A stretch of DNA of 64,000 nt from Sphingobacterium thalpophilum. Lineage in GTDB: Bacteria > Bacteroidota > Bacteroidia > Sphingobacteriales > Sphingobacteriaceae. Where the stretch lies: the NCBI GenBank assembly GCA_945868825.1, contig CAMBMM010000001.1, positions 1-64,000 of the forward strand, written 5' to 3'. The position numbers and the translations under genes are program-made. The notes below the pieces were generated by a model. That model ran no database searches, had not been told where the DNA came from, and saw only the letters and a program-made list of their open reading frames with translations. This document shows, one piece after another, positions 1 to 64,000 of the stretch. The number at the start of each line of letters is the position of its first letter. Positions within the stretch are counted from its first letter, which is position 1.

Positions 1-501
1 TTTAACAAATCCGTTCATGACTACAATTTTTCCATTTGAAAATCTAAACCCATCCTGCCATAGAACTCTTGTAGTTTTACCATCAGCTTCTACATCAGCC
101 TCATCCCATATTAATACCCACTCATGTCCGTTTTCACCAACAACTGGTAATGAAACAGTTTGTTTGTAATTTATTATATTGAGTTTTGAAAAGTTTATTT
201 CTGCAAATTTAACCATCGAATCTTTACCATTTATAACTTTTCCATCATCCAAATAAAAAATTGCAGTATCAGCTAAAAATTCTCCCATTTGCTTAAAATC
301 TTTTGCAAAAATTGCTTGATGAAATTTTTCAACTAATAATACATTACTTTCACCACCAACTTTGAAATTTTCAACGTATGTGGGTTTGAAAATATGTTTA
401 ATATTATTTGTTTTTTGGTCAGTTATTGAATTTTTTGATTCTTGGTTTGTACAAGCAAGCAATGATGCCGATACAAGAAAACATAACAATAGTTTTTTCA
501 T
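1..501 (-). CDS. NTF2/SnoaL-like lipoprotein, 3' end outside window
   Basis: The 167 codons visible run without a stop to the window edge, so the C-terminus is missing. The protein starts MKKLLLCFLVSASLLAC, a lipoprotein signal with lipobox LLAC and acylated Cys17. Residues about 45-160 resemble an NTF2/SnoaL-like fold: FHQAIFAKDFKQM, then a short strand with FYLDDGKVINGKDSM and a late WDEADVEADGKTTRVLWQDG. Members of this fold often bind small ligands or act as simple enzymes; nothing here tells which. It lies 97 bp downstream of a paralogue (599..1135) on the same strand, and both have the same 59-nt leader, so this looks like a tandem duplication. Exported to the cell envelope by inference from the signal. 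Confidence 0.75.
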   Translation of the reverse strand, partial: MKKLLLCFLVSASLLACTNQESKNSITDQKTNNIKHIFKPTYVENFKVGGESNVLLVEKFHQAIFAKDFKQMGEFLADTAIFYLDDGKVINGKDSMVKFAEINFSKLNIINYKQTVSLPVVGENGHEWVLIWDEADVEADGKTTRVLWQDGFRFSNGKIVVMNGFVK

Positions 502-523
502 TTTTTAGAATTTTAATTGTTTT

Positions 524-582
524 CCTACTCGTAAGGATTTTCAGATACGCCCCGTTTTTTAAAGTGGTTTCTGGGCTCCACT
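524..582 (-). repeat. Leader repeat copy A upstream of lipoprotein gene
   Basis: This 59-nt block ends 22 nt before the ATG at 501 and matches 1157..1215 at roughly 85 percent, far better than the two coding regions match each other. Read on the minus strand it has a small hairpin (AGTGG, 11-nt loop, CCACT), an A-run, the core ACGGGGCGTATCTGAAAA, and then CCTTACGAGTAGG. Its fixed distance from two start codons suggests a promoter/operator or an RNA leader. Confidence 0.6.
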
Positions 583-598
583 GATATTTAATCGCAAA

Positions 599-1135
599 CT
601 ATTTTTTAGGAACGCTAGCTCTTGTATATGCATTCATTAGCTTTAATTTGCCATTTTCCCATTTAGTATCCATAACTAAATATCTTAATGTTGTGTCCCC
701 ATTAATTATTTCAGTTAATTCTGATCCAGTTGTTAAATAAGACTCAAAAATTCCATCCTTATTTTGTCCAGAATTTGCAATCATCCAAGTTGTTTTCCAT
801 TTGGGGTTTGTTGTTGCAAATAACTTAGATTGATTTTCCATTACCGCCTTAATTCCGTTTATTTCAGTTCCATTAGAATAATAAACCTTGACATCATTTG
901 CAATCATTTCTGCAACCTTTTCCTTATTTCTATCGTTTAGTGCTTGTACGTAATCTTCCCATTTTTGAATAAGGGATGTATCACCTGCTATTATTGGAGA
1001 CAAACCCTCTCGTCCTTCAATGTGTTCTGATCCAATTATTACAGGGCCATTTGTCTCTGTTTGTATTTTCTCTTGTTGGTTATTGCAGGATATCAGTACT
1101 ACTGATAAAGCAACAATGGAGTAGATCTTTTTCAT
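599..1135 (-). CDS. NTF2/SnoaL-like lipoprotein
   Basis: A 178-residue protein with lipoprotein signal MKKIYSIVALSVVLISC (lipobox LISC, Cys17). After a linker, residues about 55-175 look like an NTF2/SnoaL-like domain: WEDYVQALNDRNKEKVAEMIANDV, then YYSNGTEINGIKAVMENQ and a C-terminal sheet with a conserved MDTKWENGKLKLMNAY. It is a paralogue of the downstream gene 1..501: same signal, same helix-strand order, similar NGTEINGIKAV versus DGKVINGKDSM. Enzymatic or binding role unknown. The start is fixed by the signal peptide and by the leader repeat 21 nt upstream. Probably attached to the outer or inner membrane facing the periplasm. Confidence 0.75.
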   Translation of the reverse strand: MKKIYSIVALSVVLISCNNQQEKIQTETNGPVIIGSEHIEGREGLSPIIAGDTSLIQKWEDYVQALNDRNKEKVAEMIANDVKVYYSNGTEINGIKAVMENQSKLFATTNPKWKTTWMIANSGQNKDGIFESYLTTGSELTEIINGDTTLRYLVMDTKWENGKLKLMNAYTRASVPKK

Positions 1136-1156
1136 TTTTTATGGTTATAATTTTTC

Positions 1157-1215
1157 CCTACTCATAAGGCTTTTCGGATACGCCCCGTTTTTTTAAGTGG
1201 GGTCTGGTTTCCACT
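1157..1215 (-). repeat. Leader repeat copy B upstream of lipoprotein gene
   Basis: Second copy of the 59-nt block described at 524..582. Conserved elements in order on the minus strand: AGTGG/CCACT hairpin, A-run, ACGGGGCGTATCCGAAAA, CCTTATGAGTAGG. Differences are single substitutions spread along the block. Confidence 0.6.
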
Positions 1216-1411
1216 TTTATAAAGTAAATTTAACATATATAATTGCATTGTGTTACAAATGTTAAATATTAACAATTATTTAATTTTGGTAGTTGCAAAG
1301 GTGAAATGGGTGTATGGTTGCATCTTCTCTGAAAAAGTCGTGATTGAAATATCGGCATTAAAGATTCGTGTTTTCGGTAAGAAATGACAAAAACCTCATA
1401 CAAAAACAACA

Positions 1412-1439
1412 AAGGACCCACGATTTAACGTAAGTCCTT
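1412..1439 (-). terminator. Possible terminator of tRNA-Met
   Basis: On the minus strand AAGGAC pairs with GTCCTT across a 16-nt loop and is followed by TGTTGTTTTTG. It begins 11 nt after the tRNA 3' end. Only a 6-bp stem with a long loop, so tentative. Confidence 0.35.
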
Positions 1440-1449
1440 GATTTTGATG

Positions 1450-1523
1450 TAGCGGGGAGCAGGATCGAACTGCCGACCTCAGGGTTATGAATCCTGCGCT
1501 CTAACCATCTGAGCTACCCCGCC
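1450..1523 (-). tRNA. tRNA-Met (CAT), elongator type
   Basis: Full cloverleaf of 74 nt on the minus strand: acceptor GGCGGGG with CCCCGCT, D-arm GCTC/GAGC, anticodon loop TTCATAA, T-loop TTCGATC, discriminator A, no encoded CCA. Positions 1 and 72 form a G-U pair, not the C-A mismatch of initiator tRNA, so this is most likely the elongator. A CAT gene could in principle be tRNA-Ile2 after lysidine modification, but the anticodon stem is not of that type. Confidence 0.93.
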
Positions 1524-1623
1524 AAAATTGGATTAGAATTGGTTTGCAAATATAGTAGAAAATACCTTTCTTTAGAAACAATTGCTAAAAATGCACTAGC
1601 AAGGTTGTGTAAAGGTTTGTAAT

Positions 1624-2004
1624 ATGTCAGAAAAGAAAAAATTTACCTTAGAATACGAGATCAAGTCTTCGCCAAAAATATTATACAGTTTTTTAAATGA
1701 GCCCAATGGCTTGGCTCAGTGGTTTGCAGATGATGTAAGCTACCGAGATCAACAATATACCTTTACTTGGGATGAAGAACACTCTACTGCCAAGTTAGTA
1801 AGTATAAAAGAGAATAAGTTGGTTAAATTTAAATGGCTTGATGATGAACCCCAATGTTATTTGGAGTTGGAAATTGTGCAAGATGAATTGACTAACGATG
1901 TTGCCTTGGTAGTTACCGATTTTGCTACAGACGATGCACTTGCCGATCGGAAATTGATTTGGGATAACCAAATACAATATTTGATTGGTGTGTTGGGGGC
2001 CTAG
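1624..2004 (+). CDS. START-like/AHSA1-type domain protein
   Basis: A 126-residue single-domain protein without signal peptide. MSEKKKFTLEYEIKSSPKILYSFLNEPNGLAQWFAD is typical of the SRPBCC/START-like fold: a first strand, two short helices, then the W-F residues of the pocket entrance. It continues with FTWDEEHSTAKLV and a C-terminal helix DRKLIWDNQIQYLIGVLG. In this phylum a short START-like protein often precedes the LptF/G permease, as it does here (20 bp apart, same strand). The ligand is unknown. Cytoplasmic. Confidence 0.8.
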   Translation: MSEKKKFTLEYEIKSSPKILYSFLNEPNGLAQWFADDVSYRDQQYTFTWDEEHSTAKLVSIKENKLVKFKWLDDEPQCYLELEIVQDELTNDVALVVTDFATDDALADRKLIWDNQIQYLIGVLGA

Positions 2005-2024
2005 GGAATTTCTCTATAAAACAC

Positions 2025-3434
2025 GTGAAAAAGCTTCACCTTTTACTTCTTAAAGCCTTTATTAGGCCGTTTATAGCCACATTCTTAATTGTGATGTTTG
2101 TGCTATTGATGCTTTTTTTGTTTAAATACATTGATGATTTAATAGGTAAGGGCTTCGATTGGTACATTATCTTAGAGCTGTTAATGTACGCTTCGGCTAC
2201 TAACGTGGCTATGGCTCTACCTCTAGCGGTATTGTTATCTTCCATTATGACTTTTGGCAGCCTTGGCGAAAACTATGAGTTAGTTGCCATTAAGTCGGCC
2301 GGAGTTTCGTTGCGGCGGGCTATGTATCCGCTTATCATTGTAATTGGTTTATTAAGCGTAGCCGCTTTCTTGTTCTCCGATTATATGTTGCCCGTAGCCA
2401 ACTTAAAAATGGGCTCCTTACTATGGGATGTTCGGAACCAAAAAGCCTCTTTTTTGATTAATGAGGGTGTGTTTAACAATAGCATTCCTGGTTATTCTAT
2501 TCGGGTAGATAAAAAAGATCCGGATGGGCAAACCCTGCGTGGAGTGGTTATTTACGATCGGGTAAACAATTCGGGTAATGTAAATGTGGTGGTTGCCGAA
2601 TCGGGCAAAATGTTTAGAACGGCCGACGATTCTTATTTGATTTTGAAATTGAAAAATGGGATTCGGTACGAAGAAGCACCTAGCGAAAAAGAATACAATC
2701 CACGCTTACGTTTTACCCGTTTTGGGTTTAAAGAAACAGAGCAAAAGTTCGATTTATCTGGTTTTAAGATGCAACGTACAGATGAAAATTTATTTAAATC
2801 TAACTACGCCATGCTCAATATGAAACAGCTGTCTTATTACAAAGATTCTGTTACCAGAAAGGCCGACACCAACGCACTTAATACCTTGGCTATTTTGAAA
2901 ACCAAGTATAAAGTACTTAATCCCGGTGCCATGAATCTTTCATCGCTTAAGGTTGCCGGTTTTGTAAATGTAGATAAACTACCTAAAATTGAACGTGCTC
3001 GGGCTGCAGTTATGGCCTCAGAAAATATACGCAGCATACGGGAAATGCTGAGCACCAAAGTGCAAGTTGATGCCGATTTTAATGATAAGCTACGAAATTT
3101 TATTGTAGAGTATAACCGTAAACTTACCTTAGCTGTTTCGTGTTTGGTTTTATTCTTTATAGGTGCTCCCTTGGGAGCCATTATACGAAAAGGAGGTCTA
3201 GGATTGCCTGTGGTTATGTCTGTTATCTTTTTCTTGGTTTACCATATTATTTCAACCATTGGCGAAAAGTATGCCAAAGAAGGAGATCTTTCTCCGATTT
3301 TAGGCATGTGGATAGCCATTATTGTGTTAAGCCCCGTTGGAGCTTTTCTTACCTATAAAGCCAGTGTAGATTCGGTATTGTTTGATGTGGATTTGTACAA
3401 GCGCTGGTTTAAAAACCTACTAAAGAAAACCTAG
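2025..3434 (+). CDS. LptF/LptG family permease (YjgP/YjgQ)
   Basis: A 469-residue inner-membrane subunit of the LPS transport ABC complex, which extracts lipopolysaccharide from the inner membrane. Two N-terminal membrane helices (about 12-35 and 55-75), a third at about 100-125, a periplasmic beta-jellyroll region (about 135-270), and three C-terminal helices from about 365 on match the family. Many Bacteroidota encode these permeases away from lptB. Start is GTG 2025 (KKLHLLLLKAFIRPF follows), 20 bp after the START-like gene, so probably one operon. The stop codon overlaps that of the convergent tamB gene. Confidence 0.9.
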   Translation: MKKLHLLLLKAFIRPFIATFLIVMFVLLMLFLFKYIDDLIGKGFDWYIILELLMYASATNVAMALPLAVLLSSIMTFGSLGENYELVAIKSAGVSLRRAMYPLIIVIGLLSVAAFLFSDYMLPVANLKMGSLLWDVRNQKASFLINEGVFNNSIPGYSIRVDKKDPDGQTLRGVVIYDRVNNSGNVNVVVAESGKMFRTADDSYLILKLKNGIRYEEAPSEKEYNPRLRFTRFGFKETEQKFDLSGFKMQRTDENLFKSNYAMLNMKQLSYYKDSVTRKADTNALNTLAILKTKYKVLNPGAMNLSSLKVAGFVNVDKLPKIERARAAVMASENIRSIREMLSTKVQVDADFNDKLRNFIVEYNRKLTLAVSCLVLFFIGAPLGAIIRKGGLGLPVVMSVIFFLVYHIISTIGEKYAKEGDLSPILGMWIAIIVLSPVGAFLTYKASVDSVLFDVDLYKRWFKNLLKKT

Positions 3435-3450
3435 TTTTTTTCTAGGTTTT
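3426..3450. terminator. Hairpin shared by the ends of lptF/G and tamB
   Basis: AAAACCTAG, seven T, CTAGGTTTT: a perfect 9-bp inverted repeat. Its left arm contains both stop codons, because the palindrome CTAG at 3431-3434 holds TAG on each strand. Likely a bidirectional terminator, although AT-rich. Confidence 0.5.
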
Positions 3451-6400
3451 GTGGGGTATTAGCCCGCATTTTCTCTGCTTGTTTTGCTCGTATTTCCTTG
3501 CGCTCTTTTCCTATCAATATGCGTAAAAATTCGTTGAAATTATCGAAGTCTTTACGGTATACCAAGCCAAAAGCCGTTACGTATTCCTGACTCGGATTTA
3601 AGAAGTTTCTATTACTTTGTCTATTCGAAGCTCTCAATACAAAACTTCCATCTTTTTTAATGAGGTACTGTGCTTCAAGGTCACTAGCAACATTTGTTCC
3701 TATCACATCAAAATCAGTAATGGTGGCCCTTCTATCCCTAACCCCACCCGATAATACGAGGCGGTTATTGAGCAAGCGAAAAGAGGCACTTGCTTCGTTT
3801 AACGAACGAATGTTAAAATCTACAAAGTTTAGGTTTAGCGATTGGGTAATAATGTTATTCAATTGATTGAACGCAATCTCTGTACCGGCACTTAAAACGG
3901 TAGAGTTTAGCTGGGTTCTTATGTTGGCGGTTCCGTTTCCTGGTGTAAAACTGCGTCGGACAATTAAACTTAATGCTTGTTGGTTTACATTGTTTACATC
4001 ACTCAGGTAGCTTTGCAATTCATCTTTTACATACGAATCGGTAGGAAAGTTTATATCGAAACCAATATCTGGTTTTAATAAATTACCACTCAAATTCATT
4101 ATGGCTTCAGCTTGCACTCTGCTTTCATTGGCTGGCCGGCCTGCGGCTGTGTATAAGGGACTTAAGCTGGTACGGGCACCATAATTAGCTTTTAAATTAA
4201 TAACGGCAGCCATGGGGTCGCCTGTCCACCTAATAGAACCACCTTGGCTAATATCAAATACTTTGTTGATGTAATCTTGAGCGGTAAACTCAAATTTACC
4301 TTGTGAAATGAGGTAATCGCCAAACATCTCAAAATCGCCTAAGGTTGAAATTCGTAAGCTTAAATCACTTTTCCCTTTACCAGATAATTTGCCCAGAGAA
4401 GTGAAAATATTAACCTGTGAATTTTCATCTACTGCCAAAGAGAAGTTCATTTTTACGCCGTTAAATGCATTTTCTTTTTTAATAGCCCGGCTAGAATCTT
4501 GCCCAACAAAAACAATAAAATCGGTTTCTCCAATTTTTTCAGTGGTATTTAATGGGATATTAAATACCGTTCCAGCTTCAGTTTTCGCATCGATGTTGAT
4601 ATTCATGTTATCCGTTGGTCCATCGAAACTAAAAATACCTGTACCATAAGCGGTTCCGTAATAAGCCGAGTTATCTTTGGCGGTGGTGTTTAGCGCCATA
4701 AATTTATTGGTTACGAGGGTTACATTGATGGTGGGCGTGTTAATGTTACCCAGATCTACGGTACCATTGGCAATGGCTTCGTTGTTCTTACTGTCTTTTA
4801 ATCGTAAATCGTTTACATCAATAATAGTATTGTTTACGGCTAATTTCTGATTAATCCGATACCTGGTTTTTAAGTAATTCACAGTAAGTTCGGTATTGTT
4901 TAAACTTACAGTTCCGTTTACTTGTGGCTTACTAGGCTTGCCAGTTATTTTTAGGCGACTAGATATGGTTCCTGTTAGATTGGAAACCAAGTTGCGAATA
5001 AAAGGTTCTAGGATAATTAACTGGGTATCATCCATATTGAGGTCTAAGTCTAAATTATCTTGATCTGGATTGGCATCATAGGTGCCACGAATATCCAAAC
5101 TTTTCACCCCTTTAATAGCAATATCCATGTTTAAGATCGCAAGCTTGGTATCATTATCGTAGTCGGCCTTTAAACTTAAATTGCCAATATAATGGTTGTT
5201 AAAGTCTAATGAATCTATACCTAAGCCCGAACTAAGTTTAGTTTTACCACTAAGTGCTTTTAACTCAGTTTGGCCGTTAAGTATACCCTTTAGCCGAACG
5301 CCAGCTGTTTTAGTAAGCGGGTTTAAAGATTGCAAATCAAAGTTTTTAAAGCCAACTTTTAATTCGTCGTTCTGATCTGTAGAGATTATACCATCAGCTG
5401 AAATGAATTGATTGTTTCGGCTTAAGCCAAAATTTTTGACCATGGTTTTTCCGTTATCAAAGCGGAACACCACCTTGTCTTGTATTTTCCACACTTCGCG
5501 GTTAATTATTAAATCAGATGGGAGAATGCTCAATTTGGCCAAACTATCGGCACTAAACTCTACCAATCCGTTTAAATCGAGCTGGTTAGTGGCATCTTTA
5601 TCGGATAGTTTTACGTTGAGACTTAAGCTATCTGAACGTAAAATGGTGGCAATGTTCACATTTTTTACAAATAAACTATCACCCAAATCAATACGATCGG
5701 AGGTAAGGAAAATATTCATTTGTTTATTTTCGGTAGTCTCATCCACAATCAGGTTATTCGCTTTTATGCCGTCGTATTGCAGTGTTTTTGCGTAGCCATT
5801 GATGGTGGAAATGCTGCTATCGGAGTCGAATTTTCCAATAAGAATGGCCCCATCAGGAATACGCAATTTAGGTGCAAAAATTCCAATGGGTTCAAACTTT
5901 TTCAACTGAATGGTTACATCGAAATGCTGTGACTTAAACGGAACAATGTTTGTACGAAGAGAAGGAACATACTTTTTCATGACCGATTTAAAGTATGATG
6001 GCAATGTGAGCAGATCGTATTTTCCCTTTATGCTTGCTTCGGCTAAATCGGAGTGTAATTCAATAGACCGGTTGTTATCTAATCCATTTGCAACTAATTC
6101 AATAGAATCAATGTAGTGGGTTTTGCTTGGAGTTTTTAAAACAATAGATCGTGCCGAAATACTGCCCTGAATATTTTCGAGAGTATTGCCATTAAAATTT
6201 GTTTGCAAATCGGCACTTAGCGTTAGGGTATCTTTGGTAAAGTGCAAGGCTAATAGGTTAGCATTTTTGATACTCGATTGAAAATTGAACACCGGCAAAT
6301 CGGGGTTAAAGTCTATTTTTCCCAAAAATCCGAGCTGCACTTGTGCATCGTTAATGTCAATGCTGCCATTAAAAATGCGTTGATCTACTTGTCCGTTTAC

Positions 6401-7864
6401 CTTTACATTTTGGTAGCGGTAGCGATTGTAATCTATGTAGCCAATGTTTAGTTTGAGTTGGGTGCTTAACTGGTCCAACTTAAATCCCTTACCCTTCACA
6501 TCTCCATCAAAATTTATACTACCCAGTTCGCTTTTATTAAGCAATTTTCCGATGTTAAATTGATCTGTTTGTACCGAGGCTTCGTACTCCGGCTCACGCT
6601 GGGCATTTCGCTTAAAAGTTAGGGTTTTGATGTTTACCTTACCCAATTCGGTTTGTAAGGTGCCCTGCATTTTAAAATCGTTGCTAAAACCTTTAAAACT
6701 ACCCCTATAGCTAAAATTACCAAGTTGTGCAATTTCTTCGGGTAAATCATTTCGTGTATTACCAGTAATGCTTCGTAATAATTGGTCGTACTCTTTTTTA
6801 CTAGTTTTTAACTCCTGAAGGTTGAGTGTAAAGACCGTATTTTTTATCAAGGGCAATCCTTTTATATCGAAATCGCCTTTCAATACCGTTCCATTATTGG
6901 GTTCAATGACTAAACTTTTTGCTCGTAAGTGGCTAACCGTACCTTTTAAGGTGCCTTGTAATTTTACATCGAGTTTTAAAGTAGATAGTTCGGGTGCAAA
7001 ATAGGCTACATCGCTAGCTAATACCCTCGATTTATTAAACCTACCGAGCATGTACACCTTATTGTTAAATTGATCGAAATCATCGAAACTCTTAAATTTC
7101 ATGATGAAATAAGGGCCTATATTGGTTTTAGCAGTTTGTAGTTTTAGTTTATTGAACTCCATTTTAGTGCTATCAATGGTAACCAAGGTGCTCAGATTTT
7201 TAAGCCAAAAGCCCGACTTTTCATGAAAACGAAGGTTTTTAATTTCGGCTTGAGCTAGGTGATTACGGGTATCGAGCTGTAAAATTTCTCCATTTAGGTC
7301 GCTAAGGTCTAGGTCGCTAAAGTTTATGCTTTTGGTTTTTCTGTTAACCCCGTAATTGCGGTATTTGAACGCCATGTCGCTCAACTTGATATTACCCAGT
7401 CGTACGTCAAAAGGTCTACTTTTTGTGGTATCGGTACTGCTAAAATAACGAATTAAGAAACTCAGATTACTTGCTTTATTTTTGTATTTTTTTAAAAAAA
7501 TTTGCCCTTTTTTTATTCCCAATTCGGCAATAAATAACTGTCTTTTTTTGAGTGAAAATGTGTTGATTTTTATAGAAACACGTTGTGTATATAGCAGGGT
7601 GTCATGTTCCAAATCTTCGAGTAAAAAACCTTCTAATTCAATAGATTTGAATGGTTTTACATGCAAGCCCGCTATCTCTACCTTGGTGTGTAGTTCGCTA
7701 GATAGGTAGCCTGCAATACGTTGCGCAAAATAGGTTTGAACGGGCTTAAATTGGAGTGAAAACAACAAGGAAACCAGCATCAAGAGAAGAGATACTAGTA
7801 CCCATAGCGTTATTTTTATTGCTTTTTTGATAGTTTTGTACGTTTTAACTTTAATAAGCTCCAT
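3431..7864 (-). CDS. tamB: Translocation/assembly module TamB-like protein
   Basis: A 1477-residue AsmA/TamB-type protein. One N-terminal membrane anchor (about residues 13-36, IKITLWVLVSLLLMLVSLLFSL) is followed by a very long beta-rich repeat region. It ends in the conserved DUF490 domain (about 1000-1450, including GGSIRWTGDPMAAVINLKANYGARTSLSPLY). Such proteins form a hydrophobic groove spanning the periplasm and are implicated in outer-membrane protein assembly or phospholipid transport. In this phylum the protein is larger than the proteobacterial one (about 1260). Start ATG 7864 shares a base with the divergent tsaD start. No frameshift seen. Confidence 0.9.
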   Translation of the reverse strand: MELIKVKTYKTIKKAIKITLWVLVSLLLMLVSLLFSLQFKPVQTYFAQRIAGYLSSELHTKVEIAGLHVKPFKSIELEGFLLEDLEHDTLLYTQRVSIKINTFSLKKRQLFIAELGIKKGQIFLKKYKNKASNLSFLIRYFSSTDTTKSRPFDVRLGNIKLSDMAFKYRNYGVNRKTKSINFSDLDLSDLNGEILQLDTRNHLAQAEIKNLRFHEKSGFWLKNLSTLVTIDSTKMEFNKLKLQTAKTNIGPYFIMKFKSFDDFDQFNNKVYMLGRFNKSRVLASDVAYFAPELSTLKLDVKLQGTLKGTVSHLRAKSLVIEPNNGTVLKGDFDIKGLPLIKNTVFTLNLQELKTSKKEYDQLLRSITGNTRNDLPEEIAQLGNFSYRGSFKGFSNDFKMQGTLQTELGKVNIKTLTFKRNAQREPEYEASVQTDQFNIGKLLNKSELGSINFDGDVKGKGFKLDQLSTQLKLNIGYIDYNRYRYQNVKVNGQVDQRIFNGSIDINDAQVQLGFLGKIDFNPDLPVFNFQSSIKNANLLALHFTKDTLTLSADLQTNFNGNTLENIQGSISARSIVLKTPSKTHYIDSIELVANGLDNNRSIELHSDLAEASIKGKYDLLTLPSYFKSVMKKYVPSLRTNIVPFKSQHFDVTIQLKKFEPIGIFAPKLRIPDGAILIGKFDSDSSISTINGYAKTLQYDGIKANNLIVDETTENKQMNIFLTSDRIDLGDSLFVKNVNIATILRSDSLSLNVKLSDKDATNQLDLNGLVEFSADSLAKLSILPSDLIINREVWKIQDKVVFRFDNGKTMVKNFGLSRNNQFISADGIISTDQNDELKVGFKNFDLQSLNPLTKTAGVRLKGILNGQTELKALSGKTKLSSGLGIDSLDFNNHYIGNLSLKADYDNDTKLAILNMDIAIKGVKSLDIRGTYDANPDQDNLDLDLNMDDTQLIILEPFIRNLVSNLTGTISSRLKITGKPSKPQVNGTVSLNNTELTVNYLKTRYRINQKLAVNNTIIDVNDLRLKDSKNNEAIANGTVDLGNINTPTINVTLVTNKFMALNTTAKDNSAYYGTAYGTGIFSFDGPTDNMNINIDAKTEAGTVFNIPLNTTEKIGETDFIVFVGQDSSRAIKKENAFNGVKMNFSLAVDENSQVNIFTSLGKLSGKGKSDLSLRISTLGDFEMFGDYLISQGKFEFTAQDYINKVFDISQGGSIRWTGDPMAAVINLKANYGARTSLSPLYTAAGRPANESRVQAEAIMNLSGNLLKPDIGFDINFPTDSYVKDELQSYLSDVNNVNQQALSLIVRRSFTPGNGTANIRTQLNSTVLSAGTEIAFNQLNNIITQSLNLNFVDFNIRSLNEASASFRLLNNRLVLSGGVRDRRATITDFDVIGTNVASDLEAQYLIKKDGSFVLRASNRQSNRNFLNPSQEYVTAFGLVYRKDFDNFNEFLRILIGKERKEIRAKQAEKMRANTPQNLEKN

Positions 7865-8865
7865 TGGCCACTATACTCGGAATAGAATCTTCATGCGATG
7901 AAACCTCGGTTGCCGTTTGTGTAAACGGTGAAATACGTTCCAACATCATTGCGACTCAAGCCGTTCACCAACACTATGGTGGCGTGGTACCCGAGTTGGC
8001 TTCTAGGGCGCATCAGCAAAATATAGTACCTGCCGTCCAAGAAGCGCTTTCAACTGCTAAAATAAGCAAAAATGAGCTATCTGCGATAGCTTTTACACGT
8101 GGCCCCGGTCTTTTAGGTTCCTTATTAGTTGGAACTTCTTTTGCAAAGGGTTTTGCCTTAGCCAAAAATTTGCCATTAATCGAAGTAAATCATATGCAAG
8201 CGCATATTTTGGCGCATTTTATTGATAGCCCTAAGCCGAGTTTTCCCTTTTTGTGTTTAACGGTTTCGGGTGGCCATACACAAATTGTACTGGTAAAAAA
8301 TTACTTTGATATGGAAGTGTTGGGTTCTACTATTGACGATGCAGCTGGTGAAGCCTTTGATAAAACGGCTAAAATTCTGGGATTGCCCTACCCGGGTGGC
8401 CCCTTAGTGGATAAATATGCACAGACCGGAAACCCGCATGCATTTACTTTTCCCGAACCTCAAATTCCTAATCTTAACTTTAGTTTCAGTGGCTTAAAAA
8501 CTTCCATATTATATTTTATAAATAAGGGTGTACAACAAAATCCCAATTTTATTCAAGAGCATTTAGAAGATATTTGCGCTAGTGTACAACAGCGTATTGT
8601 TACTATTTTGTTGGCAAAGCTCACAAAAGCCGCTAAGCTCTATGGTATTAGTCAAGTAGCTATTGCTGGTGGAGTTTCTGCTAACTCGGGTTTGCGTAAA
8701 GCCCTGCAAGAACTTGCCGAAGTGAAAGATTGGCAAGTATTTATCCCTAAGTTTGAATATTGTACAGATAATGCCGCTATGATTGCCATTGCAGGTTATT
8801 ACAAATTTTTGGCCGCCGATTTTGTAGGGCAAGACGTTGCCCCATTGGCCCGAATGCCTATGTAA
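7864..8865 (+). CDS. tsaD: tRNA N6-adenosine threonylcarbamoyltransferase TsaD
   Basis: Transfers the threonylcarbamoyl group to A37 of ANN-decoding tRNAs, with TsaB and TsaE. 333 residues, normal length. The ASKHA fold shows in ILGIESSCDETSVAV at the N-terminus. The metal ligands are His110 and His114 (NHMQAHILAHF), followed by SGGHTQIVLV, DDAAGEAFDKTAK and AGGVSANSGLR. Start is TTG 7864, chosen because ATILGIESSCDET is the usual beginning of the family and no ATG lies upstream in frame. It overlaps the divergent tamB start, so its promoter must lie inside tamB coding sequence. Confidence 0.96.
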   Translation: MATILGIESSCDETSVAVCVNGEIRSNIIATQAVHQHYGGVVPELASRAHQQNIVPAVQEALSTAKISKNELSAIAFTRGPGLLGSLLVGTSFAKGFALAKNLPLIEVNHMQAHILAHFIDSPKPSFPFLCLTVSGGHTQIVLVKNYFDMEVLGSTIDDAAGEAFDKTAKILGLPYPGGPLVDKYAQTGNPHAFTFPEPQIPNLNFSFSGLKTSILYFINKGVQQNPNFIQEHLEDICASVQQRIVTILLAKLTKAAKLYGISQVAIAGGVSANSGLRKALQELAEVKDWQVFIPKFEYCTDNAAMIAIAGYYKFLAADFVGQDVAPLARMPM

Positions 8866-8867
8866 CA

Positions 8868-8900
8868 AAAAAGCCCCCAGATAATCTGGAGGCTTTTTTT
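8868..8900. terminator. Bidirectional terminator between tsaD and recA
   Basis: AAGCC-C-CCAGAT, loop, ATCTGG-A-GGCTT, with A-run on the left and T-run on the right, so it works for both convergent genes. Confidence 0.85.
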
Positions 8901-8913
8901 ACTCATACTAAAT

Positions 8914-9927
8914 TTATTCAGGCTTAGACTCTAGCTTATCGCCAGTTACTACTTCTTTAATTTTTGCCTCTAGTTCTTCCATTAATTCTGGGTTTTCTAA
9001 TAAAAGCTGTTTTACAGCATCGCGGCCTTGACCTAGTTTGGTATCGCCATAGCTAAACCACGAACCTGCTTTTTTAATAATTTCATACTCAACACCTAAA
9101 TCAACAACTTCTCCGGCTTTAGAAATCCCTTCGCCAAACATAATATCGAATTCAGCAATTCTAAACGGTGGGGCAACTTTATTTTTTACAATTTTAACCT
9201 TTACTCGGTTCCCCGTTACTTCATCGGTTTCTTTAATTTGAGAAATCCGACGAATGTCTAAACGTACAGAGGCATAAAATTTAAGTGCATTTCCTCCTGT
9301 GGTTGTTTCTGGATTGCCAAACATGATGCCAATTTTTTCACGCAACTGATTAATAAATATACAGCAGCATCCGGTTTTGGCTATGGTGCCCGTTAGTTTA
9401 CGTAAGGCTTGCGACATTAATCGTGCCTGTAAACCCATTTTAGAGTCACCCATTTCGCCTTCAATGTCCGCTTTTGGTACCAAGGCGGCTACCGAATCAA
9501 TAACAATAATATCTATAGCGCCCGAGCGTATTAAGTTATCAGCTATTTCTAATGCTTGTTCGCCATTATCGGGTTGGGCAATGAGTAAATTCTCTACATC
9601 AACACCCAATTTTTGTGCGTAATATTTATCAAAAGCATGCTCGGCATCAATAAATGCTGCAATACCACCTTTTTTCTGTGCTTCTGCAATAACATGGGTA
9701 GCTAGGGTAGTTTTACCAGATGATTCTGGCCCGTATATTTCAATGACACGTCCTTTAGGTAAACCGCCAATGCCCAAGGCAATATCTAATCCTAATGAAC
9801 CTGTAGAAATAGATTCTAGTGGCTCTACGGCTTCATCGCCTAATTTCATTACCGCACCCTTACCGTACGATTTTTCTAATTTATCTAATGTTAATTGTAA
9901 GGCTTTCAATTTGTCTGTATTGCTCAT
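8914..9927 (-). CDS. recA: Recombinase RecA
   Basis: 337 residues, usual length. DNA-dependent ATPase that forms filaments on single-stranded DNA, exchanges strands and stimulates LexA-type autocleavage. Walker [10 protein letters not shown] at residues 66-74, Walker [13 protein letters not shown], loop L1 with [23 protein letters not shown], loop L2 [31 protein letters not shown]-terminal [19 protein letters not shown]. No intein. A -7 element TACATTTG lies 20 nt upstream. Monocistronic between a terminator and nth. Confidence 0.98.
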
Positions 9928-9946
9928 AATTTTAGTTTATTATTTT

Positions 9947-9954
9947 CAAATGTA
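9947..9954 (-). promoter_or_regulatory. recA promoter, -7 element
   Basis: TACATTTG on the minus strand fits the Bacteroidota -7 consensus TAnnTTTG, 20 nt before the recA ATG. No good -33 TTTG at 17-23 nt spacing. No LexA-type palindrome was recognised nearby. Confidence 0.45.
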
Positions 9955-10010
9955 AATAAAATTTATAAAATGCTAAAAATTTTATCAAAATTATTTTTCT
10001 TTTCTGCTCA

Positions 10011-10745
10011 TTATTGCGGTATACGTGCTGTTTTACGTATTTTTTTCTTTTTAACGCTCATTTTTTTTCGTTCGGCCGCCTTTTCAGCTTTTAATAAGGC
10101 AGTTGTGGTATGTTGGTGTGCATAATATTTGCACATCCAATTTAGCGGGCATTGCTCACATTTGGGCGTTCGGGCCAGGCACGTGTACCGGCCATGTAAA
10201 ATTAGCCAATGATGCGCAATGTGAATTTTATCGATAGGCAGGTTTTTTGTCAATTGTTTTTCTACTGCCAGTGGAGTAGTAGCCTTGCTGCTTAGGCCCA
10301 TACGATTAGCCACCCTAAATACATGTGTATCTACGGCCATAGTAGGCGCTTGAAAAATTACCGATGCAATTACATTGGCAGTTTTACGGCCAACGCCGGG
10401 CATTTTTTGCAAATCACTTACGCTTGAAGGAACTTCGCTCTTAAATTCGTTTACCAATATGGTGGCCATGCCAACCAAATGTTTTGCCTTATTGTTTGGA
10501 TAGCTTACGCTCCGTATATACGTAAATACTTCATCGCTTGTACTTGCGGCTAATGCTTCTGGACTTGGGTAGCGCTCAAATAATTTAGGCGTAACTTGAT
10601 TGATACGCTTATCGGTACATTGTGCAGAAAGTATTACGGCTATAAGTAATTCAAATGGATTACTATAGTGCAACTCTGTTTCTGCATGGGGTTGGTGGGT
10701 AGAAAAATAGTCAACAAAAACCCGATAGCGTTCTTTTTTAAGCAT
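10011..10745 (-). CDS. nth: Endonuclease III
   Basis: A DNA glycosylase/AP lyase for oxidised pyrimidines, about 244 residues. Helix-hairpin-helix MPGVGRKTANVIAS carries the catalytic Lys; the catalytic Asp is in MAVDTHVFRVANRMG. The [4Fe-4S] cluster loop is complete: C-x6-C-x2-C-x5-C in CLARTPKCEQCPLNWMC. A Lys/Arg-rich tail of about 30 residues extends past the cluster and is longer than in Escherichia coli. The ATG at 10745 (MLKKERYRVF) is preferred over an in-frame TTG two codons upstream. Possibly cotranscribed with the small gene and ECF sigma factor upstream. Confidence 0.95.
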   Translation of the reverse strand: MLKKERYRVFVDYFSTHQPHAETELHYSNPFELLIAVILSAQCTDKRINQVTPKLFERYPSPEALAASTSDEVFTYIRSVSYPNNKAKHLVGMATILVNEFKSEVPSSVSDLQKMPGVGRKTANVIASVIFQAPTMAVDTHVFRVANRMGLSSKATTPLAVEKQLTKNLPIDKIHIAHHWLILHGRYTCLARTPKCEQCPLNWMCKYYAHQHTTTALLKAEKAAERKKMSVKKKKIRKTARIPQ

Positions 10746-10773
10746 GCTCAAATATAAGAACCTAAGCGCTATA

Positions 10774-10965
10774 TTATAATAAGTCTGCGTAGGTCAATAT
10801 TGAGCATAGTACATCCTCCGAGGGTTCCCGAATTAATTGATCAAGGCGGGGCCTTAAAGATGTTAGGAATAGCTGATCTTCGGCTGATAGTGCATCTAGA
10901 TCTACTACTTCGATAAAATTAGTACAAAATGTGTGTTTGGTTTGGTGTGTTTTAAACTTGTTCAT
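10774..10965 (-). CDS. Small protein downstream of ECF sigma factor
   Basis: A 63-residue protein starting MNKFKTHQTKHTF; the longer version from 10998 adds 11 unlikely residues. No signal or membrane helix. The C-terminal half reads LDQLIREPSEDVLCSILTYADLL. The REPS-x-x-x-L-x-x-I-L-x-Y ending resembles small proteins commonly encoded just after RpoE-type sigma factors in this phylum, from memory only. It lies 61 nt downstream of the sigma gene and 28 nt upstream of nth, on the same strand. Function unknown; a sigma-linked role is inferred from position alone. Confidence 0.6.
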   Translation of the reverse strand: MNKFKTHQTKHTFCTNFIEVVDLDALSAEDQLFLTSLRPRLDQLIREPSEDVLCSILTYADLL

Positions 10966-11026
10966 GAATATATGTTTCCACACCAAACGCCACAGCACAT
11001 GTATTTAGTATACCAATCGATTTTTT

Positions 11027-11620
11027 TTATTTATTTGCTAAAACAGGAGTAACCATCATTTTTCGCAAATTATTTAGCGCATAGCGCATCCTTCCTAAAG
11101 CCGTATTAATACTCACGCCGGTTATATCGGCTATTTCCTTAAAACTTAAATCACCATAATGGCGCATAATTAATACTTCTTTTTGTTCGGCAGGTAATAG
11201 TTGAATCATTCGTTTTAAATCCTGGTGACTTTGTTCACGAATCATCATGTTTTCTAGTGGTTCATCGTAAAATTGTATTACATCGAAAATATCAAACCCA
11301 TCTACGTTGGTAATCACAGGATTTCGTTTTTGTTTGCGGAAATAATCAATAACTAAATTATGGGCAATGCGAATTACCCAAGGTAAAAATTTACCTTCTT
11401 CGTTGTATTTTCCAGCTTGTAGGGTGTGTATTACCTTAATAAATGTTTCTTGGAAAATATCTTCCGCTAAATAGCTGTCTTTTACTAATAAATAGATGGA
11501 TGTGTATATCTTAGATTTATGTCTAGCAATTAAAACTTCTAAGCAAGGTTGATAACCGCTGATAAACTCATGTATTAATTCTTGATCAGTACGGGTCTGA
11601 AGATTTTTGTGCGTGTTCAT
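11027..11620 (-). CDS. RNA polymerase sigma factor, ECF (sigma-70) family
   Basis: 197 residues from ATG 11620 (MNTHKNLQTRTDQELIHEF). Region 2 is seen in YLAEDIFQETFIKVIHTLQ and FLPWVIRIAHNLVIDYFRKQKR, region 4 in LPAEQKEVLIMRHYGDLSFKEIADITGVSINTALGRMRYALNNLRK. The DYFRKQKR and NTALGRMRYAL stretches contact the -10 and -35 elements in the family. No anti-sigma factor with a membrane helix follows; instead there is a 63-residue soluble protein. The longer ORF from 11686 has an atypical N-terminal extension and is rejected. Target promoters unknown. Confidence 0.93.
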   Translation of the reverse strand: MNTHKNLQTRTDQELIHEFISGYQPCLEVLIARHKSKIYTSIYLLVKDSYLAEDIFQETFIKVIHTLQAGKYNEEGKFLPWVIRIAHNLVIDYFRKQKRNPVITNVDGFDIFDVIQFYDEPLENMMIREQSHQDLKRMIQLLPAEQKEVLIMRHYGDLSFKEIADITGVSINTALGRMRYALNNLRKMMVTPVLANK

Positions 11621-11830
11621 AGGAATTTGTTTTTTGATGGTTGGTAAATAAATTGATTCATTTATGCATATACTTTCTAGAAACAATAGGCGTTTAAATC
11701 CAAGGCTTTAAGAAAATATTAATACCAATATCAAATAAAAGGGAAGTTAGATGCTAGATAGAACCGACGTAAGGCGTATTTTAGTGGACGAAATGCAAAA
11801 CTAGCCGACGAATGGTTTACAGCTTTTTAA

Positions 11831-11838
11831 TATTTTTG
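11831..11838 (+). promoter_or_regulatory. uvrA promoter, -7 element
   Basis: TATTTTTG, a match to TAnnTTTG, 17 nt before the uvrA ATG. No convincing -33 element. The rest of the 11687-11855 gap shows no gene. Confidence 0.4.
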
Positions 11839-11855
11839 TCTTTTAAGCCCTATAC

Positions 11856-14654
11856 ATGACTAAGCCCCAGCCAAGCAATCCAAAAAATTCTATTTTAATA
11901 AAAGGGGCACGTGTACACAACCTCAAAAACATCGATGTAGCTATCCCAAAAAATAAATTGGTAGTTATAACCGGAATGTCTGGTTCTGGAAAGTCATCTT
12001 TGGCATTTGATACCTTATATGCCGAAGGACAACGGAGGTATGTGGAGAGTTTATCGTCGTACGCCCGCCAATTCATGGGCCGCATGAACAAGCCCGAGGT
12101 AGATGATATTAAAGGCATTGCTCCGGCTATAGCCATCGAACAAAAAGTAATAAGCAGTAATCCACGATCTACGGTGGGTACCTCTACCGAGATATACGAT
12201 TATTTAAAACTTCTATTTTCTAGAATTGGTAAAACCATTTCGCCCATTTCGGGAGCCCTGGTAAAAAAAGATACAGTTAGCGATGTGGTTAATTTTTGTA
12301 TTGCCCAAGCCGAAGGAACATCACCTACCATTTTATGCCCCTTGTTTCCACACAATCAGCGAAGTGTGAAAGAAGAATTATCAGTATTGCTTCAAAAAGG
12401 TTTTTTAAGGGTAGTATACCAGGATAAAATAGCCAAAATAGAAGACCTATTGGCCGATAAAAATCTTCCCGCTGCGCAAACGCTACAGGAGCGGGAGCTA
12501 CTCATTGTGATCGATCGAGTATCAATGAACACCGAGGAGGAAACCCTTAGCCGCATAGCCGATTCGGTACAAACCGCATTTTTTGAAGGTAAAGGCGAAT
12601 GTATAGTAGAGTTGGCAGATATCAAATACCCATTTTGCGATCGCTTTGAACTAGATAACCTCGTTTTCGAAGAACCAAGCCCTAATTTTTTCAGCTTTAA
12701 CAACCCCTACGGTGCCTGTAAATGTTGCGAAGGCTATGGTAAAGTAATGGGTATCGACGAAGATTTGGTTATTCCGGATAAAAGTAAATCGGTATACGAT
12801 GGCGCCATTGCTCCTTGGAGAGGCGAAAAAATGAAGGAATGGGCCGATCAACTTATAAAAAATGCCTTGGCGTTCGATTTTCCTATTCACCGCTCTATTG
12901 CACAATTAACCGAAGAACAACGCAAGCTATTGTGGACAGGTAATACACATTTTAACGGATTAACAAAATTCTTTGCTTACTTAGAAGAACAAACCTATAA
13001 AATTCAATATCGGGTCATGTTATCTCGTTACCGCGGTAAAACCAATTGCCCCGATTGCAAGGGCACCCGCCTGCGCCCCGATGCGGCGTATGTAAAAATT
13101 GCCGAAAAATCTATCACCGATATCGTATTGATGCCTTTAGAAAAAGCGCTGTCCTTTTTTAAAACGTTAAAACTAAGTGGTAACGACGAAAAAATAGCGA
13201 AACGTTTACTGCTCGAAATTACCAACCGACTACAATTTTTAACCGATGTTGGCTTAGGCTATCTTACCTTAAATCGTTTATCAAACACACTATCGGGCGG
13301 CGAATCGCAGCGTATTAATTTAGCAACATCTTTGGGTAGTTCTTTGGTAGGTTCTATTTATGTATTAGATGAACCAAGTATTGGCTTGCACCCGAGAGAT
13401 ACGCACCGTTTAATTGGCGTATTACAATCCTTGCGCAATGTGGGCAATACCGTGTTGGTAGTAGAACACGAAGAGGAAATAATGAAAGCGGCCGATTATT
13501 TAATTGATATTGGCCCTTTTGCCGGTATTAATGGGGGCGAATTGGTGTTTAGCGGCACCTATGATGAGATTTTAACAGACGAACATAGCCTAACTGGCAA
13601 ATATTTAAGTGGAAAAGAGGCTATTGAAGTGCCTACAATTCGCCGAAAATGGTCAGATTATATTGAGGTGAAAGGGGCTCGAGAAAATAACCTTAAAAAC
13701 ATCGATGTAAAATTCCCCTTGCATACGCTTACCGTGGTTTCCGGTGTTTCTGGCTCGGGTAAAACTTCTCTCGTAAAACGCATTTTATTGCCAGCTCTAC
13801 AAAAAGCTATTGGCAATTATAATGGCGAACAAACCGGTGTATATGATAGTTTAGAGGGCGATGTAAATCAAATACATCAGGTAGAAATGGTCGATCAAAA
13901 TCCCATTGGCCGTTCTTCCCGCTCTAATCCAGTTACGTATGTAAAAGCTTGGGACGAAATTAGAACCTTATTAGCTAGCCAGCCTGCGGCCAAAGCCGCC
14001 GGGTTAAAACCATCTGTATTTTCTTTTAATGTAGAAGGTGGCCGCTGCGATGTATGTCAAGGCGATGGCGAAGTAAAAGTAGAAATGCAGTTTATGGCCG
14101 ATTTGTTTTTGCCCTGCGAAGCTTGTGATGGCAAACGCTTTAAACAGCATGTATTAGACATAACCTATTGCGATAAAAACGTATCCGAAATATTAGGTAT
14201 GGATGTTGATGAGGCCCTGGCTTTTTTCGCCGATGAACCTAAGATTGTTGCCCGCTTACAGCCCTTGGTTGATGTAGGTTTGGGTTATGTGCATTTAGGT
14301 CAATCGTCTAATACCTTATCAGGTGGCGAAGCACAACGTATTAAATTGGCTTCTTTCTTGGTAAAAGGAAATCAATCTAAACAAACCTTATTTATTTTTG
14401 ACGAACCCACCACTGGTTTGCATTTCCACGATATTAAAAAACTCCTCAAATCGTTTGAAGCGCTTATTAACCAAGGCAATTCTATTTTGGTAATTGAACA
14501 CAACGTAGAAGTCATTAAATCTGCCGATTGGGTAATAGATATTGGCCCCGAAGGTGGTGACGCTGGTGGAAACGTAGTCTTCGAAGGCCTGCCCGAAGAT
14601 TTGGTAAAACAAGCTGATTCGTATACGGGCCAATTTCTGAAAGGCCGCTTGTAG
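11856..14654 (+). CDS. uvrA: Excinuclease ABC subunit A
   Basis: 932 residues, the usual length. Damage-recognition ATPase of nucleotide excision repair. Two ABC modules: Walker [13 protein letters not shown] (about 40-51) and [12 protein letters not shown] (about 627-638), signatures [12 protein letters not shown] and [12 protein letters not shown]. Zinc-binding cysteines occur in [12 protein letters not shown] with [11 protein letters not shown], and in [10 protein letters not shown] with CEACDGKRF. The UvrB-binding insert lies between. Complete, no frameshift. Stands alone between the sigma factor (divergent) and the LysE gene. Confidence 0.97.
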
Positions 14655-14702
14655 GCCAACCCATTCACGAAGAATTAGTATTTTAGCGCCTAAAGAATAA
14701 TT

Positions 14703-15350
14703 ATGCTCCTACTAACCTTTTTTATTGGACTACTCATCAACGCCATTGGCTATATTCCTCCCGGAAATATAAACCTAAGTGTAGCCCAACTCACGGTAAA
14801 CAAGGGCATTAAACAAGCCTGGCACTTTATTATTGCTTTTTCTTGTGTAGAGGTATTTTTCACCTTCGGAATGATGCGTTTTGCCCGTTGGATGTCGAGC
14901 GATGTAAGCCTAGAATTTTCGGTATACCATATAAAAATAGGCACTCTTACCGATGCCTTTATGATTTTGATGTTTCTTATTATGGGGAGCATTACCTGGT
15001 TGCGTAGAAACAGGTTGCCTAAACCCAAAGAAGAGATTAAACGAGGCAGCAGTGTTTTTTATGGAATACTGTTGGGTATTTTAAATCCAGTGCAAATACC
15101 AACCTGGTTATTTTTTGGCAATTATGTCATCATCCACCAATGGATACGTACTGATTATTTGTCGCTTTTTATTTTCAGTATCGGATCTGGATTGGGCTCT
15201 GCCATTGCTTTATATGGCTATGCGCATTTTGCCCGGTATATTCAAGATAAATTTACTCTGAGTACCCGTTTAATTAACCACGCTATTGCTATGCTATTAG
15301 TTGCTTTGGCGCTGTGCCTTCTTGTAAAACAAGTGCTTATTTATGTCTAG
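14703..15350 (+). CDS. LysE/RhtB-family transporter
   Basis: 215 residues with five to six membrane helices (about 1-22, 37-60, 77-97, 115-140, 150-175, 190-213). The N-terminal FIGLLINAIGYIPPGNINLSVAQLTVNKGIKQAW carries the family's P-P/G-N motif in helix 1. These are exporters of amino acids or other small molecules; the substrate cannot be read from sequence. It follows uvrA by 48 bp and overlaps the 3' end of convergent ribF by 14 nt. Confidence 0.8.
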   Translation: MLLLTFFIGLLINAIGYIPPGNINLSVAQLTVNKGIKQAWHFIIAFSCVEVFFTFGMMRFARWMSSDVSLEFSVYHIKIGTLTDAFMILMFLIMGSITWLRRNRLPKPKEEIKRGSSVFYGILLGILNPVQIPTWLFFGNYVIIHQWIRTDYLSLFIFSIGSGLGSAIALYGYAHFARYIQDKFTLSTRLINHAIAMLLVALALCLLVKQVLIYV

Positions 15351-16272
15351 CCAAGCAGGCTAAACTGGCAATTTTATCCAAACCTAACTGCACCGTAAGT
15401 TCTTCAAGCGAATTAAATTTTTGATCTGGGCGGATAAACGCATCAAAATCTATGCGAATAATTTGGCCGTAAATTTCTTCGTCGAAATCAAAAATATTGA
15501 TCTCAATATTTCTGCTCATCCCATTTACCGTAGGGCGGTGGCCGATATAGGCCATACCTTCATATTTTATATCTTCCACATAGGTGTGTGCAGAATATAT
15601 CCCATCGGCCGGAATTAATTTATACGGTTCTTCTATATATAAATTAGCGGTAGGGTAGCCCAATGTTCGGCCAATTTGATCGCCCCTTATTACACGACCT
15701 TCTAGTGAAAACGTGTGGCCCAACAATTCGGTTGCACTGGCAATATCGCCGGCTAAAAGTGCCTGCCGAATACGTGTAGAACTTACGGCTGCTTGCTGTA
15801 TATCTTGCTCGGGAATGACTTCTACTTCGTAGCCAAATTTAGGAGCCAATTTGTTTAAATCGGCTACGCTACCAGCTCTATCTTTGCCAAAACGGTGGTC
15901 GTAGCCAATGCTTATTTTCGTCGTTCCGATGCGTTTCACCAGTATTTCTTCTATGTATTCTTCGGGAGATAGATTCGAAAAATCACGAGTAAATGGCGTA
16001 ATTATTAAGTGGTCAATACCAATAGCTTCCAGTAATTCTGTTTTTTCTTTTACCGTATTAATCAGCCTTATTCCTTGGTCCTCCGGGTGAATAATCATTC
16101 GAGGGTGCGGAAAAAACGTAAGAATAACCGTTTCTGCTCCTATGCTTTTAGCCGATTCGCGAAGCTTTCGCAGCAATTCTTGGTGCCCAATATGTACGCC
16201 ATCGAAGGTGCCGATGGTAACCACGGCCTTTTTTAAGGGTGTAAATTGAGAAATATCGGTATAGATTTTCAT
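15337..16272 (-). CDS. ribF: Bifunctional riboflavin kinase / FAD synthetase
   Basis: 311 residues. N-terminal FMN adenylyltransferase domain (nucleotidyltransferase motif GTFDGVHIGHQELL at about 22-35, ISIGYDHRFGKDRAG, SSTRIRQAL) and C-terminal riboflavin kinase domain (GRVIRGDQIGRTLGYPTANL, PADGIYSAHTYV, EINIFDFDEEIYGQIIRIDF). It makes FMN and then FAD from riboflavin and ATP. No FMN riboswitch was seen; the gene is the last of the ftsX-DUF3098-uppP-truB-ribF run and starts 13 nt after truB. Confidence 0.95.
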   Translation of the reverse strand: MKIYTDISQFTPLKKAVVTIGTFDGVHIGHQELLRKLRESAKSIGAETVILTFFPHPRMIIHPEDQGIRLINTVKEKTELLEAIGIDHLIITPFTRDFSNLSPEEYIEEILVKRIGTTKISIGYDHRFGKDRAGSVADLNKLAPKFGYEVEVIPEQDIQQAAVSSTRIRQALLAGDIASATELLGHTFSLEGRVIRGDQIGRTLGYPTANLYIEEPYKLIPADGIYSAHTYVEDIKYEGMAYIGHRPTVNGMSRNIEINIFDFDEEIYGQIIRIDFDAFIRPDQKFNSLEELTVQLGLDKIASLACLARHK

Positions 16273-16285
16273 GGGTGCTGCAAAA

Positions 16286-17008
16286 TTACACCATTTTGCC
16301 GGTTTCTTTTAGTGTGCGGATATGATTTACCAAATCGGCCACTTCAAATGCATCTTCTACGCTATAATTTCCACTTCGTGTGCGGCATAAAGCCGATAGG
16401 TAGGCGCCGCTACCCAGTGCTTTGCCAAAATCGTGTGCCAAGGAGCGTATGTAGGTTCCTTTGCTGCACACCACCCTAAAATCTATTTCTGGTAGGGCAA
16501 TTCGGGTAATTTCAAAGGCTTTTATTTCTACCTGACGTGCTTTTAGCTCCACGGTTTCGCCTCTACGAGCTTTTAAGTAGATACGTTCTCCGCCCATTTT
16601 AATAGCCGAATGGGGTGGCGGAAATTGCGCAATTTGTCCACAAAATTGAACGGTAGCTGCATGTATAGCTTCTTCGGTAATGTGGTCAACGGGAAATTTT
16701 TCGTCTACTTCTGTTTCTAAATCGTACGATGGGGTAGTGGCTCCCAATGTAAACGTGCCATTATATTCTTTTTCTTGGGCCTGAAACTCGTCTATTTTTT
16801 TAGTGAGTTTTCCGGTGCATATAATGAGTAAACCGGTGGCTAGAGGATCCAAGGTGCCGGCATGACCTACTTTTAGTTTAAGTGGTTTTAGAGTATTACG
16901 TATTTTCCCTACCACGTCAAAGCTGGTCCAGGTGAGTGGTTTATTTATCAAAAGCATTTCGCCTTCGGTAAAGTTAAAGTTGGGAAATTTTGGAGGGTTG
17001 GTGCTCAT
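16286..17008 (-). CDS. truB: tRNA pseudouridine(55) synthase
   Basis: 240 residues. Isomerises U55 in the T-loop of tRNAs. The catalytic Asp is in VGHAGTLDPLATGLLIICTGK; other family stretches are INKPLTWTSFDVVGKIRN, QAQEKEYNGTFTLGATTPSYDLE, FPPPHSAIKMGGERIYLKARRG and CSKGTYIRSLAHDFG. Length fits the Bacteroidota form, which lacks a large C-terminal PUA domain. The start is directly next to the uppP stop (17009), so translation is probably coupled. Confidence 0.95.
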   Translation of the reverse strand: MSTNPPKFPNFNFTEGEMLLINKPLTWTSFDVVGKIRNTLKPLKLKVGHAGTLDPLATGLLIICTGKLTKKIDEFQAQEKEYNGTFTLGATTPSYDLETEVDEKFPVDHITEEAIHAATVQFCGQIAQFPPPHSAIKMGGERIYLKARRGETVELKARQVEIKAFEITRIALPEIDFRVVCSKGTYIRSLAHDFGKALGSGAYLSALCRTRSGNYSVEDAFEVADLVNHIRTLKETGKMV

Positions 17009-17806
17009 TTATACCACTTGTAAGGAATATCCGCCCAGCAATAAGGCAATTATAACTACACCCACTACAATGCGGTACCAACCAAATAGGCGAAACCCAC
17101 GCTTCTGTAAAAAAGAAATAAAGAATTTAATAGCCAGCAGGGCTACAATAAAAGCTACCACGTTGCCAATGGCCAATAGTTTCCATTCTTCGGAGCTTAG
17201 CTGGTAGCCGTCTTTATAAAAATCGTACAACTTTTTTACCGTAGCGCCCAATAAGGTGGGTACGGCTAAAAAGAAAGAAAATTCGGCAGCTAGGGATCTG
17301 CTTAGGCCTTGGCTCATGCCGCCTACAATGCTTGCAGCAGAACGAGAAGTACCGGGAATCATGGCTAGGCATTGAAATAAACCTATTTTTAGCGCTTGAG
17401 TATAGCTAATGTCTTCGGTGCTTGTTGCCGTACTTTGTGCAAACCATTTATCTACACCCAATAAAATAAAACCACCAATAAGCAGGGCTATGGCTACACC
17501 CATTGGGCTTTCTAAAAGGGCATCAATTTTATGACTAAACAATACGCCAAAAACGGCGGCAGGTATAAAGGCTACAACGAGTTTTATGTAGAAGCCAATG
17601 CTCTGAAAAAAGCGTTTTAGGTACAATACTACCACCGATAAAATGGCTCCAAACTGAATAGCAATGGTGAATAATTTTAGAAAGGCGTTGGCAGGGTCTA
17701 GGCCTAGTGCGCTAGCGCCTAAAATAAGGTGACCGGTAGAAGAAATTGGCAGAAACTCTGTTATTCCTTCAATAATAGCCAATACAATGGCTTCCCAAAT
17801 TTTCAT
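17009..17806 (-). CDS. uppP: Undecaprenyl-diphosphatase
   Basis: 265 residues, polytopic inner-membrane BacA/UppP enzyme that recycles undecaprenyl pyrophosphate to the monophosphate carrier for peptidoglycan and surface glycan synthesis; it gives bacitracin resistance when raised. Motif 1 is EGITEFLPISSTGHLIL (about 13-29), motif 2 PGTSRSAASIVGGMSQGLSR. About eight helices. Overlaps the DUF3098 stop codon region by one base and abuts truB, in one operon. Confidence 0.95.
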   Translation of the reverse strand: MKIWEAIVLAIIEGITEFLPISSTGHLILGASALGLDPANAFLKLFTIAIQFGAILSVVVLYLKRFFQSIGFYIKLVVAFIPAAVFGVLFSHKIDALLESPMGVAIALLIGGFILLGVDKWFAQSTATSTEDISYTQALKIGLFQCLAMIPGTSRSAASIVGGMSQGLSRSLAAEFSFFLAVPTLLGATVKKLYDFYKDGYQLSSEEWKLLAIGNVVAFIVALLAIKFFISFLQKRGFRLFGWYRIVVGVVIIALLLGGYSLQVV

Positions 17807-18015
17807 TATTTTTTCTTAAGAATGGCGTAAAAGCCTATGCCAAAACCAATGAGTACCACTAGGGGTGCTAGTACAATTTTGCGGAAATCGTAAATATCGG
17901 TGCTGCCAATCATGAGGCAAAAGCCTAGCGTTACTACGGCAATGCTAATCAGCATCCAACGGTAATTGGCTTTGTTAAAAATGAACTCTTTGTTAGGTTT
18001 ATCTGGGGTAGCCAT
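17806..18015 (-). CDS. DUF3098 small membrane protein
   Basis: 69 residues: a short polar N-terminus (MATPDKPNKEFIFNKANYRWM) and two membrane helices (about 22-41 and 47-66), ending KKK. FIFNKANYRWMLISIAVV is the recognisable start of the DUF3098 family, which in Bacteroidota sits between ftsX and uppP exactly as here. No known activity. Its position suggests a link to envelope or division functions. Confidence 0.85.
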   Translation of the reverse strand: MATPDKPNKEFIFNKANYRWMLISIAVVTLGFCLMIGSTDIYDFRKIVLAPLVVLIGFGIGFYAILKKK

Positions 18016-18016
18016 A

Positions 18017-18883
18017 TTAATACAATTCGTTAGAAGATGTTTGAAGATACCTTTTTACGGCAAAACGGGTGCTTAAGGCAGATATTACAATGCCAGCTAA
18101 AATCATGCTTAAAAAGACCAAGCTAAATTGCACCCAATCTCTTAAAACTAAAATTTCTGGAATTTGGTTTTTTACAAGAACCAAAAGTACAAGCAACAAG
18201 CCTACCGAACTTAAACCGGCTATTAGGCCTTGTATAACGCTGCTCATAAGAAAAGGCTTCAAAATAAAGTCTTCGGTTGCTCCTACCAATTGCATGCTTT
18301 TGAGCTGAAAACGCTGTGCATAAATGGCCAAACGGATGGTATTGTTAATAAGCGTGATGGCAATGAGCAATAAAATTAAGCCGAATATCAAAATACCAAT
18401 GCTAATAAGACGCACATTGTGGTTCACAATATCAATGAGTGATTTTTGGTAAACTACCTCTTTTACCAAGTCGTTTTTTTCTAAGTCTTTGGCAAATTTG
18501 GCAATGCTAGCGTTATCGGCAAATTCTGCTTTGAGGTATATATCTAAAGCGGGTAATAGCGGATTATAGCCTAAAAAGTCAACAAAATCTTCGCCTAAAT
18601 CTTTGGTTAGGTTGCGGGCAGCCTGCTCTTTGCTCACATATTGCGTGCGCAAAACCTCTACTTTAGTGTTTACTTGTGTTTGAAAGGTCAAAATATCTGC
18701 CTCTTTTGTTCCTTCGTTTACAATTACGTTGAGCACAATATTTTCTTTAACGTAACTCGATAAATTGTGCGAATGAACAAGCATAAGGCCTAAAAGTCCG
18801 CCCATAAGCAATACCAAAGCAATGCTAACAATGCTAGACACTCGGATGGTTTTATTCTGTTTTTTTTGTGCGTGTGGTTCCAA
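18017..18883 (-). CDS. ftsX: Cell division protein FtsX (ABC transporter permease)
   Basis: Membrane partner of FtsE; in other bacteria it controls peptidoglycan hydrolases at the septum. Helix 1 (IVSIALVLLMGGLLGLMLVHS), a periplasmic domain of about 110 residues with VNEGTKEADILTF and YNPLLPALDIYLK, then three C-terminal helices. I chose the TTG at 18883, giving EPHAQKKQNKTIRVSS before helix 1, which fits the short cytoplasmic tail of the family. The ATG at 18976 would add 31 atypical residues and run into the leuS promoter region. ftsE is not in the window. First gene of an operon to ribF. Confidence 0.88.
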   Translation of the reverse strand: MEPHAQKKQNKTIRVSSIVSIALVLLMGGLLGLMLVHSHNLSSYVKENIVLNVIVNEGTKEADILTFQTQVNTKVEVLRTQYVSKEQAARNLTKDLGEDFVDFLGYNPLLPALDIYLKAEFADNASIAKFAKDLEKNDLVKEVVYQKSLIDIVNHNVRLISIGILIFGLILLLIAITLINNTIRLAIYAQRFQLKSMQLVGATEDFILKPFLMSSVIQGLIAGLSSVGLLLVLLVLVKNQIPEILVLRDWVQFSLVFLSMILAGIVISALSTRFAVKRYLQTSSNELY

Positions 18884-18993
18884 TGTTATTGAATTTTTAC
18901 TCCACGAAAATAAAGATTTATGTGCAGATTTTAAGCATGCAATTTTAGGAATCAAAATGAGCCTTTTTTCTTCCAATTCTGAGCTGTTTTTGC

Positions 18994-19001
18994 TATTTTC
19001 G
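18994..19001 (+). promoter_or_regulatory. leuS promoter, -7-like element
   Basis: TATTTTCG, one base off TAnnTTTG, 20 nt before the leuS ATG. Supports starting ftsX at the TTG further from leuS. Confidence 0.35.
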
Positions 19002-19021
19002 CAGTTTAGTAATCAAAATAA

Positions 19022-21817
19022 ATGGATTATCAGTTCCGGGAGATAGAACAAAAGTGGCAAGCCTTTTGGGCCAAACATCAAACCTATAAGGTAAGCAATA
19101 CCAGTTCTAAGCCTAAATACTATGTATTGGATATGTTCCCGTATCCGTCGGGCGCTGGCTTGCACGTTGGGCATCCGCTTGGTTATATCGCTTCCGATAT
19201 TTTTTCTCGATACAAACGTACTAAGGGCTTTAATGTATTACATCCCATGGGCTACGACTCGTTCGGTTTACCTGCCGAGCAATATGCCATTCAAACCGGG
19301 CAGCACCCGGCTATTACCACCGAAACCAACATCAATCGCTACCGCGAACAATTAGATAATTTAGGTTTTTCATACGATTGGAGCCGAGAAGTGCGTACCA
19401 GTGACCCGGAATACTACCGCTTTACGCAGTGGATTTTTATGAAACTGTTTGATGCTTGGTACAATACCCAAAGCAATAAAGCCGAAACCATTGATACCCT
19501 TATTGCGCACTTTGCCAAATCCGGTTCAGCAGGTGTAAAAGCTGTTTCTGATGAGGATGTAAAAAACTTTAGTGCTGAAGATTGGGCCGCTTTTACCGAT
19601 GAACAACAACAAACCGAATTATTGAAATATCGCCTGGCGTATTTAAAAGAAAGCACTGTAAACTGGTGCCCGGCTTTGGGTACCGTATTGGCAAATGATG
19701 AAGTGAAAGACGGCTACTCCGAACGAGGGGGACATCCGGTAGTGCAAAAGAAAATGATGCAGTGGAGCATGCGCATTACCGCCTATGCCGATCGTTTATT
19801 ACAAGGTTTAGAACATATTGATTGGCCAGAACCTTTAAAAGAAATTCAGCGCAATTGGATTGGTAAAAGCGTAGGCGCTTTGGTGAAGTTTGCGCTTGTT
19901 GGAGCTGCTTCTACTATAGAAGTATTTACCACCCGAATAGACACCATTTTTGGCGCTACTTTTTTGGTAATTGCGCCCGAGCACGAATTGGTGCAAAGCT
20001 TAACCACATCCGCACAAAGCAAAGAAATTGCCGATTATATAGCCCAAACGCAAAAAAAATCGGAGTTAGACCGCATGGCCGATACCAAAACTGTATCGGG
20101 TGCATTTACGGGCAGCTATGTAAAACATCCCTTTACCAATGAACCCATTCCGGTGTGGATAGCCGATTATGTATTGGCCGGCTATGGTACGGGAGCGGTA
20201 ATGGCAGTGCCATCCGGCGATCAGCGTGATTGGTTATTTGCCAAGCATTTTAACTTGCCTATTGTAGCTATTTCCGATGCGCAACAAGATTTAGAAATTC
20301 AAGCCGACCCTACAAAAGAGGGAAAATACATCAATTCTGATTTTATTAATGGCTTAGGCTATAAAGAAGCCGCCGCAAACTTAATTGCCAAGCTAGAAGC
20401 CAGCGGGCAAGGAAAAGCAAAAGTAAATTACCGCCTACGCGATGCCATTTTTGGTCGTCAGCGCTATTGGGGCGAACCCGTTCCCGTATACTTTAAAAAT
20501 GGCTTACCTTATTTAATTAAAGAATCGGAATTACCTTTGATTTTGCCCGAAGTAGATAAATATTTGCCTACCGAAAGCGGAGAACCACCTCTTGGAAGAG
20601 CTAAAGATTGGAAATACGAAAATGCCTACGAATACGAATTAAGCACTATGCCGGGTTGGGCGGGTTCTAGTTGGTACTGGTACCGCTATATGGCTTCGCC
20701 AGAAGAGCGCAACTTGCCTGGCTTTGCTTCTAAAGAAGCTATTAACTACTGGCAAGATGTGGATTTATACATTGGCGGTTCGGAGCATGCTACCGGCCAC
20801 TTATTGTACAGCCGTTTTTGGAATAAGTTTTTGAAAGATTTGGGTTATGTAAACCAAGAAGAGCCCTTCAGAAAACTCATTAACCAAGGCATGATTCAGG
20901 GCCGTTCCAATTTTGCCTACCGTATAATTGATGCGCAAGGAAAAGGCACCAATACGTTCGTATCTTTCGGATTAAAAGATCAATACAAAACCACTCCAGT
21001 TCACGTAGATGTAAACATCGTGGAACAAGATTTCTTAGATATAGAGAAATTCAAAGCTTCCCGTCCCGATTTTTCTAATGCGGAATTTATACTCGAAAAC
21101 GGCAACTATTTGTGTGGCCACGAAGTAGAGAAAATGTCTAAATCTAAGTTCAACGTAGTAAATCCCGACGATATGGTGGAGCGCTACGGAGCCGATACCT
21201 TGCGTTTGTACGAGATGTTTTTAGGTCCACTAGAACAAAGTAAGCCTTGGAATACCAACGGCATTGAGGGGGTGTTTAAGTTCTTGCGTAAATACTGGCG
21301 CTTGTTCCATACTGAGCAATTTGATTTTGTGATTTCGGAAGAGCCGGCCACCAAAGCAGAGTTAAAAGCCTTGCATAAAATCATAAAAAAGGTAGAAGAA
21401 GATATCGAACGTTTTTCGTTTAATACCTCGGTATCGGCCTTTATGATTTGTATAAACGAATTGGGCGATTTAAAATGCAACAAACGAGTAATTTTAGAAC
21501 CGCTAACCGTGGTCCTTTCGCCCTATGCGCCACACATTACCGAAGAAATTCGGTCTTTATTAGGTCACGGAGAAGGCAGTATCAGCCAAGCTATCTATCC
21601 GGCATTCAATCCCGACTATTTGGTAGAAGATGAATTTGCTTATCCGGTATCCATCAACGGAAAGATGAAAATGAACCTTACGCTCTCTTTAAGCTTAGAG
21701 CCTGCCGACATTGAAAAGGCAGCTTTAGCCGATGCCGACGTACAACGTTATTTGGACGGCCAAACGCCTAAGAAAGTCATTGTGGTGAAGGGGAAAATTA
21801 TTAATCTCGTTGTTTAG
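19022..21817 (+). CDS. leuS: Leucyl-tRNA synthetase
   Basis: 931 residues. Class I synthetase: [16 protein letters not shown] carries the HIGH-type motif HVGH near residue 45, and [14 protein letters not shown] is the KMSKS loop near 700. The editing (CP1) domain lies at about 240-430 ([34 protein letters not shown]). The catalytic region continues with [17 protein letters not shown] and [20 protein letters not shown], and the anticodon-binding domain follows. Complete. Divergent from the ftsX operon. Confidence 0.98.
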
Positions 21818-21842
21818 TTATCCACTCATTTTTTGTAAACAC

Positions 21843-21867
21843 TTTGTTACGTCGGGCCTGTAACAAA
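21843..21867 (+). promoter_or_regulatory. Perfect 8-bp inverted repeat before outer-membrane protein gene
   Basis: TTTGTTAC, nine-nt spacer, GTAACAAA, located 25 bp after leuS and 25 bp before the next ATG. Stem is AT-rich and followed by ATCACATTTTTTG; it could be an operator or a weak terminator of leuS. Confidence 0.35.
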
Positions 21868-21892
21868 ATCACATTTTTTGCGCCTTATTATC

Positions 21893-24370
21893 ATGAAAAA
21901 GTACCCTATGAAAACTATTTTTACTTTACTAATTGCCTTGTTAGGCATTCAAGGAGCTTTTGCGCAAGTGCCTAGTGGCGGTGCATCTATTACCGGTAAA
22001 ATTAGTGGCGTAATCATCGATTCGCTTACGCAAAAACCGGTAGATTATGCTACCGTAGGTTTGGGGCGTTCGGGTTCAACCAAAACCACCAATGGTTCTT
22101 TAACTGATGAAAAAGGGGTATTTAAAATAGATAAAATAAATCCTGGGAACTACCGCATTACCATAAGCTTTTTGGGCTACCAAACAAAAATCATCGAAGC
22201 GGTAAAAACCACCTTGCAAAAACCAGATCTTAATTTGGGCAAAATTCTGTTGTCGCCCAGTGCCAATGCGCTTGGCGAAGTGGTCATACAAGGACAAGCC
22301 TCAGTAGTAGAAAATAAAATTGACCGCATCGTATACAATGCCGAAAAAGACGTAACCATTGGTGGTGGTAATGCCAGCGATGTGTTGCGTAAAGTGCCCA
22401 TGCTATCGGTAGATATGGATGGCAATGTATCGCTCCGCGGTAGCCAAAATGTACGGGTGCTTATCAATGGAAAACCTTCGGGTTCTATGGCCAATAACAT
22501 TGCCGATGCATTGAAAATGATTCCGGCCGACCAAATTAAAAACGTTGAAGTAATTACCAGCCCATCTGCTAAATACGATGCCGAGGGTACTTCTGGCATC
22601 ATCAATATTATTACTAAAAAGCGTAACGCAGAAGGAGTAAGCGGAACTGTTGGAGGTGGTTTAGGCATACGCCAAAATAATGGAAATGCGAATTTAAATA
22701 TTAAAAAAGGGCGTTTGGGACTCACTGCCAATATGGGTGGAAATGGCTCTTGGCCACAAACTACCGATGTAGATGTGAAGCGTTTAGATGCATCGGGTAA
22801 TCCTACCTTTTCGCAGCACAGTGCTAGCGAAAGTTATCGTTTGGGCTATCGTGGTTCTGTAGGGGTAGATTACGATATCAACAACTACAACGGCATTACT
22901 TCAACATTCAACCTAAACAGGCTAAAAAATAGTTTTAATGGAGAAGTATTTTCCGATATCTACTTTGGAGGCGTAACCACAACAGCCAATAGTCTTACCG
23001 ATAGAACCATGCGCATGGGTGGCTTTGATTGGAATACCGATTTTACCCATAAATTTAAAAAAGCCGGTCAAGAATGGTCTATAGCGGCCCAGCTTACCCA
23101 AAATAAAAATATACAAGATTATACCACCGACTATTCAGGCGGTTTTAGACCGAACGAAATTGGCAACAACGATGCTACCAACCAAGAAATAACTTTACAA
23201 ACGGATTATTCGCATCCCTTTAAAAAAGTGACTTTTGAAACCGGTGCCAAAGTGATTTTAAGGGATATCGCTAGTCCAACCTTTGTGCAACAACAAGATG
23301 TAAACGGCAATTATGTGCCCAGTCCATCTCTTTCCAACTCTTACGATTACGCCCAAGATGTATACGCTACCTACGCCACATTTGGCTTCAGTTTAAGTAA
23401 AAAATATCAGGTAAAATTTGGTGGCCGTTTTGAAGCTACCCAAATCGATGGACTCTCAAATGCGAACCAAAGCTTTAGTAACAACTACAGCAATTTTATT
23501 CCTTCCATTGTTATTTCACGTTCGCTAAAAAATTACCAAACCATTAAGGTAAGCTACAATCAGCGTATACAGCGACCTAGTTTATTTTACTTAAACCCGT
23601 TTCGGAATACCGCCGATCCGTTGAATCAGCAGGAAGGAAATCCGTCTTTATCGCCTGAATTATCACATAATTTCGAATTGGGTTATTCCACTTTTGTGAA
23701 AACTACAGTTATAAATGCATCCTTGTATTATCGCTATACACAAGATATTATAGAAACTGTGGTTGGCCCTGCGGTAGATCCAATCACTATGGCTAATATT
23801 TCCTTAACTACTTTTAAGAATGTGGGTACTAACAGTTCGTTTGGTATGAATTTGTTTGGTTCGATAAACCCCATTACTAAATTAACGTTAAGAGGAAATT
23901 TAAACACCTATACCTATAATTTAACTACTAACCCGGCAAGTAGCGCCATTACTACCTTAGGCAATCGCACCTACTTTATGTACAATGCCTTTATAAGTGC
24001 TAGTTTACTGCTCAAAGGTGGCATAAGTGCCGAAACCTTTTTTATTCTGAATTCACCACGCCGTACGGCTCAAGGTACAAGCCCCTCATTTAACATGTGG
24101 AATATTGGCTTTAAGAAAGAAATTTTGAAGAAAAAAGGCACTATCGGGTTGAACATTATCGATCCGTTTAACGAAAGAAAGAATTTCAATTCAGCCTATA
24201 CAACCGCAACCTTTAGTCAAACCTCTAAAATAGCTGTCCCATTCCGCTCGGTAGGCATTAATTTTAGTTGGTCCTTTGGTAAAATGAATTTCAATCCGAC
24301 GCAAGCCAAAAAGAAAAAAGGTGTAAACAACGACGACTTGAAACAAGGCGATCAAGGTGGCATGCAATAA
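21893..24370 (+). CDS. Outer-membrane beta-barrel protein, carboxypeptidase-regulatory and plug domains (TonB-receptor type)
   Basis: 825 residues from ATG 21893. Signal peptide MKKYPMKTIFTLLIALLGIQGAFAQ, then a carboxypeptidase-regulatory-like domain (about 32-120: GVIIDSLTQKPVDYATVGL, KINPGNYRITISFLGYQT). A plug follows (about 125-245: LGEVVIQGQASVVENKIDRIVYNAEKD, VLRKVPMLSVDMDGNVSLRGSQNVRVLINGKP), then a barrel of about 570 residues. This is the OMP_b-brl_3-like architecture of Bacteroidota. No SusD partner is adjacent, so glycan uptake is not indicated. Substrate unknown; outer membrane. Confidence 0.85.
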   Translation: MKKYPMKTIFTLLIALLGIQGAFAQVPSGGASITGKISGVIIDSLTQKPVDYATVGLGRSGSTKTTNGSLTDEKGVFKIDKINPGNYRITISFLGYQTKIIEAVKTTLQKPDLNLGKILLSPSANALGEVVIQGQASVVENKIDRIVYNAEKDVTIGGGNASDVLRKVPMLSVDMDGNVSLRGSQNVRVLINGKPSGSMANNIADALKMIPADQIKNVEVITSPSAKYDAEGTSGIINIITKKRNAEGVSGTVGGGLGIRQNNGNANLNIKKGRLGLTANMGGNGSWPQTTDVDVKRLDASGNPTFSQHSASESYRLGYRGSVGVDYDINNYNGITSTFNLNRLKNSFNGEVFSDIYFGGVTTTANSLTDRTMRMGGFDWNTDFTHKFKKAGQEWSIAAQLTQNKNIQDYTTDYSGGFRPNEIGNNDATNQEITLQTDYSHPFKKVTFETGAKVILRDIASPTFVQQQDVNGNYVPSPSLSNSYDYAQDVYATYATFGFSLSKKYQVKFGGRFEATQIDGLSNANQSFSNNYSNFIPSIVISRSLKNYQTIKVSYNQRIQRPSLFYLNPFRNTADPLNQQEGNPSLSPELSHNFELGYSTFVKTTVINASLYYRYTQDIIETVVGPAVDPITMANISLTTFKNVGTNSSFGMNLFGSINPITKLTLRGNLNTYTYNLTTNPASSAITTLGNRTYFMYNAFISASLLLKGGISAETFFILNSPRRTAQGTSPSFNMWNIGFKKEILKKKGTIGLNIIDPFNERKNFNSAYTTATFSQTSKIAVPFRSVGINFSWSFGKMNFNPTQAKKKKGVNNDDLKQGDQGGMQ

Positions 24371-24413
24371 GTTTTTCAGCAAGCCTCTTTTTTAATTAAG
24401 TACTTTTAGACTT

Positions 24414-24839
24414 ATGCAACCTGCTGAAGAATTACACCAATTAATTGCCCACAAACTACGTTTTTTAGACAAAAAAACAAGATTCTCTGTAGCAGCTGAT
24501 ATAGTTTCTTTACATGCTCATCCTTCGCCCATTTTTGCCGAAATTGCGCAAAAAATAGGAGCGGTTTTGCTTCCCCCAGACTCCATACAAACGGAGCCAA
24601 CGATTTTGATTTGTTGTTTTTCGGGCAAAACTTTAGCAGAAACCATGGGTATTATCCCAGAAATTTTGCAATCGTCTTATATGCATGCCAACGATAAAAA
24701 CAAAGCTTATTTACTTCATGAAGAATGGTTTCTGCAAGCAGATATGCTTTCGCAAATAGAGTGCTTAGTGGAGATACTGTATCCAAATTTTTTCACCTTC
24801 GGCTACGAGGGTACCGCTTGGGTAGAAATTAAGGCCTAA
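24414..24839 (+). CDS. Unrecognised protein, 141 residues
   Basis: I do not recognise this family. 141 residues, no signal peptide, probably soluble. The N-terminal half is helical (PAEELHQLIAHKLRFLDKKTRFSVAADIVSLHAH). The middle is hydrophobic (TILICCFSGKTLAETMGIIPEIL), and the C-terminus has LVEILYPNFFTFGYEGTAWVEIK. Codon use matches the neighbours. It stands 43 bp after the outer-membrane protein gene and 166 bp before parA, same strand. The 24840-25005 gap shows no further gene. Confidence 0.7.
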   Translation: MQPAEELHQLIAHKLRFLDKKTRFSVAADIVSLHAHPSPIFAEIAQKIGAVLLPPDSIQTEPTILICCFSGKTLAETMGIIPEILQSSYMHANDKNKAYLLHEEWFLQADMLSQIECLVEILYPNFFTFGYEGTAWVEIKA

Positions 24840-25005
24840 AAACGCCCGATTTGTGGATAACGTGTGCAAAACCTATCTCGATCCGAGTGTTTATGCCCAG
24901 TTTATTTTGTATCTTAGTAAGTCAATGCACCAGCAAATTTTTATGCTTGAATAGCCTAAATAGGGTGATTGTTAAAAGAAAGCAGAACTAACCAAATCAG
25001 AATCA

Positions 25006-25806
25006 ATGAGCAAAATTATCGCCTTGGCCAACCAAAAAGGGGGAGTTGGGAAAACCACTTCATCCATCAACTTGGCCGCCAGTTTGGCTGTTTTAGAATA
25101 CCGCACGCTTTTGGTAGATGCCGATCCGCAGGCCAACTCCACTTCAGGCATAGGCTTTGATCCAAGAACTATAAAGTCGAGCATTTACGAATGCATTATT
25201 AATGATATTGATCCAAAAGATGCAATTAAGAAGACTGAGACTCCTTTTTTAGATTTATTGCCCGCACATATTGATTTGGTTGGTGCCGAAATTGAGATGA
25301 TTAATTTGCACGAGCGGGAATACCGCATGAAAACCGTGCTTAACAAAATAAAAGACGAATACGATTTTATCATTATCGATTGTTCCCCATCATTAGGCCT
25401 AATTACCATCAACTCTTTAACCGCTGCCGATTCGGTAATTATACCCGTACAATGCGAATATTTCGCCTTAGAGGGATTGGGGAAATTATTAAATACTATA
25501 AAAATTGTACAAAACCGCTTAAACCCCGAATTGGCTATTGAGGGTGTATTGTTAACTATGTACGATGTACGTTTGCGTTTAGCCAATCAAGTGGTTGAAG
25601 AGGTGAAAACACACTTCCAAGAATTGGTGTTCGATACCATTATTCAGCGCAACACCCGTTTAAGCGAAGCCCCAAGTTTTGGTGTATCGGTAATTATGCA
25701 CGATGCCAATTCTAAAGGAGCCATAAACTATTTAAATTTAGCCCGCGAAATTATTCGCAAAAACGGATTGGCTAAAGAAGAACTAGAACAAGAAGCTACG
25801 TTATAA
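25006..25806 (+). CDS. parA: Chromosome partitioning ATPase ParA/Soj
   Basis: 266 residues. Deviant Walker A KGGVGKTTSSINLAASLA (about 11-28, with signature Lys), Walker A' LLVDADPQANSTSGIG, Walker B DFIIIDCSPSLGLITINSL. Binds DNA nonspecifically as an ATP dimer and moves ParB-parS complexes or helps replication control. Chromosomal type: short, with no N-terminal HTH domain. First gene of a conserved run parA-parB-DUF5683-dapB-lepB; parB starts 2 nt after its stop. Confidence 0.96.
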   Translation: MSKIIALANQKGGVGKTTSSINLAASLAVLEYRTLLVDADPQANSTSGIGFDPRTIKSSIYECIINDIDPKDAIKKTETPFLDLLPAHIDLVGAEIEMINLHEREYRMKTVLNKIKDEYDFIIIDCSPSLGLITINSLTAADSVIIPVQCEYFALEGLGKLLNTIKIVQNRLNPELAIEGVLLTMYDVRLRLANQVVEEVKTHFQELVFDTIIQRNTRLSEAPSFGVSVIMHDANSKGAINYLNLAREIIRKNGLAKEELEQEATL

Positions 25807-25808
25807 GC

Positions 25809-26711
25809 ATGACATATCAAAAGAAAACAGGACTGGGAAGAGGCTTAAGTGCCTTATTAGACGATACCGAACTTGTTCAGCAAGGGCATAAATCCTTAGG
25901 TAACGAAGTAGGTGGCTTAAACCATATTCATCCCATATTGCTGAACCAAATTGAGGTGAATCCCTACCAGCCTCGTACAGAGTTTGATACAGAAGCCCTA
26001 CAAGATTTAGCCAATTCGATAAAATTACAGGGCCTTATTCAGCCCATTACAGTACGTCAATTAGGTCAAAATACCTATCAGTTAATTTCGGGCGAACGTC
26101 GGTTTAGAGCCTCTAAAATGGCCGGATTGGCCGAAGTACCGGCCTATGTACGTGCCGCCAACGACCAACAAATGTTGGAAATGGCGCTTATTGAAAATAT
26201 ACAACGTGAAAACCTAAATGCCATGGAGGTTGCTTTTAGCCTGCAGCGTATGTTAGATGAATGTGATTTAAAACAAGAAGAATTAGGGGAAAGAGTAAGT
26301 AAAAACCGATCTACGGTAACCAATTACCTGCGTTTGCTGAAATTGCCGCCAAGCATTCAAACTTCTATCCGCGAAAATAAAGTAAGCATGGGCCATGCCC
26401 GTGCTTTGGTAAGCGTAGAAGATGTAGACAAACAATTGTTCATCCACAAAGAAATCATCAGCAAAGGCCTATCGGTTCGTAAAGTAGAAGAATTGGTACG
26501 TGAGCTACAAATAACAGGCTTAAAGAGAGCTAAACCAAGCACCACGATTGAGGGTGTTTCGTTTCAATACCAAAAGGTGCAAGATGATTTAGCCTCCCGA
26601 TTGGGTACCCGAGTGCAATTGAAAATGAAAGGCAAAAACTCCGGAATTATAGAAATTCCTTTCCTTTCAGAAAACGATCTGAACAGACTATTAGAATTAT
26701 TAGATTGGTAA
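25809..26711 (+). CDS. parB: Chromosome partitioning protein ParB/Spo0J
   Basis: 300 residues. N-terminal basic peptide KKTGLGRGLSALLDDTE that stimulates ParA; ParB/Srx CTP-binding domain (about 45-140) with LANSIKLQGLIQPITVRQ and the C motifs LISGERRFRASKMAGL and MLEMALIENIQRENLNAMEVA. A HTH follows (LGERVSKNRSTVTNYLRLLKLPPSIQ), then a C-terminal dimerisation domain. Clamps around DNA after loading at parS. No full parS site was found in the window. Confidence 0.96.
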   Translation: MTYQKKTGLGRGLSALLDDTELVQQGHKSLGNEVGGLNHIHPILLNQIEVNPYQPRTEFDTEALQDLANSIKLQGLIQPITVRQLGQNTYQLISGERRFRASKMAGLAEVPAYVRAANDQQMLEMALIENIQRENLNAMEVAFSLQRMLDECDLKQEELGERVSKNRSTVTNYLRLLKLPPSIQTSIRENKVSMGHARALVSVEDVDKQLFIHKEIISKGLSVRKVEELVRELQITGLKRAKPSTTIEGVSFQYQKVQDDLASRLGTRVQLKMKGKNSGIIEIPFLSENDLNRLLELLDW

Positions 26712-26713
26712 AC

Positions 26714-27331
26714 ATGCGTACCGCCTTGGTTTTACTTTTTCTTTGTGCCCTTGCTTTTTCGGCCACTGCCCAAAAAAAGTCTGCGAAAATAAACACCAAG
26801 GCCGATAGTATCTCCAAAAAAACACAGGTTGCAGCTGGCCCTGTGAAAGATTCACTCCGTTTGGTACTCGAAAAAATGCCTAAAAAAGCAGCCTGGGGGT
26901 CGGCAATAGTACCGGGTTTAGGTCAAGTGTACAACAAGCGTTGGTGGAAAGTGCCCTTAATTTATGGAGGATTTATTGCCTTTGTAAAAGCCTACCAAGA
27001 TAATAACAACCAATACCATGTATTTTTAAGCGAAGTGCAATACCGCTTAGCCAATAATAGTAATCCGGGCAACCCAGACTATGCCGCTTATTCATTCGAA
27101 GGCTTGGTAAAAATTAAAGATAATTTCAGAAGAAATAAAGAACTCTCCATTATTGGTGGAGTGGTGGTTTATGCCGTAAACATTATTGATGCCTATGTAG
27201 ATGCCAAGTTTTTCCGTTTTGATATTAGCGAAAACTTAAGTCTGCAACTTAAACCAACTTTACAAACCAATCCTGGAGGCCTGAATTCCTATGCTGCTCA
27301 ACCCGGATTGAAACTTAGCCTTAGCTTATGA
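26714..27331 (+). CDS. DUF5683 membrane protein
   Basis: 205 residues from ATG 26714 (MRTALVLLFLCALAFSATAQ, signal peptide). The conserved part is AAWGSAIVPGLGQVYNKRWWKVPLIYGGFIAFVKAYQ, a glycine-rich helix hairpin also met in TM2-like families, then a helix near 150-170 (IIGGVVVYAVNIIDAYVDAKFF). DUF5683 usually lies between parB and dapB in this phylum, as here. Its stop overlaps the dapB start by 4 nt. Function unknown. Confidence 0.8.
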   Translation: MRTALVLLFLCALAFSATAQKKSAKINTKADSISKKTQVAAGPVKDSLRLVLEKMPKKAAWGSAIVPGLGQVYNKRWWKVPLIYGGFIAFVKAYQDNNNQYHVFLSEVQYRLANNSNPGNPDYAAYSFEGLVKIKDNFRRNKELSIIGGVVVYAVNIIDAYVDAKFFRFDISENLSLQLKPTLQTNPGGLNSYAAQPGLKLSLSL

Positions 27332-28074
27332 AAATTGCCCTCATTGGTTATGGAAAAATGGGAAAGCTATTAGAGCGTTTTGCCCAAGAACGTGGCCACG
27401 AAATTTGCATTATTATTGATGCCGATAATGCCTCCGATATCCGATCCGAACGATTTAAAGAAGCCGATGTAGCCATTGAGTTTAGTGTACCTCACGCCGC
27501 CTTAGAGCATATTTACGATGCTTTTGGGGCCGATGTGCCCATTGTGGTAGGCACCACAGGTTGGTACGATGAATTAGACACTGTGCAGCAAAAATGTGTA
27601 GCTGGTAACAATACCTTGCTTTATGCATCTAATTTTAGTGTTGGAGTGAATGTGTTTTTTTATGTAAATAAGGTATTGGCTAAGTTGATGAATCGCTACC
27701 CGCAGTACGATGTGCAAGTAGAAGAAATTCATCATACACAAAAACTAGATGCACCAAGCGGTACCGCTATTACCATTGCCGAAGGTATTTTAGACGGGCT
27801 TGAACGTAAAAATACCTGGGTAAATGAAGTGGTAGGGCTGCAAAACGATGTAGTAACTAAGCCGAATGAATTGCTTATAGAATCGCACCGAATAGAAGAA
27901 GTACCCGGTACGCACACCGTGATTTATAGTTCGGAAGTAGATGAGCTAGAATTTAAACACACGGCACACAGTAGAGCCGGTTTTGCCTTGGGTGCCATTT
28001 TGGCCGCCGAATGGTTGAACGGAAAAAAAGGCTTTTACTCCATACAAGATATGTTTGATTTTAAACTGTTATAA
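27328..28074 (+). CDS. dapB: 4-hydroxy-tetrahydrodipicolinate reductase
   Basis: 248 residues. NAD(P)H-dependent step of lysine and meso-diaminopimelate synthesis, so it feeds cell-wall precursors. Rossmann start MKIALIGYGKMGKLLERFAQERGHEI, GTTGWYDEL, ASNFSVGVNVFFYVN, and the catalytic EIHHTQKLDAPSGTAITIA with the His-His and Lys of the family. Short form typical of Bacteroidota. Starts within the end of the DUF5683 gene (ATGA overlap), six nt before lepB. Confidence 0.95.
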   Translation: MKIALIGYGKMGKLLERFAQERGHEICIIIDADNASDIRSERFKEADVAIEFSVPHAALEHIYDAFGADVPIVVGTTGWYDELDTVQQKCVAGNNTLLYASNFSVGVNVFFYVNKVLAKLMNRYPQYDVQVEEIHHTQKLDAPSGTAITIAEGILDGLERKNTWVNEVVGLQNDVVTKPNELLIESHRIEEVPGTHTVIYSSEVDELEFKHTAHSRAGFALGAILAAEWLNGKKGFYSIQDMFDFKLL

Positions 28075-28080
28075 AAAATT

Positions 28081-29193
28081 ATGAACTGGAAATTTTGGCA
28101 AAAAGCTACCACCGAAAAGAAACAAGAAAAACCTGCAAAAAGCGCTAGTCGCGAATGGTTAGATGCCATTTTATTTGCGGTTATTGCTGCCACACTTATT
28201 CGTACTTTTTTTATTGAAGCCTATACCATACCAACCGGATCAATGGAAAAAAGTTTAAAGGTGGGCGATTTCTTATTTGTAAGCAAAGTAAACTATGGCG
28301 CTCGTATACCCATGACGCCCATAGCATTCCCATTTGCCCACCATACGATGCCCTTTATTGGAACTACAGCCTATTGGGATGGCGTGCAATGGAATTATCG
28401 CAGATTACCTGGCTTATCAAACATCAAACGTAACGATGCTGTGGTATTCAATTATCCAATGGAAGCTGATGAGCCCTACAACCGTCCGGTAGATAAACGT
28501 GAAAACTATATTAAACGCTGTATAGCTATTGCCGGCGACACCATTAAAATTGTAAATACGCAGGTTTTTGTGAATGGTAAAGCTGCAGAAACCCCATTGG
28601 CTGGCGAAACTACCTATGTAGTGCGTACCGATGGTACCGATTTTAATCCAACAGCCTTGCAAGATTTACGTATTGAAGTGCAACGTGCCTCTGCCGATGA
28701 GTATTATTTTAATATGACGGCCGAAGAAGCTACTGCGATTAAGAAGTGGACGAATGTGAAGTTAGTGCAGCCTATTATTCGCCCTATGGGAGAATATGAG
28801 CCACAAGTGTTCCCTCATTCACCGCAATATAAATGGAACGAAGATAATTTTGGTACGCTGATTGTACCGAAAAAAGGGTGGACGGTGAAGTTAGATAGCA
28901 GTACTTATCCGTTTTATGAACGAGCCATTCGGGTATACGAAGGCAATACCTTGCAAAAAGACGGAGACCGCTATGTAATTAATGGTAAAATAGCTACTAG
29001 TTATACCTTTAAAATGAATTATTATTGGATGATGGGTGATAATCGCCACGATTCGCTCGACTCACGTTTTTGGGGTTTTGTGCCCGAAGATCACATTGTA
29101 GGTAAAGCCTTATTTGTGTGGATGAGTTGGGATAGCGAAGGTACTTTCTTCGATAAAATTCGTTGGAATCGGATTTTTAAAGGAGCAAACTAA
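28081..29193 (+). CDS. lepB: Signal peptidase I
   Basis: 370 residues. Removes signal peptides from Sec-exported proteins at the inner membrane. One N-terminal helix (about 25-45, DAILFAVIAATLIRTFFIEAY). Catalytic Ser54 lies in IPTGSMEKSLKVGDFLFVSK, catalytic Lys in YIKRCIAIAGDTIKI, and box E is MMGDNRHDSLDSRFWGFVPEDHIVGKA. A large insert (about 175-290) between box D and box E is usual in Bacteroidota. Ends the parA operon; convergent to the ldh-like gene two bases away. Confidence 0.95.
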   Translation: MNWKFWQKATTEKKQEKPAKSASREWLDAILFAVIAATLIRTFFIEAYTIPTGSMEKSLKVGDFLFVSKVNYGARIPMTPIAFPFAHHTMPFIGTTAYWDGVQWNYRRLPGLSNIKRNDAVVFNYPMEADEPYNRPVDKRENYIKRCIAIAGDTIKIVNTQVFVNGKAAETPLAGETTYVVRTDGTDFNPTALQDLRIEVQRASADEYYFNMTAEEATAIKKWTNVKLVQPIIRPMGEYEPQVFPHSPQYKWNEDNFGTLIVPKKGWTVKLDSSTYPFYERAIRVYEGNTLQKDGDRYVINGKIATSYTFKMNYYWMMGDNRHDSLDSRFWGFVPEDHIVGKALFVWMSWDSEGTFFDKIRWNRIFKGAN

Positions 29194-29194
29194 C

Positions 29195-30277
29195 CTATAA
29201 ACGGTCTAAGCCAAATTTATCGGCTAGGAGATTTAGATCTTCAATTACGGCATTCACCAGAGGGATGCCGTTTTTTGTACGTTCTATTTCTGCAGCTAAC
29301 TCAGGCTCTCCGGGAATAATTACGGGTTGATTAGGATCAATGGGTTTTGCCGATTTAAAGCGATTTACCCAAGTATCCATGTGGTTTTTGAATTCTTCTA
29401 CCGGACGAAATCCATCTACCCGTAAAGCGCCTAAAAAATGACCAATTCCTTTTCCTACCGGATCGGCTGGTGGATCTAAAAAGGCAACAAAAGGCGGTAC
29501 CCAAGGCCCGTAATTGGCACCCGAAAGCACGGCCGATAAAATATCTACCGTTGCACCCAAGCCAAAACCTTTGTGACTTCCATGGGCTAAATCGCTTCCC
29601 AATGGTAGCAGTGAGCCGCCTTCTTTCAATTCATGTGGATTGGTGGAGGATCTGCCATTTTTATCAATAATCCAGCCTTCGGGTACGGCTTTGCCTATAC
29701 GCTGGGCAATTTCTAATTTTCCATTGGCCGCTGCCGAAGTGGCCATATCTACAATTACGGGTGCATTTTTTCCTGCCGGGAAAGCGTAACACATCGGGTT
29801 GGTTCCCAATAAACGTTCATTCGCAAAAGTTGGGGCTACCAATGGGCTGGCATTGGTCATGGCAAAGCCAATCATATCTTGCTCCACGGCTAATAAGGTA
29901 TGGTAAGCGGCAATGCCAAAGTGATTAGAATTGCGTACCGATACCCATCCGGAACCGCAATTTTTCGCTTTTTCTAAAGCTACTTTCATCGCAATCGGCG
30001 CAATAACTAAACCCAATCCACCATCGCCATCAATGGTTGCGGTGCTGGGTGTTTCGTGTACAATGGTAATGTTGGGTTGGGTGTTGATTCGTTTTTTCTC
30101 CCATAAGCGTACGTAACCGCTTAAACGGGCTACCCCATGCGAATCTATTCCTCGTAAATCAGCTTTAATTAATACGTCGGCTGCTAGTTTCGCATGCTCT
30201 TCAGAACAACCCATGCTGGTGAAAATATTTTCAGTAAAACTCCGTAAACGGGCTTCGGTAAATGTATGGGTATTCAT
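29195..30277 (-). CDS. Ldh-type NAD(P)-dependent dehydrogenase (malate/L-lactate/ureidoglycolate family)
   Basis: 360 residues of the type II malate/L-lactate dehydrogenase superfamily, unrelated to classical LDH. Family stretches: DLRGIDSHGVARLSGYVR, VSVRNSNHFGIAAYHTLLA with the catalytic His, MTNASPLVAPTFANERLLGTNPMCYAFP, VDMATSAAANGKLEIAQRIGK, GSHKGFGLGATVDILSAVLSGANYG. The substrate varies between malate, lactate, ureidoglycolate and sulfolactate and cannot be fixed here. Last gene of ftsY-rimO-bshC-ldh, 2 nt after the bshC stop. Confidence 0.88.
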   Translation of the reverse strand: MNTHTFTEARLRSFTENIFTSMGCSEEHAKLAADVLIKADLRGIDSHGVARLSGYVRLWEKKRINTQPNITIVHETPSTATIDGDGGLGLVIAPIAMKVALEKAKNCGSGWVSVRNSNHFGIAAYHTLLAVEQDMIGFAMTNASPLVAPTFANERLLGTNPMCYAFPAGKNAPVIVDMATSAAANGKLEIAQRIGKAVPEGWIIDKNGRSSTNPHELKEGGSLLPLGSDLAHGSHKGFGLGATVDILSAVLSGANYGPWVPPFVAFLDPPADPVGKGIGHFLGALRVDGFRPVEEFKNHMDTWVNRFKSAKPIDPNQPVIIPGEPELAAEIERTKNGIPLVNAVIEDLNLLADKFGLDRL

Positions 30278-30279
30278 AA

Positions 30280-31872
30280 CTAACTAGTGGCTTGAAATAG
30301 GGTGAATTTTCCTTTTAGTGGATGGAAGTTTTCAATTAAATTATCAATAAAAGCAGGCCCGTAAGTGGAAAAATAAGGTCCGAAATTTTCGGAACGTTCT
30401 TGCAAACCACCCTTAGGGAAAATATGTGCGTGTATTTTTTCGAGTTGTTCTAGGACGCCGCTATGTTTTCGTTTCTCGGCTTTTATTAGCTTTTTTTCTA
30501 AATTCTCCATTGCCTTTTTTAGTCGAGTTTCTACGGCTGCGGCACTAGCTACCAAGCTTGAGTCAATTGCGTTTGCTCGGTGCCCCAAAGTGTTAAATAC
30601 CTCTTCTAAAGCATCTATCTCATTTTTTAAACTTAAATTTTTGCCTGCATTGGCCAGTATCCACTCTTTTTTCAGCGTATCTAATGGTTTAAATACTATC
30701 TCAGACGATAGGTTTAAATTTTCTTGCTTTTTGGCAATGCTTGCCGATACTTGCTGGGCCGAATTACGTAATAAAACAATGGGAAAATCTAGTTTATAGT
30801 ATTCAAAAGTACTTTTTAACTCCAACCAATAGCTCAGTTCGGCACCGCCACCAATATAACAGATATTTGGCAAAATACATTCTTGGTAAAGCGTGCGCAT
30901 CACTACATTGGGGCTAAATTCTTCCGGATGCTTTTGTATGTGTGTATGCAGTTCCACTTCGGTAAATATGATGTCGGTATTAATTACTTGGTACTGGCTA
31001 TTTTCCTTTACAATACGCTCTCTTAGGCCCTTTTTTAAATAGAAGAAGTTAATTTCTCTGGGATTTACCGGTGTATCGAATCCAGCTGCCTGTAAACGTG
31101 TAGTGGTTTCGTTAATTAAACGAAAACTATGTTGTTGGCAAATGTCTTCGGCCATAATACCGCTTAACTGCTTTTTAAGTTCAGAATTATTCGCATCTAA
31201 AATAACAAGCCCATATTTTTCGAATAATTTATTTACCAAATACCGTGTGGCATCTGCTAAGTTTTCGTGTTGGATATAGGCCTTTTCTACCCATTCTGCT
31301 AATTGCAAGGCATAGGGGCTTGCTCCTAGAATTCCTTGGTAAGCTTGTACTATTTCGCCAATATCTAGGGTGCTTAGTTGGCCGGTGGCACCACTATTTT
31401 CTTTATCCCAAACCAATTTTTTCCCATGTATGTAGGTATGGTTAATTTCGGCAAAATCGTGGTCTTCGGTGGCCATCCAATACAGTGGCACAAAATTTTT
31501 ATCAGGGAAAGCCTCTTTTAGTTCTTTGCTTAGGGCAATGGCGCTAGCTATTTTATAAATAAAATAAAGCGGACCGGTAAAGAGATTGAGCTGGTGGCCG
31601 GTAGTGATGGTAAAGGTGTTCTCTTTGGTCAGCGCTTCGATGTTTTGTGAAACTAGGGAACTTGTTTCTAAACGGTTATATTGTTGTTGGAGTACTTCTA
31701 CTAAAACGGAGCGATCGGCTTGCACCTTTTTGTTACCCAATAATTCCTTAAAGCCAGCCAAGCTCGGCGGATAGTTTACAAAGCGAAGTGCTTCGGCATC
31801 TTGGGCTAAGTAGCGCAATACACCCGAGGTAAATTGTCCGGTTTCGGAATACTCCATATAGCTTGCTTTCAT
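30280..31872 (-). CDS. bshC: Bacillithiol biosynthesis cysteine-adding enzyme BshC
   Basis: 530 residues. Putative last step of bacillithiol synthesis, joining cysteine to glucosamine-malate. Rossmann core: ITTGHQLNLFTGPLYFIYKIASAIALSKEL, FVPLYWMATEDHDFAEINH, PNICYIGGGAELSYWLELKSTFEYY, and a C-terminal coiled coil (about 440-490, rich in Lys/Glu) as in Bacillus BshC. Implies that the cell uses bacillithiol as its low-molecular-weight thiol. Lies 24 nt downstream of rimO. Confidence 0.94.
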   Translation of the reverse strand: MKASYMEYSETGQFTSGVLRYLAQDAEALRFVNYPPSLAGFKELLGNKKVQADRSVLVEVLQQQYNRLETSSLVSQNIEALTKENTFTITTGHQLNLFTGPLYFIYKIASAIALSKELKEAFPDKNFVPLYWMATEDHDFAEINHTYIHGKKLVWDKENSGATGQLSTLDIGEIVQAYQGILGASPYALQLAEWVEKAYIQHENLADATRYLVNKLFEKYGLVILDANNSELKKQLSGIMAEDICQQHSFRLINETTTRLQAAGFDTPVNPREINFFYLKKGLRERIVKENSQYQVINTDIIFTEVELHTHIQKHPEEFSPNVVMRTLYQECILPNICYIGGGAELSYWLELKSTFEYYKLDFPIVLLRNSAQQVSASIAKKQENLNLSSEIVFKPLDTLKKEWILANAGKNLSLKNEIDALEEVFNTLGHRANAIDSSLVASAAAVETRLKKAMENLEKKLIKAEKRKHSGVLEQLEKIHAHIFPKGGLQERSENFGPYFSTYGPAFIDNLIENFHPLKGKFTLFQATS

Positions 31873-31896
31873 CCCTTTAAAATTAGCTAAAATGTA

Positions 31897-33228
31897 TTAG
31901 CTTTTTGGGTGCCCGTATAGGTCGAAATCTTCGGCCCTATCTATGGTTATTTCGGTAAAATTACCTACCGGAACATAGTGTTTACCAGCATCAATAAGCA
32001 CTTCGTTGTCTACTTCCGGGGAGTCAAATTGGGTACGCCCTACAAAGTAATCGCCTTCTTTTTTATCAATTAGCACCTTGAACGTTTGGCCTATTTTCTC
32101 TTGATTTTTGGCTAGAGAGATTTCTTGCTGAATGTCCATAATGTCTTCTACCCGTTGTTGTTTTACTTCTTCGGGCACATCGTCCACCAAGCTGTGGGCA
32201 TGCGTTTTTTCTTCATGCGAATAGGTAAAACAGCCCAAGCGGTCGAATTTAGTATCGGCTACCCAATTTTTCATCTCTTCGAAATCTTGCTCGGTTTCGC
32301 CGGGGTAGCCACAAATTAAGGTGGTACGCAACGCAATGTTGGGCACTTTATCGCGAATTTGATTCACTAAATCGATGGTTTTTTGTTTGGTAATTCCACG
32401 TCGCATCGATTTTAGCATATTATCAGAAACGTGTTGTAAGGGCATATCTAAATACTTGCAAATATTTTCCCGTTCGTTCATTACGTCTAAAATTTCCATC
32501 GGAAAGCCCGAAGGGTAGGCGTATTGCATGCGAATCCATTCAATGCCATTTACATCTGATAACTGACGTAGCAAATTGGCTAGTTTACGATCTTGGTATA
32601 AATCGAGGCCGTAATAGGTTAAATCTTGTGCAATTAGAATCAATTCTTTGGTTCCGTTTTTAGCTAGTAATTTAGCTTCTTTTACCAAATCTTCTATGGA
32701 TTTAGAAACGTGCTGGCCCCGCATTAAGGGAATGGCGCAAAAAGAACAGGGGCGGTTGCAACCTTCGGCAATTTTAAAATAGGCAAAATGCGATGGGGTA
32801 GTTAATAGGCGTTCGCCAATAAGTTCGTGTTTATAATTAACGCCAATGCTGGCCAATAATTCGGGTAACTCATTGGTGCCAAAATAGGCATCAACATTGG
32901 TAATTTCTGCTTTTAATTCGGGTTTATAGCGCTCAGATAGGCATCCAGTTACAATTACTTTACCAATTTTGCCTTGCTCTTTAAGGGCGCTGTATTGTAA
33001 AATGGTATCAATGGATTCCTGCTTGGCATTGTCAATAAAGCCACAAGTATTGATGACTACGATATCATCTTTACCTAAAATATCCGATTCGTGACTAACG
33101 TTTAGGTTGCTGGCCTTTATTTGACCCATCAATACTTCCGAATCGTATACATTTTTAGAACAACCCAAGGTAATTACATTTACTTTAGGCTTTTGCGTTG
33201 GTGTAATGGACGTATGTTTGGTTTTCAT
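31897..33228 (-). CDS. rimO: Ribosomal protein S12 methylthiotransferase RimO
   Basis: 443 residues. Radical SAM methylthiotransferase that modifies an Asp of ribosomal protein S12. N-terminal UPF0004 domain with three cluster cysteines (LGCSKNVYDSE, NTCGFIDNAKQES, VTGCLSERY). Radical SAM motif CNRPCSFCAIPLMRG (C-x3-C-x2-C), then IRMQYAYPSGFP and the C-terminal TRAM domain (about 375-440). LGCSKNVYDSEV points to RimO and not MiaB. Starts immediately after the ftsY stop. Confidence 0.95.
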   Translation of the reverse strand: MKTKHTSITPTQKPKVNVITLGCSKNVYDSEVLMGQIKASNLNVSHESDILGKDDIVVINTCGFIDNAKQESIDTILQYSALKEQGKIGKVIVTGCLSERYKPELKAEITNVDAYFGTNELPELLASIGVNYKHELIGERLLTTPSHFAYFKIAEGCNRPCSFCAIPLMRGQHVSKSIEDLVKEAKLLAKNGTKELILIAQDLTYYGLDLYQDRKLANLLRQLSDVNGIEWIRMQYAYPSGFPMEILDVMNERENICKYLDMPLQHVSDNMLKSMRRGITKQKTIDLVNQIRDKVPNIALRTTLICGYPGETEQDFEEMKNWVADTKFDRLGCFTYSHEEKTHAHSLVDDVPEEVKQQRVEDIMDIQQEISLAKNQEKIGQTFKVLIDKKEGDYFVGRTQFDSPEVDNEVLIDAGKHYVPVGNFTEITIDRAEDFDLYGHPKS

Positions 33229-34326
33229 TTAGGCTTTAAATAGAGAAGCTACGAATTCTTTTTTGTTGAAGAGTTGCAAGTCGTTGATGCTTTCGCCAAC
33301 GCCAATGTATTTTACCGGAATTTTAAATTCATCGGAAATGCCAATTACCACACCTCCTTTGGCGGTGCCATCTAACTTGGTAAGGGCCAAGGCATTTACG
33401 GCAGTAGCTTCGGTAAACTGGCGGCATTGTTCCATAGCATTTTGCCCGGTTGAAGCATCTAATACCAATAAGATCTCGTGTGGGGCCCCAGGAACAATTT
33501 TATCCATCACGTTTTTAATTTTGGTTAATTCGTTCATGAGGGTTACTTTATTGTGTAAGCGACCGGCGGTATCAATAATGGCCACATCGTCGCCATTAGC
33601 AGCAGCTGATTGAACGGTATCAAAAGCAACCGATGCCGGATCGGAACCCATGGCTTGCGCCACTACCCGAACACCCACTCGTTCGCCCCAAAGTTTAAGT
33701 TGATCAACTGCGGCGGCCCTAAACGTATCGGCAGCACCTAATACTACTTGGTTGCCTGCTGCTTTCAACTTATGCGCCAATTTGCCTATGGTAGTAGTTT
33801 TACCCACCCCATTTACTCCAACTACCATAATTACGTAGGGTTTTTGTTGGCCGTATTCAAAATTTTCGAAATCGTTGCTATTGTTTTCAGCCAATAGCTG
33901 CTGTATTTCGTCTCTTAATAAGTCGTTTAGTTGAGCAGGGTTCAAGTATTTATCTTTTGCTACCCGGTTTTCGATACGCTTAATAATTTTTAGGGTAGTA
34001 TTTACACCCACATCCGAAGTAATGAGCACTTCTTCCAATTCATCTAAAACGTCGGCATCTACGGTTGATTTACCAATAACCACTTTGGTGATTTTAGCAA
34101 ATAAACCTTCTTTGGTTTTTGCTAAGCTTTTTTGGAGTTGTTCTTTATCTTCAAGCTCTTCGGGAGCAGGCGGAACTTCCGCTGGATTTACTTGGGCGGC
34201 CACTTCAGTAGTAGCGGGTTTTTCCTCCATTACGGGAATAGGTGCCTCTACCTCTTCTTGTACAGGCTTTTCCTCTACCGGCGGAGGGGTAGGTGTTTTC
34301 TTTCTGAATAAATCAAATAATCCCAT
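33229..34326 (-). CDS. ftsY: Signal recognition particle receptor FtsY
   Basis: 365 residues. SRP receptor GTPase that delivers ribosome-nascent chains to the translocon. N-terminal acidic, proline-rich stretch (about 8-60), N domain, then the G domain: G1 GVNGVGKTTTIGKLAHKL, G2 DTFRAAAVDQLKLW, G3 DTAGRLHNK, G4 TKLDGTAKGG, closing GVGESINDLQLFNKKEFV. First of the ftsY-rimO-bshC-ldh run, separated from the ribosomal protein genes upstream by a terminator. Confidence 0.96.
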   Translation of the reverse strand: MGLFDLFRKKTPTPPPVEEKPVQEEVEAPIPVMEEKPATTEVAAQVNPAEVPPAPEELEDKEQLQKSLAKTKEGLFAKITKVVIGKSTVDADVLDELEEVLITSDVGVNTTLKIIKRIENRVAKDKYLNPAQLNDLLRDEIQQLLAENNSNDFENFEYGQQKPYVIMVVGVNGVGKTTTIGKLAHKLKAAGNQVVLGAADTFRAAAVDQLKLWGERVGVRVVAQAMGSDPASVAFDTVQSAAANGDDVAIIDTAGRLHNKVTLMNELTKIKNVMDKIVPGAPHEILLVLDASTGQNAMEQCRQFTEATAVNALALTKLDGTAKGGVVIGISDEFKIPVKYIGVGESINDLQLFNKKEFVASLFKA

Positions 34327-34341
34327 GCTACGAATTTAAAC

Positions 34342-34378
34342 AAAAAAAGCCGCCCACGTTATTTCGGGGAGGCTTTTA
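34342..34378 (-). terminator. Terminator after rpmB-rpmG-DUF4295
   Basis: Stem AAAAGCC/GGCTTTT with inner CCCC/GGGC-type pairs, followed on the minus strand by TTTTTTTG. Separates the ribosomal protein operon from ftsY. Confidence 0.75.
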
Positions 34379-34396
34379 AAATGTATTAGCTGTTAA

Positions 34397-34570
34397 TTAC
34401 TCAGCAGCTTGCTCTTTGGCAACAGTAATCGCATCTTTAATGTGATCGTTGTGCACAATTTGCTCTTTAAAGCTGTATGCTCCAGTTTTTGGAGATTTAG
34501 TCATGGTAATTACTTTAGAGTATTCTTTACCAGTACCAGTTTTTAAGGTTGCAACTACTTTCTTAGCCAT
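34397..34570 (-). CDS. DUF4295 small protein
   Basis: 57 residues, starting MAKKVVATLKTGTGKEYSKV and ending KDAITVAKEQAAE. Basic N-terminal half (MTKSPKTGAYSFKEQIV), acidic end. DUF4295 follows rpmB and rpmG in most Bacteroidota, and this gene sits 33 nt downstream of rpmG. Ribosome association is a plausible guess from position and charge only. Start and stop are unambiguous. Confidence 0.88.
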   Translation of the reverse strand: MAKKVVATLKTGTGKEYSKVITMTKSPKTGAYSFKEQIVHNDHIKDAITVAKEQAAE

Positions 34571-34603
34571 TGTATTTCAATTTAAATTGGTTGCCCAATT
34601 TTA

Positions 34604-34786
34604 TTACTTAATTTCTTTGTGTAAGGTTACTTTACGCAATACTGGGTTAAATTTTTTCAATTCTAAACGCTCAGTAGTGTTTTTCTTGTTCTTGGTAGTA
34701 ATGTAACGAGACATTCCCGGCATGCCGCTTTCTTTGTGCTCGGTGCATTCTAAAATTACCTGAACTCTATTTCCTTTTTTAGCCAT
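34604..34786 (-). CDS. rpmG: 50S ribosomal protein L33
   Basis: 60 residues: [18 protein letters not shown], then [33 protein letters not shown], the standard L33 core. Of the four zinc-ribbon cysteines of the C+ form only one remains (ECTEHK), so this is a C- (zinc-free) paralogue, which lowers zinc demand. Between rpmB and DUF4295. Confidence 0.96.
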
Positions 34787-34813
34787 TGCTGTATTTTTTT
34801 AAAATCTCTTAGC

Positions 34814-35047
34814 CTAAATGTATCCTTTTTTTAGGAACTTGTTAATTACCGCAGTAATACCATTCTTAGTAATGGTTTTTATCGCTGAAGTACTTACTTT
34901 CAACGTAATCCAACGGTCTTCTTCAGGGATATAAAACTTTTTCACCTGTAGGTTAGGATAAAATTTACGATTGGTTTTCACATTCGAATTCGAAACGTGG
35001 TGGCCTTTAATCGGCATTTTTCCTGTTAAATCACAAACTCTCGACAT
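34814..35047 (-). CDS. rpmB: 50S ribosomal protein L28
   Basis: 77 residues. MSRVCDLTGKMPIKGHHVSNSNVKTNRKFYPNL is the L28 signature; the first zinc-site Cys (VCDLTGK) is kept but the other cysteines are absent. First gene of the operon. About 30-60 nt upstream, a small CCCC/GGGG hairpin and a GATATTTG near-match to the -7 element could form the promoter and leader. Confidence 0.96.
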   Translation of the reverse strand: MSRVCDLTGKMPIKGHHVSNSNVKTNRKFYPNLQVKKFYIPEEDRWITLKVSTSAIKTITKNGITAVINKFLKKGYI

Positions 35048-35221
35048 GACTTTTGATTTTTTAGCTTATTAAAACCCCTTTTATCGGGGCTTGCAAATAT
35101 CGAAATTAATTATTTAAATCACAAGCGTATTTGTGAATATTTCTTTTGCTTGTACAGGCACATGCAAAAATGGCGAATATGTTTATATTTAGCTAATAAA
35201 CATACCTGTCGTACCAAAATT

Positions 35222-37135
35222 ATGGATTTACGAATTAAGTCTTTTGAGGAATATCAACAAGTTTACCAAAAAAGCGTAGATCAACCCGAAGTTTTTTGGG
35301 CAGCCATTGCCGAAAATTTTAGTTGGCAAAAAAAGTGGGATAAGGTACTAGAATGGGATTTCAAGACCGCCCATACAACTTGGTTTAAGGGTGCTAAATT
35401 AAATATCACCGAGAATTGTATCGATCGGTATGCTGCTAGTACGCCCAATGCCACCGCATTGCTATGGGAACCCAACAATCCGGAAGAAGATTTTAGGAAA
35501 ATAACCTATTTAGAACTACAAAGCAAAGTTTCCCAATTTGCCCATGTGCTCAAAAATAATGGTGCTAAAAAAGGCGATCGGATTTGTATATATATGCCCA
35601 TGGTGCCCGAATTGGCCATTGCCGTGTTGGCTTGTGCCCGTATTGGAGCCGTACATTCGGTAGTTTTTGGTGGCTTTTCGGCCCAATCTATTGCCGATCG
35701 TATTCTTGATGCCCAGTGCAATCTGGTAATTACTGCCGATGGCGGTTTTAGAGGAACCAAAGAAGTGCCCTTAAAAACTGTAGTAGACGAGGCCTTGGTG
35801 CAATGCCCATCGGTAAAACGAGTAATCGTGCTAACTAGAAGTCGTACGCCAATTTCGATGATTAAAGACCGCGACTGTTGGTGGGAAGATGAAGTGAATA
35901 AAGTAGAAAAGCAAGGTAATCCGCCTTGCCCGGCTGAGCCCATGGATGCCGAAGACCCTTTATTTATTTTGTATACCTCGGGTTCTACCGGTAAACCCAA
36001 AGGCGTGGTGCATACCTGCGGAGGCTACATGGTTTATACTGGCTATACCTTTGCCAATGTGTTCCAATACCAGCCGGGCGAAGTATTTTTTTGCACCGCA
36101 GATATTGGCTGGATTACCGGCCACTCGTACCTGCTTTATGGGGCCTTATTGCAAGGAGCTACTTCTTTATTATTCGAAGGCATTCCGACTTGGCCAGATG
36201 CCGGCCGTTTTTGGGATATTGTAGCTAAACACCACGTAAATATTTTATATACCGCTCCAACAGCCATTCGTTCGCTTATGAGTTTTGGCGATGAACCCTT
36301 GCAAGGCAAGGACCTAAGCTCATTAACCAAACTAGGTTCGGTAGGAGAGCCCATAAACGAAGAGGCTTGGCATTGGTACAACGAAAAAATAGGCAAAGGC
36401 AAATGCCCCATTGTTGACACGTGGTGGCAAACCGAAACCGGAGGGATCATGATTAGTCCAATAGCCGGTATAACGCCAACCAAACCAAGTTACGCTAGCC
36501 TTCCTTTGCCGGGTGTGCAGCCTTGTTTAGTAGATGAAAATGGAAACGAAATAGAAGGAAATGGGGTAAGCGGAAACTTGTGTATCAAATTCCCTTGGCC
36601 TGGTATTATTCGTACTACTTATGGCGATCACGAGCGTTGCCGCAGTACCTATTTTAGCACCTACGAAAACAAGTATTTCACCGGCGATAGTTGCTTGCGT
36701 GACGAAGATGGCTATTACCGCATTACCGGCCGAGTAGATGATGTAATGAATGTGTCGGGTCACCGTATTGGTACTGCAGAGGTAGAAAATGCCATCAATA
36801 TGCATGCTGATGTGATTGAAAGTGCGGTAGTAGGCTATCCGCACGATATTAAAGGACAAGGAATTTACGCCTATGTCATTTTAGGCAGCTCTATCCACGA
36901 CCACGATTTAACCCGAAAAGATATTTTACAAACCGTTACCCGTATTATCGGTGCTATTGCCAAACCCGATAAAATTCAGTTTGTAAACGGCTTGCCCAAA
37001 ACCCGCTCCGGCAAAATTATGCGACGCATTTTGCGTAAAATAGCCGAGGGCGAAACCCAAAATTTAGGTGATATCAGTACCTTGCTAGACCCAACTGTGG
37101 TAGATGAAATTAAAGCCGGAGCAAAGGGGTTGTAG
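35222..37135 (+). CDS. acs: Acetyl-CoA synthetase
   Basis: 637 residues from ATG 35222 (MDLRIKSFEEYQQVYQKS). Activates acetate to acetyl-CoA via acetyl-AMP. ACAS_N region WDKVLEWDF, ATP loop YTSGSTGKPKGVVHT, FFCTADIGWITGHSYLLYG, VDTWWQTETGGIMI, DVMNVSGHRIGTAEVE, and the C-terminal PKTRSGKIMRRILRK with the Lys that is acetylated in regulated homologues. The longer ORF from 35150 adds a low-quality 24-residue extension and is not used. Confidence 0.95.
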   Translation: MDLRIKSFEEYQQVYQKSVDQPEVFWAAIAENFSWQKKWDKVLEWDFKTAHTTWFKGAKLNITENCIDRYAASTPNATALLWEPNNPEEDFRKITYLELQSKVSQFAHVLKNNGAKKGDRICIYMPMVPELAIAVLACARIGAVHSVVFGGFSAQSIADRILDAQCNLVITADGGFRGTKEVPLKTVVDEALVQCPSVKRVIVLTRSRTPISMIKDRDCWWEDEVNKVEKQGNPPCPAEPMDAEDPLFILYTSGSTGKPKGVVHTCGGYMVYTGYTFANVFQYQPGEVFFCTADIGWITGHSYLLYGALLQGATSLLFEGIPTWPDAGRFWDIVAKHHVNILYTAPTAIRSLMSFGDEPLQGKDLSSLTKLGSVGEPINEEAWHWYNEKIGKGKCPIVDTWWQTETGGIMISPIAGITPTKPSYASLPLPGVQPCLVDENGNEIEGNGVSGNLCIKFPWPGIIRTTYGDHERCRSTYFSTYENKYFTGDSCLRDEDGYYRITGRVDDVMNVSGHRIGTAEVENAINMHADVIESAVVGYPHDIKGQGIYAYVILGSSIHDHDLTRKDILQTVTRIIGAIAKPDKIQFVNGLPKTRSGKIMRRILRKIAEGETQNLGDISTLLDPTVVDEIKAGAKGL

Positions 37136-37165
37136 CACAGCCGCATTTATTTGTATTTTAGCTCT

Positions 37166-37933
37166 GTGAAAAAACCAGTAATTCTTGTTGTAAACGACGA
37201 TGGTATTGATGCCCCAGGCATTAAAGCCTTAATAGATATGATGTTGCCCTTGGGCGACGTAACGGTGGTAGCACCCGATAGCCCGCAATCGGGCATGGGG
37301 CATGCCATTACCATTGGTAAACCCTTGCGCTTAGATAAAGTGCATATATACCCCGGTGTAGAAATGTACAAATGCTCAGGTACTCCCGTAGATTGTGTAA
37401 AATTAGCCGTTAATAAAATATTTAAGGGAAAAAAGCCCGATTTATGCGTTTCGGGCATCAATCACGGACTCAATAATTCCATCAATGTCATTTATTCGGG
37501 TACCATGTCGGCGGCCGTAGAGGGAGCAATTGAGAGTATCCCATCTGTAGGTTTTTCTTTAGATGATTTTGGTTATGATGCCGATTTTAGTCCACTAAAA
37601 CCCATTGTGCAAGCGGTGGCCAGACAAGTATTAGCCAATAGTTTGCCTGTGGGTACGCTCTTAAATGTAAATTTCCCGAAAGCCGAAAAAATAAAAGGAA
37701 TTAAAATTTGCCGTCAGGCTAATGCAAAATGGGCCGAAGAGTTTGACGAACGCCAAGACCCTTATAAACGCAATTATTATTGGTTAACCGGCGTGTTTCA
37801 AAACAACGATCAGGGTGAAGATACCGATGTGTATGCCTTGGAGCAAGGTTTTGCTTCGGTAGTGCCAGTACAATTTGATATGACCGCTCACCATGCTATC
37901 CAAACCCTTAACACGTGGAATTTTGATGTTTAA
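37166..37933 (+). CDS. surE: 5'/3'-nucleotidase SurE
   Basis: 255 residues from GTG 37166 (KKPVILVVNDDGIDAPGIKAL). Metal-dependent nucleotidase and exopolyphosphatase family. Metal site residues: NDDGIDAPG (two Asp), then SPQSGMGHAIT, CVSGINHGLNNSINVIYSGTMSAAVEGA (Ser/Asn and the GTV-like loop). A start at TTG 37151 is possible but adds YFSSV only. Its stop overlaps the next gene start by 8 nt; together with lpxB they form a tight unit. Confidence 0.94.
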   Translation: MKKPVILVVNDDGIDAPGIKALIDMMLPLGDVTVVAPDSPQSGMGHAITIGKPLRLDKVHIYPGVEMYKCSGTPVDCVKLAVNKIFKGKKPDLCVSGINHGLNNSINVIYSGTMSAAVEGAIESIPSVGFSLDDFGYDADFSPLKPIVQAVARQVLANSLPVGTLLNVNFPKAEKIKGIKICRQANAKWAEEFDERQDPYKRNYYWLTGVFQNNDQGEDTDVYALEQGFASVVPVQFDMTAHHAIQTLNTWNFDV

Positions 37934-38189
37934 GAAGGATAGTATTTTACTCGGTATTTTATCTGGCATTTGTTTACCAGGGCTAGTGTTATTGGTTAAT
38001 TTTTTGGTCCATAAGCAGTGGGCCATACAAAAAAGCAATGACGCATACTATTTTGTTGCCATTGCCCTCAATTTAATTGCTGTCCGTTTTGCATACACCT
38101 ATCAGTTAGAGCGTTTAGCCAGAGGCATCTTAGCCAGTAGTTTTGTAATCTGTTTGCTAGTTTTTTATCTCAGTAAACAGGCCTTATGA
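37926..38189 (+). CDS. Small polytopic membrane protein between surE and lpxB
   Basis: 87 residues from ATG 37926: three predicted membrane helices (about 7-30, 43-60, 67-85) with short basic loops. No motif recognised. The start lies inside the end of surE (8-nt overlap) and its stop overlaps the lpxB ATG by 4 nt, so the three genes are probably translated in sequence. Position next to lpxB suggests an envelope role, by inference. Confidence 0.7.
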   Translation: MFKKDSILLGILSGICLPGLVLLVNFLVHKQWAIQKSNDAYYFVAIALNLIAVRFAYTYQLERLARGILASSFVICLLVFYLSKQAL

Positions 38190-39301
38190 AATACTATGTT
38201 ATAGCAGGCGAAGCTTCCGGCGATTTGCACGGGGCCAACCTAATAAAAGCCTTAAAACAAGAAGATGCCCAAGCCGATTTTCGTGGCTTTGGTGGCGATT
38301 TAATGCAAAAAGAGGGTGCTGTTTTAGATAAGCATTGTTCGGAATTGGCTTTTATGGGTTTTGTAGAAGTAGTGGCTAATTTGGGCACTATTTTTAAAAA
38401 TATGAAGTTGGCCAAAGAAGCCGTATTGGCTTATCAGCCCGATGCCCTTATTCTCATTGATTTTCCGGGGTTCAATTTAAAAATTGCACAATTTGCTAAA
38501 GAAAAAGGCATTCCGGTGTTCTTTTACATCTCCCCTAAAGTGTGGGCATGGAACCAGAAAAGAGTGCTCAAAATTAAAAAAGTGGTAGACCATTTGTTTT
38601 GTATTTTACCTTTTGAGGTTGATTTTTACAAAACCTGGGGCATGGAGGTAGATTATGTAGGCAACCCACTTATGGATGCTATTAGTGCGCATAAAGCCGA
38701 TAAAAATTTCCGAAAAACCCATCAGCTTTCCGAAAAACCAATTATTGCCTTATTACCCGGCAGCCGTAAAATGGAGCTGAAACACGTATTACCAGATATG
38801 TTGGCCGCCAGCGATGTATTCCCCGACTATGAATGTGTATTGGCCGGTGCCCCCATGCTTAGTCAAGCGGACTATGCTCCTTATTTGGGCGATAGGAAAA
38901 TTAAAATCATCACCAATGCCACCTACGATTTGTTACTGAATGCCGAGGCAGCCTTGGTGACTTCGGGTACGGCTACCTTAGAAACGGCTTTATTGAAATG
39001 CCCTGAAGTGGTATTATATAAAGGCAATATGCTATCTGTAGCCATTGCTCGGCTTTTGGTAAACATCAAGTTTATATCCTTGGTTAATTTGATACTCGAT
39101 AAACAAGTGGTGAAAGAGCTGATTCAGGAGGACTGTAATCCCGCAGAAATAGCTACCCAATTAGGCCCTTTACTAAGCGATACGCCGCAAAGAGCCCAAA
39201 TGCTAACTGATTATGAAGCCTTAGCAAAACGGGTAGGACCCGCAGGTGCCTCAGAGCGTACGGCAAAACTAGTGCAGAACTATTTGCGTAAATCAAATTA
39301 A
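38186..39301 (+). CDS. lpxB: Lipid-A-disaccharide synthase
   Basis: 371 residues. Glycosyltransferase family 19 enzyme joining UDP-2,3-diacylglucosamine and lipid X in lipid A synthesis, peripheral on the inner membrane. Start MKYYVIAGEASGDLHGANLIKALK is diagnostic; further FRGFGGDLMQKEGA, LIDFPGFNLKIAQFAK, FYISPKVWAWNQKRVLKIKK, LLPGSRKMELKHVLPDM, ALVTSGTATLETAL. Shows that the organism makes LPS, in line with the LptF/G permease. Ends 25 bp before the tRNA-like region. Confidence 0.96.
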   Translation: MKYYVIAGEASGDLHGANLIKALKQEDAQADFRGFGGDLMQKEGAVLDKHCSELAFMGFVEVVANLGTIFKNMKLAKEAVLAYQPDALILIDFPGFNLKIAQFAKEKGIPVFFYISPKVWAWNQKRVLKIKKVVDHLFCILPFEVDFYKTWGMEVDYVGNPLMDAISAHKADKNFRKTHQLSEKPIIALLPGSRKMELKHVLPDMLAASDVFPDYECVLAGAPMLSQADYAPYLGDRKIKIITNATYDLLLNAEAALVTSGTATLETALLKCPEVVLYKGNMLSVAIARLLVNIKFISLVNLILDKQVVKELIQEDCNPAEIATQLGPLLSDTPQRAQMLTDYEALAKRVGPAGASERTAKLVQNYLRKSN

Positions 39302-39326
39302 TTGCCGAAAATTGCAACCAATGTAC

Positions 39327-39381
39327 GGGGGATTAGCTCTCCCGATAGCTAGAGCGTCCCGATGAAAATCGGGAAGGTGAT
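39327..39381 (+). pseudogene. 5' half of a tRNA-Ala copy carrying palindromes
   Basis: Starts GGGGGATTAGCTC, identical to the first 13 nt of the intact tRNA-Ala at 39405. The D-loop is replaced by TCCCGATAGCTA, GAGCG is kept, and the whole anticodon arm is replaced by TCCCGATGAAAATCGGGA, a 7-bp hairpin with a GAAA loop. It ends with GAAGGTGAT, where similarity to tRNA stops; the same 9 nt open the 3' half at 39808. Not a functional tRNA: there is no anticodon and no T-arm. Confidence 0.75.
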
Positions 39382-39404
39382 AGTTACTAATCAAAAATAA
39401 AACC

Positions 39405-39478
39405 GGGGGATTAGCTCATTTGGCTAGAGCGCTTCGCTGGCAGTGAAGAGGTGATCGGTTCGAATCCGATATTCTCCA
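39405..39478 (+). tRNA. tRNA-Ala (GGC)
   Basis: Intact cloverleaf, 74 nt: acceptor GGGGGAT/ATTCTCC (two G-U pairs), D-arm GCTC/GAGC, anticodon arm CTTCG-CTGGCAG-TGAAG with anticodon GGC, T-arm ATCGG-TTCGAAT-CCGAT, discriminator A, no encoded CCA. Decodes GCC/GCU. It is followed at once by a strong terminator. Its 3' end and terminator are repeated exactly 374 bp downstream. The G-U-rich acceptor is less regular than in the tRNA-Met of this window. Confidence 0.92.
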
Positions 39479-39505
39479 CAAAGGCCCCGATTTCGGGGCC
39501 TTTTT
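39468..39505 (+). repeat. 38-bp direct repeat, copy 1 (tRNA-Ala 3' end plus terminator)
   Basis: From GATATTCTCC of the tRNA-Ala acceptor through the GGCCCCGA/TCGGGGCC hairpin to the T-run. Perfectly identical to 39842..39879. The two copies flank the GIY-YIG gene in direct orientation, like att sites of tRNA-targeting elements. Confidence 0.9.
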
Positions 39506-39506
39506 T
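39480..39506 (+). terminator. Terminator of tRNA-Ala
   Basis: AAAGGCCCCGA, short loop, CGGGGCC, T6: a strong intrinsic terminator directly after the tRNA 3' end. Confidence 0.9.
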
Positions 39507-39511
39507 AGTTT

Positions 39512-39530
39512 GGCACTTTGGTGCCCTATT
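39512..39530 (+). terminator. Second small hairpin after tRNA-Ala
   Basis: GGCAC-TTTG-GTGCC followed by CTATTTTTCG, six nt behind the main terminator. Backup terminator or part of the mobile unit. Confidence 0.45.
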
Positions 39531-39546
39531 TTTCGTTAAGGTGAGC

Positions 39547-39798
39547 ATGACTTTCGTAGTGTATATCCTTTATTCCAAGAACCTAGATTGCTATTACATT
39601 GGCCATACCCAAAATTTGAGTATTCGTCTAAGTCAACATAATAGCCAAGTCTCCAAATCAACAAAAAAGACTAACGATTGGGAAATAGTTTACCAAGATT
39701 GTTATGAAACAAGGTCTGCTGCGGTGCATAGAGAGTTAGCAATTAAACGCAAGAAAAGTCGCAAATACATTGAACTGTTGCTAAACAAGTTATCCTAG
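39547..39798 (+). CDS. GIY-YIG nuclease domain protein (single-domain, YhbQ/URI type)
   Basis: 83 residues from ATG 39547 (MTFVVYILYS); the ORF stays open upstream only because it reads through the tRNA and terminator. GIY-YIG signature as VYILYS at 5-10 and YYIGHT at 17-22, then LSIRLSQHN with the catalytic Arg, W44 in NDWEIVYQD, and the metal-binding Glu in RELAIKRKKSRKYIELLL. Known members are nucleases, some in homing or repair; those next to rRNA or tRNA genes in this phylum are of unknown role. The gene lies between two perfect 38-bp repeats and inside a split tRNA-Ala copy, which suggests a mobile cassette. Confidence 0.88.
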   Translation: MTFVVYILYSKNLDCYYIGHTQNLSIRLSQHNSQVSKSTKKTNDWEIVYQDCYETRSAAVHRELAIKRKKSRKYIELLLNKLS

Positions 39799-39807
39799 AA
39801 CTTTCGA

Positions 39808-39855
39808 GAAGGTGATCGGTTCTCCCGATAGGCATCGGGACGATATTCTCCACAA
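39808..39855 (+). pseudogene. 3' half of a tRNA-Ala copy carrying a palindrome
   Basis: Starts GAAGGTGATCGGTT as in the intact tRNA-Ala variable loop and T-stem (minus AG). The T-loop CGAATCC is then replaced by CTCCCGATAGGCATCGGGAC, and it resumes with GATATTCTCCACA, the acceptor 3' strand. Joined to the 5' half at 39327..39381 it would give one full tRNA-shaped sequence in which D-loop, anticodon arm and T-loop are all TCCCGAT-type elements. Confidence 0.75.
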
Positions 39856-39879
39856 AGGCCCCGATTTCGGGGCCTTTTT
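39842..39879 (+). repeat. 38-bp direct repeat, copy 2
   Basis: Identical to 39468..39505: acceptor 3' strand of tRNA-Ala, GGCCCCGA/TCGGGGCC hairpin, T-run. Also acts as a terminator (hairpin 39854..39879). Confidence 0.9.
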
Positions 39880-39904
39880 AATGACATTTTTTTTACAATT
39901 GGGA

Positions 39905-39936
39905 TTTGCCTACTCAGCTACCCAACTCTATGTTTG
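39905..39936 (+). promoter_or_regulatory. Consensus Bacteroidota promoter
   Basis: TTTG at 39905, 20-nt spacer, TATGTTTG at 39929: a full match to TTTG-N(17-23)-TAnnTTTG. Transcription would start near 39942, at the GTG of the small ORF below and about 385 nt upstream of the SulP gene. Confidence 0.55.
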
Positions 39937-39940
39937 TAGC

Positions 39941-40261
39941 GTGAAACAACCTTTGGTTTATATAGCAGCTCATCTCCTTTTACTCATCTTTGCTTTAGGT
40001 GTGATAGAACCCTTGTTTGCTTCATTAAAAGTAACTGGTGCTTTTAAATATGTTGCCGATAGCCAGGCTAACTCCGAAAAAGAAGCTACAGAAAAGGAGA
40101 ATTATGCCAAAGAAAAAGAGCTTAGTTCAAACTTATTTTACGTTCAATCGGAATCTTTTTTCATGGCTGAAATACGCTATGCACACAGCCATCCATCATG
40201 CAATACCGATAGCCACCCTGGTTATTCTACGCTCCCCGAATTACCCCCGAAATCGGTTTAA
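39941..40261 (+). CDS. Unrecognised small protein with N-terminal membrane segment
   Basis: Tentative. From GTG 39941 (KQPLVYIAAHLLLLIFALGVIEPLF) it would give 106 residues with a signal anchor or signal peptide and a charged Glu/Lys middle (SEKEATEKENYAKEKE). The frame is open further back, to ATG 39881 and into the repeat, but that extension looks artificial. A second frame overlaps from ATG 40104 (MPKKKSLVQTYFTFNRN, preceded by AAGGAG), 65 residues. I cannot decide which frame, if any, is translated. The 40262-40326 leader before the SulP gene shows nothing else firm. Confidence 0.35.
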   Translation: MKQPLVYIAAHLLLLIFALGVIEPLFASLKVTGAFKYVADSQANSEKEATEKENYAKEKELSSNLFYVQSESFFMAEIRYAHSHPSCNTDSHPGYSTLPELPPKSV

Positions 40262-40326
40262 TCGACCTTGTTTTTGTATGCCAAAAAGGCGTATGTATTG
40301 ATTAAACCCAAAATTTAAATTTTATT

Positions 40327-41970
40327 ATGAACAAATTTTCTTTTGCTCAACTAAAGAGCGATTTACCTGCGGGTATTGTTGTGTTTTTAGTAGCCCTACC
40401 GTTATGTTTAGGTATTGCCTTAGCTTCTGGTGCCCCGTTTTTTTCTGGAATGATTTCTGGAATTGTGGGCGGAATTTTAGTAGGAGCCCTCAGTAACTCT
40501 CAATTGAGTGTAAGTGGCCCTGCAGCTGGTTTAGCGGCTGTGGTATTGGCATCTATTACCCAATTGGGTGCCTTCGAAACCTTTTTATTAGCCGTAGTTT
40601 TTGCTGGCTTATTTCAATTGGTTTTAGGCTTTTTAAAAGCAGGAGCCATTGCCAATTATTATCCCTCTAGTGTTATAAAAGGCCTATTAACTGCAATTGG
40701 CATCATCATCATCTTAAAGCAAATACCCTATGCCTTTGGCTACAATAAAGATGCCATAGGCGATTTAACTTTTTTGCAAGTAGATGGACAAAATAGTTTT
40801 TCAGAAATTTTAATGGCCATCAGTAAAATTGATTTAGGTGCAAGCTTAATTGCGTTCCTATGTTTGAGCATACTGATTCTATTTGAACAGCCCTTTGTTA
40901 AAAAATGGTTAAAATCACTACCGGGCGGTTTGGTAGCTGTATCACTAGCTTTAGGCCTAAACCAAGTGTTTGTAAGCACCGGTAGTAGTCTTGCTATTAG
41001 TGGCGACCAATTAGTAAATGTACCTGTTGCAGCTTCTTTATCTGATTTCTGGGGCTTCTTTACCTTCCCCGATTTTTCACAATTAAGCAACCCTCAGGTT
41101 TATTTGGTGGCCTTAACCATAGCAGCTGTTGCTTCCATAGAAACGCTTTTATGTATAGAAGCCGTAGATAAATTAGATCCGAAAAAGCGGGTAACCTCAA
41201 CCACTAGAGAGTTAGTGGCACAAGGTATTGGCAACATGGCCTCGGGTTTAATTGGGGGCTTGCCCATTACGAGTGTAATTGTACGTAGCTCCGCTAATTT
41301 AAATGCCAATGCGCAATCTAAGCTGTCTACCATTATTCATGGCTTCTTGTTACTGATTTGCGTAAGCCTAATTCCGGTACTACTCAATAAAATTCCATTG
41401 GCGGCTTTGGCCAGTATTTTATTGGTAACGGGCTATAAATTATGTAACCCTGCACTATTTAAACAAATGTTTAGTTTGGGTAAATATCAATGGGTGCCTT
41501 TTATGGTAACGGTAATATGCGTTGTTTTTACCGATTTATTAACCGGTGTAGGTATAGGTTTGGTGGCAAGTGTATTAGCGCTATTATATGGCAATTACAG
41601 GAATTCTTATTATTTCCATAAAGAGAACCACCACGAGGGAGATGTGATATTAATTCACCTACCTGAAGAAGTTTCATTTTTAAATAAAGCTAGCATCAAA
41701 CTAACCTTAGATCATTTACCTGCAAACAGCAGGGTGGTCATAGATGCACAAGATGCACATTATATAGACTACGATGTGTTGGAGATTATTCGCGATTTTA
41801 CCAGCATTCAAGCCAAGCAAAAAAATATCGATTGTAAAACTGTGGGCTTTAAAGATCGCTATGGTGTAACCAATACCGATAATGTACAATCTATTAAAGA
41901 ATACCTCCCGGCTTACCCAGCTGTAAACTTGTCTGCGCCGGTAAAATCATTAAAAAAAGTTAAAAAATAA
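40327..41970 (+). CDS. SulP family inorganic anion transporter
   Basis: 547 residues. N-terminal SulP core with about 12-14 helices (LKSDLPAGIVVFLVALPLCLGIALASGAPFFSGMISGIVGG at the start, VSGPAAGLAAVV, and GQGIGN-like VAQGIGNMASGLIGGLPITSVIVRSSAN). A cytoplasmic STAS domain follows (about 430-520). The family carries sulfate, bicarbonate and other anions. The next gene, 11 nt downstream, is a beta-carbonic anhydrase, which favours bicarbonate (BicA-like use) over sulfate; this is inference. Confidence 0.92.
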   Translation: MNKFSFAQLKSDLPAGIVVFLVALPLCLGIALASGAPFFSGMISGIVGGILVGALSNSQLSVSGPAAGLAAVVLASITQLGAFETFLLAVVFAGLFQLVLGFLKAGAIANYYPSSVIKGLLTAIGIIIILKQIPYAFGYNKDAIGDLTFLQVDGQNSFSEILMAISKIDLGASLIAFLCLSILILFEQPFVKKWLKSLPGGLVAVSLALGLNQVFVSTGSSLAISGDQLVNVPVAASLSDFWGFFTFPDFSQLSNPQVYLVALTIAAVASIETLLCIEAVDKLDPKKRVTSTTRELVAQGIGNMASGLIGGLPITSVIVRSSANLNANAQSKLSTIIHGFLLLICVSLIPVLLNKIPLAALASILLVTGYKLCNPALFKQMFSLGKYQWVPFMVTVICVVFTDLLTGVGIGLVASVLALLYGNYRNSYYFHKENHHEGDVILIHLPEEVSFLNKASIKLTLDHLPANSRVVIDAQDAHYIDYDVLEIIRDFTSIQAKQKNIDCKTVGFKDRYGVTNTDNVQSIKEYLPAYPAVNLSAPVKSLKKVKK

Positions 41971-41981
41971 ATTAAACTATT

Positions 41982-42623
41982 ATGAGAACTCACAATAAAG
42001 AATCACAAACATCTATGACGCCAGAAACGGCAATAGCCATTTTAAAAGAGGGCAACGAACGCTTTGTAGGGAACCTAAAATTTAACCGCAATTTATTGCA
42101 ACAAGTAAACGAAACACGCGATGGCCAATGGCCTTTTGCAGTGGTTTTAAGCTGTATTGATAGTCGTACCTCGGCCGAATTGGTTTTTGACCAAGGCATG
42201 GGTGATATTTTTAGCGTACGCATTGCCGGAAATATTATAAACGAAGATATTTTGGGCAGTATGGAGTTTGCCTGCAAAGTAGCGGGCTCTAAATTTATAG
42301 TGGTATTGGGCCATACCAAATGCGGAGCCGTAAAAGGTGCTTGCGACCATGTTGAACTGGGTAATTTAACTACGCTTCTAGCTAAATTACAACCGGCGGT
42401 AAGTTGTGAAACACAAACTACCCTAAATAGAGATTCATCAAATGCTGTTTTTGTAGAAAACGTGGCTAAAATTAATGTGGAAGAAGCGGTAGGTGAAATT
42501 CAGGCCAAAAGCCCTATTCTAAAAGAGATGATTGATAAAGGCGAAATTGGCATATGTGGTGCCATGTACAATGTAGAAACTGGGCAAGTAGAGTTTTACG
42601 AACATACGCTCCGCTTAAATTAA
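41982..42623 (+). CDS. Beta-class carbonic anhydrase
   Basis: 213 residues. Zinc enzyme interconverting CO2 and bicarbonate. Ligands Cys58 (LSCIDSRTSAE with the Asp-Arg dyad), His111 and Cys114 (VVLGHTKCGAVKGA). No signal peptide, so cytoplasmic. Forms an operon with the SulP gene and is followed by a strong terminator. Together they can take in and equilibrate bicarbonate, for carboxylation reactions or pH balance. Confidence 0.93.
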   Translation: MRTHNKESQTSMTPETAIAILKEGNERFVGNLKFNRNLLQQVNETRDGQWPFAVVLSCIDSRTSAELVFDQGMGDIFSVRIAGNIINEDILGSMEFACKVAGSKFIVVLGHTKCGAVKGACDHVELGNLTTLLAKLQPAVSCETQTTLNRDSSNAVFVENVAKINVEEAVGEIQAKSPILKEMIDKGEIGICGAMYNVETGQVEFYEHTLRLN

Positions 42624-42636
42624 TCATTGAATAGCT

Positions 42637-42670
42637 ATAGCCGCTCTGAATTAGGAGCGGCTATTTATTT
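42637..42670 (+). terminator. Terminator after carbonic anhydrase
   Basis: ATAGCCGCTC, 8-nt loop, GAGCGGCTAT then TTATTTT: a perfect 10-bp stem closing the sulP-carbonic anhydrase unit. Confidence 0.85.
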
Positions 42671-42674
42671 TACG

Positions 42675-43412
42675 ATGAAAAAATGTATTCTCTTTTTCGT
42701 ACTCTTTTGCACCCATACACTGCATGCTCAGTATAGCCGTACGCAAGATGAAAACACTATATATTGGCTCCAAACAGTAGCTAATGTAACTATTCATCCA
42801 AAATGGACCTTGTACGCTGAACAGCAATTGCGCCAGGTGGGCGATATCGCTTCACCACAGCAGCGTTTACTTCGCTTGGGGCTAACCTACAAAGTGCATC
42901 CCGATGTGAATGTGCATGCTGGCTATGGTTTTGTAAAAACATTTGTATACGGTGATTATCCTATTGCGGCAGATGGCGCTTTTCCCGAACACCGCATCTA
43001 TGAGCAAATTACCTTTAAGCAGCCAATTGCTACCTGGACTATTCAACACCGGTTTAGGCTAGAGCAACGTTGGTTGGCAAAATTATCAAGTAACCAAGCC
43101 ACTCAGTGGGTGTACCTCAATAGAATTCGGTACCAATTTAGAGCCCAAAAACCGCTTTTAACCAAAGCTAATAATCAGGTTTTTGCAGCGGTAGCTAATG
43201 AAGTGTTTATAGGTGCAGGCAAACAATTGGGTGCCAATATTTTCGATCAGAACCGTTTTTCGGTACTATTGGGTTATAGTGCTTCTAAAAAAATCAATTT
43301 CGAACTTGGTTATTTGTACCAAATTTTACAGCAAGGTAAACCACTTGCAAATAACAGCGTAGTGATGCAACATAATTCGGGCTTCATAGGCGCTGCACAA
43401 TTTTCTTTTTAG
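42675..43412 (+). CDS. DUF2490 secreted/outer-membrane protein
   Basis: 245 residues from ATG 42675 with signal peptide MKKCILFFVLFCTHTLHAQ. The body is a series of short beta strands ending in aromatic residues (WTIQHRFRLEQRWLAK, FAAVANEVFIGAG, NFELGYLYQILQ, terminal GFIGAAQFSF). This is DUF2490 and fits a small outer-membrane barrel. Function unknown. It begins ten nt after the preceding terminator hairpin, so it needs its own promoter or read-through; followed by its own terminator. Confidence 0.82.
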   Translation: MKKCILFFVLFCTHTLHAQYSRTQDENTIYWLQTVANVTIHPKWTLYAEQQLRQVGDIASPQQRLLRLGLTYKVHPDVNVHAGYGFVKTFVYGDYPIAADGAFPEHRIYEQITFKQPIATWTIQHRFRLEQRWLAKLSSNQATQWVYLNRIRYQFRAQKPLLTKANNQVFAAVANEVFIGAGKQLGANIFDQNRFSVLLGYSASKKINFELGYLYQILQQGKPLANNSVVMQHNSGFIGAAQFSF

Positions 43413-43440
43413 GTTTGTTTGTTTTTTATTTATCAACCGA

Positions 43441-43468
43441 AGCCACCCATAATTGGGTGGCTTTTTTT
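43441..43468 (+). terminator. Terminator after DUF2490 gene
   Basis: AGCCACCC-ATAATT-GGGTGGCT followed by T6: perfect 8-bp stem. Confidence 0.9.
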
Positions 43469-43556
43469 ATACGGCTAATTTTAGGATATTTATCCAAAAT
43501 AATCAGATTTAAAGTGCTGATGGTTTCGTTCAAGATTTTTTTGTTTTAAATTCATC

Positions 43557-44357
43557 ATGGAAATTTTAGGATATATAGCGGCCATAGGTATTGGTCTTTC
43601 ATTGGGTTTAGTAGGTGCTGGAGGTTCTATTTTAACCGTGCCGGTGTTGGTGTATTTATTTGGTATAGATGCCACCTTAGCCACAGCTTATTCCTTGGTT
43701 ATTATTTCAGCCACTACTTCGGTGGGTGCTTTTAAAAATTATCAAAAGCAATTGGTCAGTTTTTCGGTGGCCTTCTCCTTCGGATTAAGTTCTATGCTTA
43801 CCGTATTTTTAATCCGCCATTTTATTTTGCCGGTCATTCCATTTGAGTTGTTTAGTTTTCAGGGGCTTGTGGTTTATAAATCAGCAGCCACCATGCTTGT
43901 ATTTGCGCTGTTAATGTTGGTGGCAGCTTATTTTATGATACGAGCTCAGTCTACTTCCCAAAAGCTTACTAATGCTCCGGCATCCGTACTTAAACTTTTG
44001 CTTTACGGCATTAGCGCTGGTTTCATTACCGGATTTTTAGGTGCGGGAGGAGGTTTTGTACTTATTCCTGCATTGGTATTAGTAGTGCAGCTGCCCATGA
44101 AAAAAGCGGTGGGTACTTCTTTGCTTATTATAGCCTTAAATTCTTTGGTTGGTATTGCCGGCGATTGGGGACATGTACAAATAGATTGGTTATTTGCCGC
44201 ATCGCTCATTGCCTTAGCACTGTTGGGACTTTTCATCGGGGTGGTGCTTTCTGCAAAACTCCCCGATATGCTATTGAAAAAATATTTTGGATGGTTTGTT
44301 TTTTGTATGGGTTTGGTGGTAATGCTCTCCGAACTTTACAATTTTCTGTTAAAATAA
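43557..44357 (+). CDS. TauE/SafE family sulfite/sulfur-anion exporter
   Basis: 266 residues, about eight helices in two repeated halves. Each half has the glycine-rich family motif: GLSLGLVGAGGSILTVPVLVYLFGID near the N-terminus and GFITGFLGAGGGFVLIPALVLVV in the middle. Members export sulfite, sulfoacetate, taurine-derived or related anions. It directly precedes the persulfide dioxygenase/rhodanese gene (97 bp), so an export step for sulfite or thiosulfate made by that enzyme is likely. Confidence 0.9.
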   Translation: MEILGYIAAIGIGLSLGLVGAGGSILTVPVLVYLFGIDATLATAYSLVIISATTSVGAFKNYQKQLVSFSVAFSFGLSSMLTVFLIRHFILPVIPFELFSFQGLVVYKSAATMLVFALLMLVAAYFMIRAQSTSQKLTNAPASVLKLLLYGISAGFITGFLGAGGGFVLIPALVLVVQLPMKKAVGTSLLIIALNSLVGIAGDWGHVQIDWLFAASLIALALLGLFIGVVLSAKLPDMLLKKYFGWFVFCMGLVVMLSELYNFLLK

Positions 44358-44383
44358 GCTACATGTAAAATAGTTAGTGCGGC

Positions 44384-44397
44384 GTGACCTTTGTCAC
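44384..44397 (+). promoter_or_regulatory. Crp/Fnr-type palindrome
   Basis: GTGAC-CTTT-GTCAC, a perfect dyad of the Crp/Fnr half-site type, ending directly before the -33 element of the following promoter. Its centre lies near -43 of the inferred start site, a class II activator position. Confidence 0.6.
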
Positions 44398-44427
44398 TTG
44401 AATAGCGCTATTTTAAAAATATCTTTG
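44398..44427 (+). promoter_or_regulatory. Promoter of the persulfide dioxygenase gene
   Basis: TTG at 44398, 19-nt spacer, TATCTTTG at 44420, a match to the Bacteroidota consensus, 27 nt before the ATG. Confidence 0.6.
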
Positions 44428-44454
44428 TAATAAATAATACTATCCTGTTTATAT

Positions 44455-45873
44455 ATGAAAATAGAACAAATTTATACCGGTTGTTTAGCGCAAGGTGCCT
44501 ATTACATTCAATCTGGAAACGAAGCGGTGATTATAGATCCCTTGCGTGAAGTACAACCCTACATAGAAAAAGCAGAAAAAAACGGTTCTAAAATTAAATA
44601 TGTTTTGGAAACCCATTTCCATGCCGATTTTGTTTCTGGCCATATAGATTTAGCTAAAAAAACAGGCGCCACTATTGTGTATGGTCCTTTGGCAAATCCC
44701 ACGTTTGAAGCCCACATTGCACACGATGGTGAAGTATTAACAGTAGGTACGCTTAAAATAAAAGTACTACACACTCCTGGGCACACCATGGAATCTACCT
44801 GTTATTTATTGTTAGACGAGAACGATAAAGAATTGGCCCTATTTTCTGGAGATACGCTATTTATTGGCGATGTAGGTCGCCCAGATTTGGCCCAAAAAGC
44901 AGCCCATCTCACTCAAGAAGAATTAGCGGGAACGTTATTCGATTCATTACGAAACAAAATAATGAAGCTGCCCGATGATATCATCGTTTACCCGGCTCAC
45001 GGTGCAGGATCTGCCTGTGGTAAAAACATGAGCAAAGAAACCAGCGATACTTTGGGTAATCAGAGAAAATTCAATTATGCACTCCGAGCCAATATGACTC
45101 GAGACGAATTTATTGCCGAAGTAACCGATGGCCTATTGCCACCACCGGCCTATTTCCCCGAAAATGTACGCTTAAATAAACATGGCTATGCATCCATCGA
45201 TTCGGTATTAGCCAAAGGCACCCAAGCATTATCTCCGGCTGCCTTTGAGGCGGCGGCTAACGAAACTGGAGCCCTTATTTTAGATACCCGCGATGCGCAA
45301 GTATTTGCGAAAGGATTTATTCCAAATTCTATAAATATTGGTTTGGGTGGCAGCTTTGCACCTTGGGTAGGAGCACTCATTCCAGATATTAATCAGCCCA
45401 TATTAATTGTTGATGAAGCCGGCAGGGAGCAAGAAGTAGTTACCCGTTTAGCCCGTGTTGGTTACGATAATGCCCTTGGATTTTTACAAGGTGGCATAAG
45501 CGCATGGCAACAGGCTGGCCACGATTTAGATAGCATTGAAAGCATTAGTGCCGAAGAAACAGCCGCTCGGTTAGCAGCTGAGCCAGCCGCCATTTTATTA
45601 GATGTGCGTAAAATATCGGAGAACTATTCTGAGCATGTTTTGGGCGCTCAAAATTTACCCTTAGATGTGGTTAACGAAGAAATGGCTTCTCTCAATCCGG
45701 ATAAAGCCTATTACATTCATTGTGCGGGCGGTTACCGGTCCATGATATTTGCGTCCATTTTAAAAGCCCGTGGATTTGATAAGTTAATTGATGTGCAAGG
45801 CGGATTCAAAGCCATTAAAGACAGCGAAAAGTTTGAAGTGAGCCCGTACCTCTGCCCAAGCACCATGTTATAA
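44455..45873 (+). CDS. Persulfide dioxygenase-like MBL-fold protein with two rhodanese domains
   Basis: 472 residues. N-terminal metallo-beta-lactamase domain (about 1-240) with metal ligands in ETHFHADFVSGH (His54, His56, Asp58, His63), HTPGHTMES (His111), FSGDTLFIGDVGRPD and YPAHGAGSACG. Two rhodanese domains follow (about 260-355 and 370-465). The first has VDEAGREQE where the catalytic Cys loop should be and is probably inactive; the second has HCAGGYRS with the Cys. Related proteins oxidise glutathione or other persulfides to sulfite. Since this cell encodes BshC, bacillithiol persulfide is a possible substrate (inference). Single -7/-33 promoter with a Crp/Fnr-type box. Confidence 0.9.
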   Translation: MKIEQIYTGCLAQGAYYIQSGNEAVIIDPLREVQPYIEKAEKNGSKIKYVLETHFHADFVSGHIDLAKKTGATIVYGPLANPTFEAHIAHDGEVLTVGTLKIKVLHTPGHTMESTCYLLLDENDKELALFSGDTLFIGDVGRPDLAQKAAHLTQEELAGTLFDSLRNKIMKLPDDIIVYPAHGAGSACGKNMSKETSDTLGNQRKFNYALRANMTRDEFIAEVTDGLLPPPAYFPENVRLNKHGYASIDSVLAKGTQALSPAAFEAAANETGALILDTRDAQVFAKGFIPNSINIGLGGSFAPWVGALIPDINQPILIVDEAGREQEVVTRLARVGYDNALGFLQGGISAWQQAGHDLDSIESISAEETAARLAAEPAAILLDVRKISENYSEHVLGAQNLPLDVVNEEMASLNPDKAYYIHCAGGYRSMIFASILKARGFDKLIDVQGGFKAIKDSEKFEVSPYLCPSTML

Positions 45874-45886
45874 TTTTATATACCCT

Positions 45887-46027
45887 ATGGCTATCTCTGA
45901 ATTTTTATTGGCCCCTTGGCCTTGGTATTTCTCAGGCTTTTTAATTGCCTGCATTATGTTTATCTTGTTGTTTTTCGGCCGTACTTTTGGTTTCAAAACC
46001 ATCCATGTGTGGCATATAAATGTCTAA
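45887..46027 (+). pseudogene. YeeE/YedE family sulfur transporter, cut after first helix
   Basis: 46 codons. MAISEFLLAPWPWYFSGFLIACIMFILLFFGRTFGF is the N-terminus of a YeeE/YedE (DUF395) transporter: the PWPWY-SG motif and first helix followed by F-G-R-TFGF. From 45995 on the reading is KTIHVWHINV and stop, which is the reverse strand of the response regulator gene. The normal protein has about 170-190 residues in this phylum, often with a second YeeE gene behind. It follows the persulfide dioxygenase gene by 13 nt, as expected for a thiosulfate/sulfur uptake operon. Confidence 0.8.
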
Positions 46028-46192
46028 TAAAACCAGGTCAATAGCTTTTTCCTTCAAGATAGCTAAACCTTCTTCTCCACTAGTTGCACTTTCTGTGGTG
46101 TAACCCATAGAATGCAACAGATGCTTTAACACTAAAAGATTAATGCTATCATCATCAATACAAAGAATTGTTTTACTGGTTGGTGTGCTCAT
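45941..46192 (-). pseudogene. Response regulator receiver domain, truncated
   Basis: 83 codons, of which about 68 are receiver sequence: ILCIDDDSINLLVLKHLLHSMGY (acidic pocket), then LVLLDIYMPHMDGFET with phospho-acceptor Asp57. A receiver has about 115-120 residues, so beta4, alpha4, beta5 (with the Lys) and alpha5 are missing. The last 15 codons (KSTAEKQQDKHNAGN) are the antisense of the YeeE fragment. It begins 4 nt after the LuxR-type regulator, so it was the second gene of that operon. Cannot be a normal phosphorelay protein as it stands. Confidence 0.8.
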
Positions 46193-46196
46193 ATTT

Positions 46197-46841
46197 TTAT
46201 TCTTCCATTTTGGCCGCTAATTGCGATCGAGAATTTACGCCCACTTTTTGGTAGATATGTTTTAGGTGTTGGTTTACGGTTCTAGCCGAAATAAAAAGCT
46301 GATCGGCAATTTGCTGGTAAGATAAACCCGATTTTATGAAGCGTGCTATTTCTCGTTCTCTGGGTGTAAGGCGGTTTATGATGGCATTTATTTTTTGCAT
46401 TTTTTGTCCTACACTAGCAATTAATATTCGTGCAGCGCTTGGGGAAAGGGCAGCTCCATTGTTTAACAGACTGAGCAATGCTTCGCTAACGGCATTTAAC
46501 GACATATTTTTGGTTAAAAAGCCTGCTGCACCAGTACTAAATGCCGACATCACACTCTCTTTGTCATCAAAAGCTGTCATCATAACTATGCGTGTGCCAG
46601 CTAAGCGTTCTTGCAAAAGAGGTATTCCTTCAATACCACTAATCTCGGGCAATTGTATATCTAGTAATACAATATCCGGAATGGCTAGGTAATTCGATTT
46701 CATGTAGTTGAACAAATCAGGAATCGTGCCAAAAGCAAACGTGCAGGTAAATTCATCGCTGCCATCGAAATACTCTTTGTAATTTTCTAATAGAAGCTCA
46801 TTGTCTTCAATAAAACCTATTTTAATTGGGTTGTTGGCCAT
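46197..46841 (-). CDS. NarL/FixJ-type response regulator (receiver plus LuxR HTH)
   Basis: 214 residues. Receiver domain (about 6-125) with IEDNELLLENYKEYF and phospho-acceptor Asp61 in DIVLLDIQLPEISG, RIVMMTAFDDKES, GAAGFLTKNMS with the conserved Lys. LuxR-type HTH (about 148-210): LTPREREIARFIKSGLSYQQIADQLFISARTVNQHLKHIYQKVGVNSR. No sensor kinase is left next to it; the only downstream gene is the truncated receiver. A 6-bp palindrome just upstream may be its own operator. Intact. Confidence 0.92.
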   Translation of the reverse strand: MANNPIKIGFIEDNELLLENYKEYFDGSDEFTCTFAFGTIPDLFNYMKSNYLAIPDIVLLDIQLPEISGIEGIPLLQERLAGTRIVMMTAFDDKESVMSAFSTGAAGFLTKNMSLNAVSEALLSLLNNGAALSPSAARILIASVGQKMQKINAIINRLTPREREIARFIKSGLSYQQIADQLFISARTVNQHLKHIYQKVGVNSRSQLAAKMEE

Positions 46842-46857
46842 GTGTATTTAGTATAAG

Positions 46858-46873
46858 TACCTAAAAATAGGTA
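46858..46873 (-). promoter_or_regulatory. Palindrome upstream of LuxR-type regulator
   Basis: TACCTA-AAAA-TAGGTA, perfect 6-bp arms, 17 nt before the regulator ATG. On the minus strand it overlaps TATTTTTA, a near-match to the -7 element, so binding there would affect transcription. Confidence 0.4.
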
Positions 46874-46895
46874 TAAATTAACATAACATCCAAAA

Positions 46896-46923
46896 AAAAG
46901 AGCCATTTTTGCTTGGCTCTTTT
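46896..46923. terminator. Terminator after outer-membrane barrel gene
   Basis: AAAAGAGCC, 10-nt loop, GGCTCTTTT; works on the minus strand for the outer-membrane protein gene and lies upstream of the divergent-facing regulator. Confidence 0.8.
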
Positions 46924-46941
46924 GACGATAGATAAAGTGGT

Positions 46942-49731
46942 TTAGTCTCTTCTAATTTCTATACTGCGCATACCGCCACCCATACCGGGCATTTGCATAC
47001 CCGTATTGGGCATTTGCTGGCCATTAAATTTTTGCAATTTCAGACTAAAGGTGAGCATGGCATAACGAGCTAAGCGATTGCTACGGGTATCGTTAATGCT
47101 ATTGGCTGTTACCGAACGAGAAATGCTAGTATTTTCATTGTACACATCAAATATTTGGAAACGCAACGATGCGGCGTTGTTTTTCAAGAACTGTTTTTCT
47201 AAATAGGTGTTCATGATAAACGGATTTACCGAAAATGCACTCGTGTAGCCTTTATTTAAGGCTTTGGTGAAATCGGCACCCAAAATCCAGGTTTTGCGAA
47301 TATAGGCTTTACCATTAAAGGTTAAATTCCAGGTAGATACTTTCGTATTTTGTTGTGCTGAGATGCTGTAGGTATTCTTATTAGCAGTATAGTTCACTCC
47401 TGGATTTAATTCAATCCACTTAGCTGGGTTTAGCTGAAAGTTCGCTCCTTGGCTAATAATTAAGTTTTTGCCAATATTCTTTTGGTCATTAACAAAGTTG
47501 ATATTGTTGGAATAATTAGCAAATCCGTTGATGCTCAGGGTGTATTTTCGCTCGGCAAATGGTTTAGACCAGGTATAAAATCCGTTAACGCTATAAAATC
47601 CATTGGTATTTAAGTAGCGGGTTTCAATTTTGTTGCCAGGTAAGAACACACTATTGCTTACAATTTTATTTTCGGTAAGGTTTACCGAAAAATTAGTGAA
47701 CCACACATCGCCCTTTTCAAAATTAAAGTTGTTGTATCTGATATTGATGTTGTGGCTAAACTCGGCTTTTAGATTGGGGTTACCCACTACAGGAAATTGA
47801 GGGTTTGAAACATCGGTTACCGGCTGTAATTGGTTAAATGATGGTTCGTTGTTTCGGCCATTATAGGAAGCATTAAATTCTTTGGTTTTAGAAAAATTAT
47901 ACGAGTAACGTAAAACCGGGATTAGGTTTAATGCTGTTCTGCGATAACTAGTTTGATTACTTACCGAAGTGCCCGAAAGTAGAGATGGCTGTACGCCTAA
48001 ACCCAAACTGTAGTTGTATTTCTTTTGAGTTACCCGGTAATTCATGCCCAATCTGTTGGTCATAAACGAATAGGTATAATCGTTGCTTTGTGAAGCAACA
48101 GTAGTCAAAACTCCTCCAGGTGTGTTAGTGCCCAAGGTGGTTCTACCATTTTGGTAATCGGCTAAAGAGAAATTCCAGTTAAATTCTAAACTTTCTGTAC
48201 GGCTCAATGGCTCAATATAAGAGATACCTGACCGGGTAGTAGTATTGGTATTGTTGTTACTTACTAGTTGCCTTTGATACACAGGTATAGCAGCTCCAAA
48301 AGCGGTAGTTTGGTTAATCGCATCGTTTTCTTGCGTCGTATTGTTTTTGCTGAGCGATAAATTTACCGAAGCGGTGCGCCCACGTTTCCCAAAACGGTGA
48401 TTAAACAAAGCATCGGCACCAAAATTAGGTGTTTCAGAACTACTAATGCCGCCATTATTACCGTTCGAAATAAGGCTAGTTCCATCTTGTAAAAACGCAA
48501 AAGTGCTGGCAGAAGTGCCATTACTTTGTCCTAAATTGAAATATGGAGTTACTTTTAAATAGTTTACGCTATCAATTTTATACTCTAAGTTCCAGTTAAA
48601 ACGGTGGTTAATAGTACTCGTATTGCTAGTGCTATTTTGGTTATTTAATAAGAAACCGGTAGCATTAATATTTTGTTGTTGGGTAGATCTAAGCACCTCG
48701 TTATTGCGGTTTGCGTAGCTATAGTTTCCGTACGATGTTAATTTTTTGCTCCACTCATCGCGGTAGTTTACACCTAATGAAACTACTCTGGTAAGGCCAT
48801 CTCCACCAGCATTGCCTCCGCCGACCGTCACTCGTGCGTTGCCACCACCACCACCACCACCCAGTTGTACACGGGCACCACCACCACCACCAATAAAACT
48901 AAATAGCGATGTATTGGTATTGTTTAAATTTCCTTGTACAGAAATTTGTTGCGTTTTATTAAACACATTGGCCGAAATATTACCTTGGTAACGGCCTTCG
49001 TTCCCTTGCCCAATTTTGCCTTGCGTTAAATAGCCGTTGTTTTTGTCAGGCCTAATTTGAATGTTCAAAATTTTCTCTGGGTCACCTTCTTTCACCCCAG
49101 TAAAGTTTGCCTGATCGCCATAATCATCAATCAATTGTATTTTATCAATTAAATTAGCAGGTAATTGTTGGGTAGCAGTTTTAACATCGCCGCCAAAAAA
49201 GTCTTTGCCATTTACTCGAACTCGGGTAACCGCTTTTCCTTGAGCCTTTACATTACCATCTTTATCAACTTCTACACCCGGTAATTTTCTCAATAAATCT
49301 TCCACCTGTGCATCGTCTTTTAATTTATAATCAGCTGCTCTAAACTCTAGGGTATCTTCTTTAACCGTAACGGTTGGCGTACCCGAAATCACCACTTCAT
49401 TCAATTGCTTTGTCGAATTTTTTAGGTTGATAATACCTAAAGCCAAGCTTCCTTCACCTTCATTATAGACATATTTACGTAAGGCCGATTGAAATCCTAA
49501 GCTCGTAATAGACAAGGTAAATTGTCCTGATTTTACTCCTTTAAAGCTAAATGCTCCATTGGCATTGGTACGGGTAAATAAACTGTCTTTTGCCGAACGT
49601 AGTTTAACCGTTGCCGCAATAACACTTAAGCCCGAAGAATCTCTCAACGTGCCATTTACCTCGTAATTGCTTTGTGCATGAACAGTTAAACTTACTAAGG
49701 TTAAAATCAGAATTGATAGTATGTGTTTCAT
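46942..49731 (-). CDS. Outer-membrane beta-barrel protein, carboxypeptidase-regulatory and plug domains
   Basis: 929 residues. Signal peptide MKHILSILILTLVSLTVHAQ, carboxypeptidase-regulatory-like domain (about 22-105: GTLRDSSGLSVIAATVKL, GQFTLSITSLGFQS). Plug-like region follows (about 110-240: LNEVVISGTPTVTVKEDTLEF, VEDLLRKLPGVEVDKDGNVKAQGKAVTRVRVNGKDFFGGD), then a barrel to the end. The second outer-membrane protein of this type in the window, but distant in sequence from 21893..24370. Odd: a Gly-rich stretch at about 279-307 from tandem GGT codons, and a Met/Gly-rich tail (MPNTGMQMPGMGGGM). Downstream partner of the secreted protein 49753..50505. Ligand unknown. Confidence 0.85.
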   Translation of the reverse strand: MKHILSILILTLVSLTVHAQSNYEVNGTLRDSSGLSVIAATVKLRSAKDSLFTRTNANGAFSFKGVKSGQFTLSITSLGFQSALRKYVYNEGEGSLALGIINLKNSTKQLNEVVISGTPTVTVKEDTLEFRAADYKLKDDAQVEDLLRKLPGVEVDKDGNVKAQGKAVTRVRVNGKDFFGGDVKTATQQLPANLIDKIQLIDDYGDQANFTGVKEGDPEKILNIQIRPDKNNGYLTQGKIGQGNEGRYQGNISANVFNKTQQISVQGNLNNTNTSLFSFIGGGGGARVQLGGGGGGGNARVTVGGGNAGGDGLTRVVSLGVNYRDEWSKKLTSYGNYSYANRNNEVLRSTQQQNINATGFLLNNQNSTSNTSTINHRFNWNLEYKIDSVNYLKVTPYFNLGQSNGTSASTFAFLQDGTSLISNGNNGGISSSETPNFGADALFNHRFGKRGRTASVNLSLSKNNTTQENDAINQTTAFGAAIPVYQRQLVSNNNTNTTTRSGISYIEPLSRTESLEFNWNFSLADYQNGRTTLGTNTPGGVLTTVASQSNDYTYSFMTNRLGMNYRVTQKKYNYSLGLGVQPSLLSGTSVSNQTSYRRTALNLIPVLRYSYNFSKTKEFNASYNGRNNEPSFNQLQPVTDVSNPQFPVVGNPNLKAEFSHNINIRYNNFNFEKGDVWFTNFSVNLTENKIVSNSVFLPGNKIETRYLNTNGFYSVNGFYTWSKPFAERKYTLSINGFANYSNNINFVNDQKNIGKNLIISQGANFQLNPAKWIELNPGVNYTANKNTYSISAQQNTKVSTWNLTFNGKAYIRKTWILGADFTKALNKGYTSAFSVNPFIMNTYLEKQFLKNNAASLRFQIFDVYNENTSISRSVTANSINDTRSNRLARYAMLTFSLKLQKFNGQQMPNTGMQMPGMGGGMRSIEIRRD

Positions 49732-49752
49732 ATGTGTTTTTAATCGTAAAGG

Positions 49753-50505
49753 CTATTTGCTAGCCAAGGGGTAAAATACCCAAAATTCAGTGCTGTCTAA
49801 TAAGCTGTTTGTTTGCATAGGCCCAGAAGGCGTTCCTCTAAGTCCAATATTTCTGCTAACAGCAGTTGGACTGGCCGCTAAAACAAGTCCATTTAGTTTG
49901 ATTTGGCATGCAAAAATATCATTTTTAGATGGATCTATTTGTAACAATTTCATCGGTAAGGCGTACTCACAAACTAATTCTACAGCTTCGTTCAGTTGGG
50001 CAACCGCTCTAATTCCAAAATCATTTTTTAGGGCAATGGGGCCATCAATAAGGCTGGTAAAACCACGCAATTCAATGCTGCTTAATTGTGCAACTTCCTC
50101 TTTAAATGAGGGCCTCTTGGTTCTGCCCAAAACAGGATCGTAACGTTTGTCTTGTGCTTTGCCGGCAGGGAAGCCTATACTTTCTTGTACTTTTTTTTGT
50201 CCTATTGCATTAAAACCTAGGCTCAGGCCCCAATGTATCATTTTTGCTATACTCTCTTTGTTAGCCGTTTTCAGGACCACAAATAGGGTAGAATCGTTAT
50301 TGGCCAAGGCATAGCTTATGCCCGATACCTTATCGGTAGCAAACTGATTTTGGTCCCATTCTTTAACCAGGCCATCCAGTTCAATATTAGTTAAGAAAGC
50401 GTTTTTAATAAGTTCTTTCGGCTTTTTCTGTGCTTTTGCACTAGCACAAACTAGCACTAATAAACAGCAAATGAATACTCGAGCCCGATGATGTAGTAAT
50501 TCCAT
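49753..50505 (-). CDS. Secreted protein, possible DOMON/CBM9-like fold
   Basis: 250 residues with signal peptide ending ASAKAQ (about residue 25). The mature part has IELDGLVKEWDQNQFATDKVSGISYALANNDSTLFVVLKTANKESIAKMIHWGLSLGFNA. The pattern D-G-x-x-x-E-W followed by D-x-x-x-L-F-V/I resembles the start of CBM9/DOMON-like sandwiches; a weak match by eye. It precedes the outer-membrane barrel gene by 21 nt in the same operon and may be its periplasmic or surface partner. A TATTTTCG -7-like element lies 55 nt upstream. Confidence 0.7.
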   Translation of the reverse strand: MELLHHRARVFICCLLVLVCASAKAQKKPKELIKNAFLTNIELDGLVKEWDQNQFATDKVSGISYALANNDSTLFVVLKTANKESIAKMIHWGLSLGFNAIGQKKVQESIGFPAGKAQDKRYDPVLGRTKRPSFKEEVAQLSSIELRGFTSLIDGPIALKNDFGIRAVAQLNEAVELVCEYALPMKLLQIDPSKNDIFACQIKLNGLVLAASPTAVSRNIGLRGTPSGPMQTNSLLDSTEFWVFYPLASK

Positions 50506-50559
50506 AAGAGTAAGATTAAAAGAATAGACAATCGTTTAGTGCGCAACTGAATTTCTTTG

Positions 50560-50567
50560 CGAAAATA
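50560..50567 (-). promoter_or_regulatory. -7-like element for the secreted protein/barrel operon
   Basis: TATTTTCG on the minus strand, 55 nt before the ATG at 50505, directly behind the terminator of the small upstream transcript. Confidence 0.35.
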
Positions 50568-50580
50568 CGGTTATAAACGT

Positions 50581-50614
50581 AAAAAGGAGCCAATCTTTCG
50601 AAAGGCTCCTTTTT
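50581..50614. terminator. Terminator of the small minus-strand transcript
   Basis: AAAAAGGAGCC, 12-nt loop, GGCTCCTTTTT: perfect 11-bp stem with T-run on either strand. Confidence 0.85.
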
Positions 50615-50672
50615 AGCTTAACATGTGCAAATGGTAAGCTTTCTTCCCGAGCTAAAATGTGCTCTTGCTTTG

Positions 50673-50792
50673 TTAACGTTGTTTTTGTAGGTGAAGTATA
50701 TGCGTTATTAAATCTTTGCTTAAAATAAGCAACAATTCTTTATCAAACTTTTTAGTGAGCTGTGTTAGGTTGGGAGTTGATTTCGTTTTCAT
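50673..50792 (-). CDS. Candidate 39-residue small protein
   Basis: ATG at 50792, 39 codons: MKTKSTPNLTQLTKKFDKEL, then a Leu/Ile-rich amphipathic stretch (LLILSKDLITHILHLQKQR). It lies in an otherwise empty 505-bp gap and has its own consensus promoter 65 nt upstream (50857..50887) and a strong terminator 58 nt downstream. The transcript of about 270 nt could equally be a noncoding RNA. No family recognised. Basic and possibly membrane- or RNA-associated by composition only. Confidence 0.45.
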   Translation of the reverse strand: MKTKSTPNLTQLTKKFDKELLLILSKDLITHILHLQKQR

Positions 50793-50856
50793 ATGCTTTC
50801 TAAATTATAATGATGAGCAATAAACTTGTTTATAGTGTTCTAATCTAGAACTATGC

Positions 50857-50887
50857 CAAACTTATTTAGGGCTATCTAGTCCCCAAA
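50857..50887 (-). promoter_or_regulatory. Consensus promoter of the small transcript
   Basis: On the minus strand TTTG, 19-nt spacer, TAAGTTTG: an exact fit to the Bacteroidota consensus. Expected start near 50850. Confidence 0.65.
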
Positions 50888-50919
50888 TGCATTCCCAATA
50901 GGCTCTTTTTTGTAGCCAT

Positions 50920-50948
50920 ATTTCCACAATTTCTACACATGTGGAAAT
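50920..50948 (+). promoter_or_regulatory. 9-bp inverted repeat with inner third copy upstream of parE
   Basis: ATTTCCACA, 11-nt spacer, TGTGGAAAT: perfect arms. The spacer begins ATTTCTACA, a one-mismatch direct copy of the left arm. Centre about 58 nt upstream of the inferred parE start site. Likely an operator for an unknown regulator. Confidence 0.5.
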
Positions 50949-50977
50949 TTAGCACCAAAATCAGTAGAGAAATCTAT

Positions 50978-50985
50978 TAGATTTG
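50978..50985 (+). promoter_or_regulatory. parE promoter, -7 element
   Basis: TAGATTTG, exact TAnnTTTG, 25 nt before the parE ATG. No -33 TTTG at proper distance, which fits a promoter that needs an activator. Confidence 0.5.
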
Positions 50986-51010
50986 CGTTTTAGAACTCTA
51001 TACGCAATAC

Positions 51011-52912
51011 ATGGCCGAATTAATTTACAGTGAAGACAGCATTCGCTCCCTCGATTGGAAAGAGCACATACGTTTACGCCCCGGAATGTATATTGGGAAG
51101 TTGGGCGACGGCTCTGCCTACGACGATGGGATTTATGTTTTGCTGAAAGAAATTGTAGATAACTCTATAGATGAGTTTGTGATGGGATCGGGTAGAACTA
51201 TTGACATTACCATTTCCGATCAACGTGTTATTGTACGAGATTTTGGTCGTGGCATTCCTCTGGGCAAAGTAATAGATTGCGTATCTAAAATTAATACCGG
51301 TGGTAAATACGATTCCAAAGCTTTCCAGAAATCGGTAGGTTTAAATGGTGTGGGTACCAAGGCCGTAAACGCCTTGTCGTCGCACTTTGCCGTACAATCG
51401 TACCGCGATGGCAAAACCAAAAAGGCCGAATTCGAAAAAGGGGAATTGACCAACGATGTACCCGAAACCGAAACCACGCAACGTAACGGAACTTCGGTCA
51501 CCTTCTATCCCGATGAAACCATTTTTCGGAATTACCATTTTATCCCGGAATTTATAGAAAGCATGATTTGGAACTACGTGTTCCTTAACTCAGGCTTAAC
51601 CATAAATTATAACAGCGAAAAGTTTTTCTCGGAGAGGGGCTTGTACGATTTATTGGTACGCAACACCGATTCTGAAACCATTCGCTACCCCATTATACAT
51701 TTGGTAGGAGAAGATATTGAAATATCGATGACCCATGGCCAACAATACGGCGAAGAATACTATTCCTTTGTAAATGGCCAACATACCACCCAAGGCGGTA
51801 CACACCAAGCCGCTTTTCGTGAGGCCTTGGTAAAAACCATCCGAGAGTTTTATAAAAAAGAATTCGATGCCTCCGATGTACGGGCATCTATTGTTTCGGC
51901 TATATCTATCAGAGTGCAAGAGCCGGTTTTTGAATCGCAAACTAAAACCAAATTAGGTTCGCAGAACGTAGGCCCCGATGGCCCATCGGTACGAACCTTT
52001 ATTAATGATTTTGTTAAAAAAGAACTCGACGATTATTTACACAAATACCCCGAAACGGCCGATGCCTTGCTAAAACGCATCATGCAATCGGAGCGGGAGC
52101 GTAAAGATATTGCCGGTATAAAAAAATTAGCCAACGAGCGTGCTAAAAAAGCATCGCTGCATAACCGTAAACTTCGCGATTGCAAAATCCATTTCGACGA
52201 CGCCCACGAACGCAAACAAGAAACTACCCTTTTTATTACCGAGGGCGATTCGGCAAGTGGATCCATTACCAAATCTCGTGATGTGCAAACCCAAGCGGTA
52301 TTTAGTTTAAAAGGGAAGCCCCTAAACTGCTATGGCCTTACCAAAAAAGTGGTGTACGAAAACGAAGAATTTAACCTGCTGCAGCACGCTTTAAATATTG
52401 AAGATGGTTTAGAAGATTTGCGGTATAATAATATTGTAATTGCTACCGATGCCGATGTGGATGGTATGCACATTCGTTTGTTACTCATGACCTTTTTTCT
52501 GCAGTTTTTTCCCGATTTGGTAAAAGCCCGCCACCTCTATATATTACAAACGCCACTATTTAGAGTGCGCAATAAGAAGGAAACTATTTATTGCTACAGC
52601 GATGAAGAGCGCCAAAGAGCCATTGCCAAATTAGGTAATAAGCCTGAAATCACCCGATTTAAAGGCTTGGGAGAAATTTCACCCGAAGAATTTGGCTTGT
52701 TTATTGGCAAAGAAATTCGCCTAGACCCCGTATTGTTAACCAAAGAACAAAGCATTAAAAATCTGTTGGAATACTATATGGGTAAAAATACCCCCGACAG
52801 ACAGCAGCATATTATTAAGAATTTAAGAGTGGAAGTGGATATTTTGGAGGAAGCCTTAACCGCTGAAGCGGTTTTGCCTACCGAAGAAGAAATCGCAACC
52901 GAACAAGCATAG
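51011..52912 (+). CDS. parE: DNA topoisomerase IV subunit B (type IIA)
   Basis: 633 residues. GHKL ATPase ([54 protein letters not shown]), transducer domain, then TOPRIM ([38 protein letters not shown]). Relaxes and decatenates DNA with ParC. The parE-parC pairing is the topoisomerase IV arrangement; gyrB in this phylum usually stands alone. The ATG lies 25 nt after the -7 element, behind the inverted repeat at 50920..50948. Confidence 0.93.
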
Positions 52913-52922
52913 TATCTACCCG

Positions 52923-55670
52923 ATGAGTCAAGAATTAGACCAAGCAGCCGCCCCCGAAAACACCCATAACATCATTCCACTATCGGGTTTGTATGAAAAT
53001 TGGTTTTTAGATTATGCTTCCTACGTAATCTTAGATAGAGCCGTTCCGCATATATACGATGGTTTAAAACCCGTTCAGCGACGCATTTTACATTCTCTTA
53101 AAGAAATGGACGATGGGCGTTTCAACAAAGCGGCCAACGTAATTGGAAATACTATGAAATACCACCCGCACGGCGATGCCTCTATTGGCGATGCCATGGT
53201 GCAGTTGGGTCAAAAAGATTTATTAATTGATAAACAAGGAAACTGGGGCGATCCCATCACTGGCGATTCGGCTGCAGCACCTCGTTATATCGAGGCCCGT
53301 TTATCAAAATTTGCGCTCGATGTGGTGTTTAATCCCGATACCACCGAATGGCAATCGAGCTACGATGGCCGTAACCAAGAACCGGTTACTTTGCCCGTTA
53401 AGTTCCCGCTATTATTAGCCCAAGGAGCCGATGGTATTGCGGTAGGTTTGGCTACCAAAATCATGCCTCACAATTTCATCGAACTCATTGATGCATCTAT
53501 TGAGGTTTTAAAAGGCAACCGCCCCAATTTAGTACCCGATTTCCTCACCGGAGGCATGGCCGATTGTTCGGCCTACAACGAAGGACAACGGGGTGGTAAA
53601 ATTCGTGTTCGTGCTAAAATTGTAGAGCGTGATAAAAAAACTTTAGCCATTACCGAAATTCCGTTTACTACCACTACCGGCGGCTTAATTGATAGCGTAA
53701 TTTCGGCTAACGATAAAGGCAAAATCAAGATTAAAAAAATTGAAGATAATACGGCCAAAGACGTCGAAATTATGATTCATTTGGCACCCGGTATTTCGCC
53801 CGATGTAACCATTGATGCTCTTTATGCCTTTACCGATTGTGAGGTTTCTGTTTCGCCAAATACCTGCATAATTAAAGACGATAAGCCTTGGTTTATGAGC
53901 GTAAACGATATTTTGGTAGAAAGTACCAAATTTACCAAAGCGCTATTAAAACAAGAGTTAGAAATTAAACTCACCGAATTAAAGGAGCGCATTTTCTTCA
54001 GCAACTTGCTCAAAATCTTTATTCAGGAAGGGATGTATAAGCATGCCGATTATGAAAACGCTACCGATTTTGAGAACATTGTGGGCGTATTGTACAAACT
54101 CTTTGCTCCATTTAAAGAGCAGTTTTACCGCGATATTTTATCCGAAGATTTCAAGAAATTAATCGATAAACCGATGAGTAGCATCACCCGTTTCGATGTG
54201 AAAAAATCAGATGATTTGATGAAAACCTTGGAAGAGGAAATTAAAACGGTAAACAAACACCTTAAAACCTTAACCGAATACACCATTGCCTGGTTCGAAA
54301 AAATTAAAACCAAATACGGTGCAGGCCGAGAGCGTAAAACCGAACTTCGCCTGTTTGATAAGGTTGAAGCCTCAAAAGTAGCACTAGCCAATGTGAAATT
54401 GTACATGAACCGCGAAGATGGCTTTATTGGCACATCCTTGCGTAAAGACGAGTTTGTGTGCGACTGCTCCGACCTCGATGAAATTATTGCTTTTAGAGCC
54501 GATGGCAAGTTTACGGTAAGCAAAGTAGCCGAAAAAACTTTTGTGGGTAAAGACATTATTCATGCGCAAGTATTTACTAAAAATGACGAAAGAACGGTTT
54601 ATAATTTAATTTATAAAGACGGTGCCAGCGGAACCTCATATGTAAAACGATTCGCCGTGTTGGGCATAACCCGCGATAAAGAATACGATTTAACCAAAGG
54701 TGGAAAAGGTTCGCAGGTGCATTATTTTACCGCCAACCCCAATGGCGAAGCGGAAGTGGTAAGCATTGCCCTAAAACCACATGCAAAATTGCGTAAGCTG
54801 CAGTTTGATGTAGACTTTGCCGAAATTGCCGTGAAAGGGCGTAGCTCTATGGGCAATACCGTTACCAAGTATCCGGTTAAAAAAATCATTTTAAAAACCA
54901 AAGGAGTTTCAACTTTATCGGGTCGTAAAATTTGGTTCGATGAGGTGTTAAAACGCTTAAATATTGATGCTAGAGGCAAATACCTTGGCGAATACGATGG
55001 CGACGATCAAATTTTGTGTGTTACCAATGATGGAGCCTACGAATTGTGCGGTTTTGAGTTAAGCACCCGTTTTGATGAACCGCTTGTGCTCATCGAGAAA
55101 TACAATCCAGAAAAAGTGTACTCGGTAGTCCATTGGGAATCAAAATCTAAAAATTATTACATCAAACGTTTCGTGCTAGAGCGCACGCCCGAAGGCAAGA
55201 AAACACCGTTAATTTCCGAAGAGCCTGGATCTAAATTGGTTCTCATTTCGGGAGCTACAGCGCCTAAAGTTAGCCTCGAGGTTTTAAAAGGAAAAAGTCA
55301 AACGCCCGAAAAACTCAACCTCAACCTAGCCGAACTAATTGACGTAAAAGGCCAGAAAGCTATGGGCAACCGCTTAAGTACGCATGAAGTGAAACAGGTG
55401 ACGCTCTTGGTTTCTGAAGAACCTGAGCCTATTTTAGAACTCAGCCCAACTAACGAAGTGCTGGACCTGGAGGATACTATTGAGCTTGTGGAAGAAACAA
55501 TAATTACAAGTATGCCGGAACCCGAGTTTGAGGAAGTGCAAGATGTTCCCGCTCCACAGTCCGAAACAGCAACACCCGAGCCAATTAAACCGCCTAAAGA
55601 AATAGATTTCGAAATTACCAACCCCGATGAAATAGATATGAACGACAAGGGGCAGTTGGGCTTATTTTAA
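52923..55670 (+). CDS. parC: DNA topoisomerase IV subunit A
   Basis: 915 residues. Breakage-reunion domain with catalytic Tyr122 (SAAAPRYIEARLSKFA), quinolone-region sequence HPHGDASIGDAMVQLGQ before it, a long coiled-coil/tower region (about 350-480), then a degenerate beta-pinwheel C-terminal domain (about 520-820). The last 100 residues are acidic and Pro-rich (PEPEFEEVQDVPAPQSETATPEP), an extension seen in this phylum. Starts 10 nt after parE. The pinwheel lacks a clear GyrA box (QRRGGKG), supporting ParC over GyrA. Confidence 0.93.
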   Translation: MSQELDQAAAPENTHNIIPLSGLYENWFLDYASYVILDRAVPHIYDGLKPVQRRILHSLKEMDDGRFNKAANVIGNTMKYHPHGDASIGDAMVQLGQKDLLIDKQGNWGDPITGDSAAAPRYIEARLSKFALDVVFNPDTTEWQSSYDGRNQEPVTLPVKFPLLLAQGADGIAVGLATKIMPHNFIELIDASIEVLKGNRPNLVPDFLTGGMADCSAYNEGQRGGKIRVRAKIVERDKKTLAITEIPFTTTTGGLIDSVISANDKGKIKIKKIEDNTAKDVEIMIHLAPGISPDVTIDALYAFTDCEVSVSPNTCIIKDDKPWFMSVNDILVESTKFTKALLKQELEIKLTELKERIFFSNLLKIFIQEGMYKHADYENATDFENIVGVLYKLFAPFKEQFYRDILSEDFKKLIDKPMSSITRFDVKKSDDLMKTLEEEIKTVNKHLKTLTEYTIAWFEKIKTKYGAGRERKTELRLFDKVEASKVALANVKLYMNREDGFIGTSLRKDEFVCDCSDLDEIIAFRADGKFTVSKVAEKTFVGKDIIHAQVFTKNDERTVYNLIYKDGASGTSYVKRFAVLGITRDKEYDLTKGGKGSQVHYFTANPNGEAEVVSIALKPHAKLRKLQFDVDFAEIAVKGRSSMGNTVTKYPVKKIILKTKGVSTLSGRKIWFDEVLKRLNIDARGKYLGEYDGDDQILCVTNDGAYELCGFELSTRFDEPLVLIEKYNPEKVYSVVHWESKSKNYYIKRFVLERTPEGKKTPLISEEPGSKLVLISGATAPKVSLEVLKGKSQTPEKLNLNLAELIDVKGQKAMGNRLSTHEVKQVTLLVSEEPEPILELSPTNEVLDLEDTIELVEETIITSMPEPEFEEVQDVPAPQSETATPEPIKPPKEIDFEITNPDEIDMNDKGQLGLF

Positions 55671-55680
55671 GGTGTTAATC

Positions 55681-56079
55681 TTACTTTTTAAACGAAGTAC
55701 GAGCAATTTCTATACCTGTTGGCATTGGCCTGTTGCCTTCATCTTCGGCCGTAAGAATAATCTCTTTCGGATTAAATGGAGTTAATGTTCTAAAAACCAC
55801 TTTTTTTGCATTGGCGTTCATTACCTGCCCTAAATTCTTGTAGTCATTCTGCTCGGTAACAATCCACACATTGTAATGATTTTTAGGCGGATTGAGTCTT
55901 TCTGGACTAGTTAAATTAAGCGCCACTAATTCTACCACATAATTTTTGTTTTTATCTACTGTTTTCTTAGCCGTAATTACGGCGGCTGGGGCCACTGTAG
56001 AAATAGGGAATTTGGCAGTTGTAGCATAAGAAGCAAGTATCATTACAAAACCTGCTAGTATATTGGGTAGTTTTTTCAT
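55681..56079 (-). CDS. Small secreted protein, family not recognised
   Basis: 132 residues with signal peptide MKKLPNILAGFVMILASYATTAKF. The mature part is a beta-rich domain: VVELVALNLTSPERLNPPKNHYNVWIVTEQNDYKNLGQVMNANAKKVVFRTL, then FNPKEIILTAEDEGNRPMPTGIEIARTSF. The W-I-V-T and T-A-E-D-E pattern recalls anti-sigma-K-factor-like or fibronectin-type domains in which NVW and EIFVTAE strands pair; that is a resemblance only. Convergent to parC, alone on its strand. Confidence 0.65.
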   Translation of the reverse strand: MKKLPNILAGFVMILASYATTAKFPISTVAPAAVITAKKTVDKNKNYVVELVALNLTSPERLNPPKNHYNVWIVTEQNDYKNLGQVMNANAKKVVFRTLTPFNPKEIILTAEDEGNRPMPTGIEIARTSFKK

Positions 56080-56211
56080 GTTTAATGAACTTAAATACCC
56101 TTACCATTAAGAATACTTCAGAATTATAACGAGTTAATTGCCTAAAAGTTTCTTTAAGAAAGAAATTTTAATTTAAGATGGCTCTCAAATGAGTAAACCA
56201 ATACTGAATTT

Positions 56212-56739
56212 TTAGGTACTTTTCTCTTTAAAATCTTTTATAAATTTTGCCATTTTAGGCGCAATAACCATACTGCAGTAGGGTTGGTAGCTGTTTTGGT
56301 TATAATAGTTTTGGTGGTAGTCCTCGGCGGGATAAACTATTGTTAAAGGGCTTAGTTCCGTAACAACAGGGGATTCAAAAACATGCTCTTTTTTTAGTCT
56401 TTGCATCACTTGTTCTGCTGCCTCTTTTTGAGCTTGGTTGGCATAATAAATAACCGAACGATATTGGCTACCTACATCGTTGCCTTGGCGGTTAAGAGTA
56501 GTGGGGTCGTGGGTGTGAAAAAAGATCAAAAGCAATTCTTCTACCGAAATTTGTTGCGCATCGAAACTAATTTCAATTACTTCGGCATGGCCGCTGTTTC
56601 CTTCACAAATTTCGCGGTAGCTAGGATTGGGGTATTTCCCACCACTATACCCCGATACAACTTTTTCAACCCCTTTTATCCGCTGAAAAACCGCCTCGGT
56701 GCACCAAAAACAACCGCCACCCAATACTAGCGTTTCCAT
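56212..56739 (-). CDS. msrA: Peptide-methionine (S)-S-oxide reductase
   Basis: 175 residues. Repairs S-form methionine sulfoxide. Active site GGGCFWCTEAVFQRIKGV with catalytic Cys10; further VVSGYSGGKYPNPSYREICEGNSGHAEVIE, FFHTHDPTTLNRQGNDVGSQYRSVIYY, and EDYHQNYY. No signal peptide, so cytoplasmic. Last gene of the mlaE-mlaF-methyltransferase-lipoprotein-msrA run; starts 2 nt after the lipoprotein stop. Confidence 0.96.
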   Translation of the reverse strand: METLVLGGGCFWCTEAVFQRIKGVEKVVSGYSGGKYPNPSYREICEGNSGHAEVIEISFDAQQISVEELLLIFFHTHDPTTLNRQGNDVGSQYRSVIYYANQAQKEAAEQVMQRLKKEHVFESPVVTELSPLTIVYPAEDYHQNYYNQNSYQPYCSMVIAPKMAKFIKDFKEKST

Positions 56740-56741
56740 GC

Positions 56742-57758
56742 TTATTGGTATTGAATATAACTAGGTTGCGGCACCAATTTTACCAATTCCTCTGGGGTCA
56801 TTAGGCGCTTGGGTGGATTTTTAATATCGTTTTTATAAAATATTTTAAAGCCTGTAAACTGTACAGGTTCATTATAAATCCAATGTCGGTAGGTTCCTTT
56901 TTTCAATTCGGGTGCACCCCAACCGTCCATGTGCATCACCAACTGTACTTCGGGGTGTAATTTTATGTTTTTCGAATTGGTAAGCATGCCTTTGGTAAAG
57001 CGGTGTATGGTAAATACTTTTGGTGGCAGGCCATTTTCTTTTACCAATTTGGCTAAATAGGCCGAACAATAATTGATATCAACTGCATCGTAGGTGCCAA
57101 TTTTGGTTCCGGGTTTTGCACCGGTTTTCATCGAAAATTCCGGATCGATACCTAAATGCACCTGCGGTAATTTTAAATATTTTTCTAAACGAGGCAGTTC
57201 ACTTTTGATATCGCTCAATGCTACCTGTATATCTAAAAATACAATGGCGTTGCGCATTTTAGCAATGCTCAAAACCGAGTCAATTTGTTTATCGGGCATT
57301 CGGAAACGGTATTTACCGTCCTTACCGCCATCGCCTTGAGCTACCACGGCAATGTAATGCAGGGCAGGCTGTACAGGTGTTTTAGGGTCGGCTTTTTCCC
57401 AACGTTTTACTTCTTGATCTAATTTAGCCAGCATTTGTTTAGGAGGCAATTCGCCTAAAATACCCATGCGCACCGAATATAAATTGCCGTAATAGGCCAC
57501 AATGCGTTTAAAGGGTAAAATAGCTCCCGGTAGCGGATAGGGTTGTTTTTTTACCGGCCATTTTCCGGTGGTATCGCCATTGGCTATGGCTTTTACTTTT
57601 TGTAAATAGGCCAAGGTATCTACCGGTGGGTAATTGCCCACCTTTTGTTTCACTTTGGTAGTATCATTATTCTCATTTTTACCTGCAGAGCCTGAGCAGT
57701 TGCTAAATAAGGTGCCACTAAAAAGTACAAGTAGGCTAATTTTTGCTAATTTTTTCAT
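56742..57758 (-). CDS. Lipoprotein with TIM-barrel-like domain
   Basis: 338 residues. Lipoprotein signal with lipobox LFSNCSGS (Cys21). The body has alternating strand-helix stretches: RIVAYYGNLYSVRMGILGE, HYIAVVAQGDGGKDGKYRFRMPDKQIDSVLSIAK, AIVFLDIQVALSDIKSELPRLEKYLKLPQVHLGIDPEFSM, VFTIHRFTKG, VQLVMHMDGWG. Strand ends carry D, H and E residues, as in TIM-barrel hydrolases, so a glycosidase-like activity is possible; not proven. Nine nt after the methyltransferase, two before msrA. Confidence 0.75.
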   Translation of the reverse strand: MKKLAKISLLVLFSGTLFSNCSGSAGKNENNDTTKVKQKVGNYPPVDTLAYLQKVKAIANGDTTGKWPVKKQPYPLPGAILPFKRIVAYYGNLYSVRMGILGELPPKQMLAKLDQEVKRWEKADPKTPVQPALHYIAVVAQGDGGKDGKYRFRMPDKQIDSVLSIAKMRNAIVFLDIQVALSDIKSELPRLEKYLKLPQVHLGIDPEFSMKTGAKPGTKIGTYDAVDINYCSAYLAKLVKENGLPPKVFTIHRFTKGMLTNSKNIKLHPEVQLVMHMDGWGAPELKKGTYRHWIYNEPVQFTGFKIFYKNDIKNPPKRLMTPEELVKLVPQPSYIQYQ

Positions 57759-57767
57759 GTGTTTGGT

Positions 57768-58646
57768 TTATTTAGAACATCTGCCAAAAACACCAAGCGG
57801 CAATTTGCAGCCACTGCTGGCTTTTAAATACAATTCGCCGCAATGTAGGTTTTGTATGCTCGGCATAGAGCTTTTCAATAGATTTTCTATAATTACGGAT
57901 GAAAAGCCCATGGAATAGGCGTTTAGAATGAGAAAATGTTCTTCTGGATCTAGTAATTGCACCACGTCGTGCATCATCTCTTGAATATGATCCTCCAATT
58001 TCCATTTTTCGCCATTGGGTCCGTGCCCATAAGCAGGCGGATCGAGAATAATACCGTTGTAGGTTTTGCCACGTTTGAGTTCTCTTTTTACAAATTTGAG
58101 CGCATCTTCCACTACCCAGCGGATATTGGCTAGGCCCGAAAGCTCTTGATTTTCGTTGGCCCAAGTTACCACTTGCTTGATGGAGTCTACGTGGGTAGTG
58201 TCGGCACCAGCAGCTTTGGCTGCTAAAGAAGCCCCACCGGAATACGCAAAAAGGTTTAAAATTTTAGGTTCTGGATTTTTAAAGCGCTTTACTTGCTGAG
58301 CAATAAAATCCCAGTTTACGGCTTGCTCCGGAAAAATACCTACGTGTTTAAACGAGGTTAATCCCAAGCGGAATTTAATGGCAATGTCTTCGTTTTTATA
58401 GATAATGTTCCATCTATCGGGAGATTTGCCATTTTTTTTCACCCATTCGCCCGAGGTAGCCGATTTGCCTTTGAAGCGGATGTGATGCAGTTTAGTCCAA
58501 TCTGCCTCAGGCAGTGCTTTTGCCCAAACGGCTTGGGGCTCTGGCCGTATTAAAATGACTTCGCCAAAGCGTTCTAGTTTCTCAAAATCGCCGCAATCGA
58601 GTAATTCGTAATCTTTCCAGTGGCTAGGGCTAAGTAGTTCAATCAT
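57768..58646 (-). CDS. Class I SAM-dependent methyltransferase (RlmI/RlmK-related)
   Basis: 292 residues. Resembles the C-terminal catalytic part of 23S rRNA large-subunit methyltransferases of the RlmI/RlmK type. EQAVNWDFIAQQ (the family's QR-NR-like step), SAM motif ILNLFAYSGGASLAAKAAGA, VDSIKQVVTWANENQELSG, motif IV ILDPPAYGHGPNGEKW, FLILNAYSMGFSS. DPP-[YF] is typical of base methyltransferases. No PUA domain is seen at the N-terminus. The rRNA target cannot be named. Three nt after the mlaF-like gene. Confidence 0.85.
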   Translation of the reverse strand: MIELLSPSHWKDYELLDCGDFEKLERFGEVILIRPEPQAVWAKALPEADWTKLHHIRFKGKSATSGEWVKKNGKSPDRWNIIYKNEDIAIKFRLGLTSFKHVGIFPEQAVNWDFIAQQVKRFKNPEPKILNLFAYSGGASLAAKAAGADTTHVDSIKQVVTWANENQELSGLANIRWVVEDALKFVKRELKRGKTYNGIILDPPAYGHGPNGEKWKLEDHIQEMMHDVVQLLDPEEHFLILNAYSMGFSSVIIENLLKSSMPSIQNLHCGELYLKASSGCKLPLGVFGRCSK

Positions 58647-58649
58647 GGT

Positions 58650-59396
58650 TTATTTTTTGAGCGCTTTCATGAATTTACTGGCAAAAATAAACTCGTTAAG
58701 CTCAACATTCTTACTGGTAATTATTTCTTCTTTGGTCCCTTCCCACCACTTTTGTCCATTGTGTAAAAAGATAATGTGTTCACCAATACCCATTACCGAA
58801 TTCATATCGTGGGTAACCACAATGGTAGTGGTTTGGTATTCTACGGTAAGTTCGTGTATCAGCTCGTCAATTACAATGGCCGTTTTAGGATCGAGGCCGG
58901 AGTTGGGTTCATCGCAAAACAAATATTTTGGGTTCATAGCAATGGCACGTGCAATTCCTACTCGTTTTTTCATTCCTCCTGAAAGTTCGGCAGGGTAGAG
59001 GGCGTTTTTCCCGGCTAGGTTTACCCGTTCTAAACAAAAATTTGCTCGGTCTTTTTTCTCTCCCATGCTTTGGGTAGTAAACATATTTAGCGGAAAGAGA
59101 ATATTTTCTTCTACCGTCATCGAATCAAACAGAGCAGCGCCTTGAAAAAGCATGCCAATTTCTTTCCGTATGGAGATTCGTTCTTCAAAATCCATCTCCG
59201 TAAAATCACGTCCGTCGTAAACTACCTTACCCTTATTTGGTTCATGTAAACCTACCATGCATTTAAGCAAGGTTGTTTTACCGGAGCCTGAGCCCCCAAT
59301 AATTAAATTGGTTTTACCCGGAATAAACTCGGCAGAAATTCCGTCTAAAACGTGGTGTGTACCAAAAATTTTATGGATGTTCCGAACTTCTATCAT
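58650..59396 (-). CDS. mlaF: ABC transporter ATP-binding protein, MlaF type
   Basis: 248 residues from ATG 59396 (MIEVRNIHKIFG); the ORF from 59444 adds a poor extension into mlaE. Walker A IIGGSGSGKTTLLKC, Q-loop GMLFQGAALFDSMTVEENI, signature LSGGMKKRVGIARAIA, Walker B LFCDEPNSGLDP, switch His in VTHDMNS. The FQGAALFDSMTV stretch is characteristic of MlaF/Ttg2A. Works with MlaE to move phospholipids between the membranes. Overlaps mlaE by 4 nt. The mlaD (MCE) gene is not in the window. Confidence 0.92.
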   Translation of the reverse strand: MIEVRNIHKIFGTHHVLDGISAEFIPGKTNLIIGGSGSGKTTLLKCMVGLHEPNKGKVVYDGRDFTEMDFEERISIRKEIGMLFQGAALFDSMTVEENILFPLNMFTTQSMGEKKDRANFCLERVNLAGKNALYPAELSGGMKKRVGIARAIAMNPKYLFCDEPNSGLDPKTAIVIDELIHELTVEYQTTTIVVTHDMNSVMGIGEHIIFLHNGQKWWEGTKEEIITSKNVELNEFIFASKFMKALKK

Positions 59397-60127
59397 AATA
59401 AGAGTTGGGCAGTTAGGTAATCGGCAAACAATATCATAATACAAGAAATAACCACTCCCTTGGTGCTAGAAATACCTACTTCTAAGGCACCACCTGAGGT
59501 GTAAAAACCTTGGTAAGCCGATACCGTAGTAATGATAAAGGCAAAAATTACTGATTTTATCATGCATACAGTAAAGGTGAAAGGAACAAAATCGGTAGTA
59601 ATACCAGTTATATAATCTTGTGCACTTATTGCTCCAGAAAGTGTACCGGCAATATATCCACCAAAAATACTGAGGGCAATAGAAATAATTACCAAGAGTG
59701 GAATCATGGTTACTGCTCCTAAAATTTTAGGAAGAATAAGGTAGCCCGGAGAGTTGATGCCCATAATTTCGAGGGCATCTATTTGTTCGGTTACCCGCAT
59801 GGTACCTATTTGTGAAGCTACGCTAGAGCCCACTTTACCGGCCAATACAATGGCCGAAATGGTTGGGCTTAATTCTAAAATAGAAGAATCGCGAACGATG
59901 GTTCCAATTACTGACCGTGGTATTAGGTTACTTACCAACTGAAAAGCGGTTTGTACAGTAGTTACTGCACCTAAAAATACCGATATGATGGTGATGATTC
60001 CGATAGAACCTATACCGATGGCCACCATTTCTTTGCTAATTTCTTTCCAATAAATGTTCCACTTTTCCGGTTTTCGGAAAACGGCTTTTAACAGAAGTAG
60101 GTATTTGCCAAGTGGCTGAAAAAACAT
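59393..60127 (-). CDS. mlaE: ABC transporter permease, MlaE type
   Basis: 244 residues, about five membrane helices. Family stretches: SIGIITIISVFLGAVTTVQTAFQL, the diagnostic VRDSSILELSPTISAIVLAGKVGSSVASQIGTMRVTEQIDALEIMGINSPGYLILPKIL, and the closing TTVSAYQGFYTSGGALEVGISSTKGVV. Inner-membrane permease of the Mla lipid asymmetry system. First gene of a five-gene operon ending with msrA. Confidence 0.93.
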   Translation of the reverse strand: MFFQPLGKYLLLLKAVFRKPEKWNIYWKEISKEMVAIGIGSIGIITIISVFLGAVTTVQTAFQLVSNLIPRSVIGTIVRDSSILELSPTISAIVLAGKVGSSVASQIGTMRVTEQIDALEIMGINSPGYLILPKILGAVTMIPLLVIISIALSIFGGYIAGTLSGAISAQDYITGITTDFVPFTFTVCMIKSVIFAFIITTVSAYQGFYTSGGALEVGISSTKGVVISCIMILFADYLTAQLLL

Positions 60128-60246
60128 GATTTATTGGATAGTAAAGGGTAAAAATAACAAGCCTTTACCTCTTAAACGAATTAGCAGCCATATTTTTATT
60201 TGCGTGCTGCAGGTTAATTCTAAAAAAATGGCTTTAACTTCGCTTT

Positions 60247-60948
60247 ATGAATGCAGTAATTACCGGAGCCAGTAAAGGAATAGGCCGAGCCATTGCCTTT
60301 AAACTTGTCCAAGAGGGATATAATTTGGCACTTTGTGCCCGCAGCTTAACCGACTTACAAAGCCTCAAATCGACACTACTCCAAATCAACCCAAACGCAA
60401 GCATTTATATAGAAGCGCTAGATTGCGCAGACTTGTCGGCACTGTGTAGTTTTGCCAAGCAGGCCCAAGCAGAATTGGGTTTTATAGATGTTCTAATCAA
60501 TAATGTGGGGCAATACCTCCCAGGGACTATTTTAGAAGAGGCCGATGATACTTTAGCCCTGCAAATGCAAACAAATGTATACCCTGCGTATATCTTAAGT
60601 AAGTTTTTTGGGAAAGAAATGCAGAGCCGGAAATCGGGTTATATTATTAATATTTGTTCTATTGCTAGTTTGAACGTGGTAAAAGAGGCTGCTTCGTATA
60701 GTGTAACAAAAGTTGCTTTATTAGGTCTTACTACTATACTGAGGGAAGAATTACAATCCTCGGGCGTTAAAGTAAGCGCCATCTTGCCGGGAGCCACCTA
60801 TACCTCCTCGTGGGAAGGCACACCAATAGCTCCCGAAAAATTCATTCAACCCGAAGATGTAGCCCAAGCTGTGTGGACCTGTTTAAGCCTAAGCCCGGGT
60901 GCAATAATAAATCAACTTATATTAAACCCTAGTTCAAAAGCGTTTTAA
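60247..60948 (+). CDS. Short-chain dehydrogenase/reductase
   Basis: 233 residues, classical SDR. Cofactor motif TGASKGIGRA at 6-15, NNVG at about 94-97, catalytic Ser (NICSIASLN) and Tyr-x3-Lys (ASYSVTKVAL). LCARSLTDLQ after strand 2 has Arg, favouring NADP(H). Substrate unknown. A TAACTTCG -7-like element lies just upstream (about 60233). First gene of a probable run with PspC and LiaF-like genes (10 and 18 nt gaps). Confidence 0.92.
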   Translation: MNAVITGASKGIGRAIAFKLVQEGYNLALCARSLTDLQSLKSTLLQINPNASIYIEALDCADLSALCSFAKQAQAELGFIDVLINNVGQYLPGTILEEADDTLALQMQTNVYPAYILSKFFGKEMQSRKSGYIINICSIASLNVVKEAASYSVTKVALLGLTTILREELQSSGVKVSAILPGATYTSSWEGTPIAPEKFIQPEDVAQAVWTCLSLSPGAIINQLILNPSSKAF

Positions 60949-60958
60949 CCGTCTACTC

Positions 60959-61543
60959 ATGGAAAAGAAACTCTACAGAAACACAAGCGATAAAGCCATA
61001 GCAGGCGTTGCTGCTGGTTTGGCTCGTTATTTCGAAATTGATGTGACCTGGATTCGAATATTTTTTATTCTGGCAACAATTTTTGGTGCCTCCGGCTTAC
61101 TCATTTATATTATTTTATGGATTGCCATCCCCGAACAGCCCTTTGGCGTATGGAACATGCCCGGACAAACCGATTATACTGTAAAAGATACTGCAGCCAA
61201 TTCTTTTGAAACCGATTATAAAGCTGCAAAATCAAAACTAAAAAGAGAATCTGGTTTTATTTCTGGTATTATCCTAATTGCTTTAGGTTCATTTTTCTTA
61301 CTCGATCAGTTCGATTGGGTGCCAGATTGGGTAAGTTTTGGTAAACTTTGGCCTTTGGCATTAATTATACCGGGTTTAGTGATGTTAGCCAATTCAGGCA
61401 AAAATGCCGAAGCAAAAGCAGCTGAAGCTACCGAGCCCAATATCCCTGTTGCGGAAGAAAAAGTTGCTCCTAAAAAGCCGGTAGCTAAAAAATCTACTGC
61501 GGCTAAAAAGCCAACAGCTAGAAAAACTAAAAAAGCAGAATAA
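60959..61543 (+). CDS. PspC domain membrane protein
   Basis: 194 residues. N-terminal PspC domain: KKLYRNTSDKAIAGVAAGLARYFEIDVTWIRIFFILATIFGASGLLIYIILWIAIPEQP (basic segment then helix, about 1-60). A second membrane region follows at about 98-145 (ISGIILIALGSFFLLDQFDW), then a Lys/Ala/Pro-rich low-complexity tail of about 45 residues. In other bacteria PspC senses envelope stress; here the link is by family only. Followed by a LiaF-like protein, a common pairing. Confidence 0.88.
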   Translation: MEKKLYRNTSDKAIAGVAAGLARYFEIDVTWIRIFFILATIFGASGLLIYIILWIAIPEQPFGVWNMPGQTDYTVKDTAANSFETDYKAAKSKLKRESGFISGIILIALGSFFLLDQFDWVPDWVSFGKLWPLALIIPGLVMLANSGKNAEAKAAEATEPNIPVAEEKVAPKKPVAKKSTAAKKPTARKTKKAE

Positions 61544-61561
61544 GCGTTAAAACCCAAGCAT

Positions 61562-62491
61562 ATGAAAAGCGAAAAAATAGTATGGGGAATTACCCTCGTA
61601 TTTATCGGTACCATCTTGTTGCTCGATAATTTTGGTGTCATTGATTTCTACTGGCGTTCTGTTTGGAATTTTTGGCCGCTCTTTTTAATCTTAGCCGGTT
61701 TAAATTTAGTATTTGGTAAGGCAAAGCAAAGTTCAGCAGGAAAAGTGCTGGTGATTTTGCTAACCTGTGGAGTTTTAGGAACGGTTGCCTATGTGGGCAG
61801 TACACGTTCTAACCAATATTCAAATTGGTTTTTTAATGATGATGAAGAAGTTAGCGCTAACGATACCAACCAAGTAAGAACCTTCTCAGAAACCTATAAC
61901 CCAGCGGCACCTAACGCAGAATTAACCATTGAAGGTGGTGCTACTGTTTATGAACTTAAGCAAGCTACTGCTCAACTATTTGAAGCTGAAGTCAATCAAT
62001 CGTATGGGCAATATACCCTTACCAAATCGAGCACCGATTCGGTTGATAAAGTCAACTTTAAAATGCTCGATGGTTCTTGGAATTTAAAAAAATCGAATGC
62101 GAACAAAGCAATATTGCGTTTAAATCCCAATCCTATTTGGAGTATTAGGTTAGATATGGGAGCGGGTAAAGCTGATTTTGATTTATCGGCTTATAAATTA
62201 GCTGATTTAACCATTGAAGGCGGAGCAGCCGCTTTTGAGGTAAAACTAGGACAGCCCTTAACGCTTACTACAGTTAGCGTAGATACAGGCGTAGCTGATG
62301 TTAAGGTGTCTATTCCTGAAAATGCAGCTTGTCAAATTGAGTATGAAGGTGGTTTAACCAGTAAATCGTTCGAAGGATTTGATAAAAAAAGAGATGGTTT
62401 GTATGAAAGTGCTAACTATGCCACAGCAGCTACCAAAATTCATATTAAACTAAACGGCGGTTTGTCGTCATTTAAAGTAAAACGCTATTAG
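61562..62491 (+). CDS. LiaF-like/DUF5668 membrane protein with beta-helical C-domain
   Basis: 309 residues. Two to four N-terminal helices (WGITLVFIGTILLLDNFGV, WNFWPLFLILAGLNLVFG, VLVILLTCGVLGTVAYVG; about 1-85) as in LiaF/DUF5668. The extracytoplasmic domain follows (about 110-309) with repeated short strands: AELTIEGGATVYELK, SIRLDMGAGKADFDLSAYKL, LTIEGGAAAFEVKLG, VSVDTGVADVKVSIP. That pattern fits the DUF4097/toastrack type. LiaF homologues damp envelope-stress signalling. Lies 18 nt after PspC. Confidence 0.85.
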   Translation: MKSEKIVWGITLVFIGTILLLDNFGVIDFYWRSVWNFWPLFLILAGLNLVFGKAKQSSAGKVLVILLTCGVLGTVAYVGSTRSNQYSNWFFNDDEEVSANDTNQVRTFSETYNPAAPNAELTIEGGATVYELKQATAQLFEAEVNQSYGQYTLTKSSTDSVDKVNFKMLDGSWNLKKSNANKAILRLNPNPIWSIRLDMGAGKADFDLSAYKLADLTIEGGAAAFEVKLGQPLTLTTVSVDTGVADVKVSIPENAACQIEYEGGLTSKSFEGFDKKRDGLYESANYATAATKIHIKLNGGLSSFKVKRY

Positions 62492-62492
62492 T

Positions 62493-63098
62493 GTGCCTAC
62501 ATTTTGGGTGGTTGAAAAAGGGAAACCCGCTGGTCCATTTTCACTCGATGAATTAAAAAATCGGTCAATAAAGCCCGAAACCTTTGTAAAGTCGGATACG
62601 ATGGACGATTACAAAGAAGCGCACGAAATTCCTGCAATACGAGGCCTCTTGGGTTTTAAAGCTACCCTCGTACAGCCACAATATTTTGCTTCGCTTGATG
62701 TTCGCCTATTGGCCATGGCTATTGATTATTTGCTGGTTTTTGGCATCTATAGCGTAGTGGCTTTAGTCTTACTATCTTTTGCAAATCAGCAGCTGGTTAA
62801 AATTGCCATTGCCCTCTCGGGTATAGTAATTATTCCAATTGCACGTTCTGTTTATGCTGTTTTTATGGAGAGTTCAAAAAAACAAGCTACGCTTGGTAAA
62901 CAATTATTGGGTATAAAAGTATGCGATGAAGAAGGTCGCAGCATTAGCTTAGGCCGGTCGCTTTTGCGCAACCTAGGCAAATGGCTAAGTACGCTCACCT
63001 TTGGTTTGGGCTATTTATTTGGTTTTTTCGACCGCAAACAACAATGTTTGCACGATAAATTAGCGGGCACCTTGGTGGTAAAAGAACGCTTACTTTAG
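62493..63098 (+). CDS. GYF-2 and RDD domain membrane protein
   Basis: 201 residues from GTG 62493. N-terminal GYF_2 domain (about 1-50: FWVVEKGKPAGPFSLDELKNRSIKPETFVKS). Then an RDD domain (about 65-200) with membrane helices and the basic-acidic marks DVRLLAMAIDYLLVFGIYS, GKQLLGIKVCDEEGRSISLGRSLLRNLGKWLS and a final FFDRKQQCLHDKLAGTLVV. RDD proteins are thought to be small transporters or sensors; GYF_2 may bind partners. One nt after the LiaF-like gene, so cotranslated. Confidence 0.88.
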   Translation: MPTFWVVEKGKPAGPFSLDELKNRSIKPETFVKSDTMDDYKEAHEIPAIRGLLGFKATLVQPQYFASLDVRLLAMAIDYLLVFGIYSVVALVLLSFANQQLVKIAIALSGIVIIPIARSVYAVFMESSKKQATLGKQLLGIKVCDEEGRSISLGRSLLRNLGKWLSTLTFGLGYLFGFFDRKQQCLHDKLAGTLVVKERLL

Positions 63099-63122
63099 GC
63101 TACATTGCATCGAACATTTTCT

Positions 63123-63130
63123 TATTTTTG
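63123..63130 (+). promoter_or_regulatory. ispG promoter, -7 element
   Basis: TATTTTTG, matching TAnnTTTG, 18 nt before the ispG ATG. No clear -33. Confidence 0.4.
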
Positions 63131-63148
63131 TTTTCATAACACACGTGC

Positions 63149-64000
63149 ATGAAGTCTACTAACTCCCCTGAACTAGCAGGAATATACTGTCCATCGCTCC
63201 TGCAATACAAGCGTTTTCTTACTAGAGAAGTGCATGTAGGAGATGTGGCTATGGGAGCTAACAATCCTATTCGTATACAAAGTATGACCACTACCGACAC
63301 CATGGACACCCAAGGAACGGTAGAACAATCTATTCGAATGATTGAGGCCGGTTGCGAATTGGTACGTATTACCGCACCTAGCATAAAAGAGGCTCAAAAT
63401 TTAGCCGAAATAAAAAAAGAATTGAGTAAAAAAGGGTATAAAACCCCTTTAGTGGCCGATATTCATTTTACCCCCAATGCCGCCGAGTTGGCTGCCCGTT
63501 TGGTAGAAAAAGTGCGCATTAATCCGGGTAATTATGCCGATAAAAAACGCTTTGAAACTATTGATTATACGCCCCAAGCTTACCAAGACGAATTAGAACG
63601 CATTTATAAAAAATTTGCGCCCCTAGTAGCTATTTGTAAAGAATATGGTACCGCCATGCGTATTGGCACCAACCACGGGTCTTTATCAGACCGTATTATG
63701 AGCCAATTTGGCGATACGCCACAAGGGATGGTAGAATCGGCAATGGAATTTATGCGCATTTGCGAAGATTTGAACTACCATAATTTGGTAATTTCTATGA
63801 AATCTAGCAATCCGCAAGTGATGGTGCAGGCTTACCGCTTATTGGTAAAAACCATGGTAGCCGAGGGGATGAATTATCCATTGCATTTAGGAGTTACCGA
63901 AGCCGGTGATGGCGAAGATGGCCGAATTAAATCTGCCGTAGGAATTGGTGCCTTATTAGAAGATGGCTTGGGCGATACCATTCGTGTATCGTTAACTGAA
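63149..64000 (+). CDS. ispG: 4-hydroxy-3-methylbut-2-enyl diphosphate synthase IspG, 3' part outside window
   Basis: The first 284 codons, in frame to the window edge. IspG makes HMBPP in the methylerythritol phosphate route to isoprenoids, so this organism uses MEP. Recognisable: [171 protein letters not shown]. The cluster-binding C-terminus is outside; long spacing suggests the large form with an inserted domain, as in other Bacteroidota. Confidence 0.95.

Follow-up and report, generated by a model that had tools for sequence, protein, structure and literature searches.

Integrative elements such as ICEs, satellites and tycheposons use tRNA genes as insertion sites and leave a functional tRNA behind; they work with tyrosine or serine recombinases and usually restore the gene at one end only. 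SLX1, which acts together with SLX4, is a nuclease of branched DNA; we know of no link between it and tRNA genes. In phages T4/T6, SegB is a free-standing GIY-YIG homing endonuclease of the tRNA region; it has been implicated in the breakage of DNA that holds tRNA genes, and it promotes, through short homologies, the amplification of the tRNA-segB segment in tandem (PMC13096335). Short dispersed palindromes are known in bacteria as GTAG- and CGTC-tagged REPs and REP/RAYT palindromes (PMC3733652, PMC6006769), and TCCCG is not present in the main text of either paper.

The locus described here resembles each of these systems in part. Its closest documented relative in behaviour is SegB, likewise a GIY-YIG nuclease gene beside tRNA genes, but SegB is phage-borne, and the portions of that report drawn on here describe neither a rescue tRNA within a split tRNA gene nor palindrome scars (PMC13096335). 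As with ICEs, satellites and tycheposons, a tRNA gene is entered and a working tRNA is left; unlike them, this locus has a whole rescue tRNA, a GIY-YIG nuclease and no recombinase gene, and both broken halves are scarred. Its short palindromes recall those of REP/RAYT systems, but its genome has no RAYT and the tRNA segment is replaced, not merely flanked. By sequence and by fold, the solved structures closest to its nuclease are UPF0213 (BH0048, 1zg2) and SLX1. In the open-access literature, where absence is weak evidence, we found no description of TCCCG palindromes or of GIY-YIG cassettes in tRNA genes.

Overall, we believe that the locus is probably a minimal, homing-like mobile cassette that targets tRNA genes, carries a rescue tRNA and exchanges one DNA palindrome for another. 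Comparison between genomes shows a split tRNA gene; in the insert, a stand-alone GIY-YIG nuclease follows a whole tRNA that matches the split gene in isotype and usually has a terminator. It also shows that, in each half of the broken gene, a usually palindromic tRNA segment, most often the exact 17-base anticodon arm, has given way to a TCCCG...CGGGA palindrome.

In the window, by which we mean the whole 64 kb stretch of DNA analysed here, the cluster at 39327-39854 comprises an intact tRNA-Ala(GGC) and a GIY-YIG nuclease ORF, both lying between two tRNA-Ala remnants, each of which bears a TCCCGAT-N4-ATCGGGA palindrome. An lpxB-like gene (named by its product) is followed by the 5' remnant with its palindrome, the intact tRNA-Ala, a terminator, the GIY-YIG gene, the 3' remnant with its palindrome, the same terminator again and the old downstream flank:

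39327..39403, plus strand: 5' remnant of the ancestral tRNA-Ala, with tRNA positions 1-27 (D-loop altered), a palindrome for the anticodon arm, a 7-base variable region (AGGTGAT) and an AT-rich spacer
39340..39351, plus strand: half palindrome TCCCGATAGCTA in the D-loop of the 5' remnant, identified by sequence
39357..39374, plus strand: palindrome P1, TCCCGATGAAAATCGGGA, which replaces tRNA positions 28-44 (the anticodon arm) exactly
39405..39479, plus strand: intact tRNA-Ala(GGC), read as the rescue copy
39480..39505, plus strand: terminator of the intact tRNA-Ala
39547..39798, plus strand: GIY-YIG nuclease gene, 83 aa
39804..39853, plus strand: 3' remnant of tRNA-Ala, which starts in the anticodon region and reaches the 3' end
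39823..39840, plus strand: palindrome P2, TCCCGATAGGCATCGGGA, which replaces the T-loop segment 58-62 (GAATC)
39854..39879, plus strand: second copy of the terminator, then the ancestral downstream flank

An earlier, sequence-only reading of this DNA had placed P1 and P2 at exactly these positions, and had described a 5' piece in which the acceptor and D-stem are kept and the anticodon arm is swapped exactly. That description holds: tRNA positions 1-13 are matched exactly, a half palindrome lies in the D-loop and positions 28-44 are replaced. Its claim that the T-loop is replaced in the 3' piece is right for the 3' part of the loop, TTC-GAATC-CGAT having become TTC-palindrome-CGAT, but one stem base is also replaced. 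The two pieces were also said to spell one tRNA-Ala; simple joining fails because they overlap, the 5' piece reaching about position 51 and the 3' piece beginning near the anticodon. For the same reason, one insertion that simply splits one tRNA is insufficient without more. The 3' piece and the intact tRNA-Ala have 39 identical bases in common, terminator included. The reading overlooked the GIY-YIG gene at 39547-39798, and it did not recognise that an insert has entered a tRNA gene here and supplies a rescue tRNA. The GIY-YIG gene is the single plausible ORF between the remnants, where no site-specific recombinase gene is found, and a search of the window against Rfam gave no match to an intron. 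Within the 64 kb, P1 and P2 are the sole matches to the palindrome (0 expected, from 100 shuffles), and the strict palindrome has 7 copies in the whole 1.66 Mb genome that holds the window (G000, 4 contigs), four of them within its two tRNA/GIY-YIG loci. Across this genome the palindrome is unevenly spread; an even spread would have spoken against the sequence-only reading. The relatives of this genome and the kin of its nuclease belong to the Bacteroidota.

The GIY-YIG frame stays open over 39451-39798, that is, into the tRNA, where a GTG would give a protein beginning MIGSNPIFSTK. Gene callers may therefore place the start inside the tRNA, here and likewise at loci L050 and L054, and some database GIY-YIG proteins may have tRNA-derived N-termini. 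Elsewhere in the window, two DUF805 cis-regulatory RNA motifs (RF03081) lie on the minus strand at 518-586 and 1151-1219, near a tRNA-Met.

The case for insertion is strengthened by empty sites. At the tRNA-Ala site, two genomes of the same genus (G003 and G004) have the same neighbours, one ordinary tRNA-Ala and one terminator, with no palindrome and no GIY-YIG gene, and comparison with L065/L066 shows that the ancestral upstream flank joins at the 5' remnant. One further gene in the window genome matches the nuclease alignment, and the tRNA-Val locus that holds it is arranged in the same way. This second site is empty in G002-G005, occupied in G000, and scarred without a GIY-YIG gene in G001. 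In the occupied locus, the 5' remnants are continuous with the ancestral promoter region and the 3' remnant with the ancestral terminator and flank, while the intact tRNA-Val inside carries a different, new terminator. Compared with one another, the empty, occupied and nuclease-less sites show that a cassette with its own complete tRNA entered a tRNA gene and can decay. A nuclease gene thus lies within an interrupted target that has empty alleles, for both tRNA-Ala and tRNA-Val, in same-genus genomes, as is the case for homing elements; the insert is a whole separate tRNA gene that splits the old one, rather than an intron or intein. From sequence comparison, we infer mobility and cleavage by the cassette nuclease.

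The arrangement is not peculiar to this genome. When 84,980 species genomes were scanned with the nuclease alignment, 80 loci emerged, spread over Bacteroidota, Ignavibacteriota, Cloacimonadota and Fidelibacterota, together with one Woesearchaeota bin that is a possible contaminant. Counts over these loci are not counts of independent events, since the loci have common ancestry and were selected for their closeness to the query. Among 60 relatives the palindrome pattern is patchy. The same architecture occurs at tRNA-Ala (G049) and tRNA-Leu(CAA) (G039), the layout recurs in other families of the class, and palindrome-bearing remnants with no nuclease on the fetched piece of contig occur at tRNA-Trp (G038) and, as tandem arrays, at tRNA-Lys (G058). 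In 52 of the 80 loci a tRNA on the same strand ends no more than 300 bases upstream of the nuclease. Of 78 testable loci, 41 have a palindrome between -20 and +80 relative to the nuclease stop codon, whereas among control windows from the same loci 3 of 2550 have one; upstream (450 bases), a palindrome is present in 21 of 63 (0.3 expected). The remaining 37 of the 78 have no recognisable palindrome at the stop codon, which counts against the cassette reading. Where no tRNA had been called, 5S rRNA was considered as a second target and rejected: Rfam gave tRNAs only, and most such loci have tRNA remnants.

Fidelity to isotype is pronounced. In 44 of 48 loci the isotype of the remnant behind the nuclease agrees with that of the preceding intact tRNA (permutation mean 13.7, maximum 22 in 10,000), so that, as at integrative elements, an intact tRNA of the same isotype is left, here and for the tRNA-Ala of the window. 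On the nuclease tree isotype changes 20 times, against a shuffled mean of 44.9; for loci with a named organism there are 15 changes, against 25.4 when shuffled within phylum (minimum 22 of 200) and 23.5 when shuffled within order (minimum 18). The alignment has 84 columns and many forks are weak, so that the clustering, and not the branching order, is the result. Judged from these sequences, the nuclease tree tracks isotype beyond taxonomy. Tandem arrays of tRNA remnants, with units of about 73-112 bases, were seen at L096, L177, L113, L117, L057 and L059; several sit at contig ends, and such arrays therefore probably break short-read assemblies.

A rule governs where the palindromes fall. When TCCCG-N(4-15)-CGGGA palindromes were placed in tRNA coordinates by an ungapped, end-anchored match of both flanks, 111 copies mapped in tRNA remnants, which bears out the earlier suggestion that the exchange of tRNA hairpins or loops for a palindrome is not random. 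The anticodon arm is replaced with both ends within one base in 59 of the 111 (56 with zero offset and 17 bases removed), where random placement with the same deletion lengths would yield about 3.5%; the others lie in the T arm (22), in the D arm (12) or elsewhere in the anticodon arm (18). This exact-arm class spans 39 loci and nine tRNA species: Ala, Asp, Gly, Leu, two Lys, Met, Pro and Val. The tRNA segments removed are usually inverted repeats themselves (CTTGCATGGCATGCAAG, CGAGTTCG, GACTC, GCATGC, CTAGAG, AATT). Over 39 distinct classes of lost segment, outer Watson-Crick pairs make up a mean share of 0.54, compared with 0.10 in segments of the same length (largest of 5000 draws, 0.24), and with the exact-arm classes set aside it is 0.46 against 0.12 (0 of 5000 draws). 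Neither GACTC nor CGAGTTCG forms a stem in the folded tRNA, and DNA palindromes rather than RNA structure are therefore indicated. The incoming stem is preserved under change, the sixth pair being AT in 69, CG in 13, GC in 2 and TA in 1 of 87 distinct palindromes. In an Asp remnant (L156 2872-2950), the palindromes ACCTGCCAGAGGCAGGT and TCCCAGTGGGA occur in addition to TCCCGC..GCGGGA, and other palindrome families may thus also land in such remnants.

The nuclease protein of the window matches Pfam PF01541 (E 2e-15; 57 bits, against a cut-off of 22.6) and has the domain with the catalytic Tyr, Arg and Glu of the GIY-YIG superfamily; Y6, Y17, G19, R27, H31 and E63 are invariant among 46 relatives, and the catalytic residues are intact. 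No NCBIfam family scored above its cut-off. UPF0213 proteins, then SLX1, are the nearest solved structures by sequence, and an AlphaFold2 model (pLDDT 88.8) matches UPF0213 1zg2 and SLX1-SLX4 ahead of I-TevI and UvrC. Since its SLX1 relatives cut branched DNA, a hairpin or cruciform target would fit this nuclease. A phage or plasmid origin was considered and set aside: the nuclease gave no match in collections of phage, plasmid and viral contigs at the settings used.

Taken together, a general pathway for the cassette can be proposed. The nuclease would recognise a tRNA gene as a hairpin or cruciform and cut at or near the hairpin base, and repair from a donor copy, through the short tRNA arms beside the palindromes, would install the cassette. 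The inner arms that flank palindromes in the remnants are short, roughly 5-20 bases on each side, and homology arms of a donor or circle would leave remnants of this kind. With the target hairpin lost and a palindrome at both junctions, the target site would be destroyed, while the rescue tRNA would maintain the function of the broken gene; repeated cutting and recombination may then give rise to the tandem remnant arrays. Read-through that starts at the tRNA promoter may drive expression of the GIY-YIG gene, which lies just behind the tRNA terminator. Homology repair explains palindromes at both ends within an isotype, but by itself it leaves the same exact boundary in nine tRNA species unaccounted for, which counts against the model; a structural rule is needed, hence the reading as an exchange of hairpins. 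We know of no enzyme for base-precise exchange of one palindrome for another. At the same time, the rescue tRNA should be a target too, and the cassette model gives no account of its protection, which counts against it. The intact tRNA-Ala of the window differs from same-genus homologues mainly in the anticodon stem (CTTCGCTGGCAGTGAAG vs CTTGCATGGCATGCAAG) and the D-loop, changes that could be a recoding that protects it against the nuclease; the rescue tRNA of G049 is canonical. L142 (CTACGCTGGCAGCGTAG) and L170 (CTACACTGGCAGTGTAG) have a similar appearance.

A broader proposal, which we put forward tentatively and regard as somewhat doubtful, is that this represents a new, palindrome-for-palindrome mode of DNA mobility, in which a small SLX1-like GIY-YIG nuclease recognises a hairpin extruded from an inverted repeat of a tRNA gene and cuts its base, TCCCG...CGGGA replaces the hairpin, and the same exchange in trans on terminators and other hairpins seeds the dispersed palindromes of Bacteroidota. 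The strict palindrome has 95 copies in G043 and 38 in G027. In 58 dispersed contexts, mostly from these two genomes, flank pairing averages -9.3 kcal/mol, against -7.2 for re-paired flanks (z -5.1; 0 of 300), and since the flanks are complementary beyond these controls the preference for hairpins is general. Sites that resemble terminator loops are found at L269, L278 and L273. The sequence-only reading had proposed a REP-like palindrome that targets hairpins, and in this it came close, missing the GIY-YIG gene and the insertion. A TCCCGATAAATCGGGA palindrome also lies inside the RNase P RNA gene (RF00010, L012 838-1197) at G000:C1:430869-430884 (L012 870-885), and at L061 and L062 a palindrome is nested in another dispersed palindrome, in repeats of the GTCATTGCGAGG..GAAGCAATCC type.

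Because the palindrome is also found far from GIY-YIG genes, it may have a life of its own, which speaks against the cassette reading. As an alternative, two independent parasites could share the site: a REP-like palindrome that a RAYT (TnpA_REP) or some other enzyme of the host carries into hairpin loops anywhere, and a GIY-YIG homing gene whose pseudo-tRNAs are tolerant landing sites. In its favour are the mutually complementary flanks of dispersed TCCCGATAGCTATCGGGA copies in G043, G027 and other genomes, terminator loops included, and a weak correlation of the number of palindromes with the number of RAYT genes (Spearman 0.28), as also with that of GIY-YIG genes (0.32). We nonetheless think this pairing fairly unlikely. 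RAYT is ruled out as the mover in the window genome, which has no Y1_Tnp match (PF01797) and yet keeps four of its seven strict palindromes in its two GIY-YIG loci; a palindrome is near RAYT at 5 of 20 loci, against the 41 of 78 with one at the GIY-YIG stop codon; and mere insertion would not excise exactly the 17-base anticodon arm.

An RNA explanation, in which the remnants persist as tRNA-shaped RNAs that act as decoys, as processing signals or as spacers of a polycistronic tRNA transcript, and in which RNA selection has shaped the palindromes, strikes us as improbable. It can draw on the covariation of the stem positions described above, on a cloverleaf-like layout that survives the anticodon-arm swap and on the good folding of the 5' remnant in the window (z -4.8), but that folding comes largely from the palindromes themselves and the 3' remnant folds no better than shuffles (z -0.8). 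Each kind of remnant is missing one acceptor strand, the 3' strand in 5' remnants and the 5' strand in 3' remnants, which means that neither can serve as a charged tRNA, and the deliberate tRNA-shaped noncoding RNA of the sequence-only reading finds no support here. Moreover, the swaps in the T and D arms take out sequence palindromes (GACTC, CGAGTTCG) rather than tRNA stems, same-genus species do without the cassette at the same site, and no known RNA family was found for the remnants.

That a tRNA gene was simply duplicated in tandem and then decayed, or that the assembly is wrong, is very improbable: L125 and L150 are tandem tRNA-terminator-GIY units and several contigs end in such arrays, but the structure has exact boundaries, a conserved TCCCG/CGGGA and isotype tracking. 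The earlier reading had named absence from close relatives as a sign of an assembly error; the scar is indeed absent from same-genus species, but the same structure is found again in many assemblies made independently, among them those of named isolates and one complete genome (Chitinophaga sp. E66, L117), which makes such an error unlikely.

Cleavage and homing are directly testable, because close species offer both empty and occupied sites. If the cassette reading is true, a very small nuclease-only mobile element of about 450 bases would live in tRNA genes by supplying the gene it breaks, would be present in at least four bacterial phyla, and would leave scars that follow a rule, palindrome for palindrome with base precision. 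Such an element would also account for some of the dispersed palindromes of Bacteroidota, for contig breaks at tRNA arrays and for ORF calls that start within tRNAs.
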